This document shows positions 1 through 64,000 of a stretch of 64,000 bases of DNA, piece after piece (the stretch's first letter is position 1; each line of letters starts with the position of its first letter). The stretch comes from Erythrobacter sp. EC-HK427 (lineage in GTDB: Bacteria > Pseudomonadota > Alphaproteobacteria > Sphingomonadales > Sphingomonadaceae). The DNA is taken from the NCBI RefSeq assembly GCF_902498745.1, contig NZ_LR701479.1:1695663-1759662 (forward strand). Reading direction: 5' to 3'. The notes under the pieces were generated by a model. That model saw only the letters and a list, made by a program, of their open reading frames with translations, was not told where the DNA came from and did not search any database. The position numbers and the translations under genes were made by a program.

Positions 1-958
1 CGATATTGCTGGTGTGATCGCCTGCGCTGACCTTGAAGACGTAGCAGAGTTCGTGGGCAGAGCGGTAGAAGTTGCCCATGCCCGGATCCTTGACCCAGAC
101 GATCAGGTTCTTTGTTTCAAGAAATATCCCATCGGCTGCCGCGAACATGTAAGGTGCCGCCCGCCAATCGGTGAACACATAACAGAGGGCACCTGCAAGA
201 CAATGCGGTGCCACAGCAGCAAACGCTGGACGGATCAGTGTAGCGCCGAACTCGGGGAGTGGGACATCACCTGCCCCCGCCAGGAAGTCATCGTGTTTGA
301 CCCTGCCATTGCCCGAGACGTTGTTCTTGATACGGCACCCATAAGGCGGATCGGTCAGGACCATCCGGACGAGTTCGCCATCCAGTAACCCGGCGATCAA
401 TTCGCTGTTGCGGCAGTCACCGACTGCAAGCTTGTGATCACCAATTGACCAGCGGTCGCCGGTGCGACACACCGGAACGGCCTTGTCATCAAGCAGTTCG
501 ACGCTGTCTTCGTCGACAACGTCATCATCGAATGAGAGAAGGCCATCGATCTCGAACGTGTCGAACCCTGTGAGCTCAACATCGTAGCCGAGCTCGATCA
601 GACCCGAGAGTTCCGAGCGCAGCAGTTCCTTTGACCAGCCGGCGGCCTCAGCGAGCTTGTTGTCTGCGATGATATAGGCCCGCCTTTCAGCCTCGCTCAT
701 CTGCCCCAGGCTGATTACTGGAACGTGGGTCTCACCGCTCTGGATAGCTGCTTCAAGGCGTCCGTGGCCGGCAAGCAGGTTGCCACCATCATCGATAAGC
801 AGGGGGTTGGTCCAGCCCCTGGTCTCGAGGCTTCTTTGCAGTTTCCGGATTTGAGCGCGCGAGTGCGTCCGGGGGTTGTCCGAATACGGCTTAAGATCAT
901 CAACCGAGCACCACCGGATGCTCAGCTCGGTAAACTGCGGGAAATTTGATTTGGGCAT
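1..958 (-). CDS. ParB-domain / DNA methyltransferase fusion, 3' end outside the window
   Basis: The frame reads open from ATG at 958 to the left edge, about 319 residues, with no stop. Residues about 10-105 look like a ParB/Srx-type domain: GHGR at 64-67 and ADNKLAE at 98-104. A methyltransferase follows with the catalytic motif DPPY at 203-206. This architecture is known for adenine- or cytosine-N4 DNA methylases of prophages, integrated elements and some solitary host modification systems. AGGTGG lies just upstream of the ATG. The order (catalytic motif first) suggests that the SAM-binding FxGxG motif lies in the missing C-terminal part. No restriction enzyme is visible here. Target site and recognition domain cannot be judged. 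It stands apart in function from the metabolic genes to its right and may mark the edge of an island. Confidence 0.85.
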   Translation of the reverse strand, partial: MPKSNFPQFTELSIRWCSVDDLKPYSDNPRTHSRAQIRKLQRSLETRGWTNPLLIDDGGNLLAGHGRLEAAIQSGETHVPVISLGQMSEAERRAYIIADNKLAEAAGWSKELLRSELSGLIELGYDVELTGFDTFEIDGLLSFDDDVVDEDSVELLDDKAVPVCRTGDRWSIGDHKLAVGDCRNSELIAGLLDGELVRMVLTDPPYGCRIKNNVSGNGRVKHDDFLAGAGDVPLPEFGATLIRPAFAAVAPHCLAGALCYVFTDWRAAPYMFAAADGIFLETKNLIVWVKDPGMGNFYRSAHELCYVFKVSAGDHTSNI

Positions 959-1304
959 AGCAAGCCACCTTTCGAAAAGCGTTTCAATCACGTTTTCTGT
1001 GGTGGGTTTGCGTCTTTGGACGTCAGATCAAATACAGAACAGTCTGGGAAGAGGCAACCCGAAACTTGCTCGATTGCCATGAGAAACTCGGGGACTTCCC
1101 GGCAAGGGCGTCAATCTTCCCAGCAACCCAAACATGGGAAACGGCCGACAAAGCACGGAAATCTGCGGCTTGCGTCTTCCCGGAACGCCTCATCACGTGC
1201 CGGACTAGCCGGTTTTCCCACTACTTTCCCACGGACATGGGAAAATTACGCAGAGAGCGGTTCGCAGCAGACCGACTGCTCCGCCAAGCACCCGAGGCCA
1301 TGCA
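959..1304. other. Gene-free stretch with clustered TTCCC/GGGAA pentamers
   Basis: I see no convincing gene in these 346 bases. Within 1046-1243 there are eight copies of TTCCC or its complement GGGAA (at 1046, 1096, 1117, 1136, 1177, 1215, 1226 and 1239), several as inverted pairs such as ATGGGAA facing TTTCCCA. This is upstream of the methyltransferase gene and downstream of malQ, so it could be an operator region for the methyltransferase or a remnant of a mobile element. Function unknown. Confidence 0.5.
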
Positions 1305-3284
1305 TCAATTTCGGTTGGCTATCGCTGCCACCCGTGCCGATACTTGCGGTTCTTGCAGGAGTTCATCGAGCGGGGCGGACAGTCTGCGACGCCAATTGGG
1401 ATGTTCGGTTGTGGTACCCGGCAGATTGGGCTGTTCGGCCTCTGCCAGCAAGTCCTCCAGCGGCGCGATGGCGAGCAAGGCGGGCGTTTTGGCGACATGA
1501 TCGAGGGCTGCAATAACAACAGGTTCGGGATCATCAGGGGCTGGCCGCGGCCCCTCGGCCATTGTCGACCACAAAAGTCCCCGGTCCCAGTCCCGAATCT
1601 CTTCGGCCTTCTGACGGTCAACATCGTCGGGCAGACGACCGAGCGTGTCGGCCCAATCAAGATCGCGTCCGCGCCACCATCCGGCGACCGTCGGCGTATC
1701 GTGCGTTCCGGTCATTGCCACGCTGTTGGCCGGATAATCGCTTGCGCCGATGAAACCGTTATCGGCGGCGCGCTCAAACCACAGGACCCGCATTCCCAGC
1801 ATGTTGCGCTCGGAAACGGCCTCGGTGAACCCATGCGGACTGGTGCCCAGATCCTCGGCGATGATCAGCGCTGAAGCGCGGTGGGCTTCGAGTGTGACCA
1901 GACGCAAGAGATCGTGAAACGGATAGCTGAGATAGGCGCCCTGCGCCGAACTGCCGCCAGCGGGAATGACCCACAGACGCGCAAGGCCAAATGCATGGTC
2001 GATCCGCAGACCGCCTGCGCTGCGCAGCGCCGATCTCAGCATGGCGATCCACGGGGAATAGCCGCTGCTACGCAGGCCGTCGGGGGAAAACCCCGTGATC
2101 GACCAGTTCTGCCCGAGCGGCCCTAACGGATCCGGCGGAGCGCCGATCGTGAGGCCCTGCAACATGGTATCAGGCATCGACCAGCAATCGCTGCCGCCGC
2201 AATGCACGCCAACGGCAAGGTCGGTGACGAGGCCTATCGCCATGCCTGCGGCGGTCGCTTCGCGCTGCGCTGTGTCCAGTCCTTCGCGGGCCAGCCACTG
2301 CGCGTAGAGGTGGATTGCCACTTCCTCGCTGTTTTCCGACGCGAAACGTTGCACCGCCGCGCTGTCAGGACTCCTGTACTCCGCCGGCCATGCGCGCCAG
2401 TCGGCGCTGCCAAGGGCGCGGAAGTGGCAATAGAGCGCGTCGAACAGCGCGTGCCGGTGCAAGGCCGGGCCTTCGTCCGCGCTCGCCGCTTTTATCAACG
2501 CACGCTTGTCCGCGCCGAGAGCGGCAAAGCTCTTGCGCAGCGCGGCGAGCCGGCCTGGCATGGCCTTGGGCCAGTCGATGAGTTCTGCGGTTTGCGGGCT
2601 GCTGTCGAGGGGCGGCAGACCCAGAAGCGCCGGATCGCCCATCGCCGTGTTGAGGAAAGTCCGGCTGGAAGGCGAGTAGGGGCTGAAATCCTCGCCCACC
2701 CCCGGAAACAGGGCGTGCACCGGATTGATCGCCACGGCACCGCAGCCCAGACGGCCAAGCGTTTGGACGGCACCTGCCAGTTCGCCAAATCCGCCGAAGG
2801 CTTGCGCTCCCTCTCCGCGCAAAGCCGGGATCTGGATCGAGGTGCCCCAAAAGCGCCGCCCATCGCCGGTGGGTAGCGGGCACTGGCGCGGCGCGACTGC
2901 CAGACGGAGGTGCTGGCGATCAATGGCCATGTCGTAATAGCCGGGCTTGAAGATAGGGGCCAACTGGCCGTCCGTGATGGGCAGCACTTCGCGCGTGCCG
3001 TCTTCGTCCGTTAGCTCGGCGCTGATCGCGCGTGTGTGCATAGGTGTCGGCAATCCCGCATCGGTTACCACCATGGGCGGAAGGCCGTTACCGCGCTCGG
3101 CAAGCCGTGCAAGGCTCGCCTTGATCTGGCGTGTGCTCGTGGTCTCATGGCCCAGCGCATCCAGAATGGCGGTCAATGCATCGTCGTCAACCTGCTGATC
3201 GCATCCATCGACATCCCGCCAGTGGCGCGCGAGACCCGCCGCCGCCGCCAGTTCGTGCAATTCGGGATTCGTCGCTTTGGCCAT
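1305..3284 (-). CDS. malQ: 4-alpha-glucanotransferase (amylomaltase), GH77
   Basis: 659 residues. The enzyme moves alpha-1,4-glucan chains between maltodextrins and releases glucose, feeding or trimming substrates for glycogen phosphorylase in the cytoplasm. GH77 catalytic residues are visible: nucleophile Asp429 in LRIDH, acid/base Glu477 in IAEDLG, and Asp529 in GTHDT. The substrate-loop segment SPYSPSSR (201-208) and NPVHALFP are also typical. An N-terminal extension of about 140 residues precedes the barrel, as in the longer bacterial MalQ group. It is divergent from glgP across a 214-base region and is the only glycogen gene here on the minus strand, so it has its own promoter. Confidence 0.93.
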   Translation of the reverse strand: MAKATNPELHELAAAAGLARHWRDVDGCDQQVDDDALTAILDALGHETTSTRQIKASLARLAERGNGLPPMVVTDAGLPTPMHTRAISAELTDEDGTREVLPITDGQLAPIFKPGYYDMAIDRQHLRLAVAPRQCPLPTGDGRRFWGTSIQIPALRGEGAQAFGGFGELAGAVQTLGRLGCGAVAINPVHALFPGVGEDFSPYSPSSRTFLNTAMGDPALLGLPPLDSSPQTAELIDWPKAMPGRLAALRKSFAALGADKRALIKAASADEGPALHRHALFDALYCHFRALGSADWRAWPAEYRSPDSAAVQRFASENSEEVAIHLYAQWLAREGLDTAQREATAAGMAIGLVTDLAVGVHCGGSDCWSMPDTMLQGLTIGAPPDPLGPLGQNWSITGFSPDGLRSSGYSPWIAMLRSALRSAGGLRIDHAFGLARLWVIPAGGSSAQGAYLSYPFHDLLRLVTLEAHRASALIIAEDLGTSPHGFTEAVSERNMLGMRVLWFERAADNGFIGASDYPANSVAMTGTHDTPTVAGWWRGRDLDWADTLGRLPDDVDRQKAEEIRDWDRGLLWSTMAEGPRPAPDDPEPVVIAALDHVAKTPALLAIAPLEDLLAEAEQPNLPGTTTEHPNWRRRLSAPLDELLQEPQVSARVAAIANRN

Positions 3285-3498
3285 AGCGCCATCAACATCC
3301 CGCCCAGCCTAGGGTTTGGCAACCGTCTGGCGCGCCAAATGCGGGCATGAATACGAAGGCATAGACAAATCTGCGGTTGCTATCCGCACGGCACACAGAC
3401 TAGTCTGCGGCAGGGCAAGGGTAATCCAAATCAAGCCTGAAATCTGCGGGGGCCGCCTTCGGCTCGCCGTGCCAATCGTGTCCAGGAGTCTGTGGTTC
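3285..3498. promoter_or_regulatory. Divergent malQ/glgP control region with palindrome and repeats
   Basis: This region separates the malQ and glgP starts. It holds a perfect 12-base palindrome CAGACTAGTCTG at 3396-3407 and three direct copies of TCTGCGG at 3370, 3404 and 3443, with the inverted form ATCCGCA between the first two. Such an arrangement suits a dimeric regulator, for example a LacI-type maltose/glycogen regulator, but no regulator gene is nearby. No clean -35/-10 pair was assigned. AGGAG at 3484-3488 belongs to glgP. Confidence 0.4.
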
Positions 3499-5910
3499 GT
3501 GCAAATCAGTCCCAATCCCGAGGCCGAACTGCTCGAAGCGCGAATTCTTGACGTTCTAAGGCACCGGGTCGGTAAAGACGAGCGCGCTGCCAAACCGCAT
3601 GACTGGTTTAACGCCGCCGTATTGGCGCTCCGCGACGATGTGATCGATCGCTGGATGGAATCGACCCGCAAGACCTACGAGGCTGATGGTAAGCGGGTCT
3701 ATTACCTCAGCCTTGAATTCCTGATCGGTCGCCTGCTTCGCGATGCCATGACCAATCTCGGGCTGGTGCGCGAGATGGAACAGGCGCTGCGGGGGCACGG
3801 GCTCGATCTATCCGCCTTGGAAGAGCTGGAGCCTGACGCTGCTCTGGGTAATGGCGGGCTTGGCCGTCTGGCTGCATGTTTTATGGAAAGCCTCGCCAGC
3901 CTCGATATCCCCGCTTACGGATACGGCATCCGTTATGTGAACGGGATGTTCCGCCAGCGCGTAGACGATGGCTGGCAGGTGGAACTGCCGGAAACCTGGC
4001 TGGCACATGGTAACCCGTGGGAATTCGAACGGCGCGAGAGTTCCTACAGGATCGGCTATGGCGGCGAGGTCATCGCCGATGGTGACGCTGTGGCATGGCG
4101 GCCCGCCGAGCAGGTTGAAGCCACGGCGTTTGATACCCCGGTCGTCGGTTGGCGCGGGAAGCGGGTCAATACGCTGCGGCTGTGGAGCGCCAGTGCGCTC
4201 GATCCGATCCGGCTCGATGCGTTCAACGCGGGCGATCACCTTGGCGCGCTGGCTGACCAGATGCGCGCGGACAGTCTGGTGCGGGTGCTGTATCCGGCGG
4301 ACTCCAGTCCGGCCGGGCAGGAACTGCGGCTGCGGCAGGAATACTTTTTCACGTCGGCTTCAATCCAGGACATTTTCCGCCGCCATATGCAGCATCACGG
4401 CGATGTCCGCACTTTGCCAGACAAGGCGGCGATCCAGCTCAACGATACGCACCCGGCTGTCGCCGTGGCTGAGATCATGCGCATCCTGATCGACATTCAT
4501 GCGCTGGGGTATGATGAGGCATGGGATATTACGCAGCGGACCGTCGGCTACACCAACCATACCCTGCTGCCTGAAGCGCTCGAATCCTGGCCGCTGCCGC
4601 TGTTCGAGCGGCTGCTGCCGCGCCATATGCAGATCATCTATGCGATCAATTCCCGCGTGCTGCGTGAAGCGCGCAAAATCGGCATGGATGACGCCGAGGT
4701 CTCGGCGATCTCGCTGATCGACGAAGGTGGAGACCGCCGGGTGCGGATGGCCAACCTTGCCTTTGCCGGCGCGCATAGCGTCAACGGGGTTGCGGCGCTG
4801 CACACCGATCTGATGAAAAGCACGGTGTTTTCCAGCCTGCACAAGCTGTACCCCGGCAAGATCAACAACAAGACCAACGGCGTTACGCCGCGCCGCTGGC
4901 TGCAACAGTGCAATCCCGGGCTGACGGCAACGCTGCGCGATGCGATTGGCGATGCCTTCCTCGACGATGCAGAGCAGCTTGTTGCGCTCAACGCGGTGGC
5001 GGGTGACGCAATTCTCGGTGAACGTATTGCCGAGGTGAAGCGTGCCAACAAGGTGGCGCTTGCCGCCCATTTGAAAGACCTCACGGGCATCCGCCTGAAC
5101 CCCGACGCTCTGTTCGATGTTCAAGTCAAACGCATTCACGAATACAAGCGGCAACTGCTCAACCTTGTCGAGACCGTCGCGCTCTATGACCAGATCCGCA
5201 GCCACCCGGAGCGCGATTGGGTGCCGCGGGTGAAAATTTTCGGCGGCAAGGCAGCGTCGAGCTATCACAACGCCAAGCTGATCATCAAACTGGCCAACGA
5301 CATCGCGCGGCGGATCAACGCCGACCCGTCGGTTGGCGGCGTGCTCAAAGTGGTGTTCGTCCCCAATTACAATGTCAGTCTGGCCGAGCGGATCATTCCG
5401 GCCGCTGACCTGTCCGAACAGATTTCGACCGCCGGGATGGAAGCCTCGGGCACGGGCAATATGAAGTTCGCCTTGAACGGCGCGCTGACGATCGGCACGC
5501 TCGACGGGGCCAATATCGAAATCAAGGATCGTGTCGGAGACGAGAATATCGTGATCTTCGGCCTGACTGCGGATGAAGTCGCCGCGCAGCGGGCGAACGG
5601 TTATGACCCGCGCGCGCTGATCGAAGGCAACCGCGAGCTGCACCAGGCGGTGGAGGCGATTTCTTTGGGCGTATTCTCGCCAGACGACCCGCATCGCTAC
5701 ACCGGCTTGATGGACGGGCTCTACAACAGCGACTGGTTCATGCTCGCCGCCGATTTCGAAAGCTACGCCGCCGCGCAGCGCGACGTCGAGCGTCGCTGGC
5801 GCGACCAGCAAGGCTGGCGCAAGAGCGCAATACACAACATCGCCAATGTCGGCTGGTTTTCGTCCGACCGCACCATCGCGGAATATGCGAAGGATATCTG
5901 GAAAGTCTGA
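3499..5910 (+). CDS. glgP: Glycogen/starch phosphorylase, GT35
   Basis: 803 residues from GTG at 3499, chosen because AGGAG (3484-3488) lies 10 bases upstream and the family starts close to this point; the frame is open further up to 3316 but that stretch does not look like phosphorylase. The enzyme releases glucose 1-phosphate from glycogen using phosphate and pyridoxal phosphate. The PLP-binding lysine is Lys656 in GNMKFALNGA, within the family signature EASGTGNMKFALNGA. LEFLIGR and NGGLGRLAACF mark the N-terminal domain. It heads the operon glgP-glgB-glgC-glgA-pgm-glgX; glgB begins 5 bases after its stop. Product glucose 1-phosphate is the substrate of the pgm gene product downstream. Confidence 0.95.
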   Translation: MQISPNPEAELLEARILDVLRHRVGKDERAAKPHDWFNAAVLALRDDVIDRWMESTRKTYEADGKRVYYLSLEFLIGRLLRDAMTNLGLVREMEQALRGHGLDLSALEELEPDAALGNGGLGRLAACFMESLASLDIPAYGYGIRYVNGMFRQRVDDGWQVELPETWLAHGNPWEFERRESSYRIGYGGEVIADGDAVAWRPAEQVEATAFDTPVVGWRGKRVNTLRLWSASALDPIRLDAFNAGDHLGALADQMRADSLVRVLYPADSSPAGQELRLRQEYFFTSASIQDIFRRHMQHHGDVRTLPDKAAIQLNDTHPAVAVAEIMRILIDIHALGYDEAWDITQRTVGYTNHTLLPEALESWPLPLFERLLPRHMQIIYAINSRVLREARKIGMDDAEVSAISLIDEGGDRRVRMANLAFAGAHSVNGVAALHTDLMKSTVFSSLHKLYPGKINNKTNGVTPRRWLQQCNPGLTATLRDAIGDAFLDDAEQLVALNAVAGDAILGERIAEVKRANKVALAAHLKDLTGIRLNPDALFDVQVKRIHEYKRQLLNLVETVALYDQIRSHPERDWVPRVKIFGGKAASSYHNAKLIIKLANDIARRINADPSVGGVLKVVFVPNYNVSLAERIIPAADLSEQISTAGMEASGTGNMKFALNGALTIGTLDGANIEIKDRVGDENIVIFGLTADEVAAQRANGYDPRALIEGNRELHQAVEAISLGVFSPDDPHRYTGLMDGLYNSDWFMLAADFESYAAAQRDVERRWRDQQGWRKSAIHNIANVGWFSSDRTIAEYAKDIWKV

Positions 5911-5915
5911 GGCTC

Positions 5916-8069
5916 ATGAAGCCATCGGGAGAGGCTATTGCTGCGTTGCTGGAAGGGACCCACGCCGACCCCTTCTCGCTGCTTGGCGTTCACGACGGGC
6001 CGGACGGTTCTTTCGCCCGGGCGGTGTTGCCCGGGGCAGAAACCGCAGAGGCGCATGACCTCTCGGGCAAGAAGCTGGGCAAGCTGAAGCGCAGCGATGA
6101 TCGCGGCCTGTTCGAAGGCAAGGTCAAAGGTGCCCGCCAACCGGTCAAATACCGCTGCACTGCAGGCACGCACGAATGGTGGGTGACCGATGCCTACAGC
6201 TTCGGCCCGGTGCTGGGCCCGACCGACGATTTCCTGATCGCCGAAGGCACGCATCTGCGCCTGTTCGACAAACTTGGGGCGCATCTGATCGAGCATCAGG
6301 GCGCGAGCGGCGTCCACTTCGCCGTCTGGGCACCCAATGCCAGGCTCGTCAGCCTGGTCGGTGACTTCAACGATTGGGATCATCGCCGCCACCCGATGCG
6401 TCTGCGCGTCGATATCGGGGTGTGGGAGATCTTCATTCCGGATATCGGCGCCGGTCGGGCCTACAAGTTCAGGATTGTTGCAGCCGATGGCACTGTGCTG
6501 CCGCTCAAGGCCGATCCCTATGCCTTCGCCGCCGAACTGCGCCCCGCCACCGCATCGGTAACCGAGCAGCCAGCCAAGCCCGATTGGGGCGACGCCGCGC
6601 ACCGCGCGCATTGGGCCAGTGCCGACGCCCGCCGCGAGCCCATGTCGATTTACGAGGTTCACCCCGGATCGTGGCAGCGCGACGAGAATGGCTGGTTCCA
6701 GACGTGGGACACCATGGCCGAGACGCTGATCCCCTATGCGGCTAAGATGGGCTTCACCCATATCGAGTTCCTCCCGGTCAGCGAGCATCCCTACGATCCG
6801 AGCTGGGGTTATCAGACCACCGGGCTATACGCTCCGTCAGCGCGGTTTGGCGGGCCTGACGGGTTCGCGCGGTTCATCGACGGTGCGCACCGCGCGGGGA
6901 TTTCGGTGCTGATCGACTGGGTTCCGGCGCACTTTCCCGTCGACGAACACGGGCTGGCCCTGTTCGATGGCACTGCGCTTTACGAACACGAAGATCCCCG
7001 GCTCGGCTTTCATCCCGACTGGAACACGGCGATTTACAATTTCGGGCGGCGCGAAGTGGCCAGCTTCCTTGTCAACAACGCACTGTTCTGGGCCGAGCAC
7101 TACCATGTCGATGGACTGCGCGTCGATGCGGTCGCCTCGATGCTTTACCGCGATTACAGCCGCAAGGACGGGGAATGGATTCCCAACGCGCAAGGCGGCC
7201 GTGAAAACTGGGAAGCGGTCGATTTCCTGCGGCAGATGAACACGGCGCTGTATGGCAGCCACGCCGGGATTGTGACGATTGCCGAGGAATCGACCTCATG
7301 GCCCGGAGTCTCCAAGCCGGTGCATGAAGACGGTCTTGGTTTCGGGTTCAAGTGGAACATGGGTTTCATGCATGACACGCTGCAATATATGGCGCGTGAT
7401 CCGGTGCACCGGAAATTCCATCACGACGAGATCACGTTCGGGCTGGTTTATGCCTTCAGCGAAAATTTCGTCCTGCCGCTCAGCCATGACGAAGTCGTTC
7501 ATGGAAAGGGCTCGCTGCTCAGCAAGATGAGCGGGGACGACTGGCAGAAATTCGCCAATCTGCGCGCTTACTATGGGCTGATGTGGGGCTATCCTGGCAA
7601 GAAGCTGCTGTTTATGGGACAGGAATTTGCCCAGCGCCGCGAATGGAGTGAGGAACGCGCGCTCGACTGGGAACTGTTGGATAGCCCCGCACACGCGGGC
7701 GTGAGCCGCTTGGTGCAGGATCTCAATCACCTCTATCGCGAAAAGCCGGCGCTCCATGCACGCGACTGCGAGGCAGAGGGCTTCGAATGGCTGGTGGTTG
7801 ATGATGCTTCTGCCTCGGTCTTCGCGTGGCTCCGCAAGGCCCCCGGCGCGCCGCCGATTGCGGTCGTCAGCAATATGACGCCGGCGCTCCACAGCCACTA
7901 CCGGTTGCCATTGCCCTGCGATGGGACGTGGCGCGAAGTGCTCAACAGCGATGCGGAGATTTATGGCGGCAGCGGCCAGGGGAACCTTGGCGCGATCAAG
8001 GTAGAGCATGGCGCAGCGCAAATCGTGCTGCCGCCGCTCGCAACGGTGATGTTCGAATTTGCAGGATAA
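5916..8069 (+). CDS. glgB: 1,4-alpha-glucan branching enzyme, GH13
   Basis: 717 residues, the usual length. It makes alpha-1,6 branch points in glycogen. Domains: an N1 region (about 15-105), a CBM48 domain (about 125-215; [20 protein letters not shown]), the GH13 barrel (about 240-590) and a C-terminal beta domain. Catalytic residues: nucleophile Asp404 in GLRVDAV, acid/base Glu457 in TIAEES and Asp525 in [12 protein letters not shown]. It starts 5 bases after glgP and 37 bases precede glgC, so it is most likely co-transcribed. Confidence 0.96.
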
Positions 8070-8106
8070 CAAACGCCAGAATGGCGTGAACCGGGAGAGA
8101 GTAGGT

Positions 8107-9369
8107 ATGGTCGAGATACGACAATCGCCGCTGGCGCGTGATGCAATGGCCTATGTTCTGGCAGGCGGGCGCGGAAGCCGCCTGCTCGAATTGACGGACC
8201 GCCGGGCCAAACCGGCCGTCTATTTCGGCGGGATGTCGCGGATTATCGATTTCGCCCTGTCAAACGCGATCAATTCGGGCATTCGCCGTATCGGCGTCGC
8301 CACCCAGTACAAGGCGCACTCGCTGATCCGGCATATGAACCGCGCCTGGAACTTCATGCGGCCCGAACGCAATGAAAGTTTCGACATCCTGCCCGCCTCG
8401 CAGCGCATTTCTGAGCAGCTTTGGTACGAAGGCACAGCGGATGCGGTGTACCAGAACATCGATATCATCCAGTCGCATATGCCCAAATACATGGTCATTC
8501 TGGCGGGCGATCACATCTACAAGATGGATTACGAGCTGATGCTGCAACAGCACGTCAATTCGGGCGCGGATGTGACGGTGGGCTGCCTTGTCGTGCCGCG
8601 CGAAGAAGCGACTGGCTTCGGCGTGATGGCGGTCGACAAGAAGGGTGTGATCACAGATTTTGTCGAAAAGCCTGCGGACCCGCCCGCCATTCCCGGCGAT
8701 CCCGACCATGCCCTTGCTTCGATGGGGATCTACGTTTTCGAGACCGCCTTCCTGTTCGAACAGCTGCGCCGCGATGCAGCCACGCCGGGGTCAAAACGCG
8801 ATTTCGGCGGCGACATCATCCCCTACATCGTCAAGCACGGCAAGGCGGTGGCCCACCGGTTCACCGACAGTTGCGTCCGCGCTGCCGAGCAGATCGAGGA
8901 ATACTGGCGCGATGTCGGAACGCTTGACGCCTATTTCGATGCCAATCTTGATCTGACCGACACCGTCCCCAAACTCAATCTGTACGATCGCGATTGGCCG
9001 ATCTGGACTGACCAGATCGTCGCAGCTCCGGCCAAGTTCGTCCATGACGAGGAGGGCCGCAGAGGCCACGCGATCTCCTCGCTGATCAGTCAGGATTGTA
9101 TCGTTTCGGGCGCGGTGGCGCAGCGCAGCTTGCTGTTTACCGGCGTCAAGATGGGCAGCTTTTCCAGTGTCAATGAGGCGGTGATCCTGCCGCACTGCAA
9201 CATTGGTCGCGGTGCGCGCCTCAACCGGGTCATCCTCGACTCGGGGGTTCGCATCCCCGAGGGTATGGTGGTCGGCGAAGATCCGGAGCTCGATGCCAAG
9301 CGGTTCCGCCGCAGCGAGAGCGGCGTATGCCTGATCACCCGCGCCATGATCGAGCAACTCAAGGCCTGA
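8107..9369 (+). CDS. glgC: Glucose-1-phosphate adenylyltransferase (ADP-glucose synthase)
   Basis: 420 residues from ATG 8107. GGGAGAGA at 8093-8100 picks this start; the frame also opens at 8059 but that would overlap glgB and lacks homology. The enzyme makes ADP-glucose from ATP and glucose 1-phosphate and is normally the regulated step of glycogen synthesis. Visible motifs: nucleotide-binding [14 protein letters not shown] with the basic stretch [11 protein letters not shown], the catalytic region GTADAVYQN, and substrate-site FVEKP. The C-terminal left-handed beta-helix covers roughly the last 120 residues. glgA follows after two bases. Confidence 0.96.
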
Positions 9370-9371
9370 CG

Positions 9372-14244
<4,873 letters not shown>

Positions 14245-14307
14245 TGGCCCTGCCAGAGCAAATGCACCTGATTGGCGGATGATGTATGCGCGTTTTGCGC
14301 CAAGTGC

Positions 14308-16011
14308 TCAGGCGCTCGCGCGCCGCCGCAACGCCATTGCCCAGACCGCCGCATTGGCCGCCGCCAGGGCCGCCATCAGCACCGCGAAGGTCGTCCCCGG
14401 GCCGTCTGCACTGGCATATCCGATCGGCGAGAACACCAGATAGAGACCCACCACGCAGGACAGCAGGGTAAATGCGGTGGGGCGGGCAAAGCGCCACTCT
14501 GTCATATCGACCGCGTGCCGGTCTGCCGGCACATAGGCTTCGGCGCGCGGGCGCCAATATCCTGCCGCCAGCATGATGCCGATCTCGAGCACGAACAGCA
14601 CCGCATATTGGTGGATGAAGTGCAGCGTCACCACATCATCGAAGACGAAGCGCAGCAAACCATAGGTGATGACGTGGAACACGATCACCAGCTTCGCTCC
14701 CAGCGCCGGAACGCGCGTGGTGAACAGTCCGATGATCACGATCACGACGGTTGGGATGTTGTAGAAGCCGGTGAAGACGCGCACCACCTGCCACAGCCCT
14801 TCCTCGGCAAAATAGAGCATGGGCGCGACCGCGAAAGAAAACAGCGCGATCACGACGCTCGCAATTTTTGCCACCCGCACCAGATGCGCATCGCTGGGCG
14901 GATTGCGCAAAGCGGGCGCGTAAATGTCGAGCGTGAACAGTGTCGCTGCGCTGTTGAGCAGCGAGTTGAACGAGCTGAACACCGCGCCCAGCAGCACAGC
15001 GAGGAAAATCCCGCCCAGATAGGCGGGCAGCAGATCGGCGACCAGTCGCGGATAGGCCTCGTCAATCGAGGCGAAGCCGGGGCCGTAGAGGTGGAAGGCG
15101 ATCACCCCGGGGATCATCATCATGAACGGCACCAGCACTTTGAAAAAGCCCGATGCGAGCACGCCCTTCTGCCCCGCCGCGAGCGACTGCGCGCCCAGCG
15201 CCCGCTGGATCACATACTGGTTGGTGCACCAGTAAAACAGATTGGCGAAGATCATTCCGGTAAAGATCGTACCGAATGGCGTCGGATCATCCGCGCTGCC
15301 AATCGCGTTCAGTTTTTCCGGATGATCGACCAGCAGGCGGTTGAACCCTTCGGCAAGGCTGCCTTCGCCCAGCGCGATCAGGCCGAGAATGGGCACCAGC
15401 GAGCCTATCACCAGTAGGCCGATCCCGTTTAGCGTATCGGACACAGCCACCGCGCGCAGCCCGCCGAACACGGCGTAGGCCGCGCCCGTCACGCCGATCA
15501 CGACCACTGTCGCCACCAGCGCGGGGAACAGGTCGAGCCCAGTCATGGCGGGCACATCGAAGAAGCGCATCACAGCCAGCGACCCCGAATAGAGCACCGA
15601 GGGAATGGTGACGAAGCCGTAGCCGAGCATGAAAAGCAGCACCGACATCCGCCGGACGCTCGCATCGAAGCGTTCGGCAAGAAATTCGGGCAGGGTGGTG
15701 AAGGCACCGGCGAGATATTTGGGCAGGAACAGAAATGCCATCGCCACTGTCGCCACCGCAGCGGTCACTTCCCACGCCATGCTCGACAGGTTGTAGCCAT
15801 AGGCCGAGCCATTGAGGCCGATGAGCTGTTCTGCCGAAAGGTTCGTCAGCAACAGCGATCCGGCGATAAACCCCGCCGTCAACCCGCGCCCGGCGAGAAA
15901 ATATCCGTCGCGCGTCTCGGCTCCTCCGCGCGTTTTCAGCCAGCTGATCCATGCAATGGCGGCCATCACCGCGATGCAGGTTACGAGTGTGAATGTGATC
16001 GATCCGCCCAT
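14308..16011 (-). CDS. Sodium:solute symporter, SSS/SLC5 family
   Basis: 567 residues with about 14 hydrophobic segments, the family's usual layout. Such inner-membrane proteins import sugars, amino acids or other small organics with sodium. Recognisable stretches are the first helix, GYFLAGRGLTAGFIAGSLL and the SAEQLIG segment, and GAVFSSFNSLLNSAATLFTLDIY in the SSS core. The sequence resembles the sugar (SGLT-like) branch more than proline or acetate transporters, which is suggestive next to the glycogen genes, but the substrate is not proven. It is convergent with glgX and a single gene; no good Shine-Dalgarno sequence is seen before its ATG. Confidence 0.85.
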   Translation of the reverse strand: MGGSITFTLVTCIAVMAAIAWISWLKTRGGAETRDGYFLAGRGLTAGFIAGSLLLTNLSAEQLIGLNGSAYGYNLSSMAWEVTAAVATVAMAFLFLPKYLAGAFTTLPEFLAERFDASVRRMSVLLFMLGYGFVTIPSVLYSGSLAVMRFFDVPAMTGLDLFPALVATVVVIGVTGAAYAVFGGLRAVAVSDTLNGIGLLVIGSLVPILGLIALGEGSLAEGFNRLLVDHPEKLNAIGSADDPTPFGTIFTGMIFANLFYWCTNQYVIQRALGAQSLAAGQKGVLASGFFKVLVPFMMMIPGVIAFHLYGPGFASIDEAYPRLVADLLPAYLGGIFLAVLLGAVFSSFNSLLNSAATLFTLDIYAPALRNPPSDAHLVRVAKIASVVIALFSFAVAPMLYFAEEGLWQVVRVFTGFYNIPTVVIVIIGLFTTRVPALGAKLVIVFHVITYGLLRFVFDDVVTLHFIHQYAVLFVLEIGIMLAAGYWRPRAEAYVPADRHAVDMTEWRFARPTAFTLLSCVVGLYLVFSPIGYASADGPGTTFAVLMAALAAANAAVWAMALRRRASA

Positions 16012-16263
16012 GGCGCAATTGCTATCGCATTATGACAGCGTTGGACATACCCTTTTTTCGGCTCCAATCAGTGTCGCAGAGTTTGCCATTTCTGCGCGTC
16101 ATACAGCCGCCAGACCTGCTTTCAACAACGCGAAGACCGCGCTTGTTGGAACCTCGATTGCGCAAACCGTGAAGCTACTTAGGCATTGTTACGGATGGCG
16201 AGCTAAGTCCTGTTCGTATCACTTGCTCTTCTAGATCGCTGCTAAGCATCGGGAGAAGCAAAG

Positions 16264-18444
16264 ATGGACCACTGCTCGTTTCGCGGAGCGTACGGCCCTG
16301 TCCTGTGCACGCTCAGCCGTCGTCATTTCGTTATGGGCAGCTCGGCAGCAATTGCGGGTTTGCTGGTAGGCTGTGGGGGAGAGTCATCCTCCTCGCAGTC
16401 ATCATCAAACTCATCCGGTTTAACGCTAAACACCAATATCGTCACGCAAAGTGGCCCGCCCGTCGTCAGGCCCTCACCGCAATGGAACGGTGTTGCAGGT
16501 AGCGGTTTCGCGAATGTTCCGACCGATCCGCAGCGAACGACGGCGAAGCCTGCCTGTCGCCTGCTCGTGCCGCCGCGCCAACGCTTCAGCGAAACTCTTC
16601 TGGTCGGTGTAATCGCAATGGCCAACAACGGTGGCACCATGTTCGAAGCCTTCGGCCTCGAAAAGGTAATCGTGCATTATGAGGGCGGGAGAGTGGAATT
16701 GACCGAACCCACAGTTGAGGCATTTCGTGATGCCAATGGGCGTGAGGTCAAATATGCCGGGTGGTGGGCCAAGCTCGGACAATCCGACGCCAAAGGCGAA
16801 GGCCACTTATATTTCGAAGCAGTTCCCCGCGATCGGGCAATGCAGCGTCGGGTAATTGGCCCGTTCAGTTTCTTTCCGTCGACAAGCGAATATGATCTGG
16901 AGTTGGAAGTTGCTCCCACACAGGCCGCCATTGCGGGGCGGCGTTTTCAAACCTGCAAAGATGCAGTGCAGTACGCCTATGCCAGCGGGGCGCAGCATCC
17001 GCGCATTTTGGTGAGCGAAAGCGCTGAATATGCCTTGGACTATTGGCTCAACTCGGTCTGGATCAATGGCTGGCTAACTGTTGAAGCAGCAGCTGGAGTG
17101 CAGGCGCGTTTTGTACAGCATGGCACGCCCACCGAGGCCGATACGCCACGAATGTCAGCAGGAATTCGTACCCGCTTTCGCGGCGAGGGCATCGTGATCG
17201 ATTTTCGTGCGACAGCCGAACTCGATGCCGGTGCAAATGTCGATTACTGGTTCGACGGATGTCAGATAACCAATTCTGCTGGGCCTGACAGCCTATGGCG
17301 GAAAATGCCGCGCCGATTGCTTGCCTTTACGGTAAGAGGGCAACCTTGGCACACGGAAAGCCGCATATCCAATATCTTCAATCCGCTCGACAAGGTTGCT
17401 TTGGCCCGGGGCGTACAAGTTTCTGACACCAGAGAGGATTTCGCACAGGGAGCGGCCTGTCTTGTCGGTTGCACCAGCCTGCGTCACCTGAATGATAGCC
17501 TTCGCACGTACCTGCCCGCGATTAGAATACGCTATGCGGGAACGGCCTCTGTTGCGACAATAGAAAGCCTGTCGCCGGGGAAGACCTTTGTTTTCAAGGA
17601 GGACGGGCAAACGGTCGGAATAATGCCACTTACAAACACTGCAGAAGCCTATGCGCTCTCGCCTGAAAACAGCCCGTCCGGAACCTATCATGTTTCCAAT
17701 CTGGCCGCTTGGATCAATGCTTCATTGCCCGGATGGAGTGCCGAACTGCACGACGATTCTCGCTTTGGAGCATCCTTGTCACTTCTCGATGGCCGTTCAG
17801 CACAAATTGCGCCCACCGCGATTGGTTCGGATGGATTGCAGCTCTTCACGCACTTCGACATTCATGGCGACTTTTACCAGCGCCCCAACGACGCCGAGAT
17901 GGAAAACGTAGTCTTTTATGGAAATTCTGCCGTTGGCGGTAGCTACGCCACGCTATTCATGGGGTCAGCGCGATCCGGCTATCTTCGTGATGCGTTCTTT
18001 GTGAACAACGCTTGGCATCACGATCCCGCCAGCCCGTTCCATGAAGGTGGAAGGATGGACACTTTTAGTGGTAATGCGAGTCATGTAGTCATCGTGCACA
18101 ACAGCGTCGTCGGGCAAGGTATTCGGATCCCGGACCCGGCTCAATCGACCATCGGTACGCATAATCTCCTCGCCGCCAACGTAGCCAAGCATATGCAGCT
18201 TGGTGGCGCGCCTGTCCCGCAGGTTGAAATAAGCGACAATCATTTGGAAGGCGGTGCCAGCGCACCGCAGGGCGCAAACGGGACGCAAATTGGCGGCACA
18301 ACACTCACGCTCTTCGCGGATGCCCAGAATGGTGATTTTCGCGCAAGAGGCGAATTGTTGAACACGCAGGCAAAGTCTCGACTCCCGTTTGACCTCGCAG
18401 GAGCAATAAGACCGCAGATGTCGCCGCGCGGCGCTTGCTTGTGA
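16264..18444 (+). CDS. Tat-exported lipoprotein of unknown function
   Basis: 726 residues; I do not recognise the family. The N-terminus has a twin-arginine motif SRRHFVMG (Arg19-Arg20), a short hydrophobic stretch and a lipobox LVGC with Cys37, followed by a Ser-rich linker. So it is probably folded in the cytoplasm, exported by Tat and lipid-anchored. The remainder is rich in beta-type, Gly/Asn-containing sequence; the C-terminal third (NVVFYGNSAVGG, HVVIVHNSVVG, VEISDNHLEGG) looks like right-handed parallel beta-helix rungs as in polysaccharide lyases. No catalytic residues can be named. GGGAGAAG precedes the ATG. Base composition appears lower in GC than neighbours, which may mean acquisition by transfer. 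It stands alone between a symporter and a nuclease. Confidence 0.75.
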   Translation: MDHCSFRGAYGPVLCTLSRRHFVMGSSAAIAGLLVGCGGESSSSQSSSNSSGLTLNTNIVTQSGPPVVRPSPQWNGVAGSGFANVPTDPQRTTAKPACRLLVPPRQRFSETLLVGVIAMANNGGTMFEAFGLEKVIVHYEGGRVELTEPTVEAFRDANGREVKYAGWWAKLGQSDAKGEGHLYFEAVPRDRAMQRRVIGPFSFFPSTSEYDLELEVAPTQAAIAGRRFQTCKDAVQYAYASGAQHPRILVSESAEYALDYWLNSVWINGWLTVEAAAGVQARFVQHGTPTEADTPRMSAGIRTRFRGEGIVIDFRATAELDAGANVDYWFDGCQITNSAGPDSLWRKMPRRLLAFTVRGQPWHTESRISNIFNPLDKVALARGVQVSDTREDFAQGAACLVGCTSLRHLNDSLRTYLPAIRIRYAGTASVATIESLSPGKTFVFKEDGQTVGIMPLTNTAEAYALSPENSPSGTYHVSNLAAWINASLPGWSAELHDDSRFGASLSLLDGRSAQIAPTAIGSDGLQLFTHFDIHGDFYQRPNDAEMENVVFYGNSAVGGSYATLFMGSARSGYLRDAFFVNNAWHHDPASPFHEGGRMDTFSGNASHVVIVHNSVVGQGIRIPDPAQSTIGTHNLLAANVAKHMQLGGAPVPQVEISDNHLEGGASAPQGANGTQIGGTTLTLFADAQNGDFRARGELLNTQAKSRLPFDLAGAIRPQMSPRGACL

Positions 18445-18502
18445 GGTGTGTAGGTCAATCCCTCTTCACAGCTCTGTCATCACGCGCCAATAGGGAGGGA
18501 TG

Positions 18503-19327
18503 ATGACCAAGACATTCGCGCTCTCGCTCGCCGCCGCTTCGCTGGCGCTGTCCGCTCCCGCACAGGCTTGGGGGCCGACCGGCCACCGCATTACTTCTGA
18601 AATTGCCGAGGCCAATATTTCGGGCCGCACGCGGGCGGAAATCCGCCGCATTCTGGGGCATGAAAGCCTAGCCGAAGCGGGCACCTGGCCGGACGAGCAG
18701 CGCAGCAATCCGCTCGATTTCTGGCAGCAGGAAGCAGGGCCGTATCACTATGTGACCTTGCCCGAAGACCGCACGATCGAGCAGTTGGAACATCCGCCCG
18801 AAGGCGATGCGGCCACCGCGCTCGAACGATTCTCCGCCGTGCTGCGCGATCCCGGTGCCTCGCAGGAAGACAAGGCGCTGGCGCTGCGCTTTATCGTCCA
18901 TATCGTGTCCGATCTGCATATGCCGCTCCATGTGGGCAATGGCAGCGATCGCGGCGGGAATGACTTTATCGTCGACTGGTTCGACGAGGTGACGAACCTG
19001 CATTGGGTGTGGGACGAAGGTATGCTGCTCCGCCAGCAGCTCTCCTACAGCGAGTACACCGCGCGGCTGCAAACCCGCATCGGGCCGGAGGAAACTTTGC
19101 TGTGGTGGGACGCCAATCCTGACACATGGATGGCCGAAAGCGCGGCTTTGCGTGACCGAATTTACCCCGCCACAAGCGACGAATTCGGTTTCGGCACAGC
19201 GGAATCGCCCAGCGTTCTGCGCTACCGCTATCAGTGGGAATGGGTCGGCACGGCAGAGGAACGGCTGGCGCAATCGGGCATCCGTCTGGCCGCCTATCTT
19301 GACCAGGTGTTCGCTGATCAGGCCTGA
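18503..19327 (+). CDS. Secreted S1/P1-type nuclease
   Basis: 274 residues. These trinuclear-zinc enzymes cut single-stranded DNA and RNA and remove 3'-phosphates outside the cytoplasm. The signal peptide ends in AQA and the mature protein would begin WGPTGH, which is required because the N-terminal Trp amine binds zinc. Other ligands are visible: WPDE, YHYV, and HIVSDLHMPLHVGNG followed by GGND and NLHWVWD. Two ATGs lie at 18500 and 18503 directly behind GGGAGGG (18493-18499); the second has slightly better spacing. It lies 58 bases after the lipoprotein gene and 58 bases before amn. Confidence 0.93.
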   Translation: MTKTFALSLAAASLALSAPAQAWGPTGHRITSEIAEANISGRTRAEIRRILGHESLAEAGTWPDEQRSNPLDFWQQEAGPYHYVTLPEDRTIEQLEHPPEGDAATALERFSAVLRDPGASQEDKALALRFIVHIVSDLHMPLHVGNGSDRGGNDFIVDWFDEVTNLHWVWDEGMLLRQQLSYSEYTARLQTRIGPEETLLWWDANPDTWMAESAALRDRIYPATSDEFGFGTAESPSVLRYRYQWEWVGTAEERLAQSGIRLAAYLDQVFADQA

Positions 19328-19385
19328 CAGGGGGCGACACCTCTGCTAGCGGCATCGCAAACCCCGACAACACAAAGGAACATAT

Positions 19386-20840
19386 GTGGCCACTTCCATC
19401 GACGATATTGACGGCATTCTCGACCAGCTCGAAGCGATTTCGGACCGGTCACGCAGCAATCTTGTCGATGCACTGGCGGCGTATAAAGCGGATGGTACTG
19501 CGCCCAGCCCATCGGCGCGCAAGGAAGGGTGCTTCGCCTATCCGCAATTGACGCTGCGGTTCCACAGTGCCGGGCCGATTGCCCACCCGGCACGTTCCTA
19601 TGCCCGCCTCAACCAGGAGGGCACCTATTGCAGCTCTATCGCGGAGCCGGGCCTGTTTCGCCCCTATCTGAAAGAGCAGCTGACCCATCTGGTGCGCGAC
19701 TATCCGGTCGATCTGGCAGTCAGCCGTTCAAGCGACGAGATTCCCTATCAGTATGTGCTTGATGGCACGGGCAAGGATGTGGAAGGCGTCAGCAGCGCCG
19801 AACTGACTCGGCATTTCCCCGCCTCCGATCTCGTCAAGATTGGCGATGAAGTGGTTGACGGCACGTGGATGGGCGATGGCGGTGGACACCGCCCGCTCGC
19901 TTTGTTTGATGCTTTGCGCACCGATTTCAGTCTCGCGCGCCTGCGGCATTATTCGGGCACGCCTGCGCAGCATTTCCAGAAATATGTGCTGTTCACCAAC
20001 TATATCCGATATGTCGAGGAATTCATTGACGTATCGCTGGCGGCACTGGCCGATCCGGACAGCCCTTACACCCATTTCTCCGGCCCCGGCGCGGTGATTG
20101 AAAAGGGCGATCTGGATGGCGCGCGCGAGAAGGTGTCCGAGGGCACATGGCGCAAGCACCAGATGCCCGCCTATCACCTAGTCGGGCCGGACAATTCGGG
20201 GATCACGCTGGTGAATATCGGCGTCGGCCCGTCCAACGCGAAAACGATTTGTGACCATATCGCGGTGCTGCGGCCGCAAGTGTGGTTGATGATCGGCCAT
20301 TGCGGTGGGCTGCGTCCCAGCCAGACGATTGGCGATTATGTGCTCGCCCACGCTTATCTGCGAGACGACCATGTGCTCGACACGGAAATTCCGCCGGAGA
20401 TTCCGATCCCGCCGATTGCCGAGGTGCAGACGGCGATGTTCGAGGCTGCGCTCAAGATTACCGGCGATGGCGAAGAGGCGCTGAAGCGGCGGCTGCGCAC
20501 CGGCACGGTGGTCACAACCGATGATCGCAACTGGGAACTGCACTACACCCGCTCGGCGCTGCGCTTCAACCAGAGCCGGGCGGTGGCGATTGACATGGAG
20601 AGCGCCACGGTCGCCGCGCAAGGCTATCGCTTCCGCGTGCCTTACGGAACGCTGCTATGCGTCAGCGACAAGCCGTTGCATGGTGAGATCAAGCTGCCGG
20701 GGCAGGCCAATGCCTTCTACGAACGCTCGATCAGCCAGCATTTGCGCATCGGTATCGAAACGCTCGCGCTGTTGAGCCAGGAAGGCGACAGCTTCCACAG
20801 CCGCAAGCTGCGCAGCTTTGACGAGCCGCCGCTGCGATAG
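19386..20840 (+). CDS. amn: AMP nucleosidase
   Basis: 484 residues from GTG 19386 (AAAGGAA at 19374-19380; the nearby ATG at 19384 is out of frame). The cytoplasmic enzyme splits AMP to adenine and ribose 5-phosphate, adjusting adenylate pools and salvaging purine. The long N-terminal domain and the phosphorylase-like C-terminal domain are both present: NIGVGPSNAKTI, MIGHCGGLRPSQ, DMESATVAAQG and CVSDKPLHG are typical of Amn. Its stop is only 3 bases from the convergent 5'-nucleotidase stop with no terminator between. Confidence 0.93.
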   Translation: MATSIDDIDGILDQLEAISDRSRSNLVDALAAYKADGTAPSPSARKEGCFAYPQLTLRFHSAGPIAHPARSYARLNQEGTYCSSIAEPGLFRPYLKEQLTHLVRDYPVDLAVSRSSDEIPYQYVLDGTGKDVEGVSSAELTRHFPASDLVKIGDEVVDGTWMGDGGGHRPLALFDALRTDFSLARLRHYSGTPAQHFQKYVLFTNYIRYVEEFIDVSLAALADPDSPYTHFSGPGAVIEKGDLDGAREKVSEGTWRKHQMPAYHLVGPDNSGITLVNIGVGPSNAKTICDHIAVLRPQVWLMIGHCGGLRPSQTIGDYVLAHAYLRDDHVLDTEIPPEIPIPPIAEVQTAMFEAALKITGDGEEALKRRLRTGTVVTTDDRNWELHYTRSALRFNQSRAVAIDMESATVAAQGYRFRVPYGTLLCVSDKPLHGEIKLPGQANAFYERSISQHLRIGIETLALLSQEGDSFHSRKLRSFDEPPLR

Positions 20841-20843
20841 CGA

Positions 20844-22538
20844 TCAGTCGACCGGCGCAATCCCGCGCACGCGGCCGCACACCGGCACGCTGAGATCACC
20901 GCGCGCGACATAGGCTTCCAGCCCGTCAATATCGAAACCGGTATTGGCGATGGTGCTGGCCTGCGTGAACAGGGTGAAACCGTCCCCGCCGCCGGCAAGA
21001 AAGTTGTTGGTGGCGAGGCGATAGGTGGCGGCAGGATCGATCGGCTCACCATTTAGCATGAGGTCGACCACATTCTGGCCGAGCGGCCGGGTCAGATCGA
21101 CGCGGTAGGCAAGGCTGGCCGAGGGGACGATGATGGAATCGCACACGCCGATGGCGCCGTTCTCGGCGCAGAATTGCTGTTCCAGCACTGCGCTGATCTC
21201 CGCGCCGGTCATCTCCAGCACCAGCACGCTATTGCCGAACGGGGCCATCGCGGCCAGCTCGCCAAAGGTCAGCACGCCGTCCGCCGCGCCGGAAAGATCG
21301 GTGCGCACGCCGCCCGAATTGACCAGCGCCAGATCGACCGGCGCGTCCATCGCCGCGCTCGCTTGCGCCTGATAAGCATCAGCGATCAACCCGTCGGCGG
21401 GGCGATCCCCGCAATCCTCTCCGCGCTCGCCGCTGTCGGTGATGCTGCCGACAGCGCGGTTGGCGACAGGGCCTGCAGCCTCGGCATAACGCGCGACATG
21501 GGCGGCGACGCCAGCGTCCTCTCCCGCGCTGCCATCGACGGGCACGTTGCGCGCTTCCAGCGCAGTCACACGGTTCGCAGCGGGATCAATCATCATGGTG
21601 ATATCGGTTACGAAGCCGCCATACCGCCCGCCCGATGTCAGCAGCACTTCGCTCCCCTGACTGGTGGCGACATTGCAGACATAGGCCTGATGCGTGTGGC
21701 CGGAGACTACCACCGAAATCGCCGGATCGAGCGCTTCGATAATCGGCACGATGGGGCCGCTTAGGCCGGGGCAGCCTTCGATATTGAAGCGCGGATCAAC
21801 ATCGCCGCCTTCGTGGATCAGCAGCACGACCGTGTCTGCCCCGTCGGCCAGCAGCGCGCGGGCGGCGGCATTGGCGGTGCTTGCCTCGTCGAGGAAGGCG
21901 TAGCCTTCCGTCGCCTGCGCCGCGACAAGGCTGGGCGTTCCTTCCAGCGTCATGCCGACAAAGCCGATCACCACGTCGCCAAAGCGGCGCAGCTCGGTGC
22001 CGGGGAAGAGCGTGGTGGTGTTTTCGTCCACCACATTGGCCGCAAGATAGCGGAATCCCGCCCCCATGAATGGTTCAACCGCGCAAGGCTCGCGCCGCGT
22101 GTGCTGTTCGCAGCCGCCATTCTGGATGCGTCGCAATTCGGCAATGCCGCGATCGAATTCGTGATTGCCCACCGCCGCGATATCGAGCCCCATTGTTGAG
22201 AGCGCGCTGATCGAGGGTTCGTCGAGGAAGAGCGAGGAGACGAGCGGGCTCGCGCCGATCAGATCGCCTGCCGCAACGGTGACGGTGTTTTCGCGGCGCA
22301 GCAGCTGCAATGTTGCGGCGAGGGCGCTTGCGCCGCCCAGTCGGGCGCTCTGCTCCGTCCCGTTGTCGAGATAGCGCGTCGGGCTTTGCGGGGTTTCCAG
22401 ATTGCCGTGGAAATCATTGATGGCGAGTATCTGCACCTCCACCATTGACGGTGCGTTTTCGGTCCGCGGTGCGGGCGTGGTGGCGCAGGCGGCGAGCGAG
22501 ACGCTGGCGAGCGCGGCGAAGAGGACGGTACGGGTCAT
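20844..22538 (-). CDS. 5'-nucleotidase / metallophosphatase lipoprotein
   Basis: 564 residues from ATG 22538. A TTG 30 bases further up is in frame but lies inside the terminator of the upstream gene, so the ATG is preferred. The signal peptide ends in the lipobox LAAC, so the protein is lipid-anchored. The calcineurin-like domain shows the metal motifs NDFHG, GDLIG, GNHEFD and GHTHQ; the C-terminal 5-nucleotidase domain has NSGGVR and the NNFLAGGGDGF substrate-stacking segment. It would dephosphorylate nucleotides outside the cytoplasm so that the nucleoside can enter. Convergent with amn. Confidence 0.93.
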   Translation of the reverse strand: MTRTVLFAALASVSLAACATTPAPRTENAPSMVEVQILAINDFHGNLETPQSPTRYLDNGTEQSARLGGASALAATLQLLRRENTVTVAAGDLIGASPLVSSLFLDEPSISALSTMGLDIAAVGNHEFDRGIAELRRIQNGGCEQHTRREPCAVEPFMGAGFRYLAANVVDENTTTLFPGTELRRFGDVVIGFVGMTLEGTPSLVAAQATEGYAFLDEASTANAAARALLADGADTVVLLIHEGGDVDPRFNIEGCPGLSGPIVPIIEALDPAISVVVSGHTHQAYVCNVATSQGSEVLLTSGGRYGGFVTDITMMIDPAANRVTALEARNVPVDGSAGEDAGVAAHVARYAEAAGPVANRAVGSITDSGERGEDCGDRPADGLIADAYQAQASAAMDAPVDLALVNSGGVRTDLSGAADGVLTFGELAAMAPFGNSVLVLEMTGAEISAVLEQQFCAENGAIGVCDSIIVPSASLAYRVDLTRPLGQNVVDLMLNGEPIDPAATYRLATNNFLAGGGDGFTLFTQASTIANTGFDIDGLEAYVARGDLSVPVCGRVRGIAPVD

Positions 22539-22573
22539 GCCGTGCAGTCTTACCCGCGATGATGACAAAAGAA

Positions 22574-22605
22574 AGGCGGCGGCGCTCTTTCGAACGCCGC
22601 CGCCT
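22574..22605 (-). terminator. Rho-independent terminator of the TonB receptor gene
   Basis: A perfect 11-base stem AGGCGGCGGCG / CGCCGCCGCCT with a 10-base loop lies just past the receptor stop codon. On the minus strand it is followed by TTTCTTTTG (22566-22573 on the plus strand), as expected of an intrinsic terminator. Confidence 0.85.
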
Positions 22606-22632
22606 GATCTTTCCGGTTATCCGGGAGCCCGA

Positions 22633-25600
22633 TTAGAACTCGTAACGGACACCAACCTGGATGCGCCAGATCGAAGCCGAGAGGCCGATGAATTCCTCAT
22701 CGTTCGGGTTGAAGTTGCGCAGGATGTAACGGCCCTGCGAATCAACACCGCCCGCATCGATCAGTTCGACAGTCTGCTGGAACCCGCCGCGACGCGCCGA
22801 AATGTTGGCGCCATCGTCGATGAAGTTCAGGAAGTTGTCGAAATCGAAGAAGGCTTCGATGCGATCATCAACCAGACCGGTCAGCGAACCTAGGAACGGC
22901 AGTTCCTGGCTGAAACGCAGATCCATGTCGTACGACCAGTCATTGCGGCAGGTGTTGCGTTCAATGGTCTGGCCCAGTTCGAAATCGCACTGCTCGCCAA
23001 CTTCGCTGGTGCCGAGGTAGTTCAGCAGCGCCGTAACGGCCGCCATATCCGAATTCGGCGCGAGGTTGGGATCGGTAATGCCCGTCGGGATGTAGAGCAG
23101 CGCATTGTCGTTACCCGACGCGCTGTCGTTGAACACACCGCCATTGTTGAAGGTGAGGCTGTACGGACGGCCTGCACGTGCGTTGAAGAAGATCCCAATG
23201 CCCGTGTCGTACCCGTCGAAGAACTCCTCACGCAGCGACAGCGCAACGGTGATGTTGTGACGGCTTTCGTAGTTGCTGGTCGAAACAGCCGGGTTCTGGC
23301 GGTCGAAGGCTGCGGTCACGTCATAAGACGAGGTCGCGGTCGACGAACCGTTGTTCCGGTTGTTCTGCGCGTCAGTGTAGGCATAGCCGACATTGAAGCG
23401 CACGCTGCCGCCATCGGTGATCAGACCGCCGTCAAACGTCTTCGACAGGATCGCCGAGAACGAGTGGCTTTCATAGGACGGGCCGTTGGTCAGCTGGATT
23501 TCGTCATCGCGGCCAATGCGGTTGAAGCAGGCCGTGGTGACGTTGTTCCACACCGGCGGAGTGCCGCCAGCATAGACCAGATTGGCGTTACAACCCACAG
23601 CGTCCGAGTCGGTCGGGTCAATCGCCTGATAGATCGGGCGACCGTCAACGGTGAAGCCGTTCAGGCCACGACCAACGTGCGGCGTCTGCGACAGGTCAAC
23701 GAAGTTCAGCGTGTCGACATAGCGGCTATAGATGTAGTCAAGGTTCAGACGCCAATCGCTGAAGAACCCGCCTTCGGTGCCGAAATCGGTCGCGAGACCA
23801 AGGTTGGCGCGCCACACGCTCGGAATGTTGAACTCCGGATCGGTCGACTGGGTGTCGGCAAGGCCGCGCGCAGCCTGGTCCGAACCCGCGTCCGTGACGC
23901 AATCCGGGAAGCCGGTGAACTGGCCGTTCACGACGACATCCGTCGGCCTCACAGCGCAATCCAGCGAGGTGCCAAGACCGGTCGAGAAACCGTTGTTCGA
24001 GAAGGCGTTGGAGAAATACACCACCGGATCGCCGCCAGCGAAGCGACCGACGCCGCCCGTGATGCTGGTGCCCGAGAAGAACCCGTCATTGTCGAATTCG
24101 TAGGTTGCCGAAAGACGCGGGAGGAACAGCGGATCGAGATCGCTGAACGAAAACGCGTTGGAGAAACCATAGCGATTGATGAATTCGGGGTTTTCGCGCG
24201 GTGCATCGCCATCATAGAACTGGTAGCGCAGGCCGGCGAGCAGCGTCAGCTGGTCGGTCGCCTGGAATTCGTCCTGGATGTAGAGCGAATAGATGCGACG
24301 GTTGAAGGTCGCAGCTGCTTCGTTGATGTCACCGGTGGGTGTGGCGTTGATGTCCGCCCCCGCAGCAGCGCCCGAACCGATCTGGCCGGCATTCGGGAAC
24401 AGCGTGGTTCCGTTGGACAGAATGCCTTCGCGGAAATCGGCGAGGTTGCGGAAGTAAAGCGTACCGGTCGCGTTCACAGCGAACAGGTTGTACACTTCCA
24501 GATCGTTGACTTCGGCGCCGAACTTGATCGTGTGACGATCAAGATCGAGGTTCGCCTGCGCGCGGATCTGGTCGATATTGGTTTCCAGCGCGTTGGCCGA
24601 ACGGAAAATGCCGGGGCCGGTCGAGAGGATACCGGCGCGGTCATCGGCGTTGCCGAGGATGCCGTCATTACCGGGGCCGGTCACGCCGACAGCCAGACGC
24701 ACAATCGGGCTTTCCGACTGGGCTTCACCGCCGCCGACCGGGCCCTGCACGTCCGACACGTCGGCACGGCTCAGGCGGATTTCGGTCGAAAGCACATCGC
24801 TCCACTGCGAATACAGGCGCAGCGCGTAGTAATCCGAAACCGTGCCTTCATCTTCGAACGAGTTGAAACCGGTCAGGTTGTCGCCACCGAAATCGCTTTC
24901 GACATTGGTTTCTTCCAGACGCTGGTAGGTCGCTTCAACGCGGTGGTCGTCATTGATGTAGGCATCGAGACGGCCGAAATAACGCACCGAGCTTTGCGGC
25001 AGGTTGCGCGGATATCCGCCGGTTTCCTGACCGTAAACGCCCGAAGCAATTTCCGAGAACTCGTCAAACTGGTCTTGCGTGGCGAAGGTCGCTTCGTTGG
25101 GGAAGTTGCCGCCGGCAGGGCCGAAATCATTGGCGCTGCCCAGATCGGTTTCTTCATAACCGGCGAAGAAGAACAGGCGATCGGGGATGATCGGCCCGCC
25201 CAGCGTCGCGCCCCAGCGCTTTTCCTGGAACGGATCGACCGAGAAGTCGTCGCCATTCAGCGTATCGCCGCGCAGCGCCGAATCGCGGTAGGAGAAGAAG
25301 GCCGAGCCGGAGAAGCGGTTCGTGCCCGACTTGGTCACCACGTTCACCAAACAGCCGGTGAAGTCCGAATATTCAACGTCGAACGGGGCGAATTCCACCG
25401 AGGTTTCACGGATCGTGTCGAACGGCAGCGGCAACGCGTTACGGGCAGCGAACGGCGTGCCGTTCAGGCCGAACACGTCGGCCTGGATGGTGCCGTCAAC
25501 GGTGAAGGTGTTGCCGCGATCATTGCCGCCGAGGCAGGAGATACGGTCAACTTCGTTGTCGCGGTCAAGGCTGACGCGCGGGTCGATGCGGATGATGTCG

Positions 25601-26082
25601 CGCACGTCGCGCGTGATCGACGGGAAGTCTTCCAGCACCTGCTGGCCGAAGGCCGTGCCCGGGCCAACAGCGAGCTGCTGCGCACCGGCACGCGCGCCGG
25701 TCACGACGATCACGTTGGTGTTGCCGGCAACCGCAGCCGAGGTCAGCTGGAAGCTGTAGCTGGTGTTACCCGAAATGTTGATGAACTGGTTTTCCACCGT
25801 CTGGCCTTCGAAGCCGGGGGCAGTCACAGTGACGGTGTAGGGGCCGCCGGAAACCAGGTTGGTGAAGCGGAACGCGCCGCTATTGTCGGCCGTCGCGGTG
25901 CGGCTGGCATCGGTACGGGTGTCGGTCACGGTGACAGTGGCACCGGGCAGGGTGTTGCCGTCCACATCGGTGACGGTGCCCTGGATACCCGAGGTAATCT
26001 GCTGCGCATGGGCAACAGCAGGCAGGACAGCCACACCAGCAATGCTGGCGACGCTGGCCGCAAGGAGATACTTGATTTTCAT
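22633..26082 (-). CDS. TonB-dependent receptor, Oar/CarboxypepD-regulatory type
   Basis: 1149 residues from ATG 26082 (AAGGAA upstream). The signal peptide of about 26 residues ends in AHA. A carboxypeptidase-regulatory-like beta domain follows (about 30-110; GIQGTVTDVDGNTLPGATV), then the plug (about 130-270; VIVVTGARA, VNVVTKSGTNRFSG) and a large beta-barrel ending in a terminal Phe (RYEF), as outer-membrane proteins do. This resembles Oar-like receptors; its ligand is unknown. Such receptors bring bulky substrates through the outer membrane using TonB energy. Neighbouring secreted nuclease and nucleotidase genes make a nucleotide-related ligand conceivable but unproven. It has its own terminator and a 244-base upstream region. 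Confidence 0.92.
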   Translation of the reverse strand: MKIKYLLAASVASIAGVAVLPAVAHAQQITSGIQGTVTDVDGNTLPGATVTVTDTRTDASRTATADNSGAFRFTNLVSGGPYTVTVTAPGFEGQTVENQFINISGNTSYSFQLTSAAVAGNTNVIVVTGARAGAQQLAVGPGTAFGQQVLEDFPSITRDVRDIIRIDPRVSLDRDNEVDRISCLGGNDRGNTFTVDGTIQADVFGLNGTPFAARNALPLPFDTIRETSVEFAPFDVEYSDFTGCLVNVVTKSGTNRFSGSAFFSYRDSALRGDTLNGDDFSVDPFQEKRWGATLGGPIIPDRLFFFAGYEETDLGSANDFGPAGGNFPNEATFATQDQFDEFSEIASGVYGQETGGYPRNLPQSSVRYFGRLDAYINDDHRVEATYQRLEETNVESDFGGDNLTGFNSFEDEGTVSDYYALRLYSQWSDVLSTEIRLSRADVSDVQGPVGGGEAQSESPIVRLAVGVTGPGNDGILGNADDRAGILSTGPGIFRSANALETNIDQIRAQANLDLDRHTIKFGAEVNDLEVYNLFAVNATGTLYFRNLADFREGILSNGTTLFPNAGQIGSGAAAGADINATPTGDINEAAATFNRRIYSLYIQDEFQATDQLTLLAGLRYQFYDGDAPRENPEFINRYGFSNAFSFSDLDPLFLPRLSATYEFDNDGFFSGTSITGGVGRFAGGDPVVYFSNAFSNNGFSTGLGTSLDCAVRPTDVVVNGQFTGFPDCVTDAGSDQAARGLADTQSTDPEFNIPSVWRANLGLATDFGTEGGFFSDWRLNLDYIYSRYVDTLNFVDLSQTPHVGRGLNGFTVDGRPIYQAIDPTDSDAVGCNANLVYAGGTPPVWNNVTTACFNRIGRDDEIQLTNGPSYESHSFSAILSKTFDGGLITDGGSVRFNVGYAYTDAQNNRNNGSSTATSSYDVTAAFDRQNPAVSTSNYESRHNITVALSLREEFFDGYDTGIGIFFNARAGRPYSLTFNNGGVFNDSASGNDNALLYIPTGITDPNLAPNSDMAAVTALLNYLGTSEVGEQCDFELGQTIERNTCRNDWSYDMDLRFSQELPFLGSLTGLVDDRIEAFFDFDNFLNFIDDGANISARRGGFQQTVELIDAGGVDSQGRYILRNFNPNDEEFIGLSASIWRIQVGVRYEF

Positions 26083-26326
26083 GTCCCTGGTTTCCTTCGT
26101 GGACGTGAGTTGAGAGAAGTGAACGAGTCGCAGTTCCGCGCGGAAGGAATCGTCCTTGCGGAGCTCCCCCGCGCCTGTAGGCGCTTTTCGGGACAGTTTT
26201 GTTGCAAGTAAATGTCTCGCGGACACATTGCTGACATAAATTGAGCATGAACCGCTCATGAAGAGCCGGTTTTCCGGAGCCTGTTGCTGCAACGCAACAT
26301 GACTCGCGAATTTCTTCGTGGTGCGC

Positions 26327-27250
26327 TCAGGCGAGGCCGATTTCGCGCAACCGCTGTTGCAGGAATTCGTGCGCGGAAATCGGTTCGGGCGGCGTGTCGC
26401 CTGCGGCCACGCATTGCGGCAGCGGCTCGATCATGAAATCGGGCCGGAAATGCAGGAAGAAGGGCATGGAATAGCGCGAATGCCGCGCCCGCTCGCCTGC
26501 GGGATTGACCACGCGGTGGGTGGTCGAACGCAAGCGGCTATTGGTCAGCCGGTCGAGCATATCGCCGACATTCACCGCCAGCGCGCCCTTGGGCGGGGAC
26601 ACCGGCACCCATTCGCCCTGCGTGTTGAGCAGTTCTAGCCCGGCTTCTTCCGCGCCCAATAGCAGCGTGATGGTGTTGATATCGCCATGCGCCGCCGCGC
26701 GCACCGCGCCCGCGGGGGCATCATCGCCAAGCGGCGGATAATGCAGCAGGCGCATCACCGAATTGCCGTCTTCCACCGTGCTGGCGAACCAGTCTTCCGG
26801 CAGATTCAGGTGCAGCGCGATAGCGCGCAGGATGCGGTCGCCCGCAATCTCGAATTCGCGGTAGAGTGCTTCGAACGTCTCGCGGAAACCGTCGATCTCG
26901 GCGGGCCACAGATTGGGGGCCATCACATCGGCCAGCGCGTGACCTGCGGGCAAGCTGCGGCCCACGTGCCAGAATTCCTTCAGATCGTGAACCAGCGCAT
27001 CCTTGGCGATTTCTTTGCCGAACGGCGTGTATCCGCGCGCGCCGCCGCCGCCTGCGACGATGTAGGAACGCTTCACCTCCTCGGGCAGCGCGAAGAAGGC
27101 CTTCGCCATCGCCTCCGCGCGGTCGATCAAGTCCTGCGGGATGCCATGATCGCGCACGATGGCAAAGCCGAATTCGGCGAAACTGCGGCCCAGTTCGTCA
27201 GAGATTTCGGGCAGCGGGCGGGCGAGGGAAATTGATGCAAGTTCGGACAT
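26327..27250 (-). CDS. 2-oxoglutarate/Fe(II)-dependent oxygenase, isopenicillin N synthase family
   Basis: 307 residues. The DIOX_N region is at the start (FGFAIVRDHGIPQDLIDRA) and the 2OG-Fe(II) domain later, with the iron ligands HGD (AAHGDINTITLLLG) and a distal His in STTHRVVNP; RHSRYSMPFF supplies the Arg/Ser pair that binds the co-substrate carboxylate. The substrate cannot be told from the sequence; bacterial members act on varied small molecules including pyrimidine derivatives. It starts 10 bases after the nucleoside transporter gene, so the two are probably co-transcribed, which hints at a nucleoside-linked role. Confidence 0.88.
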   Translation of the reverse strand: MSELASISLARPLPEISDELGRSFAEFGFAIVRDHGIPQDLIDRAEAMAKAFFALPEEVKRSYIVAGGGGARGYTPFGKEIAKDALVHDLKEFWHVGRSLPAGHALADVMAPNLWPAEIDGFRETFEALYREFEIAGDRILRAIALHLNLPEDWFASTVEDGNSVMRLLHYPPLGDDAPAGAVRAAAHGDINTITLLLGAEEAGLELLNTQGEWVPVSPPKGALAVNVGDMLDRLTNSRLRSTTHRVVNPAGERARHSRYSMPFFLHFRPDFMIEPLPQCVAAGDTPPEPISAHEFLQQRLREIGLA

Positions 27251-27260
27251 AAAGCGCCTC

Positions 27261-28589
27261 TTAAACCGGCAGAATGAGTCCCGCCAGAGCCGCGCTCATC
27301 AAATTGGCCAGTGACCCTGCTGCCAGCGCGCGCAGGCCCAGCTTGGCAATCACGGGCCGCTGGTTGGGAGCGAGGCCACCGGTCACCGCCATCTGTATCG
27401 CAATCGAGCTGAAATTGGCAAAGCCGCACAGCGCAAAGGTGACAATCGCGGCGGTGCGGGGAGAGAACGTGCCTTGCTCCAGCGCGCCCAGTTCGATGAA
27501 GGCGACAAATTCGTTGAGCACGATCTTGGTGCCAAACAGCCCGCCCGCGATGTCAGCCTCTGCCCACGGCACGCCGATCAGGAACATCACCGGCTGGAAC
27601 ACATAGCCAAGCATTTGCTGGAAGGTCAGGTCAGGATAGCCGACCCAGCCGCCAACGCCGCCCAGAATGCCGTTCGCCAGTGCCACCAGCGCCACAAACA
27701 CCATCACCATCGCGCCGACCGCCACCGCCAGCTTCACGCCAGTCTGCGTGCCTTGCGCGGCGGCTTCGATCACATTGGCGGGCTTATGCCCTTCCTCGAA
27801 AGTCTCGGCCATCTGCACTTCATGCGCCTTGCCGCCCTCGGTGATCGCGGCGGGGCCTTCGGCGCTGATGCGCGCATCGGGGAGCTTGATGTCCGCCATT
27901 CCCGCCGCATCGCGGGCAAGGTCGCTCTCGTCATCGGGCATGATGATCTTCGCCATCAGGATCCCGCCCGGCGCCGACATGAAGGCGGCCGCCAGCAGGA
28001 TCGGCACCGCTTCGTCGCCGATAAAGCTGGCATAGGCGGCAAGAATAGTGCCCGCGACACCCGCCATGCCCACGGTCATCAACGTGAAAAGGCGGCTAGG
28101 CGACAGGCTGGCGAGATAGGGGCGGACGACCAGCGGGCTTTCCGACTGGCCGACAAAGATATTCGCCGCGCTGCCCAGCGCTTCCACCTGACTGATCCCG
28201 GTAATCCAGCCAATCGCGCCGCCCACCCAGCGCACCAGCCGCTGCATCACGCCCCAGTGATACAGGATCGAGACGATAGCGGCGAAGAACACGATCACCG
28301 GCAGCGCGGCGATAACGAAGGTGTTGGTGAAGGGGTTGGCGTCCATCGGGCCGAACACCGATTCGATCCCGACCTTGGAATAATCGAGCAGCGCGATGAC
28401 GCCATTGGACAGGAATTGGATCGCGCTCTGCCCCCACGGCACATACAGCACCAGCACCGCCATCGCCGCCTGCAAGGCAAAGGCCGCGCCGACCACGCGG
28501 GGCTTGATCCGCTTCTTCCCCGTCGACAGCAGGAAAGCGATCAGCAGGATGACAACAATCCCGGCGAGCGACATCAATTGCGGGGGCAC
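27261..28589 (-). CDS. nupC: Concentrative nucleoside transporter (NupC/CNT)
   Basis: 442 residues from GTG 28589, with AGGAG five bases upstream; the frame is open to 28643 but without a ribosome site. An inner-membrane nucleoside symporter with about ten helices. CNT signatures: VGQSESPL, ILNEFVAF-type (VLNEFVAF), and GFANFSSI. The segment about 210-265 is a long charged insertion between helices (DDESDLARDAAG and on), larger than in E. coli NupC. Upstream of the oxygenase gene in the same operon and divergent from a queuosine-precursor-type transporter gene. Confidence 0.93.
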   Translation of the reverse strand: MPPQLMSLAGIVVILLIAFLLSTGKKRIKPRVVGAAFALQAAMAVLVLYVPWGQSAIQFLSNGVIALLDYSKVGIESVFGPMDANPFTNTFVIAALPVIVFFAAIVSILYHWGVMQRLVRWVGGAIGWITGISQVEALGSAANIFVGQSESPLVVRPYLASLSPSRLFTLMTVGMAGVAGTILAAYASFIGDEAVPILLAAAFMSAPGGILMAKIIMPDDESDLARDAAGMADIKLPDARISAEGPAAITEGGKAHEVQMAETFEEGHKPANVIEAAAQGTQTGVKLAVAVGAMVMVFVALVALANGILGGVGGWVGYPDLTFQQMLGYVFQPVMFLIGVPWAEADIAGGLFGTKIVLNEFVAFIELGALEQGTFSPRTAAIVTFALCGFANFSSIAIQMAVTGGLAPNQRPVIAKLGLRALAAGSLANLMSAALAGLILPV

Positions 28590-28725
28590 GGCAACTCCTG
28601 AACAGGTGGATGACGCGGTGTCTTGCCTATTGTGTGACGGCAATCAACGCTTTTGCCGATTCTATTCCCAGCCCTGCGCGCGGTGAGGCTTGCCAATATC
28701 GGTGATTCTTTCCTAGCCATCGCCC

Positions 28726-29385
28726 ATGACAGACACCGCCCCTCCGGCTCCGGCCGCACCGATCACCCGCTCCATGTTCGTGTTGACCCTGCTTTACGGT
28801 GGGATGACGGTGATTGCGGGCGTGCTCGCCTTCAAGCAATTCGCCATCGGGCCGCTGAAAGTCGAGGCCGGTATTCTGGCCTTCCTGATGCTGGTGGTGA
28901 TTTCCAGCGCGATTGCGCAAATCCACGGCAAGGCGGCGGCAGACCGGCTGGTGCTCTGGGGCTTCCTTCCGCTGGCTTTCTCCATCGTGCTGATCGGCAT
29001 CGTGCTGGCGCTCCCCGCCTCGCCCGATATGCCCGCCGAAAACCTCGCCGCGTTCGAGCGGGTGCATGGTCAAACGCCGCGCATCATGGCGGCAGGGCCG
29101 GTGGCTTATGGCGTATCGCTGTTGCTCAATGTGTGGATTTTCAACAAATTGCGCGGGACGGGCGACGGCGGCGGGATCTGGCTGATGGCGCGCGGCGCGA
29201 TTGCTTCGGCGATCAGTCAGGCGATTGATACGGTGATCTTCATCACGCTGGCTTTCTACGGCGAGTTCCCGATTGGCGAGCTGCTGGTGGGCCAGGCCAT
29301 CGCCAAGATTGCGCTGTCCTTCGTGCTGGTGCCGTTCCTGATTGCGGGCGCGGTGGCGCTGGCCAAGCGGCTCGACCAGCGATGA
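28726..29385 (+). CDS. VUT-family (YhhQ-like) queuosine precursor transporter
   Basis: 219 residues with about six hydrophobic helices. It matches the vitamin-uptake/YhhQ family that brings in queuosine precursors (preQ0/preQ1 or queuine): MFVLTLLYGGMTVIAGVLA early, VVISSAIAQIHG, and the late SQAIDTVIFITLAFYG motif, which is highly typical. ATG 28726 is 136 bases from the divergent nupC start. Its stop overlaps the cdd start by 4 bases, so it is the first gene of the operon with cdd and the hydratase. Confidence 0.82.
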   Translation: MTDTAPPAPAAPITRSMFVLTLLYGGMTVIAGVLAFKQFAIGPLKVEAGILAFLMLVVISSAIAQIHGKAAADRLVLWGFLPLAFSIVLIGIVLALPASPDMPAENLAAFERVHGQTPRIMAAGPVAYGVSLLLNVWIFNKLRGTGDGGGIWLMARGAIASAISQAIDTVIFITLAFYGEFPIGELLVGQAIAKIALSFVLVPFLIAGAVALAKRLDQR

Positions 29386-29822
29386 GCGAGGACGCGCTTG
29401 TCGCCGCCGCCAAGGCCGCACGGATGCGGGCGCATGCGCCCTATTCGCAGTTCTATGTCGGCGCGGCGGCGGAGAGCACCAGCGGCGAAATCGCGGTTGG
29501 CGCGAATATGGAAAACGCCTGTTACCGGCTGGGCGTATGCGCCGAGCAATCCGCGCTCACAGCAGCGCAGCAGGCCTTCGGGCTGGAGAATGTCGCGCGG
29601 ATCGCGATTGTCGGCGGACACCGGACGGACACGGCGGGCGGCAATGGCGCGATCACTCCGTGCGGCGGGTGCCGTCAAGCGATTGCCGAGGCGGCGGGCA
29701 GGGCGAAGGCCGATATCGCTGTGATCTGCTGCGACGCGGCAGGCGAGGCGCGCGAACACTACACCATCGCAGAGCTGCTCCCCGCCAGCTTCTCGCTCGA
29801 TCCAGACGCTGCGGGCGGATGA
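29382..29822 (+). CDS. cdd: Cytidine deaminase
   Basis: 146 residues, the homotetrameric length. It converts cytidine and deoxycytidine to the uridine forms for pyrimidine salvage. Zinc site: VCAEQSAL (Cys and catalytic Glu) and PCGGCRQ (two Cys); YSQFYVGAA and the NMENACY motif bind the nucleoside. It overlaps the preceding transporter gene and the following hydratase gene by 4 bases each. Confidence 0.95.
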   Translation: MSEDALVAAAKAARMRAHAPYSQFYVGAAAESTSGEIAVGANMENACYRLGVCAEQSALTAAQQAFGLENVARIAIVGGHRTDTAGGNGAITPCGGCRQAIAEAAGRAKADIAVICCDAAGEAREHYTIAELLPASFSLDPDAAGG

Positions 29823-30577
29823 GCCTGCGCTTCGCAATCGAGGGGCGCACTGCCCATTTGCTGATCGACCGGGTGGATAAGCGCAACGCCTTCACTCGCG
29901 CCATGTGGGAAGCAGTGCCGGAATTGCTGCAAGAGATCGCGGCTACGGAAGGCGTTCGCGCGCTAGTACTGCGCTCGGCAACGCCGGGAGGTGTGTTCTG
30001 CGCCGGCGCGGATATTGCCGGAATGGCGGAGAATGCGGCGGATGCCGACTGGTGTGCTGGCCAGCAGGCGGCGATCAATGCCGCGCAACTGGCGCTCGCT
30101 CGCTTTGCGCTGCCGACCATCGCCTTTGTCGAAGGCGATGCGATTGGCGGCGGCTGCGCGCTCGCCATGGCCTGCGATATCCGGGTCGCCACGCCGCAAG
30201 CGCGCTTCGGCATCACGCCTTCGCGCTTGGGGCTCGCCTATCCGCTGCACGATGTGAAGCTGCTGGTCGATCTGGTCGGGCCGGGGCAGGCGAAGCGGCT
30301 GCTGTTCACCGGCGCGCTGATCGATGCAGCAGAGGCTTTGCGAATCGGGCTGGTGGAAGTGCTGGAGGATGATTGCGCGGCGCTGCTCGACGCGGTTCTC
30401 GCCGGGAGCCCGCAATCGATCAGGGTGCTCAAGGGCTTCGTGGCTCGGGTGCAGGGCGGGCAGGGGGAGGACGATGCCGACTCGCTCGCCAGCTTTGCCG
30501 CCATGTTTCGCGGACCCGATTTCACCGAAGGCACTGCTGCTTTCAGACAGAAGCGCAAGCCCGACTTCCAAGGGTAG
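29819..30577 (+). CDS. Enoyl-CoA hydratase/isomerase family protein
   Basis: 252 residues from ATG 29819, which overlaps the cdd stop by 4 bases; the frame is open upstream but that part is only cdd read in another frame. Crotonase-fold marks: FCAGADIAGMA oxyanion loop, GDAIGGGCALAMACDIRVA, and the region TPSRLGLAYP. Members hydrate or isomerise acyl-CoA thioesters. It is shorter than beta-oxidation hydratases and its substrate is unknown. Last in the yhhQ-like/cdd operon; this grouping is probably not functional. Confidence 0.88.
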   Translation: MSLRFAIEGRTAHLLIDRVDKRNAFTRAMWEAVPELLQEIAATEGVRALVLRSATPGGVFCAGADIAGMAENAADADWCAGQQAAINAAQLALARFALPTIAFVEGDAIGGGCALAMACDIRVATPQARFGITPSRLGLAYPLHDVKLLVDLVGPGQAKRLLFTGALIDAAEALRIGLVEVLEDDCAALLDAVLAGSPQSIRVLKGFVARVQGGQGEDDADSLASFAAMFRGPDFTEGTAAFRQKRKPDFQG

Positions 30578-30745
30578 CGGCGTAAAGGCGCACCTAGCCC
30601 AAAGCCCAAGTTTCGCGGATGCTGTGCAAGATTGTAGAAAAATCCTTCTATTGCGGGCACCGTTTGCGATATAGGGCGTTCCGGTGCCTCATGGTGTTGT
30701 TATTCTCGCCGTGGTTGGACAGAAAAAAGAAGGGGTTTGGATCAC

Positions 30746-31267
30746 ATGAAAATCCGTTTGCAGTATCTTTCGCTTGTCGCGGGCGTCAGCCTGCTTGCCG
30801 CGTGCGGGGGCTCTGACGCTCCGGCTCCGGCCAATGAAGGCGATGCGCCCGCAGCCGATGGCGCTGCCGGTGCCGCTGATGCCTCGGCTGCTGCCGCACC
30901 CGAAGCGCCGGCTGCTGACGATGTTGCCACTGTCGATGGCAGCGTGTTTGCCGATTTTACCGGCGATGCTGCGAATGGCGAAACCATTTTTGCGCAGTGC
31001 TCGGCCTGCCACGTTGTGGAACCCGGCGTGAACCGCACGGGCCCGTCGCTTGCCGGCATCGTTGGCCGCGCGGCCGGTTCGGTCGAAGGCTACAACTACA
31101 CGCCGGCCAATGCCAACAGCGGCATCACTTGGACGGCCGAGAAGATGTTCCAGTATCTGGAAAATCCGGCCCGCGTCGTGCCCGGCACGAAGATGGCCTT
31201 CGCCGGCCTGCCCAACCCGCAGGACCGTGCGGACGTGATCGCTTACCTCGCCTCGACCGGCCAGTAA
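30746..31267 (+). CDS. Lipid-anchored class I cytochrome c
   Basis: 173 residues from ATG 30746 (AAGAAGGGG at 30727-30735). The signal peptide ends in the lipobox LLAAC with Cys20, then an Ala/Pro/Asp-rich linker of about 40 residues and a cytochrome c domain with CSACH (one heme) and the late MAFAGL that offers the Met ligand, as in mitochondrial-like/c2 type cytochromes. It is a periplasmic electron carrier tethered by a flexible linker. Its position right beside the photosynthesis cluster makes it a candidate link between the bc1 complex and the PufC-reaction centre or an oxidase. A shared terminator separates it from hemA. Confidence 0.9.
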   Translation: MKIRLQYLSLVAGVSLLAACGGSDAPAPANEGDAPAADGAAGAADASAAAAPEAPAADDVATVDGSVFADFTGDAANGETIFAQCSACHVVEPGVNRTGPSLAGIVGRAAGSVEGYNYTPANANSGITWTAEKMFQYLENPARVVPGTKMAFAGLPNPQDRADVIAYLASTGQ

Positions 31268-31290
31268 GCTCCGGCTTAAGCCAAACAAAA

Positions 31291-31318
31291 GGGGCGCGAA
31301 CCAACAGGTTCGCGCCCC
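31291..31318. terminator. Bidirectional terminator between cytochrome c and hemA
   Basis: A perfect 12-base stem GGGGCGCGAACC / GGTTCGCGCCCC with loop AACA. It is followed by TTTTTG on the plus strand and preceded by CAAAA, so it can end transcripts from both the cytochrome gene (+) and the long bchF-hemA transcript (-). Confidence 0.9.
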
Positions 31319-31339
31319 TTTTTGTGTCTGGCGATGGGG

Positions 31340-32560
31340 TCAGGCGGCGATCTGGCCGCGCGCCAGTTCGCATTGCGACCAGATGTCGCTCAGCGCGTGG
31401 ATCAGACGGTCGATATCGCCATCATTATGCACCGGCGAAGGCGTCAGCCGCAGCCGTTCGGTGCCCACCGGCACGGTCGGATAATTGATCGGCTGCACAT
31501 AGATGCCGTGATTGTCCATCAGCCAGTCGCTGATCATCTTGCACTTGCGCGCATCGCCCACCATCACCGGAATGATGTGGCTGGGATTGGGCAGGTGCGG
31601 AATGCCCAGCATATCGAGCTTGCGGCGCACGGTTTCCACCCGGTCGCGCTGCTTCTCGCGCTCGACTTCGCTCGCCTTGAGATGCTTGATGCTGGCGCAG
31701 GCGCCTGCAGCGACTGCCGGGGGCAGGGCAGTCGAGAAGATAAAGCCGCTGGCGAAAGTGCGCACGAAATCAACGAGATCAGCAGAAGCGGCGATATAGC
31801 CGCCCATCACCCCGAACGCCTTGCCCAAAGTGCCTTCGATCACGGTGATGCGATCCATCAGCCCTTCGCGTTCGGCGATGCCGCCGCCGCGCGGGCCGTA
31901 CAGGCCGACCGCATGGACTTCGTCGATATAGCTCATGGCGCCATGCTTTTCGCACACGTCGAGAATCTCGGCGATGGGGGCGATGTCCCCGTCCATCGAG
32001 TAGACACTTTCAAACGCCACCAGCTTGGGCACATCGGGCCCGTAGGCGGACAGGTGCCGGTCAAGATCGGCCGGATCATTGTGTTTCCAGATCTTGTATT
32101 CGGCGCGGCTGTGGCGGATGCCCTCGATCATGCTCGCATGGTTGAGCGCGTCCGAAAACACGACGCAGCCGGGGATCTTGCCTGCCAGCGTGCCGAGGCC
32201 CGCCCAATTGGAAACATAACCGCTGGTGAACAGCAGCGCGGCTTCCTTGCCGTGCAGATCGGCGAGTTCCGCCTCCAGCAGCACGTGGTTGTGATTGGTG
32301 CCCGAGATATTGCGCGTGCCGCCCGCGCCGGCGCCGCATTTGTCGAGCGCCTCGTGCATCGCTTCCAGCACCACCGGATGCTGGCCCATGCCGAGATAGT
32401 CATTGGAGCACCACACGGTGACTTCCTGCGTGCCGTCATTCACATAGCGGGTAGCGTGGGGAAAGGCCCCGCGCTTGCGCTCGATATCGGTGAAGACGCG
32501 GTAGCGCCCTTCTTCCCGCACGGCCTGCAACTGGCTGGCGAAAAAGCCGTCAAAATCCAT
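31340..32560 (-). CDS. hemA: 5-aminolevulinate synthase
   Basis: 406 residues from ATG 32560 (GGGGAA upstream). It condenses glycine and succinyl-CoA to ALA, the first step to heme and bacteriochlorophyll, with PLP; the PLP lysine is Lys247 in EGTLGKAFG and Asp213 in YIDEVHAVG contacts the ring nitrogen. Length and the N-terminal [11 protein letters not shown] match alphaproteobacterial HemA. It is the last gene of the bchF...hemA run, two bases after puhE, so tetrapyrrole supply is tied to pigment gene transcription. A second ALAS gene elsewhere is possible. Confidence 0.97.
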
Positions 32561-32562
32561 GA

Positions 32563-33375
32563 CTATAATTCCCCTTTGGTAATCGTGTGGTGCGCCGCCT
32601 TTCCGGATGCGCGGCGCGGCAGGGCCCAGCCCCACAAAACACCGTCGCGGAAGGGCAGGGCGAGAAACAGATGTTCGAGCGTGCCGAGCGCGGCGAAGGC
32701 GAACAGCAGGCTTGCGCCCACCGCCTCCGCGCTGCCCGCCGGTGCAGCGATCGCCAGCGTGCCCAGCCAGAAGCTGAGCGATGCGGCAGCGGCAATCGCG
32801 CCGATCAGCGGCCAGCTGAACCGCTGCGGGCCGTAATAGCTCTTCAGATAGGCCAGATGCGGCGGCAGGATATCGGTCGCCGAATTGGGCACGCCGTGGA
32901 AGATGTTGAGCTTGGTCGACAGCCGCATTGTATACAGCATGGCAAAGGTCATCGCGGCGATCTGGTTGGGGGCGTTCCATGTCAGCGAGATCAGCAGGAC
33001 GGCGGTGACCGCCAGCGTGATTTCGTGGTGCACCAGCGTCTCGCTCGCCTGCCGGAAGCGTTCCCAGCCGCTCACGTGCGGGTCGCAGGCGACACGCCGT
33101 GGGCCGGAGACCGCGCCGGTGAGGAAGCCGATCTCGTGCCAAGTCCACACCATCAGCGCGCCGCCAAACGCGGCATAGGCCGCCCACACGCTGACTGAGC
33201 CCATGCTGAGGAATACGATGCACAGACCCAGCAGCCCAGCGGCCCCGCCCCAGGCGAGGCTGCGCGGGAACGTGTTTTCGCCGCGATTATCCAGCCACGC
33301 CACAAGCCCTGTGGCGATGAACCAGATCGCAATGGTCGCCAGAACCGGCAGAATGTGGCCGCTCCAGCTTACCAT
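32563..33375 (-). CDS. puhE: Photosynthetic complex assembly protein PuhE
   Basis: 270 residues from ATG 33375. An integral membrane protein with about seven hydrophobic segments (first at residues 4-26). The family (DUF3623) occurs only in purple phototrophs, next to acsF and hemA, and modulates reaction-centre and light-harvesting assembly. Family marks visible: [33 protein letters not shown] and HHEITLA. The start codon overlaps the acsF stop (ATGGTAA), so translation is coupled. No cofactor-binding motif is evident. Confidence 0.92.
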
Positions 33376-34430
33376 GCCGGGCGCAGCATGACCGGCTGGT
33401 CGACCGTATTGGGCTTGGTGCGGTGGAAGTACATCCGTGCGAAATGCCATCCCGCGCGCGCCATTCCATTGATCTGGGTCAAATATCCGCCGACACCGCC
33501 TTTTTCCTTGCCCGCCTGGATCGTGTCATTGGCACGGCGCAGTGCTTCCATCTGCGTGCGGAAGGCCGGGCTGTCGATGTCCAGCTCCACCGGGAAGACC
33601 TGGCGGCAAATCTGGTTGCAGATGTTGAAGACCTTGTAGTCATACTCGGTCGGATCGATGCCCAGCGCGGCGTGGAACACCGGCCGGTCGTGATCGCGCA
33701 CATACATGGTGGCATAGACCGAGAGCAGGAAGAAGCGGATCCACAGCTTGTTGTGGCCTTTCAGCAGCTTGGGATCGGCGTGCATCAGCAGCGCGAAAGC
33801 CTCGCCATGACGGAACTCGTCATTGCACCATTCCTCGAACCAGCTGAAGATCGGGTGGATCTGCTTGTCGGGGTTGGCGGCGAGATGGCGGAAAATCGTG
33901 ATATAGCGCGAATAGCCGATCTTTTCCGACAGATAGACCGCGTACCAGATGAATTTCGGCTTGAAGAAAGTGTATTTCTTCGTCCGCGTCAGGAAGCCCA
34001 GATCAATCCCGATCCCGGCATCCTTCAGGCTTTCATTGATGAAACCGGCATGGCGGCTTTCATCGCGGGCGAGCAGTTTGAACAGCTGCTTGACGTCCGG
34101 ATTCTTCGTCCGCTTGGCGATTTCGGCGTAGAGCACGCAGCCCGAGAATTCGGCAGTGAGCGAGCTGACGAGGAAGTCGATAAACTCGGCGCGCAGTTCG
34201 GGTTCCAGCCGGGCGATGGCGCCTTTGAAGCTGTCATCCTTCTTGAAGTGCTGCTTGTTCGGGTCGCCCACCATTTCCGCGATCAGCGCATCCCATTCGC
34301 GGCGCACCAGCGATACGTCGATCGCGTCGAGCGCGGCGAAATCGGTGGTGTAGAAGCGCGGGGATAGCACGGTCTCGTGCGTGGCCATCGCCATGGTGTC
34401 GTCACTGGTAATTGGTGTGTGGGCGTTCAT
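33369..34430 (-). CDS. acsF: Aerobic Mg-protoporphyrin IX monomethyl ester cyclase
   Basis: 353 residues from ATG 34430 (GGGAGGG upstream). This di-iron enzyme uses oxygen to form the fifth (E) ring of the chlorophyll macrocycle. Iron ligand motifs: Glu94 in LTAEFSG, Glu124 and His127 in ARDESRHAGF, Glu205 and His208 in NDEFRHGEAF. No oxygen-independent bchE is in the window, which fits an aerobic phototroph. It overlaps orf95 by 4 bases and puhE by 7. Needs BchH and BchM products as substrate. Confidence 0.96.
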   Translation of the reverse strand: MNAHTPITSDDTMAMATHETVLSPRFYTTDFAALDAIDVSLVRREWDALIAEMVGDPNKQHFKKDDSFKGAIARLEPELRAEFIDFLVSSLTAEFSGCVLYAEIAKRTKNPDVKQLFKLLARDESRHAGFINESLKDAGIGIDLGFLTRTKKYTFFKPKFIWYAVYLSEKIGYSRYITIFRHLAANPDKQIHPIFSWFEEWCNDEFRHGEAFALLMHADPKLLKGHNKLWIRFFLLSVYATMYVRDHDRPVFHAALGIDPTEYDYKVFNICNQICRQVFPVELDIDSPAFRTQMEALRRANDTIQAGKEKGGVGGYLTQINGMARAGWHFARMYFHRTKPNTVDQPVMLRPAW

Positions 34431-34714
34431 CGCACCCTCCCCGGGTTGAAGCTGACTTCGTACAGCTCTTTGAGATCGAAATAGGCGGAAAGGCGCGTCC
34501 ATGCGCGGCCAAGCGGCGTGGCGCGGGTGACGGTGGCCATGCGGTCGAACACGGCGGTTTCGCCGAACGCGATCTGGATCGGAGCGCCGTGCACCCGCAC
34601 GCTATCACCGGGCTCGATGGCGACATCGCCCGCCAGTTCTACATGGGCGTGAAAGTGGTTCGCACTCTGCTCCACGCTGATGCGGCAAGGCAGATCGAAA
34701 CTGCGGGCGTTCAT
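34427..34714 (-). CDS. Small conserved-looking protein between puhC and acsF, function unknown
   Basis: 95 residues, soluble, no signal peptide or membrane segment. Both ends overlap neighbours by 4 bases (ATGA with puhC and acsF), strong evidence that it is translated. Residues about 15-50 look like a small beta domain (HFHAHVELAGDVAIEPGDSV), and the C-terminus ends in a conserved-looking helix-rich patch RATPLGRAWTRLSAYFDL followed by ELYEVSF. I do not know a biochemical role. Unnamed ORFs are reported at this place in other phototroph clusters. Position suggests help with AcsF or the reaction centre, for instance as an auxiliary cyclase factor, which is a guess. The ancillary cyclase protein BciE of alphaproteobacteria would be a family to compare. 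Confidence 0.8.
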   Translation of the reverse strand: MNARSFDLPCRISVEQSANHFHAHVELAGDVAIEPGDSVRVHGAPIQIAFGETAVFDRMATVTRATPLGRAWTRLSAYFDLKELYEVSFNPGRVR

Positions 34715-35196
34715 GATGCATCCCCTTGGTCGAGCATTTCGAGGAAGACGGTGCGGTTGTCGGGGCCGAATGCGCCCAGTTCGATACTGCGGCTGGTCGC
34801 TGTATCGACAAGCGAGAGCGAGCCGTCTTCCCAAAGGGTGAGTGCAAAGGGCGGTTCGGCACCGACGGAATGCATTCGCCGTTCGCGCGCCATGCCGCGC
34901 ATCACGCCGCGCACGAAGCCGCCGCTTTGCGTTTCCATATCGATCACGGCCACCGTTTCCCCATTGTCCGCATCGCTGACAAGCACGGTGCCATCCGCTT
35001 GGTCGGTGAAGCGCAGGCTGCGTTCGACTACCGCGCCGACATTGGCTTCTGCCCGCGTTACCTCGGGCACGGCGAGCCGGTCGACAAAGCCCAATGAGGA
35101 TGCCGTGGCTAGGCCGAGGCAAGCGAGCACCAGTGCCATGGCGCTGGCCAGCGCGGGGCCGGGGACGGTGTTTTCGTGATCGTGCGTATGGCTCAT
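34711..35196 (-). CDS. puhC: Reaction-centre assembly protein PuhC
   Basis: 161 residues from ATG 35196, which overlaps the puhB stop. One membrane anchor at about 15-37, then a periplasmic beta-rich domain with the family's GGFVRGVMRGMARER and the PPFALTLWEDGSLSLVD segment. In Rhodobacter, PuhC helps RC-LH1 core assembly. His-rich N-terminus (MSHTHDHEN) is cytoplasmic. Short overlap with orf95 downstream. The identity rests on order as much as sequence. Confidence 0.9.
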   Translation of the reverse strand: MSHTHDHENTVPGPALASAMALVLACLGLATASSLGFVDRLAVPEVTRAEANVGAVVERSLRFTDQADGTVLVSDADNGETVAVIDMETQSGGFVRGVMRGMARERRMHSVGAEPPFALTLWEDGSLSLVDTATSRSIELGAFGPDNRTVFLEMLDQGDAS

Positions 35197-35816
35197 GCTG
35201 CGGCCTCCTCCAGCCCGCCGCGTGTAACCTTGTCCGTCGAAGCATCCGCTGCGCCGCGCGCATTGGGTGCGACGGCAAAGCAGGCATCGCGGAGCAGTGC
35301 GGCGACGTTTTGCGCATCGGGCACAGCGCGCAGCATCGGTTGTGCCGGGCTGATCCGCCACGGCCGCGCGTGCGGCCAGAGCATCGCATAGCCAAGCCCG
35401 TGACGCCCCACGAGCTCCAGCGCGATATCGCCCGTCTCGCCCTGCTGCGATCGCAAATGGGCAGAGCCGATCATCTTCAAGGGCAGATTGACGCAGGCGT
35501 TCAATGCCACACCGATGCGCAGGACGATGCGGCGGTTGGTGATGGTGTAGACCGTCGTGCGCGCCACCAGCACGGCAAAGCCTGCCAGCAGGCCAAGTGT
35601 GCCCAGCCCGCCGACCACGCTTGCAATCGTACCGCCGACCGATCCGCTCGCCAGGCTCACCAGAGCAAGCGCGGCGAAATAGAGCGCGATCCAGCGCGAA
35701 TAGAGCGCGCTGCGCAGGAAGATCCGCCAGTCCGGCGCGCCCTGCCAGAGGATACGCTCGCCTTGCGGCAGCTCCCCCGGCAGGCCGCGCACCGGCTCGT
35801 GCTCATATTCCATCAT
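35193..35816 (-). CDS. puhB: Reaction-centre assembly protein PuhB
   Basis: 207 residues from the ATG at 35816, which shares ATGA with the puhA stop and has AGGAG 8 bases upstream; a start 21 bases earlier lacks such a site. An N-terminal GERILWQGAPDW motif is typical of the family, with two or three membrane helices (about 35-90) and a PH-like cytoplasmic domain (bPH2; VYTITNRRIVLRIG). PuhB assists dimeric assembly of the reaction centre in Rhodobacter. Confidence 0.92.
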   Translation of the reverse strand: MMEYEHEPVRGLPGELPQGERILWQGAPDWRIFLRSALYSRWIALYFAALALVSLASGSVGGTIASVVGGLGTLGLLAGFAVLVARTTVYTITNRRIVLRIGVALNACVNLPLKMIGSAHLRSQQGETGDIALELVGRHGLGYAMLWPHARPWRISPAQPMLRAVPDAQNVAALLRDACFAVAPNARGAADASTDKVTRGGLEEAAA

Positions 35817-36592
35817 ATCAGCGGCTCCTGCCGGCATTCCTTCGCGTAAAGGTAGCCGCCGCCGAAGTAACCGATGACCCGCTCTTCTTCGAGGCGGGTG
35901 ATTTCGGTCGCCGATGCGAGCGCAGGCACCCCGGCATAATCCGCCGCATTGATCGCATCGATTTCGACATAGCCGCGCTTCACCACCGCCATGGCCATCG
36001 GTGCGAGCACGGTCTTCTCGCCGATATCGACTTCGAGATAGCGCACGATGTGTTCAGAGCGGTCAACCCACAGGTCGCGCACCTTGCCCGCCACCTTCTT
36101 GTCTGCGCCGATCACGTCGAGCCCGCGCGGATCGATGTTGAGCAGGAAGTGGGCGACACCAAAGTCGGCATCGCTCGACATCGGCACGATGCGCGTCGTG
36201 CCGTGCGCGGTCATGTCCGGATAGTCCTGACGCTGGGCGTAGCTGGCAGGGCCAACGCCGTCAGCCAGCGGATTGCCGGTGGGGAAGTAGGGCGCACCGG
36301 CGAAGTTTTCGCGGCGCCGTGCGGCGATTTCCACCGGCTCGCGCCCTTCGCGGCGGCTGCGCGGATAGGACACGGTGCCCTTTCCGAAAGGCAGTTTGAA
36401 GGTCTTGGGCGCAGCCGTGCTAAGCGGGCCACCATACTGCCCGACATGGCCGGTTACCGCATCTTCCAGCGGATAGCCTTCGCGCCGGTCTTCGCGCCGC
36501 AGCCAGAAGACGAGCGCCAGAAAGAACAGGAAGAATAGCGAAAGTGCTATCTCCGCAAGGTCTATCGACCCAACAATATTACCGTCAGCCAT
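35813..36592 (-). CDS. puhA: Photosynthetic reaction centre H subunit
   Basis: 259 residues. One N-terminal membrane helix (about 12-31, LAEIALSLFFLFFLALVFWL) and a cytoplasmic PRC-barrel domain (about 140-235; VAGKVRDLWVDRSEHIVRYLEV) that caps the L/M subunits and channels protons to QB. Family marks: REGYPLE and the FNIDPRG-like LLNIDPRGLDVIGAD. AAGGAA precedes the ATG. It is 21 bases downstream of lhaA, the largest gap within the whole run, and followed by puhB with overlap. Confidence 0.97.
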   Translation of the reverse strand: MADGNIVGSIDLAEIALSLFFLFFLALVFWLRREDRREGYPLEDAVTGHVGQYGGPLSTAAPKTFKLPFGKGTVSYPRSRREGREPVEIAARRRENFAGAPYFPTGNPLADGVGPASYAQRQDYPDMTAHGTTRIVPMSSDADFGVAHFLLNIDPRGLDVIGADKKVAGKVRDLWVDRSEHIVRYLEVDIGEKTVLAPMAMAVVKRGYVEIDAINAADYAGVPALASATEITRLEEERVIGYFGGGYLYAKECRQEPLI

Positions 36593-36613
36593 CGCTTGTT
36601 CCTTTCACGAGGA

Positions 36614-38041
36614 TCATGTCGGAAACTCCTGCAAGCCGAACCGGGCGCTTCCGGGCGTGGAAGCGTCGGTGCGGTTGCGTCCGACAAGGGGGCCGAGCAC
36701 AACCAGCGTGCCCAGCAAAAGAAGAATTTCGAGAGTGTAGACCGCCGTGTAGCCGGTCGCGCGGCCCGCCATCGCGGCACCAAAACCGTCGGCCACGGCA
36801 TAATCGCCGATCAGATCGCGCATCGCGCCGCCCATGGCGATGGCAACGCCAGTCGCCGTCGCCTGCACCGCGCCCCACGCGCCGAGCGCGAGGCCCGCCT
36901 TGTGGTCTTTCGCCAGATCCATCGCGGCCACCAGCGTGCCGACCGAAAACATTCCGACGCCAAGGCCGATCATCAGCGCGCCAACGGTGAGGAGGAAGGG
37001 AGCGGACAGCGGGGCTGCAAACAGCACGATCAGGAAGGCGGTGACGCCGATCACACCGCCCGCGCCTGAGAGGCGCAGCGGATCGCCGCCGCGAGTCAGG
37101 CGGTGGCCCGACCAGGCAAAGCCGATCAGCGCGCCCATTGCCCATGCGCCGGTCAGCCGCGTTGTCGCGCCCACCGAGAGGCCAAGAATCTCGCCGCCAA
37201 AGGGTTCGAGCAGCGCATCCTGCATAGCAAAGCCCATCGTGCCCAGCGCAATCGCGACCAGCAACCGCACCGTGCTGGGCCGGGCAGTGTATTCGCGCCA
37301 AACCGTGGCAAAGGCGGGCGGCGCTTCGGCAATATCGGTCGCCGCGCGGTTGCGGGCTTCCTGCTTCCACAGCGCGGTCATGTTCAAGAGCACGGTAATC
37401 ACCGCGCAGCTCTGGATCACCTGCACGAGCCGCGTATGCGAATAATCCTGCAGCATCCCGCCGATGACAAAGGCAGCGAACATCATGCCGACCAGCAGCA
37501 TTACATAAAGCAGCGCCACGGCGCGCGGGCGCTTGCCTGCGGGGGCGAGATCGGTCGCCAGCGCCAGCCCAGCGGTTTGCGTGGTGTGCATTCCCGCTCC
37601 GGCAAGCAGGAATGCGCCCATGCTGGCGATCACGCCGAGCGTAAAGGTTTCCGGGCCGCTCATCAGGATGAGGGCGAAGGGCATGATGGCCAGGCCGCCA
37701 AACTGCCCCAGCGTGCCGAACCAGATATAGGGCACCCGCTTCCAGCCGAGCACTGACCGGTGATTGTCCGAACGGTGACCCAGCGCCGCGCGAAAGGGGG
37801 CCACCAGCAGCGGCACCGCGATCATCAGCGCGACCAGCCACGCGGGAATGCCCAGCTCGACAATCATCACGCGGTTGAGCGTGCCGTTCAGCAGCACCAG
37901 CGCCATGCCCACGCTCACCTGGAACAGCGACAGGCGCAGCAACTGGCCGAGCGGCAGCTCGGTGCTCGCCGCATCGGCAAAGGGCAGCCAGGCCGTCGCG
38001 ACCCGCGTCCATTTTGCCGAAAGGGGAGCGCGTCCAGCCAT
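36614..38041 (-). CDS. lhaA: Light-harvesting 1 assembly protein LhaA (PucC/BCD family)
   Basis: 475 residues from ATG 38041, which overlaps the bchM stop by one base (TGATG). A 12-helix major-facilitator-like protein that delivers bacteriochlorophyll to LH1 during assembly. Family traits: LNRVMIVELGIPAWLVALM, ALGHRSDNHRSVLGWKRVPYIWFG and MQDALLEPFGGEILGLSVG. Position between bchM and puhA is the standard one. A second family member is at 50149-51522, so this organism has at least two such transporters but no puc antenna genes in the window. Confidence 0.95.
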   Translation of the reverse strand: MAGRAPLSAKWTRVATAWLPFADAASTELPLGQLLRLSLFQVSVGMALVLLNGTLNRVMIVELGIPAWLVALMIAVPLLVAPFRAALGHRSDNHRSVLGWKRVPYIWFGTLGQFGGLAIMPFALILMSGPETFTLGVIASMGAFLLAGAGMHTTQTAGLALATDLAPAGKRPRAVALLYVMLLVGMMFAAFVIGGMLQDYSHTRLVQVIQSCAVITVLLNMTALWKQEARNRAATDIAEAPPAFATVWREYTARPSTVRLLVAIALGTMGFAMQDALLEPFGGEILGLSVGATTRLTGAWAMGALIGFAWSGHRLTRGGDPLRLSGAGGVIGVTAFLIVLFAAPLSAPFLLTVGALMIGLGVGMFSVGTLVAAMDLAKDHKAGLALGAWGAVQATATGVAIAMGGAMRDLIGDYAVADGFGAAMAGRATGYTAVYTLEILLLLGTLVVLGPLVGRNRTDASTPGSARFGLQEFPT

Positions 38042-38741
38042 CAGCGGCGCACCAGCTCGAATGCTTGGGACTTGTAGAAACCGCTCGACACGCGATGGCT
38101 GCGCGCCACGCGCCAATCGGCGAGGGCGACCAGCCGTTCGCGCAGGCGCTTTTCCGCCACCGGCACAATCGCGGGCGAGCGGTCGCTGCGCGGAAACACC
38201 TTGCCGACCTTGTGCATCGCGCCGAGCAACGGCGTGTGCGGGGCAAAGGTAAAGAGGATCGATTGGCGGCACCGCAGAGAGAGATTGGCGAGCGTCGTTA
38301 CCATATCGTCGGGCGAATAATGGATCAGCGAATCCATGGCGACGATGTGATCGAAAGTGCCCAGCGCGGGATCGAGCATATCGCCCGTGCGCCAGTGGAT
38401 TTTGCCGTGGCCGGTAAAGCCGCCAGCGCGCCGCGCGGCGATGTCTACCAGCCCGCCAGCAACGTCGATCGCGGTGATTTCCGCGCCCCTGCACGCCGCT
38501 TCCATGCTGAGCGCACCAGTGCCGCAACCCGCATCAAGCAGGCTGGTGCGGCGCATATCGACCGGCAGCCAGCCGAGCAAAGTGCCGCGCATCTCGTCAC
38601 GCCCTGCGCGCACGGTGGCACGGATACCGCTGACCTTGGCATCCGAGGTGAGATCGATCCACGCTTTGCGCGCCGTTCCGTCGAAATAGGCGGCAAGCTT
38701 TTCGCGCTGCGCGTCATATTGGGTGGGTGCATGGCTGGCCA

Positions 38742-38742
<1 letters not shown>
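38041..38742 (-). CDS. bchM: Magnesium protoporphyrin IX methyltransferase
   Basis: 233 residues. A SAM-dependent methyltransferase that makes the Mg-protoporphyrin monomethyl ester, the substrate of AcsF. SAM-binding motif LLDAGCGTGALSMEAA at about 69-84, then AIDVAGG. The family's middle TFDHIVAMDSLIHYS is present. Overlaps bchL and lhaA by single bases. Probably works in contact with BchH, encoded two genes upstream. Confidence 0.95.
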
Positions 38743-43216
<4,474 letters not shown>

Positions 43217-43227
<11 letters not shown>

Positions 43228-44752
43228 AATGCGCCTTTGCGTCGTAGAGCGTGTCGAGATCGATCCGCGCACGACCCTGGTCGGCAGCAAATGCTTCGGT
43301 GTTGCGCCGCGCCTTGCCGCGCACGAAAAACGGAATTTTCTTGAGCTCGCGCTCGGCTTCGGCGGTCCAGAGTTCGCCTGCGAATACGGGCTCTTCCACC
43401 ACGGCATGCGCTTCGGCCTTTTTCGGAGCGTGCGCCGCATGGTGCGACGGCCCCGCCTCGTCCGAAAATTCGAAATCGTCGCGGAACATGGTGAGCAGAT
43501 GCTCTTCCAGCCCCATCACCAGCGGGTGCACCCAGCTGTCGAAAATGACATTCGCGCCTTCAAAGCCCATTTGCGGGCTGTGCCGGGCAGGGAAATCCTG
43601 CACATGGACGGGCGAGGAAATGACCGCGCAGGCAAGGCCCAGACGCTTGGCGATATGCCGTTCCATCTGCGTGCCGAGCACCAGTTCGGGCGCGGCGGCG
43701 GTGATGGCGTCTTCCACCACCAGATGGTCGTCGGTAATCAGCGGCTCGACACCGTAGAGCTTGGCGGCAGCACGCACATCGCGGGCAAATTCGCGGTTGT
43801 AACAGCCAAGGCCGCAGACCTCGAAGCCGAGCTCCTCATGCGCGATGCGGGCGGCGGCAACGGCGTGGGTGGCATCGCCAAAAATGAAAACCCGTTTGCC
43901 GGTGAGATAGGTCGAATCGACCGAACGGCTCCACCACGGCATCCGGCTGCCGCTATCGCCCAGCGCCGGAGCCGGATCGACACCGGCAAGCGCAGCGACG
44001 GCGGTGATGAATTCCCGGGTTGCGCCCACGCCGATGGGAACGGTGCGGATGGCGGGCTGGTGGAAGGTCTTTTCCAGCCAGCGCGCGGCTTCATCCCCGA
44101 TTTCGGGATAGAGCACCACGTTGAAGTCGGCCGCACCGATGCGGGCAATGTCCGCCGGGCTGGCGCCGAGCGGGGCCACCATGTTGACCTCGATACCCAG
44201 CGCATCAAGGATTTTGCGGATTTCGATTACGTCATCGCGGTGGCGGAAGCCGAGCGCTGCGGGGCCGAGAATATTGACCAGCGCGGTCTTCTCGCCGCGC
44301 GGGGTCACCGACGGGTCGGCGAGCGTGCGCACTACCTGATAGAAGGTTTCCGCCGCGCCCCAGTTTTCCTTGCGCTGGTAGCTCGGCAGTTCGAGCGGAA
44401 TGACGGGGCAGGGCAGTTGCATCGCCTCGGCCATCCCGGCGGGATCGTCCTGGATCAGTTCCGCCGTGCAGCTTGCGCCAACCAGCATCGCCTGCGGCTG
44501 GAAGCGTTCCACCGCCTGGCGCGCGGCATCCTGGAACAGTTGCGCGGTATCCTTGCCCAGATCGCGCGCCTGGAACGTGGTGTAGGTGACCGGCGGGCGC
44601 TTGGCGCGCCGCTCGATCATCGTGAACAGCAGATCGGCATAGGTATCGCCCTGCGGCGCGTGGAGCACGTAATGCATATGCTCCATCGCGGTGGCGACGC
44701 GCATCGCGCCGACATGGGGTGGGCCTTCATATGTCCAGACGGAAAGCTGCAT
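43217..44752 (-). CDS. bchB: Light-independent protochlorophyllide reductase subunit B
   Basis: 511 residues. Pairs with BchN to form the catalytic heterotetramer that reduces the C17-C18 double bond of protochlorophyllide. Asp36 (QGDTYAD) sits exactly where the unusual aspartate ligand of the NB 4Fe-4S cluster is known in Rhodobacter. A C-terminal PCP_red domain (about 445-500; [23 protein letters not shown]) is present. bchN ends 5 bases upstream and bchH overlaps downstream. Confidence 0.97.
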
Positions 44753-44757
44753 TGCCC

Positions 44758-46568
<1,811 letters not shown>

Positions 46569-46637
46569 CACCAATCCTGTCCCCTCATTGCGCGACCACT
46601 TCTTTCACAGAACTGGCCTTCCGCTCGTTAAGAGAGG

Positions 46638-46667
46638 AACCTACGCCTTTACACGCCTATGTGTCAA
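46638..46667 (-). promoter_or_regulatory. Putative bchF promoter
   Basis: On the minus strand TTGACA (62-67 of 466xx) and TAGGTT (46638-46643) are 18 bases apart. The -35 is perfect and forms half of the PpsR-like palindrome at 46662-46679, so bound PpsR would block RNA polymerase. The -10 is weak. Transcription would run through bchF to hemA. Confidence 0.5.
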
Positions 46668-46679
46668 CTAAACTGGACG
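46662..46679. promoter_or_regulatory. PpsR/CrtJ-like site, near-perfect
   Basis: TGTCAACTAAACTGGACG matches TGT-N12-ACA except for the last base. It overlaps the bchF -35. A perfect copy lies 22 bases to the right, which may allow cooperative or looped binding by the tetrameric repressor. Confidence 0.65.
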
Positions 46680-46701
46680 ACAATAAAAATGGACACAGGA
46701 A

Positions 46702-46719
46702 TGTTTGCCAGATTGGACA
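46702..46719. promoter_or_regulatory. PpsR/CrtJ-like site, perfect
   Basis: TGTTTGCCAGATTGGACA is a perfect TGT-N12-ACA between bchF and the AerR/PpaA gene. TTGGACA could act as -35 for the plus-strand regulator genes, but the -10 following it is poor. This placement implies that PpsR controls bchF and its own antirepressor, and perhaps itself. Confidence 0.7.
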
Positions 46720-46816
46720 AATGGGCGTAGGCTCCTTGGTGTTCGCTGCAGTGCCTGGACGGTTCTAGGTGGCTCGAACAAAGCGCAATGCGCGTCGATT
46801 CCTGGGAGGGTCGGCT

Positions 46817-47737
46817 ATGGCATCTCAATCCGGACCAGCGGGGAGACCAGCTTTCAACCGAACTCGCAATCTAGGCGATGCCGAGCGGGATTATCGCCGC
46901 AAATCAGCGGCTTTCCCGGCGGATGCGGTCAATGTCAGGGCCGGTTTGATCGACGATCCCAAGTCTCTTGGCGAAATGGTGGAGCGGGAAATCTTGCCGC
47001 GATTGCTGGTAGCACACAGTGCAATTGCCTCCGTTCGCGCGGCTCCGATTGCGCGCAGCGAATCGAGCGTACTCACGCGCGAAGAGATTCGCGGCTTTGT
47101 CGCCAAGATCCTCGATGTCGAAGTCGAAGCGCTCTTCCAACAGATAGAATCGATGCTTGCCCGCGGAGTTCGAGTCGAATCGATCTTTGTCGATCTGCTG
47201 GCACCCACGGCGCGCAAATTGGGCGAATACTGGGAAGACGATAGCTGCGATTTCGTCGATGTGACGATGGGCCTGTGGCGATTGCAGGAACTGATGCGTG
47301 AAATCGCTTTGCGCTACCCCGTTCACGCCCGCGGCAGCGCCCAGATGCGCAGCGCGCTTTTTGCTCCGATGCCAGGCGATCAGCACAGTTTCGGGGCATT
47401 GATGCTCGAAGAATTTTTCGCCCGCGCCGGTTGGGACAGCGAAGTCCTGCCGGAGACGGCGCGTCCGCAATTGCTGCAAATATGCAGCGAACACGCATTT
47501 GACCTTGTGGGATTGACGGTCTCAACCGACTGTCATAGCGGCGACATAGCCAATCTGGTGACTGCGATCCGTAGCGTTTCCCAGCTTCCCGGGATCAAGG
47601 TCATTATAGGAGGACAGGCGGTCCAGGCCGATCCTTCGCTGGTCGAAAGAACTGGCGCGGACGGTACGGCGGGTTCCGCCGAGACTGCTCTTGCTCTGGC
47701 GGATCGGCTGGTTCCGTTGCCCGCATTTGCGGGATAA
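46817..47737 (+). CDS. B12-binding antirepressor of the PpaA/AerR family
   Basis: 306 residues from ATG 46817, which has GGGAGGG six bases upstream; a GTG start at 46769 lacks this. The N-terminal half contains a helical domain (LGEYWEDDSCDFVDVTMGL, about 135-153) and the C-terminal half a cobalamin-binding Rossmann domain with the DxHxxG motif Asp188-His190-Gly193 (GDQHSFGAL) and GGQA. In Rhodobacter, AerR/PpaA binds light-sensitive B12 and counters CrtJ/PpsR. It lies 29 bases before ppsR and divergent from bchF, the expected place. The names aerR and ppaA are both used for this group. Confidence 0.9.
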   Translation: MASQSGPAGRPAFNRTRNLGDAERDYRRKSAAFPADAVNVRAGLIDDPKSLGEMVEREILPRLLVAHSAIASVRAAPIARSESSVLTREEIRGFVAKILDVEVEALFQQIESMLARGVRVESIFVDLLAPTARKLGEYWEDDSCDFVDVTMGLWRLQELMREIALRYPVHARGSAQMRSALFAPMPGDQHSFGALMLEEFFARAGWDSEVLPETARPQLLQICSEHAFDLVGLTVSTDCHSGDIANLVTAIRSVSQLPGIKVIIGGQAVQADPSLVERTGADGTAGSAETALALADRLVPLPAFAG

Positions 47738-47766
47738 ACTGTCCTCTATGGCGTTTACATTTCTGG

Positions 47767-49182
47767 ATGCTCACGCGCAAACACAGCATTGAAGGCAAGC
47801 TGCACTTCGGCGATTTCGCTGGAATCTTTGACGACTGCGATCCCGAAGCAGCCGCCAAGCTTGCGCTTATTGCCGGCGATATCAGTCTGGTAATCGACCG
47901 CGACGGCGTGATCCTGGGCGGCAGTGCCGATCCGGTCTTGTATCCCGAGCTTGAAGGCTGGATCGGTCAGGCGTGGCTCGATACAGTCACGGCGGATAGT
48001 CGCGGCAAGGTGAACGATCTAATCGCCTCGATGCACGCAGGCCGGCAGCAGCGTTGGCGGCAGATCAACCACCATGGCAATGGTGCGGATATTCCCGTGC
48101 GCTATGCCATCGTTTCGTTCGAGAACACCGATCGCTGTCTCGCACTGGGCCGCGATATGCGCGAGGAAGCTGCGTTGCAGCAGCGTTTCCTGCAGGCGCA
48201 ACAGGCACTTGAACGCGATTATCTGCGGCTGCGGCAGGCAGAGCAGCGATACCGCCTGCTGTTTGATGAAGTCACCGACGCCGTGCTGGTGGTCGAAGCC
48301 GACACCCACCGCATCCGCGAAGCGAATCCGGCGGCGCATCGCGTTTTAAAGATCGCGCAGGGTGAACTTGTCGGCAACCGCCTGTCTGGCGTGTTTGCAC
48401 GCGGATCGCGCGATGCGCTGATCGGTTTTCTGGGTGCGGCCACCGCCACGCAAACCGTGTCGCCGCTCTCGCTGGCCTTGGCGAGCGATGATAGCGAAGT
48501 CGCCTTGTCCACAGTCACGTTTCGCCAGCGCGGCAAGCCTTACCTGTTCGTCCGCATCACTGCCCCGACTCAAGTCGGCGATGCGCACCGGATGCTCGAT
48601 ATAGTGCAGCGAATGCCCGATGCCTTTGTGCTCGCCAATTCGGCGATGCAGATCGTTGCCGTAAACACCGAATTTGCCGAACTGGTGGGTGCCGCGCACA
48701 GCGATCAGCTGATCGGCAAGCCGCTGGGGCACTTTATCGGCCGCCCGGGTATCGATCTGGAGCTCGTCAAAGGCCAATTGGCGAAGGACGGCGTGGCCCG
48801 TAATGTCAGCACCGTGGTGGGCGCGAATGATGATTTCCAGGGCGAGCCAGTGGAACTTTCGGCCGTGCAGACCGAAAGCGACGATCCGCATCTGGGCATG
48901 GTGATCCGGCCTGTGGGGCGGCGGCTGCGGGACTTGCAACCGGCGGCTGCCGAGACGCCGCGCTCGGTCGAGCAACTGACCGAACTTGTGGGCCGGATGT
49001 CGCTGAAAGACATCGTCCGCGAATCCACCGATCTGATCGAACGCCTGTGTATCGAGGCGGCGCTGTCCCGCACAGCAGACAACCGCGCATCGGCGGCGGA
49101 AATTCTCGGCCTCAGCCGGCAGAGCCTCTATTCCAAGCTCCACCGCCACGGGTTGGGCAATCTCGGGACGGATGGCGAGTAG
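47767..49182 (+). CDS. ppsR: Transcriptional repressor PpsR (CrtJ)
   Basis: 471 residues. Layout: N-terminal PAS-like region (about 30-130), a Q-linker helix (about 134-160), two further PAS domains (about 163-262 and 278-380) and a Fis-type helix-turn-helix at the C-terminus (NRASAAEILGLSRQSLYSKL, 439-458). It represses pigment and antenna genes under high oxygen by binding TGT-N12-ACA. Only three cysteines exist: 24, 124 and 428. Cys428 (RLCIEAAL) matches the redox cysteine in the HTH of PpsR/CrtJ, but the second, mid-protein cysteine (Cys251 in R. sphaeroides) is absent. Start ATG 47767 has no strong ribosome site, so translation may be coupled to the preceding gene. Confidence 0.95.
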   Translation: MLTRKHSIEGKLHFGDFAGIFDDCDPEAAAKLALIAGDISLVIDRDGVILGGSADPVLYPELEGWIGQAWLDTVTADSRGKVNDLIASMHAGRQQRWRQINHHGNGADIPVRYAIVSFENTDRCLALGRDMREEAALQQRFLQAQQALERDYLRLRQAEQRYRLLFDEVTDAVLVVEADTHRIREANPAAHRVLKIAQGELVGNRLSGVFARGSRDALIGFLGAATATQTVSPLSLALASDDSEVALSTVTFRQRGKPYLFVRITAPTQVGDAHRMLDIVQRMPDAFVLANSAMQIVAVNTEFAELVGAAHSDQLIGKPLGHFIGRPGIDLELVKGQLAKDGVARNVSTVVGANDDFQGEPVELSAVQTESDDPHLGMVIRPVGRRLRDLQPAAAETPRSVEQLTELVGRMSLKDIVRESTDLIERLCIEAALSRTADNRASAAEILGLSRQSLYSKLHRHGLGNLGTDGE

Positions 49183-49199
49183 CCCGAACCGGTCGCAAG

Positions 49200-49240
49200 T
49201 GTCCATTTAATTTGACACCTTGCTGCGTCAGGCATAGCCT
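49200..49240 (+). promoter_or_regulatory. bchG promoter with PpsR/CrtJ site
   Basis: TGTCCATTTAATTTGACA at 49200-49217 is a perfect TGT-N12-ACA. Its right end is a perfect -35 TTGACA (49212-49217), followed after 17 bases by TAGCCT (49235-49240). The expected start point then falls at about the bchG ATG (49247), and no ribosome-binding sequence is seen there. Confidence 0.65.
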
Positions 49241-49246
49241 CTCGCA

Positions 49247-50149
49247 ATGGTCCACCATGTTGCTTCGACTCCGCCCGTTTCGCCGCCTGCCGCGCGCGAT
49301 GTGCTGGCCTTGCTCAAGCCGATCACATGGTTCCCGCCGATGTGGGCCTTTATGTGCGGCGTGGTGTCTTCGGGCGTGGGGCTGGATGGCCGCTGGCCGT
49401 TGCTGATCGCCGGAATTCTCCTCACCGGGCCACTGGTGTGCGGGACAAGCCAAGCGGTCAATGACTGGTTTGACCGGCACGTCGATGCCATTAACGAACC
49501 GGACCGCCCGATCCCCTCGGGCCGCGTTGCTGGCAACTGGGGGCTGCGCATCGCTATCCTGTGGACGGGCCTGTCCCTGCTCACCGGCTGGCTGATCGGC
49601 CCATGGGTGTTTGCCGCCACCGTGTTCGGGCTTGCCGCCGCATGGGCCTACTCCGCGCCGCCGTTCCGCTTCAAAACCAGCGGCTGGATCGGCCCCGCCG
49701 TGGTCGGCCTGACCTATGAGGGCCTAAGCTGGTTTACCGGTGCGAGCGTGATGGCAGGCGCGCTGCCTGCGCTGCCGATCCTGCTGGTGCTCGGCCTCTA
49801 CAGTCTGGGCGCGCACGGGATTATGACGCTCAACGATTTCAAAGCGGTGGAAGGTGACCGGGCGACGGGCCTGCGCTCACTGCCGGTAACGCTGGGCGTG
49901 GAGCGCGCGGCCAAACTGGCCTGCGTGGTGATGGCGCTGCCGCAGATTGTGGTGATCGTGCTTTTGTGGCGCTGGGATCTGGCGATTTCGCCGCTCACGG
50001 TCAGCCTGCTGCTCGCCGCGCAACTAGCCTGTATGCCCAAGATGCTGCGCGATCCGGCGAAATATGCGCCGTGGTACAATGCCACCGGCGTGACGCTTTA
50101 TGTGCTGGGAATGCTCGCGGCGGCGCTGGGGCTGGGGGGATATATCTGA
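49247..50149 (+). CDS. bchG: Bacteriochlorophyll synthase (geranylgeranyl transferase)
   Basis: 300 residues. A UbiA-type inner-membrane prenyltransferase that attaches geranylgeranyl (later reduced to phytyl) to bacteriochlorophyllide a. Motifs: NDWFDRHVDAINEPDRPIPSGR (first aspartate-rich region, split for length as NDWFDRHVD and INEPDRP) and LNDFKAVEGDR (second). About nine helices. LLKPITWFPPMWAFMCGVVSSG near the start is highly typical. Promoter and start look leaderless. The stop overlaps the next start (TGATG). Confidence 0.96.
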   Translation: MVHHVASTPPVSPPAARDVLALLKPITWFPPMWAFMCGVVSSGVGLDGRWPLLIAGILLTGPLVCGTSQAVNDWFDRHVDAINEPDRPIPSGRVAGNWGLRIAILWTGLSLLTGWLIGPWVFAATVFGLAAAWAYSAPPFRFKTSGWIGPAVVGLTYEGLSWFTGASVMAGALPALPILLVLGLYSLGAHGIMTLNDFKAVEGDRATGLRSLPVTLGVERAAKLACVVMALPQIVVIVLLWRWDLAISPLTVSLLLAAQLACMPKMLRDPAKYAPWYNATGVTLYVLGMLAAALGLGGYI

Positions 50150-51522
50150 TGCATGGCTCGCTTTCGCCTGCGCCAGCTTCCACCGGCTTTGGCTGGCTGG
50201 GAATTGTCCGCATCGGACTGGTGCAGGCGAGCATCGGCGCGCTGGTGATGCTGGCGACCACGGTGCTCAACCGGCTGATGGTGGTCGAATTCGCGCTGGC
50301 GGCGGCCATCCCGGCGGGATTGGTCGCGTGGCATTACGCTGTGCAGCTTGCCCGCCCGCTGTTCGGCCACGGATCGGACAAAGGACGCGCGCGCACGCCG
50401 TGGATCATCGGCGGCGTCGCTCTGCTGGGCGCGGCATCTTTGCTGGCGACACAGGCCACCTTGCTGTTGGCGAGCGCGCCGGTGTTGGGCTTCAGCCTCG
50501 CGGTGCTGGCCTACACACTGATCGGCGTGGGCGTGGGCGCAGGTGGCACATCGGCACTGGCGCTGCTCGCATCGGGCGTCGCCCCGCAGCGCCGCGCTGC
50601 CGCTGCGGCGGTAACATGGATCATGATGGTGGCTGGCATTGTCGTCTCGGCGATCACGGTGGGGGCTTTGCTCAAGCCCTTTTCGCCCGATCGCCTGCTG
50701 CTTGTCGCTGCCGGACTGGCGGTCGTCACATTCGCGCTTACCGTGCTCGCCACGTGGCGGCTGGAGCGGCAGGCGGGGCAGTTCGGCAACGCTGCGAAGG
50801 ATGACGCCGCACCTGATTTCCGCGCTGCAATTTCCGAGATTTGGCACGAGCCCGCCGCGCGGCGGTTCACCATCTTCATTTTCGTATCGATGATCGCCTT
50901 CTCGATGCAGGATCTGATTCTGGAGCCCTTTGCCGGATTGATCTTCGGCATGACACCCGGCGAGTCCACCCAACTTGGCGGGCAGCATCAGGGCGGCATT
51001 CTTCTCGGCATGATTATCGTCGGTGTCGGCGGCAGCGCCTTTACCGGCAAGCGGCCCGATGGCCTGCGCATCTGGGTGGTGAGCGGCTGTCTGATGTCCG
51101 GCGTGGCACTGGCTGCGCTGGGTCTGGCAGCGGTGGCAGGGCCGGGCTGGCCGCTGGCACTCAATGTGTTTCTGCTGGGGCTGGGCAATGGCGTGTTCGC
51201 CGTGTCCTCCATCGGCGCGATGATGGGGCTGGCAGGCGCGGGCGCGACGACGCGCGAAGGCGTGCGCATGGGCGTGTGGGGCGCATCGCAAGCCATCGCC
51301 TTCGGGCTGGGCGGGCTGACCGGCGCGGTCGGCGTCGATCTGGCGCGCCGCGCGATGAGCGATGACGGCAGCGCGTTCCAGCTGATTTTTAGCCTGGAAG
51401 CAGCGGCCTTCGTGCTGGCAGCAATACTCGCCATCAAGGCGACGGGCGGTGCAGCCGTCCGCGCGAGCATGGCAGCGGGCGAGCAGCCCACAACAGATAG
51501 CGAGCGGGAGGTTTTTGCATGA
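50149..51522 (+). CDS. BCD-family transporter (PucC-like, often called BchP2)
   Basis: 457 residues from ATG 50149, which overlaps the bchG stop. A 12-helix PucC/LhaA relative; marks include LNRLMVVEFALAAAIPAGL, ARPLFGHGSDKGRARTPWIIGG and MQDLILEPFAGLIFGMTPGEST. In purple bacteria the member between bchG and bchP is required or helpful for bacteriochlorophyll handling, probably delivery of pigment to the antenna. It overlaps bchP by 4 bases. Transport has not been proven for this branch. Confidence 0.9.
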   Translation: MHGSLSPAPASTGFGWLGIVRIGLVQASIGALVMLATTVLNRLMVVEFALAAAIPAGLVAWHYAVQLARPLFGHGSDKGRARTPWIIGGVALLGAASLLATQATLLLASAPVLGFSLAVLAYTLIGVGVGAGGTSALALLASGVAPQRRAAAAAVTWIMMVAGIVVSAITVGALLKPFSPDRLLLVAAGLAVVTFALTVLATWRLERQAGQFGNAAKDDAAPDFRAAISEIWHEPAARRFTIFIFVSMIAFSMQDLILEPFAGLIFGMTPGESTQLGGQHQGGILLGMIIVGVGGSAFTGKRPDGLRIWVVSGCLMSGVALAALGLAAVAGPGWPLALNVFLLGLGNGVFAVSSIGAMMGLAGAGATTREGVRMGVWGASQAIAFGLGGLTGAVGVDLARRAMSDDGSAFQLIFSLEAAAFVLAAILAIKATGGAAVRASMAAGEQPTTDSEREVFA

Positions 51523-52715
51523 GTGAGACAGTATACGACGTGGTCGTTGTCGGTGGCGGGCCTTCGGGCGCAACCGCTGCCTGCGATCTGGCACGCGCCG
51601 GTCGCAAGGTGATGCTGCTCGACCGGGCCGGACGGATCAAGCCATGCGGCGGCGCAGTGCCGCCCCGCCTGCTGGAAGACTTCGCCGTTCCCGAAAGCCT
51701 GCTGGTGGCCAAGGCCAAGTCCGCGCGTATGGTCGCGCCATCGGGCCGCGCGGTCGATATGCCGGTGGGCGAGATCGGCTTTGTCGGCATGGTGGACCGC
51801 GACGAGTTCGACGAATGGCTGCGCAGCCGGGCCGCCGCAGCGGGCGCGGTGCGGCAAACGGGCACGTTCGATCACATCGAGCGCGACGCAGGCGCAGGCG
51901 CAATCGTGTGCTTCCGCACCGAACGTGGCGGCGATTTCCAGCGTGTGCGTACCAAGCTGGTGATCGGGGCCGACGGTGCCCGCTCCGCCGTGGCGCGCGA
52001 GAATATCAAGGATGCGGAGAAGATGCGCTGCGTCTTCGCCTATCACGAGGTCATCGCCGTGCCCGAAAGCACGCCGCAGGGCTTTGACGGTTCGCGCTGC
52101 GATGTGCTGTATCAGGGCCACCTCTCGCCCGATTTCTACGCCTGGGTCTTCCCGCATGGCGAACAGGCGAGCGTGGGCGTGGGCAGCGCGCACAAGGGCT
52201 TCTCGCTGCGGGGAGCTGTGGAAACCATGCGCGAGGACATGGGCCTTGATAGCTGCGAGACTGTTCGCTGCGAAGGCGCGCCCATTCCGATGAAGCCGCT
52301 CAAAAAGTGGGACAATGGCCGCGACGTGCTGGTGGCAGGCGATGCTGCAGGCGTGGTTGCTCCCGCCTCGGGCGAGGGCATCTACTACGCCATGACATGC
52401 GGCCGCATCGCCGCGCAAACGGCGGATGAGTTTGTGCGCACTGCCAATCCCGCGGTGCTGAAGAAGGCCCGCAAGGCGTTCATGAAGGAACATGGCCGCG
52501 TGTTCTGGGTGCTCGGCATCATGCAGCACTTCTGGTATTCGAGCGACAAAAGGCGCGAACGCTTCGTCGATATGTGCGACGACAAGGATGTGCAGCAGCT
52601 GACCTGGCAGGCCTATATGAACAAGCGGCTGGTGCGCGCGAAGCCGATGGCGCACTTGCGGATTTTCCTCAAAGATACCGCGCATCTGCTCGGCCTGAAG
52701 CCCGTCGCGCGATGA
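51519..52715 (+). CDS. bchP: Geranylgeranyl reductase for bacteriochlorophyll
   Basis: 398 residues. An FAD enzyme that reduces the geranylgeranyl tail to phytyl in three steps. N-terminal FAD motif VVVVGGGPSGATAACDLA (about 8-25) and the second FAD contact VAGDAAGVVAPASGEGI. CGGAVPPRLLEDF is the family's early signature. It overlaps the transporter before it and tspO after it by 4 bases, so the four genes are one transcript. Confidence 0.96.
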   Translation: MSETVYDVVVVGGGPSGATAACDLARAGRKVMLLDRAGRIKPCGGAVPPRLLEDFAVPESLLVAKAKSARMVAPSGRAVDMPVGEIGFVGMVDRDEFDEWLRSRAAAAGAVRQTGTFDHIERDAGAGAIVCFRTERGGDFQRVRTKLVIGADGARSAVARENIKDAEKMRCVFAYHEVIAVPESTPQGFDGSRCDVLYQGHLSPDFYAWVFPHGEQASVGVGSAHKGFSLRGAVETMREDMGLDSCETVRCEGAPIPMKPLKKWDNGRDVLVAGDAAGVVAPASGEGIYYAMTCGRIAAQTADEFVRTANPAVLKKARKAFMKEHGRVFWVLGIMQHFWYSSDKRRERFVDMCDDKDVQQLTWQAYMNKRLVRAKPMAHLRIFLKDTAHLLGLKPVAR

Positions 52716-53194
52716 GCAAAAGCTGGATCATGCCCGCCGTGCTGGCGGGGCTCGCCGCCTTTGCGGTCGCCGCGATTGGCGGGACGCTGACCGATCTGGG
52801 GCCGTGGTATCAGGCGCTGGAAAAGCCCGACTGGAACCCGCCCGCTTTCGTTTTCCCGATTGTCTGGACAACGGTGTTCGGCTTTGCCGTGATTTCCTTC
52901 ACCACCGCTTGGTGGAAGGCAACCAGCACCAAGGTGGCCGATACGCTGATTGGGCTGTTTGCCGCCAATTCCTTCCTCAACATAACCTGGAGCCTGCTGT
53001 TCTTCCGCATCCAGCGGCCCGATTGGGCGTTCTGGGAGCTGACCTTGCTCTGGCTCTCGATCGCAGTGCTGATTGTCTATTGCTGGCGCGTGTCGAAACT
53101 GGCGAGCCTCGTGCTGCTGCCTTATCTGGCCTGGGTCACGATAGCAGGCGCGCTCAACTGGCAGATCGTCCAGCTGAACGCTCCCTTCGGCTAA
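52712..53194 (+). CDS. tspO: TspO/MBR family tryptophan-rich sensory protein
   Basis: 160 residues from ATG 52712. Five hydrophobic helices, rich in Trp; the family's early PDWNPPAFVFPIVWTT and the middle NSFLNITWSLLFF are clear. TspO binds porphyrins. In R. sphaeroides it works as an oxygen-linked negative regulator of pigment genes and tetrapyrrole flux. In that genus tspO sits by crtB; here it is at the end of the bchG-bchP transcript, so its dose follows PpsR-controlled bchG. Confidence 0.95.
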   Translation: MSKSWIMPAVLAGLAAFAVAAIGGTLTDLGPWYQALEKPDWNPPAFVFPIVWTTVFGFAVISFTTAWWKATSTKVADTLIGLFAANSFLNITWSLLFFRIQRPDWAFWELTLLWLSIAVLIVYCWRVSKLASLVLLPYLAWVTIAGALNWQIVQLNAPFG

Positions 53195-53210
53195 CGACGC
53201 TGGCCATGTG

Positions 53211-53465
53211 ATGCAGCAACTGTTCGCCAGCGGCCACGCGGTCGATATCGTGCTGGCGGTAATGCTGGTGGAAGCGGTTTACCTGAAGAGCCGGGGCTGG
53301 GCGTTGGGTGATATCGCGCTGCTGCTGCTGCCCGGCGTGCTGATGCTGCTGGGCCTGCGCGCTGCCTTGACGGGCGCCGGGTGGCTATGGATCGCCCTGC
53401 CACTGGCGCTGTCCTTCCCTGTCCATCTGTTGGATGTCGCCCGCCGCGCGCGCCGCCGCGATTGA
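53211..53465 (+). CDS. Small membrane protein after tspO, function unknown
   Basis: 84 residues from ATG 53211 (a GTG at 53208 directly precedes it), 16 bases after tspO. Three hydrophobic stretches (about 10-26, 33-52 and 56-75) and an Arg-rich C-terminus (RRARRRD) that would lie in the cytoplasm. No cofactor motif. It ends just before a bidirectional terminator, so it is the last gene of the bchG transcript. No strong ribosome site; it may rely on coupling. A role beside TspO is a guess from location only. Confidence 0.7.
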   Translation: MQQLFASGHAVDIVLAVMLVEAVYLKSRGWALGDIALLLLPGVLMLLGLRAALTGAGWLWIALPLALSFPVHLLDVARRARRRD

Positions 53466-53474
53466 GCGCAAAAA

Positions 53475-53500
53475 AAAGGGGAGCGCGAAGGCTCCCCTTT
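53475..53500. terminator. Bidirectional terminator between the tspO operon and pufC
   Basis: AAAGGGGAGC and GCTCCCCTTT form a 10-base stem around GCGAAG, extended by A- and T-rich flanks (eight As on the left, TTTCCCC on the right). It can end the plus-strand bchG transcript and the minus-strand puf transcript. Confidence 0.85.
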
Positions 53501-53526
53501 CCCCTGTCATTTGCGACCCTGACGGA

Positions 53527-54600
53527 TCAGTTGGTGTCGGTCATCTCGGTGGCGGGCACCGCTTCGACTTCTACCGCATCGCTCGCATCATTGCTGATAA
53601 GCAGGCGTTGCAGGCCCGGATAATCGGCCACCATGCGCGCTCCGCCCATCGGAAGGTTCAGGCCCTGGTGGCAGGTCGTGCAGTTGACCTTGTAGGGATC
53701 ACCCATCGGGCCGAGACGGTTCGCCGGGAACACATCGGTCAGCGGCGTAATGTAGGTCTCGTTGATGTTGCCCGCCATGCGGATGCCGTGCCACGCCGTG
53801 GTGCGTTGCGGCGTGGAATTGCTCCAGCTGCTGAACGCCTGCGTGTTGTGGCAGAAGGTGCAGTTCACCCCCAGCGACTGCGACATATGCATCATCAGCG
53901 AATAGGTCGCCTCTGTTTCCATCGTCGTTGTCGCATTGTCGCCCGGATGCATTCCGGTGGAAGCCACGCGGATACCTTCGGCCGAGCTGCCATCGAGCAG
54001 ATAGCGCGCCACCGCGCCATAGGGCAGCGAGCTGTAGCCATTGGCCGCAATCGGGGTGTTTTGCCCGCGGCGGTTATTGGCGATCGAGCCTGCATTCTCT
54101 GGTTCGGGCAAAGTCCACACTTCTTGCGGGATGTTGTTCCCGCGGTGGCACGTCCAGCAGGTGACGCCGGTTTGCGCAACGTGGCTTTGCCAGTTCTGGT
54201 TCACATCCTGCGTCATCAGCAGCATCGAACGCGCCACACCCTTGGTGTAAAGCTCGTCCGAGGCCATGTTAGCGGGGTTGTGGCAGTAATTGCAGCCTTG
54301 CTCCGGCGCGACCCATTCGGTGATCGCTGCCATCAGATAGTTGAACTCGTCCGCTGAAAGATTGCCCAGCACTTGGACATTCTCATAGACTTCGGAGGCC
54401 AGCGGCCCGTCTTCCGCAACCACCAGCTCGTAAGGCGGAGGCGGCACGTCGCCGGGCACCCGAGAGTCGGTGACATACACCGCATTCATGCCGGTTCCGC
54501 GAAACCCGTCCTGCTCGGTCGTCTTGGGAGCAAGCTCGCAAGCGGTGAGCGCAAGCGGCGCCGCCAGCAAAGCGATGTGATGAAGCTTTATCTTACCCAT
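53527..54600 (-). CDS. pufC: Reaction-centre tetraheme cytochrome c subunit
   Basis: 357 residues. Lipoprotein signal with lipobox LTAC (Cys21), so it is anchored in the membrane on the periplasmic side. Four heme sites: CNYCH, CWTCH, CTFCH and CTTCH. It re-reduces the special pair after light-driven electron loss. The C-terminal tail after the fourth heme is Val/Glu-rich. Last gene in the puf transcript, 5 bases after pufM. Some related aerobic phototrophs lack pufC, so its presence is informative. Confidence 0.97.
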   Translation of the reverse strand: MGKIKLHHIALLAAPLALTACELAPKTTEQDGFRGTGMNAVYVTDSRVPGDVPPPPYELVVAEDGPLASEVYENVQVLGNLSADEFNYLMAAITEWVAPEQGCNYCHNPANMASDELYTKGVARSMLLMTQDVNQNWQSHVAQTGVTCWTCHRGNNIPQEVWTLPEPENAGSIANNRRGQNTPIAANGYSSLPYGAVARYLLDGSSAEGIRVASTGMHPGDNATTTMETEATYSLMMHMSQSLGVNCTFCHNTQAFSSWSNSTPQRTTAWHGIRMAGNINETYITPLTDVFPANRLGPMGDPYKVNCTTCHQGLNLPMGGARMVADYPGLQRLLISNDASDAVEVEAVPATEMTDTN

Positions 54601-54605
54601 CGTCC

Positions 54606-55577
54606 TTACTCCCCTACAGGTGCGGCAGCGGGATCAACCACGCCGGTGTCGGGATATGCGGGTGCGTAGCCATGCTCCTGCGCCCACAGATACCAGTTAT
54701 CGACCACGGTGCCCGTCAACAGAATGCCGATGCCGCCGGTCAGCGTCGTCAGCACAGCAAACCACCAGGCCCAGCGGTGCACCGATTCCATCGTGGCGTT
54801 CCAGCCCATCGTCCAGCGCCAGAAAAGGGCTGCACGCTCGGAAGCTGTACCGCGATCGGTAATCTGCTCGATTTCGCGTTCACCGCCATACCGACCAACG
54901 GCGAGAATGGTGGCGCCGTGCATCGCGAACAGCAGTGTCGAACCGTAAAGGAAGACAATCGAGAGCGCGTGGAACGGGTTGTAGAACAGGTTACCGTATC
55001 GGATCGAGAAGGCTGCCGTCCAGTCAAGGTGCGGGAAGACGCCGTATGGCACCGCTTCGGCCCAGCTGCCCATCAGCATCGGGCGGATAAAGCCCAGCAC
55101 CAGCATCAGGAAGATGGCGGAAGCAAAGGCCCAGCTCACGTGCTTGCCCATGCCAAGCGCCGAAGCGCGGCGATAAGTGCGCACCCACCACAAGATCACC
55201 GAAAGCGAGAAGCAGGCGCCTGCGAGGATGAACCATCCGCCCTCGGCCAAAGGCACGAAGGGAGAAAAGCCGTATTCCGGCCCCGGCGGCTCCAGCGACA
55301 GCCAGAACAGCTGGCGCACGAACTGCACCGGATCCCAGCCGACCGAAGCCAGCATATTGAAACCGATGATCTCGAAAGCGAGCAAGCCCAGCACGAGCGA
55401 CAGGACGCCGCACCAGCCGAGATAAACCGGCCCGATCTGCGCCTGGCCGATCAGGCCCAGCCAATGGTTGAAAGTAGCGCGTGTGGTGCGCGAGCGGCCC
55501 GAGTCAGCTGTCGGAATGCCCATTTCGGGCGTGGCGGTCAGCTGAACCTGGGTGAAGATGTTTTGATATTGTGCCAT
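54606..55577 (-). CDS. pufM: Photosynthetic reaction centre M subunit
   Basis: 323 residues, about 15 longer than in R. sphaeroides. Five helices hold bacteriochlorophyll, bacteriopheophytin, QA and the iron. [20 protein letters not shown] includes a pigment-binding His; later [21 protein letters not shown] and [21 protein letters not shown] supply the iron and QA region. The C-terminal tail [14 protein letters not shown] resembles that of species with a PufC subunit. Starts 14 bases after pufL. Confidence 0.97.
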
Positions 55578-55591
55578 GGATCAGTGCCCCT

Positions 55592-56416
55592 TCACGACCA
55601 GATCGGGAGGTTGAGCCACCAGGTCCACCATTCGGGCCAGCCTTTGGTCCACAACGGTCCACTGATGACGATGCACACCGCGCTCCAGAAACCGGCATTC
55701 AGCGCCAGCAGCAGGCCAACCCGGTGGATACCGAGCGTGCCGACCGAATAGCCGATGAGATCGCGGAAGAAGGTGTCTTCATATTCGGGAGTCTTCACTT
55801 CCTCGCCAGCAGCCGGGTTCGTGGCGGAGAGCACCAGCGCGCCGTGGAGTGCCAGCGCCAGAGTGGTGGTGAAGAAGAAGCTCACCGCCAGCATATGCGC
55901 CGGATTGTAATGGAAGTGCAGATATTGGTAGCCGGTATTGGACACCCAATCGAGGTGGCTCCAGATCCCGTAAGGGAAGCCGAAATGCCACCCGCCCATC
56001 AGCACGGGGCGGATAACCACCAGTGTGAAATAGGCAAAGATTGCCATGCCAAAGGCAAAGGGCACATGATAGCCCATGCCCAATTTGCGGCAGATTTCTA
56101 CTTCCCTGAGCGCCCAGGATGTAAAGGAAATCAGCGCGCAAACGGTGATGACCTGCCAGAAACCGCCTTCGTTCAAAGGCGCAAAGCCCAGACCGTAAGA
56201 CAAGTCGGGCGGGGCAATACTGATCAACCACGGGTTCCAGGTTGGCCCCTGGGATGCTGCATAGAAAATCAGCATCGTCCCCAAAGTGGCAAAGATAGCG
56301 GTCACGATTCCGAACAAGCCCACGTAAAAGGGGCCGACCCAGAAGTCGAACATATCTCCACCGATCAGCGTGCCGCCACGCACACGATATTTTCGCTCAA
56401 AACTGAGGAGCGCCAT
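55592..56416 (-). CDS. pufL: Photosynthetic reaction centre L subunit
   Basis: 274 residues from ATG 56416, chosen for GGGGAGG upstream and because [17 protein letters not shown] is the universal PufL start. It pairs with PufM and holds [22 protein letters not shown] and [10 protein letters not shown] contain pigment and iron ligands, and [14 protein letters not shown] the QB-side iron ligand. It is 128 bases downstream of pufA across a long hairpin. Confidence 0.97.
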
Positions 56417-56469
56417 AGCCCATACCTCCCCCGCCACTGCTGGCGGGCCCATTGTTGATCAGCTGTTTC

Positions 56470-56517
56470 GACTGTGAGGCACGGCTGGCTGACGCCAGCC
56501 GCACCTCTCGCACAGTC
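56470..56517 (-). other. RNA hairpin between pufA and pufL
   Basis: An outer stem GACTGTG/CACAGTC (56470-56476 with 56511-56517) and an inner stem CGGCTGGC/GCCAGCCG (56482-56489 with 56494-56501) around TGAC form a long interrupted hairpin. In Rhodobacter a hairpin here protects the pufBA part of the messenger and gives more antenna than reaction centre. No T-tract follows, so it is not a full terminator. Confidence 0.75.
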
Positions 56518-56544
56518 AAATGGTCTAAACGTTACGTCCCGGCT

Positions 56545-56715
56545 CTACTCGGTAACCGTGAGCTGAGCCGTTGCGCGTGCGTTGGGGCCATCCATCCAGT
56601 TGTAGGTATCCGTGCTAAGCAGGATGAAGTGGATGGTGAAAGCCAGCACGGCGAGGAAGACGTGAAGTCCAACCAATGCCGTACGTGGATCGTACATCGT
56701 CCAAGTTTTCCACAT
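56545..56715 (-). CDS. pufA: Light-harvesting 1 alpha polypeptide
   Basis: 56 residues. One membrane helix (about 12-34) with the bacteriochlorophyll ligand His29 in AFTIHFILLS and Ala25 four residues before it. The start MWKTWTMYDPRTA is typical of LH1 alpha. AAAAGGAATATTACC gives a ribosome site (AAGGAA). It follows pufB by 64 bases that hold a hairpin. The tail after NWMDG is probably trimmed as in other LH1 alpha chains. Confidence 0.97.
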   Translation of the reverse strand: MWKTWTMYDPRTALVGLHVFLAVLAFTIHFILLSTDTYNWMDGPNARATAQLTVTE

Positions 56716-56746
56716 GGTAATATTCCTTTTGTTTTTTCAAAGGCTG

Positions 56747-56770
56747 CGGCTTGAAACGAAACTCAAGCCG
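56747..56770 (-). other. Hairpin between pufB and pufA
   Basis: A perfect 8-base stem CGGCTTGA/TCAAGCCG around AACGAAAC lies a few bases after the pufB stop. It is not followed by a T-run on the minus strand and is likely a messenger processing or stabilising element. Confidence 0.6.
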
Positions 56771-56779
56771 GTATGCGGA

Positions 56780-56938
56780 TCAGCCGATCCACGGACGCCA
56801 GGCCCAGATCAGGGCGTGTGCGACGACTGCGATCGCCACGTAGCCCACGAACCAGCCCATGAAAATCTTGTGAAATTCCTTGGCCTCTTCCGGCGTCAGA
56901 TATGTCCGAACACCGAAGCGATCATCGGGATCACTCAT
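56780..56938 (-). CDS. pufB: Light-harvesting 1 beta polypeptide
   Basis: 52 residues. One helix (about 26-46) with the bacteriochlorophyll ligand His41 in [13 protein letters not shown] and Ala37 at minus four. The cytoplasmic N-terminal [12 protein letters not shown] is classic for LH1 beta. GGAG lies 7 bases upstream of the ATG. It is the first antenna gene after bchZ; no pufQ is found before it. The start overlaps the end of a 48-codon frame by 4 bases. Confidence 0.97.
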
Positions 56939-57081
56939 AGTTTTTCTCCAGTAGGTTTGTTGTGCGAGAGGCGAAATGCCTCCTGTTTATCCGCGCCCGC
57001 CGAAACGATGCGTGGATGGCTGCAACCCGCTGGACCCGGGTAATACGAAACTTGTAATCTGGTGGTGGCGAAGGCGGGCAT
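56935..57081 (-). CDS. Possible 48-residue peptide between bchZ and pufB
   Basis: An ATG overlaps the bchZ stop (TGATG, 57083-57079) and the stop overlaps the pufB start (ATGA, 56938-56935), the pattern of translationally coupled genes. The 48-residue product is soluble, with no membrane helix and no similarity that I can see to PufQ, which usually sits here and is about 74 residues. AGGAGG and CTGGAG near its end belong to pufB or a regulatory leader. It could be a real coupling peptide or chance. Confidence 0.35.
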
Positions 57082-58520
57082 CAGAACGCGCCCTCCGTCA
57101 GCAAAATGTCGGCAAGGCGGTCTGCCGAAACGCGCGCCTCGCCCGCTTTGCGTGCGGCCTGTTCGGCGGCGTCGCGCAGCCGTTTGGCGGCAGAAATGCG
57201 GATCAGCACCGGCTGCGCGTCGACCAGCGCATCGAGCTTGGCCTTGGCTTCGGCATCCCACGCCATGGCGGCACGCGCCGGAGTGGGATCGATCCGGTCA
57301 AGATCGGTGCTGAGCGGGATGATGTGGAACAGCGCATCGAACAGCGCATTGCACACTTCCTGCACCAGATAGGTCGCGCCCGAATAGCCCATAAAGGGCG
57401 TGCCCGTGTGGCGACGGATTGCGGCACCGGGGAAGCTGGCGGGAATGTAAATCCCGCGCGAACCGCACTCGGCCATATACATCCGCTCGTTATAGCTGCC
57501 GAACACGACCAGCGGCGGATTGGCATGGATTGCGGCGCGCACAGCCTGGTTGTCGGGCTTGACCCCCGCAGACCGGCTGAAAGCGAAAGCGCAGGGCAGG
57601 CCCATATCGTCTTCAAGGAATTTGCGGATGCCGCGCGCATAGGTTTCGTTCGCCACAATGCCGAAGCTGGCGGTAGCGAAGAAATCCTGCGTGACCGAGC
57701 GCCACAGATCCCACAAGGGTTTGATCGTGGTGTGCTTCTCGCGCTCGATAAAGGGTTCGGGGTCAAGCCCGAGCTCATCGCCCAGCGCACGCAGGAACTT
57801 GGTGGTGCTGTCGAGACCGACAGGCGCCTGGTAAAAGGGCCGCTCCATCAGCTCGCACAGATTGCGGCCGAACTCGCGGTACATACAGACATTGGCCTCT
57901 GCATCGGCGAGGCGGCGGATGTCGGCCAGATGGCTGCCCAGCGGGAAAACCATGTTCACTTCCGCGCCGATCCCTTCGATCAGACGGCGGATTTCGGCAA
58001 GGTCGCTTGCCATGTTGAACATCCCGTAGGCGGGGCCGAGGATATTGACCTTGGGCTTCGCGCCTTCCTTGCGCGGACGCAAAGCGGGCACTTTCTTCGG
58101 GCCGAATTCGGTCCACAGCCAGCTCATTGCGCGGTCGGCGCTTTGCCACTGGTCTTCGTCGATCGTGCGCGGCAGGAACCGCTTGATATTGGTGCCTTCG
58201 GGCGTCACCCCGCCGCCGATCATTTCGGCAATCGAGCCGGTGACCACTACGCAGGGCAGTTCGGGATCGAGCGTCTTCCACGCCCGCATCATCGCGCCTT
58301 CGGTACCGGTTTTGCCGAGCTCTTCCTCGCCCAGACCCGTTACCACGATGGGCAGTTCATGCGGCGGCAGGCCGTCGGTATAGTGCAGCACGGACGTGAC
58401 CGGCAGGTTTTCGCAGCCGACCGGGCCATCGATGATAACCTGCAAGCCCTTCACTGCAGTGAAGACGTAGGTTGCGCCCCAATATCCACCGGCGCGATCG
58501 TGATCGAGGACGTAGCTCAT
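57081..58520 (-). CDS. bchZ: Chlorophyllide a reductase subunit Z
   Basis: 479 residues from ATG 58520, overlapping the bchY stop by 4 bases. With BchY it forms the nitrogenase-like core that reduces the C7-C8 double bond of chlorophyllide a. The N-terminal [20 protein letters not shown] and the cysteine in [19 protein letters not shown] are diagnostic. The C-terminal region (about 410-470) is a PCP_red-like domain ([20 protein letters not shown]). It is 142 bases from pufB. Confidence 0.97.
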
Positions 58521-60040
58521 GTGCCCACCGCCTCCGCCGCCTTGCGCGCCGCTTCGTTGATTGCCGCGTATTTCGCTTTGAAATTGGGGCGATCCTGCGG
58601 GGTGTCTTCCCACACGCCGGTCGCATGATCGGTGCCGACGCCATCGAAGAAGGCGGCCATCGTGTCCATCCGGCCCTTGTTTGCCAGCGCACCATTGATG
58701 ACCTGCGCCAGACTGCCAGCGCCAGCCACACCCATCAGCGGGCGGGCGGAAATGAGGTTGGTGAAATAAAGCGAGGGGATCGCTCGCTGCTTCGCGTGCT
58801 GCACCACGGGGGTGGTGCCGATGGCGAGATCAGGGCCGAATTCCGAAATGGCGGCGATATCTTCTTCGAGGCTGGCGCGGAAATTCACCCGCACGCCCTT
58901 TGCTTCCAGCCATTCGCGGTCCGGATCGGACCAGCGCGTTTTGGGGCAGGCAGAGCCGACATAGGGCACATCCGCGCCGCTTTCGATCAGCAGCCGGGCC
59001 ACCAGCAATTCGGAGCCTTCGTAGCCCGAAACGGTGATACGGCCCTTGATCGGGTTCGCCGCGAGCGCACCCCGGATCGCGCCGACAAAGGCGTTCTTCG
59101 AGGCGTCGATATGCGCCTGCTTGACCCCGCAGGCAGCACCAATGGCATCGAGCCAGGCGGCGGTCCCTTCCGCGCCAACCGGCGCTGAACCGACAATCGC
59201 GCGGCCAGCGGCTTCGAATTCGCGCACGCTCGCGGTGTAGAAGGGGTGGATTGCCCCCACGGCCGCGCAATCGAGCGCGGAATAGAGTTCGCGCCATTCG
59301 CGGGTCGGGACGACTGGCCCGGCGGCAAGGCCGAGCGGTTCCAGCATCATGCCAATGCCGACCGGATCAGCGGGGAACATTTCGCCCAGCAAAGCGATCG
59401 TCGGCTTGTCGGATTTCTCGCGCGGAGCGGCAACCGGCCCGGCGGCCACTTCTTCGCGCGCATATTTCAGCATCGCGCCTGCCAGCACGTCCTTGGCTTC
59501 GGCGTGGGTCGGGATGCCGAAACCGGGCACATCGATGCCTATCACCCGCACACCGTTGATCTGGTCAGCGAGCAGCCGTAGCGGCACGCCGCTGGCGGTG
59601 GGGACGCACAGATTGGTGACGATGATGGTGTCGTATTTCTCCGGATCGGCGAGGTTTTCGACCGCTTCCTTGATGTCTTCGAACAGCTTGCCGGTGACGA
59701 GCGTTTCCGAACTGAAGGGCACATAACCCACCGTCCGCCGCGCGCCGTAGAAATGGCTGGTGAAGGTGAGGCCGTAAACGCAGCAGGCCGAGCCCGAAAG
59801 CACGGTCGCGGTGCGCCGCATCCGCAGACCGACGCGCAATGACCCGAAAGCCGGGCACATACTTTGCGGCTGGTCGTGCGGGCCGACGGGATAATCGGCC
59901 GCATATTGATCGAGAATCTCGCTCTTGCCCGCTTTGCGCGCGGCTTCCTGCATGGTGGACGCACTGCTGCATCCGCCACCTTCGGCAGAACCGATATCGA
60001 GCCTATCGCGCTCGCGCACAGATGTGCTAATGTCGGTCAT
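58517..60040 (-). CDS. bchY: Chlorophyllide a reductase subunit Y
   Basis: 507 residues. Core partner of BchZ. Cluster cysteines are visible as [23 protein letters not shown] and [10 protein letters not shown]. It starts 3 bases after bchX. The N-terminus carries an unusual GGGCSSAS stretch at about 21-28 before the conserved region, also seen in relatives. Confidence 0.96.
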
Positions 60041-60043
60041 GGC

Positions 60044-61030
60044 CTACACCTCATCGTAGATGACTTCGAGGGAGGGCTTGGGTTCGAAAGAACCGCCGCG
60101 CATATCGGCCTGTGTGGCTGGCATCAAAGTGACGCTGCCACCCGTGTCTTCAGGGGAGAAGAGGCCAAGCAAACCGTCCTGGTCCAGAGGAGCGGGTTGG
60201 CGCGGCGGAGCCTCGGCGACGTTGGTGGCGAGCTCTTCAAAGAGCCCGCTCCATTCGCCACCAGGCTTACCGATAATCTGGTAATTGGCGGATTTGCGGC
60301 GGATATCCTCATCCGCCGGGATGGCTGTCAGCACCGGAATGCCCACCGCATCGGCAAAGGCCTGCGCCTCCCCCGTGCCATCATCCTTGTTGATAATCAT
60401 GCCGGCCACGCCGACATTGCCGCCCATCTTGCGGAAGTATTCGACCGCCTTGCAAACATTGTTGGCGACGTAGAGCGATTGCAGATCGTTCGATCCGACC
60501 ACGATCACCTTCTGGCACATATCGCGGGCAATCGGCAGGCCGAAGCCGCCGCACACCACATCGCCGAGGAAATCGAGCAGGACGTAATCGAAACCCCAAT
60601 CGTGGAAGCCGAGCTTTTCCAGCAGTTCGAAGCCATGGATAATCCCGCGCCCCCCGCAGCCGCGCCCGACTTCGGGCCCGCCCAGCTCCATTGCGAACAC
60701 GCCGTCACGCTGGAAGCAGACATCTTCGATGGCCACTTCTTCGCCCGCCAGCTTTTTGGCGGAGGAGGTTTCGATGATCGTCGGGCAGCTCTTGCCACCG
60801 AACAGCAGGCTGGTGGTGTCCGATTTGGGATCGCATCCGATCAGCAGCACGCGCTTGCCTTGCTGCGCCATCATGTAGCTGAGATTGGACAGCGCGAAGC
60901 TCTTGCCGCTGCCGCCCTTGCCGTAGATCGCGATGATCTGCGTTTCGGACTTCACCTCGCCCGTGGGTACGGGATCGGGTTCGATTGCGGCTTCTTCGCG
61001 AAGGGCAGTATCGGCGTCGAGCATAGTCAT
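60044..61030 (-). CDS. bchX: Chlorophyllide a reductase iron protein
   Basis: 328 residues from ATG 61030, overlapping the bchC stop by 4 bases; a second ATG is at 61024. NifH-like ATP-driven electron donor to BchYZ. P-loop YGKGGSGKS (Lys43); 4Fe-4S ligands Cys125 (GRGCGGRG) and Cys160 (VVCGGFG). Ser at position 41 instead of the Ile of BchL is a marker of the BchX branch. The C-terminus ends in LEVIYDEV. Confidence 0.97.
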   Translation of the reverse strand: MTMLDADTALREEAAIEPDPVPTGEVKSETQIIAIYGKGGSGKSFALSNLSYMMAQQGKRVLLIGCDPKSDTTSLLFGGKSCPTIIETSSAKKLAGEEVAIEDVCFQRDGVFAMELGGPEVGRGCGGRGIIHGFELLEKLGFHDWGFDYVLLDFLGDVVCGGFGLPIARDMCQKVIVVGSNDLQSLYVANNVCKAVEYFRKMGGNVGVAGMIINKDDGTGEAQAFADAVGIPVLTAIPADEDIRRKSANYQIIGKPGGEWSGLFEELATNVAEAPPRQPAPLDQDGLLGLFSPEDTGGSVTLMPATQADMRGGSFEPKPSLEVIYDEV

Positions 61031-61962
61031 GCGGCTTGGCTCCAGTCGAGCACCATTTTCAGGCAATCGGGATCGTGAAAGGCGGTGGGGTAGGCTGCTT
61101 CCGCAGCGCCCGCCGGGGCGGTGTGCGAAATCAGGCCCGCGAGATCGAGCGCACCGTCTTCAATCAGGGTGCGCGTTGCTGCGAGATCGTCCGGCTGCCA
61201 TTCGGCGGCGACCCGAAGGCGGGCTTCGGCGCGGAAGGCGGCAGGAAAGGCGAAGCTGGGGCGGTTGGCGTAAAATCCTGCCAGCACCAGCTCGCCGCGA
61301 TGGGCGAGGCGGCCAATCAGCACGTCGATCCCGTCGGCATAGCCGCTGGCATCGTAGATCGCGGCGTAATTGTGCCGGTCATCATCCTTGGGAGCGATGA
61401 CATCATAGCCGACCCCGCCGGTGCGGCGTTCGGCCTTGTTGTCCCACACCACCGGCGCAGGTGCGCCCATGGCAATGGTCAGGCGAGCGAGCAGACGGCC
61501 CAGCGTGCCGTGGCCGACAATCAGTTCGGGCGGCTTTTCCCCCGAAAGTGCGTGCAGCGCGGTCGCGGCGAGGGCGAACAAGGTACCGTCACGGCCCAGC
61601 GACTCGGAAACAGGCAGGGCGCGGGCGCTGGAAACAACGACTCGCTCCGCTGTGCCGCCGAACAGCCCCTTCGCATCCTGATAGCAGGTAGCGCCGGGCA
61701 CGAAGACCCATTCGCCAATCCGCGCTTGCGCATCGGCCCCTGCATCAACCACACGGCCCACCGATTCGTACCCCGGAACCAGCGGGTAGCCCATGCCCGG
61801 AAACCGCGGCATCTCCCCGTTCCATAAGAGTTTTTCGGTGCCGGTGCTGATGCCGGAATAATGGATATCGACCACGCAATCGGACGGGCCGCAATCGCAC
61901 AGCGCATGGCGCTGTATCGATAGGCGACGGGGAGCCTGTAGCGTTACTGCCATGGCATCCAT
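61027..61962 (-). CDS. bchC: Bacteriochlorophyllide a dehydrogenase
   Basis: 311 residues. A medium-chain dehydrogenase relative that oxidises the C3-hydroxyethyl to acetyl, the last macrocycle step. Marks: YSGISTGTEKLLWNGEMP, GMGYPLVPGYESVGRVVD and GHGTLGRLLARLTIA (Rossmann loop). It heads the bchCXYZ-pufBALMC transcript behind a two-site PpsR promoter. GGAG precedes the ATG; another ATG is in frame 9 bases later. Confidence 0.95.
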   Translation of the reverse strand: MDAMAVTLQAPRRLSIQRHALCDCGPSDCVVDIHYSGISTGTEKLLWNGEMPRFPGMGYPLVPGYESVGRVVDAGADAQARIGEWVFVPGATCYQDAKGLFGGTAERVVVSSARALPVSESLGRDGTLFALAATALHALSGEKPPELIVGHGTLGRLLARLTIAMGAPAPVVWDNKAERRTGGVGYDVIAPKDDDRHNYAAIYDASGYADGIDVLIGRLAHRGELVLAGFYANRPSFAFPAAFRAEARLRVAAEWQPDDLAATRTLIEDGALDLAGLISHTAPAGAAEAAYPTAFHDPDCLKMVLDWSQAA

Positions 61963-62028
61963 TCGCTCCGTCCCCTTTCCGACCCTTGGGCCCCTGGCAT
62001 CTCGGAAGATGCTCTTTCTCGAAGGTTC

Positions 62029-62056
62029 ACTTTAGAGCAAAGCCGAAGAGTGTCAA
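62029..62056 (-). promoter_or_regulatory. Putative bchC promoter
   Basis: Minus-strand TTGACA (62051-62056) and TAAAGT (62029-62034) 16 bases apart. The -35 is part of a PpsR palindrome. An alternative -35 ATGACA (62077-62082) with a poor -10 further in would place the two palindromes over -35 and -10 as in R. capsulatus. Confidence 0.55.
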
Positions 62057-62068
62057 TTAAACTCGACA
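62051..62068. promoter_or_regulatory. PpsR/CrtJ-like site 1 of bchC
   Basis: TGTCAATTAAACTCGACA, a perfect TGT-N12-ACA. Separated by exactly 8 bases from the second site, the spacing known for cooperative CrtJ binding at R. capsulatus bchC. Confidence 0.8.
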
Positions 62069-62076
62069 CTATTTGA

Positions 62077-62094
62077 TGTCATACAAAACTGACA
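62077..62094. promoter_or_regulatory. PpsR/CrtJ-like site 2 of bchC
   Basis: TGTCATACAAAACTGACA, a perfect TGT-N12-ACA. It overlaps the last codons and stop of crtF, so the bchC control region reaches into the crtF gene. Confidence 0.8.
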
Positions 62095-63191
62095 ACACAG
62101 CTGGAGATGATCGGTTGGGCCGTTTGCCGTTGGCGCCAGCTGGCAAATCCGGCCTCGCGCAGTAGGGTGCCGATCGCTTTAGCCGAGCGGGGTTTCCCCG
62201 AATTCATCGCCCAGAGATACAGGCCGAAATAGGTGTCCCCCATGGCCCGTGCACCGGGCGTTTCGGCCATCGGTTCGGCAATCAACAGTCGGCCGCCTGC
62301 GGGCAGAGTCGCGCGGATCGCGCGCAGGATCGCCAGCGCTGCTGCATCGTCATGATCGTGCAGGATGCGGTTGAGCGTGATGCAATCATACCCGCTGGGC
62401 AAAGCAGTGGCGAAGAAATCACCGGGATGCAGGGTGATGCGCTCCGTCAGGCCTTTTTGGGACAAGACTTCGGTCGTACCGTCCAACACGGCGGGCAGAT
62501 CGAAAATCCCGATCCGCGCATCAGGCGCATGGTTGGCAAGCGCCATGGCGAAGGCCCCGTGTCCGCCGCCCACATCTAACACCGCCCGGTGGCGGGAGAA
62601 GTCGTAAGCCGCGAAAGTCTGCTCCGCCACCATCGCGTGCGATACGGCCATCAGCTGCGAATATTCGGCAGCTTTCTCTCCGTTGATCGCCCCTTCATAG
62701 GCCCAGAAGCGGCTCAACTGCGTCGCCTCTTGGCGGTCGGCGCGCAGCAGGGCGAGCGGATCGGCGAGGTCGGCGTAGAGCAGCCGGTGATGGCGGATCA
62801 TCGCCACCGCGCCGGGGTTGGCCTGCAAGGCCGCGCCGTGCTTGCCGAGCATCCAGCAGTCCGCGCCCGCCACCTCCGCCAGCTCCAGCCCCGCCGCCGC
62901 ACGCACCAGTCGCTCGGCGGCATCGGCGGACAGATCACAGTGCCGCGCAATCGCGGGGACATTGGCGGGGCCATCGGCCAGCAGCTCCAATAACCCCGAT
63001 TCGACACAGGCGAGCAGGGTCTGCGTGTAAGCAAAGCCCGCCACCAGATCGAACAGTCCGCCTGCGCGCGCCCGCGCCACATGGCTGATCGGCCAGATTG
63101 CCGCACTGTATTTCTGGAAGCTTGGCGAGCCGTAAAGCCGGTTGCGCCAGGCCAGCCAGCGGGCTTTCCACGAGAGATGATTTTTGCCCAT
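62079..63191 (-). CDS. crtF: Hydroxyneurosporene O-methyltransferase
   Basis: 370 residues from ATG 63191. It methylates the 1-hydroxy group of acyclic carotenoids with SAM in the spheroidene or spirilloxanthin pathways. SAM motif VLDVGGGHGAFAMALA and the acidic stretch TLNRILHDHDD typical of caffeate-type O-methyltransferases. The N-terminal dimerisation region ARARAGGLFDLVAGFAYTQ is the CrtF signature. The start is uncertain: the frame stays open to 63275 and a PpsR palindrome lies two bases before this ATG. Divergent from crtD. Confidence 0.9.
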   Translation of the reverse strand: MGKNHLSWKARWLAWRNRLYGSPSFQKYSAAIWPISHVARARAGGLFDLVAGFAYTQTLLACVESGLLELLADGPANVPAIARHCDLSADAAERLVRAAAGLELAEVAGADCWMLGKHGAALQANPGAVAMIRHHRLLYADLADPLALLRADRQEATQLSRFWAYEGAINGEKAAEYSQLMAVSHAMVAEQTFAAYDFSRHRAVLDVGGGHGAFAMALANHAPDARIGIFDLPAVLDGTTEVLSQKGLTERITLHPGDFFATALPSGYDCITLNRILHDHDDAAALAILRAIRATLPAGGRLLIAEPMAETPGARAMGDTYFGLYLWAMNSGKPRSAKAIGTLLREAGFASWRQRQTAQPIISSCVVSFV

Positions 63192-63192
63192 A

Positions 63193-63233
63193 TGTCCAAT
63201 CAACTGGACAGATGAACTGTAAAGGTCAATGAT
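63193..63233 (+). promoter_or_regulatory. crtF/crtD divergent region with PpsR site and crtD promoter
   Basis: TGTCCAATCAACTGGACA (63193-63210) is a perfect TGT-N12-ACA. Its right end TGGACA (63205-63210) and AATGAT (63228-63233) are 17 bases apart and could be the crtD promoter. A lone TGT 7 bases further on (63218) may be a worn second site. For crtF the palindrome would cover the transcript start or leader. Confidence 0.6.
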
Positions 63234-63255
63234 CTTGGCGTAAGGGAGACTCCGT

Positions 63256-64000
63256 TTGGGCGCACCGCCTACCACTCATGTGGCCATTATCGGCGCCGGG
63301 ATTGGCGGACTTTCTGCCGCCGCGCTGCTGGCGGCGAAGGGGCTGCGAGTGACGGTGATCGAAAAGGAACCGGTGCCCGGCGGCAAGGCTCGAACCCTGC
63401 CTGTGGGCGATACGCAGGTTGCTGCAGGGCCGACGGTTTTTACCTTGCGCGATGTGTTCGACACGATTTTCGATGCCTGTGGAGAGCGGCTGGACGATCA
63501 TGTCACGACGCGCCCTGCCGAAACGCTGGCCCGCCATGCATGGAGCGAGACCGAGCGGCTCGACCTGTTCGCCGATCCGCAGCGCAGCGAGGCAGCGATT
63601 GGTGACCTTGCCGGAGCCGACGCCGCGCGCGGATACCGCGCCATGCGGGCCGAGGCGGCGCGGATTTACAACCTGCTCGATCACAGCTTCATCCGCGCAG
63701 GCAAAATCCACCTGCCGCCGCAATTCCTCTTCCGCATCGGCCTCTCGCGCTTTTTCGAACTCAGCGCGGCGCGGCCTTACGAGACCATGTGGAAGGTGCT
63801 GGGCGAGCATTTTGCCGATCCGCGCCTGCGCCAGTTGTACGCCCGCTACGCCACCTATTGCGGCTCCTCGCCCTTCGATTGCCCTGCCACGCTGATGCTG
63901 ATCGCCCATGTCGAGGCGCAAGGCGTGTGGCTGATCGACGGCGGGATCGCGGCCTTGGCGAAGGCGCTGCGCACTATCGGAGAGCGGCAGGGGGCAAGTT
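63256..64000 (+). CDS. crtD: Hydroxycarotenoid 3,4-desaturase CrtD, 3' end outside the window
   Basis: 248 residues to the right edge with no stop. TTG start at 63256 is favoured by AGGGAG at 63243-63248. The FAD motif VAIIGAGIGGLSAAALLAAKG and VPGGKARTL, then AAGPTVFTLRDVFDTIF, match the CrtD branch better than phytoene desaturase CrtI. It desaturates the 3,4 bond of hydroxylated carotenoids before or after CrtF methylation. crtC would be expected next, outside the window. Confidence 0.88.
   Translation, partial: MGAPPTTHVAIIGAGIGGLSAAALLAAKGLRVTVIEKEPVPGGKARTLPVGDTQVAAGPTVFTLRDVFDTIFDACGERLDDHVTTRPAETLARHAWSETERLDLFADPQRSEAAIGDLAGADAARGYRAMRAEAARIYNLLDHSFIRAGKIHLPPQFLFRIGLSRFFELSAARPYETMWKVLGEHFADPRLRQLYARYATYCGSSPFDCPATLMLIAHVEAQGVWLIDGGIAALAKALRTIGERQGAS

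Follow-up and report, generated by a model that had tools for sequence, protein, structure and literature searches.

Results

A 95-codon gene between puhC and acsF

The window, by which we mean the whole 64,000-nucleotide stretch of Erythrobacter sp. EC-HK427 DNA that was analysed, carries genes on its minus strand in the order puhA, puhB, puhC, a 95-codon gene, acsF and puhE. Their coordinates, and the basis on which each was assigned, are as follows:

35813–36592, minus strand: puhA, reaction-centre H subunit (TIGR01150, 324.8 bits)
35193–35837, minus strand: puhB (NF040894, 202.3 bits)
34711–35196, minus strand: puhC, reaction-centre assembly gene, 161 aa (TIGR03054, 152 bits)
34427–34714, minus strand: almost certainly bciE, 95 aa (ORF, position, profile and phyletic pattern, alignment; positional name from the available part of PMC10576062)
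33369–34430, minus strand: acsF, diiron cyclase, 353 aa (TIGR02029, 485.6 bits)
32563–33450, minus strand: puhE, longest ORF (TIGR03055, 193.4 bits)

The true start of puhE probably lies further in, since the TIGR03055 profile match begins at residue 35. The gene under study comprises 95 codons and a stop at 34427–34714, where the plus strand gives another reading. Its translation agrees with the preliminary description, which named no strand. As the preliminary description had pointed out, it shares an ATGA overlap with both neighbours, at 34711–34714 (puhC stop and gene start) and at 34427–34430 (gene stop and acsF start). These overlaps suggest that translation of puhC, the 95-codon gene and acsF may be coupled. 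There is one copy of acsF in the whole genome, and a search of the whole genome with the family profile (E up to 0.001) returned a single match, this gene, so that no second bciE was found elsewhere.

Outside the window, the same genome carries bchE (TIGR02026, 816 bits; L217:8379–10010) followed by bchJ (TIGR02019, 119 bits; L217:10012–10614), at about 114.4–116.6 kb of G000:C2, which places the pair some 1.6 Mb away from the photosynthesis cluster on the same contig. No match to bchE was found in a genome of the same genus (G325) or in two of the same family (G145 and G012).

Database status and sequence conservation

Scans of the 95-aa protein against Pfam and NCBIfam gave nothing over cut-off (best bDLD3, E 0.16), and the best E values in a sequence search of the PDB were 0.39 and 0.2. 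When the 46 aligned members of the gene family, the window's included, were compared with Pfam at E up to 0.1, 10 families were matched by any of them, all weakly. The commonest was the zinc finger PF19769 (10/46 members, best E 8e-4), which we rejected, as just a single cysteine is invariant across the alignment.

A tblastn search of plasmids returned 11 records, nine of them at E values of at most 4e-13, with the closest relative in Novosphingobium capsulatum (65% identity). Six of the nine strong records were examined, and in all six the gene, annotated as ‘hypothetical protein’, sits between puhC and acsF. The two weak matches, H10 and H11, lie outside any photosynthesis cluster and were discarded; the stretch matched in H11 reads as unrelated sequence.

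G325, a genome of the same genus, has a homologue with 76% identity. The two genes differ with dN 0.17 and dS 0.87 (NG86), a dN/dS of about 0.2, and their differences are distributed 16/12/40 over the three codon positions. Six residues are invariant in the 46-sequence alignment (C10, G36, D37, A65, L84 and F89), from which L164 (the same protein as L163), L168 and L170 were left out. A C-terminal patch (...FDLKELYEVSF) had been singled out in the preliminary description as conserved; conserved it is, but not uniquely so, as half of the invariant residues lie outside it.

Occurrence across genomes

The gene family follows acsF closely among alphaproteobacteria. In a sample of 385 genomes from the window's class it was detected in 23 genomes, all of them among the 27 with AcsF, and in 0/358 genomes without AcsF (Fisher p 3e-33, with relatedness ignored). 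A phylum sample of 398 genomes had AcsF over cut-off in 31, namely 28 of the window's class and three of family f193; the gene family was present in exactly those 28 and in 0/3 of the f193 genomes (G599, with a weak AcsF match below cut-off, was left uncounted). Homologues thus accompany acsF in 43 of the 47 distinct alphaproteobacterial AcsF genomes from the two samples combined.

Family f193, which appears to be a Rubrivivax-like betaproteobacterial family, is the only non-alphaproteobacterial AcsF group sampled. None of its 120 genomes has the gene family, though 20 have AcsF, including the three from the phylum sample; the profile behind this 0/120 does pick up the gene when run on the class and phylum samples. 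Among 77 genomes without AcsF, no puhC was found over cut-off, the one weak match below it being in G066. Since acsF and puhC are found together in nearly all of the loci seen, the phyletic pattern by itself does not distinguish a function in the cyclase from one in the reaction centre.

Gene order and spacing

The arrangement seen in the window is the usual one. With duplicates of the same genome included, puhC lies directly upstream of the gene in 166/172 family-positive loci. The gene ends between -7 and 86 bp ahead of the first aligned AcsF residue in the 168 loci with both (some genomes counted twice). Another four (L061, L105, L127 and L128) have no countable acsF frame: L105 has an incomplete acsF, and the other three stop within about 125 bases past the gene. 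Measured in 163 family-positive loci, among which some genomes appear twice, the distance from the puhC stop to acsF is 280–430 bp. For 19 of the 20 f193 genomes with AcsF the corresponding distance ranges from -17 to 67 bp, too short to hold the gene, and the twentieth, whose acsF is split, gives 173 bp.

The six family-positive loci without a puhC match are L077, which lies at a contig edge, and five loci from three genomes: two each from G327 and G642, and L117 from a single-cell genome. The gene stands directly before acsF in all three genomes. In G642, bchM (TIGR02021) lies just before the gene and acsF, with part of bchL ahead of bchM (L218, L149), while puhC and puhE are found on another contig without bciE, behind frames that by eye resemble puhA and puhB. 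In G327 the gene and acsF are preceded by a PUCC-family gene; another contig carries puhB and puhC fused together. The fusion is a single 381-aa frame (L219:784–1926) in which NF040894 and TIGR03054 both score over cut-off. L117 has the order puhA-puhB-gene-acsF with no puhC found, in a genome that is small and may be incomplete.

AcsF loci without bciE

bciE is missing from four alphaproteobacterial clusters, in which acsF follows puhC directly: G091 (L203), G128 (L205), G065 (L202) and G123 (L204). Their puhC-acsF gap is 10 to 79 bp, and there is therefore no room for bciE there. A broader profile run against the four genomes at E up to 10 gave nothing better than E 0.149, and G123 had no BciE match.

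The AcsF proteins of these exceptions fall in two places in a quick 71-row tree, which has SH-aLRT support only, no bootstrap and an arbitrary root, and leaves out G099 and G814 (acsF broken over contigs or frames). Those of G065, G091 and G128 cluster with their f193 counterparts (support 87), which is what one would expect of an AcsF able to act by itself. The G123 protein belongs to a 13-row group in which the other 12 rows have the gene (SH-aLRT 95), with G105 as its nearest neighbour (84). Gain and loss of bciE are not separable on such a tree. A comparison of AcsF alignment columns, with 48 family-positive rows set against 19 from f193, left F117 and T148 as the only positions to differ by the thresholds set; both were rejected as determinants because G123 keeps the positive type at each.

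Predicted structure

An AlphaFold model built from the window's protein and 60 relatives (mean pLDDT 73, pTM 0.59) has strands at residues 5–16, 21–27, 38–42 and 53–63 and a helix at 67–78; residues 82–95 are poorly predicted (pLDDT under 50). Foldseek gave no match at E values of at most 0.001 (best 0.81), and a VIA fold search gave no chain at Z 5 or more. We claim no fold, as both searches stayed below their thresholds. The VIA matches included the reductases T4moF (toluene 4-monooxygenase reductase) and GcoB (Z 3.8 each), and benzoate dioxygenase reductase and E. coli NAD(P)H:flavin oxidoreductase (Z 3.6 each), which we take to share an FNR-type barrel. Phage tailspikes scored as high in the same search (Z 3.3–4.1), and because of this tie the reductase matches are no evidence of function.

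Discussion

Identity of the gene

The 95-codon gene is almost certainly bciE, an identity that rests on its position and on a homologue that occupies the corresponding position in Cereibacter changlensis, a member of the same genus as R. sphaeroides, with 47.6% identity over 84 residues. That the gene is bciE and its product an accessory subunit of AcsF is a reading in which we place very high confidence. The locus tag of R. sphaeroides BciE is presumably rsp_6110, and a 2017 PNAS paper reportedly distinguishes three cyclase classes.

The available parts of the literature give the operon order puhBC-bciE-acsF-puhE and also report bciE in Myxococcota (PMC10576062). The preliminary description proposed the gene as a candidate for BciE, and its position, its phyletic pattern and the name already published for that position (PMC10576062, as available) bear this out. 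The same account called the protein unknown, which holds only for the databases, where it is a ‘hypothetical protein’ in the six plasmid records examined. Its premise that alphaproteobacterial AcsF needs BciE is stated in the parts available of three papers (PMC7319587, PMC13297055, PMC7242693). The AcsF of R. sphaeroides (RSP_0294) is active in a strain that lacks both bchE and ccoP, according to the accessible part of PMC4944227. The find is thus an ordinary one, as BciE and the need for it have already been published, though databases still say hypothetical. A ‘hypothetical’ gene of 43/47 sampled alphaproteobacterial AcsF genomes gains its identity, and the 46 aligned sequences could serve to build a family model for a gene that falls below the Pfam and NCBIfam cut-offs.

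Alternative readings and proposed role

An open frame that arose by chance and has no function would sit well with a protein below every Pfam and NCBIfam cut-off. Against it stand the 46 aligned sequences with their invariant residues, the dN/dS of about 0.2 and the strict link to acsF; the conservation refutes this reading, and we give it practically no credence. The gene could instead encode a reaction-centre assembly factor that works with PuhB and PuhC, with acsF a neighbour only through the common operon, and a new assembly factor was indeed the other option offered in the preliminary description. The ATGA overlap with puhC and the regular presence of puhC directly upstream (166/172 loci, genome duplicates included) speak for such a factor. 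We nevertheless hold it to be very improbable, as the three genomes without an adjoining puhC keep the gene immediately upstream of acsF. In G327 and G642 the upstream neighbour is not puhC, which lies on another contig; where the operon is split, the gene stays with acsF and not with puhC, which argues against a role in reaction-centre assembly, albeit in two draft genomes whose contigs do not fix the real distance to puhC. With puhC and acsF present but the gene missing, the f193 genomes favour neither side.

A further alternative concerns how BciE might work and not what the gene is, namely as an electron-transfer or flavin-binding adaptor handing electrons to the diiron AcsF. A predicted model made mainly of strands with one helix, the presence of FNR-type-barrel reductases among the VIA rows, and the electron donor on which AcsF draws (figure legend in the available part of PMC7319587) would be compatible with such an adaptor. 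We regard it as distinctly unlikely: the tailspikes score equally high and no chain reaches Z 5, the best Foldseek E is 0.81, the model is of limited quality (mean pLDDT 73, with residues 82–95 under 50), and other groups have an AcsF that functions without BciE (PMC7319587, PMC13297055, in the parts available).

As an AcsF accessory subunit, BciE would be small, probably soluble and co-produced with AcsF, and would let the diiron enzyme use O2 to close ring E of Mg-protoporphyrin IX monomethyl ester. By analogy, the window's BciE presumably does the same job as other alphaproteobacterial BciE proteins. It probably binds AcsF and stabilises or activates it, as Ycf54 does in oxygenic phototrophs, and its help may concern assembly of the diiron site, substrate handling or electron supply. 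The portions of PMC7319587, PMC13297055, PMC10576062 and PMC7242693 available to us state no mechanism for BciE, and those of PMC2890560 and PMC10443036 contain nothing further on it.

The requirement for BciE may not be universal, because 4/47 genomes have no match, including G123 with its gene-bearing relatives. It is possible, if rather doubtful, that BciE is dispensable for some alphaproteobacterial cyclases. In G123, a natural change in AcsF or in another protein may have replaced BciE; if this is true, comparing the G123 AcsF with its sister AcsFs could reveal what BciE does. The natural bciE-less AcsF loci provide test cases for its mode of action.

Comparison with known systems

Ycf54 is a small accessory protein needed by the AcsF of oxygenic phototrophs (PMC7319587, in the part available), and BciE resembles it in being a small AcsF accessory protein; at the level of sequence, none of the 46 members matches the Ycf54 domain PF10674 at E up to 0.1. 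A parallel in position is Dshi_3543, gene no. 46 of the Rhodobacteraceae photosynthesis gene cluster, which is listed as ‘hyp’ with under 100 aa and lies between puhC (Dshi_3542) and acsF (Dshi_3544) (Table 1 in the available part of PMC6052148); we liken the two by size and by their common slot in a puhC-X-acsF order. With alphaproteobacterial BciE, from which no difference was found, the window's gene shares its place between puhC and acsF, its group of organisms and, in the genomes sampled, an occurrence only together with acsF.
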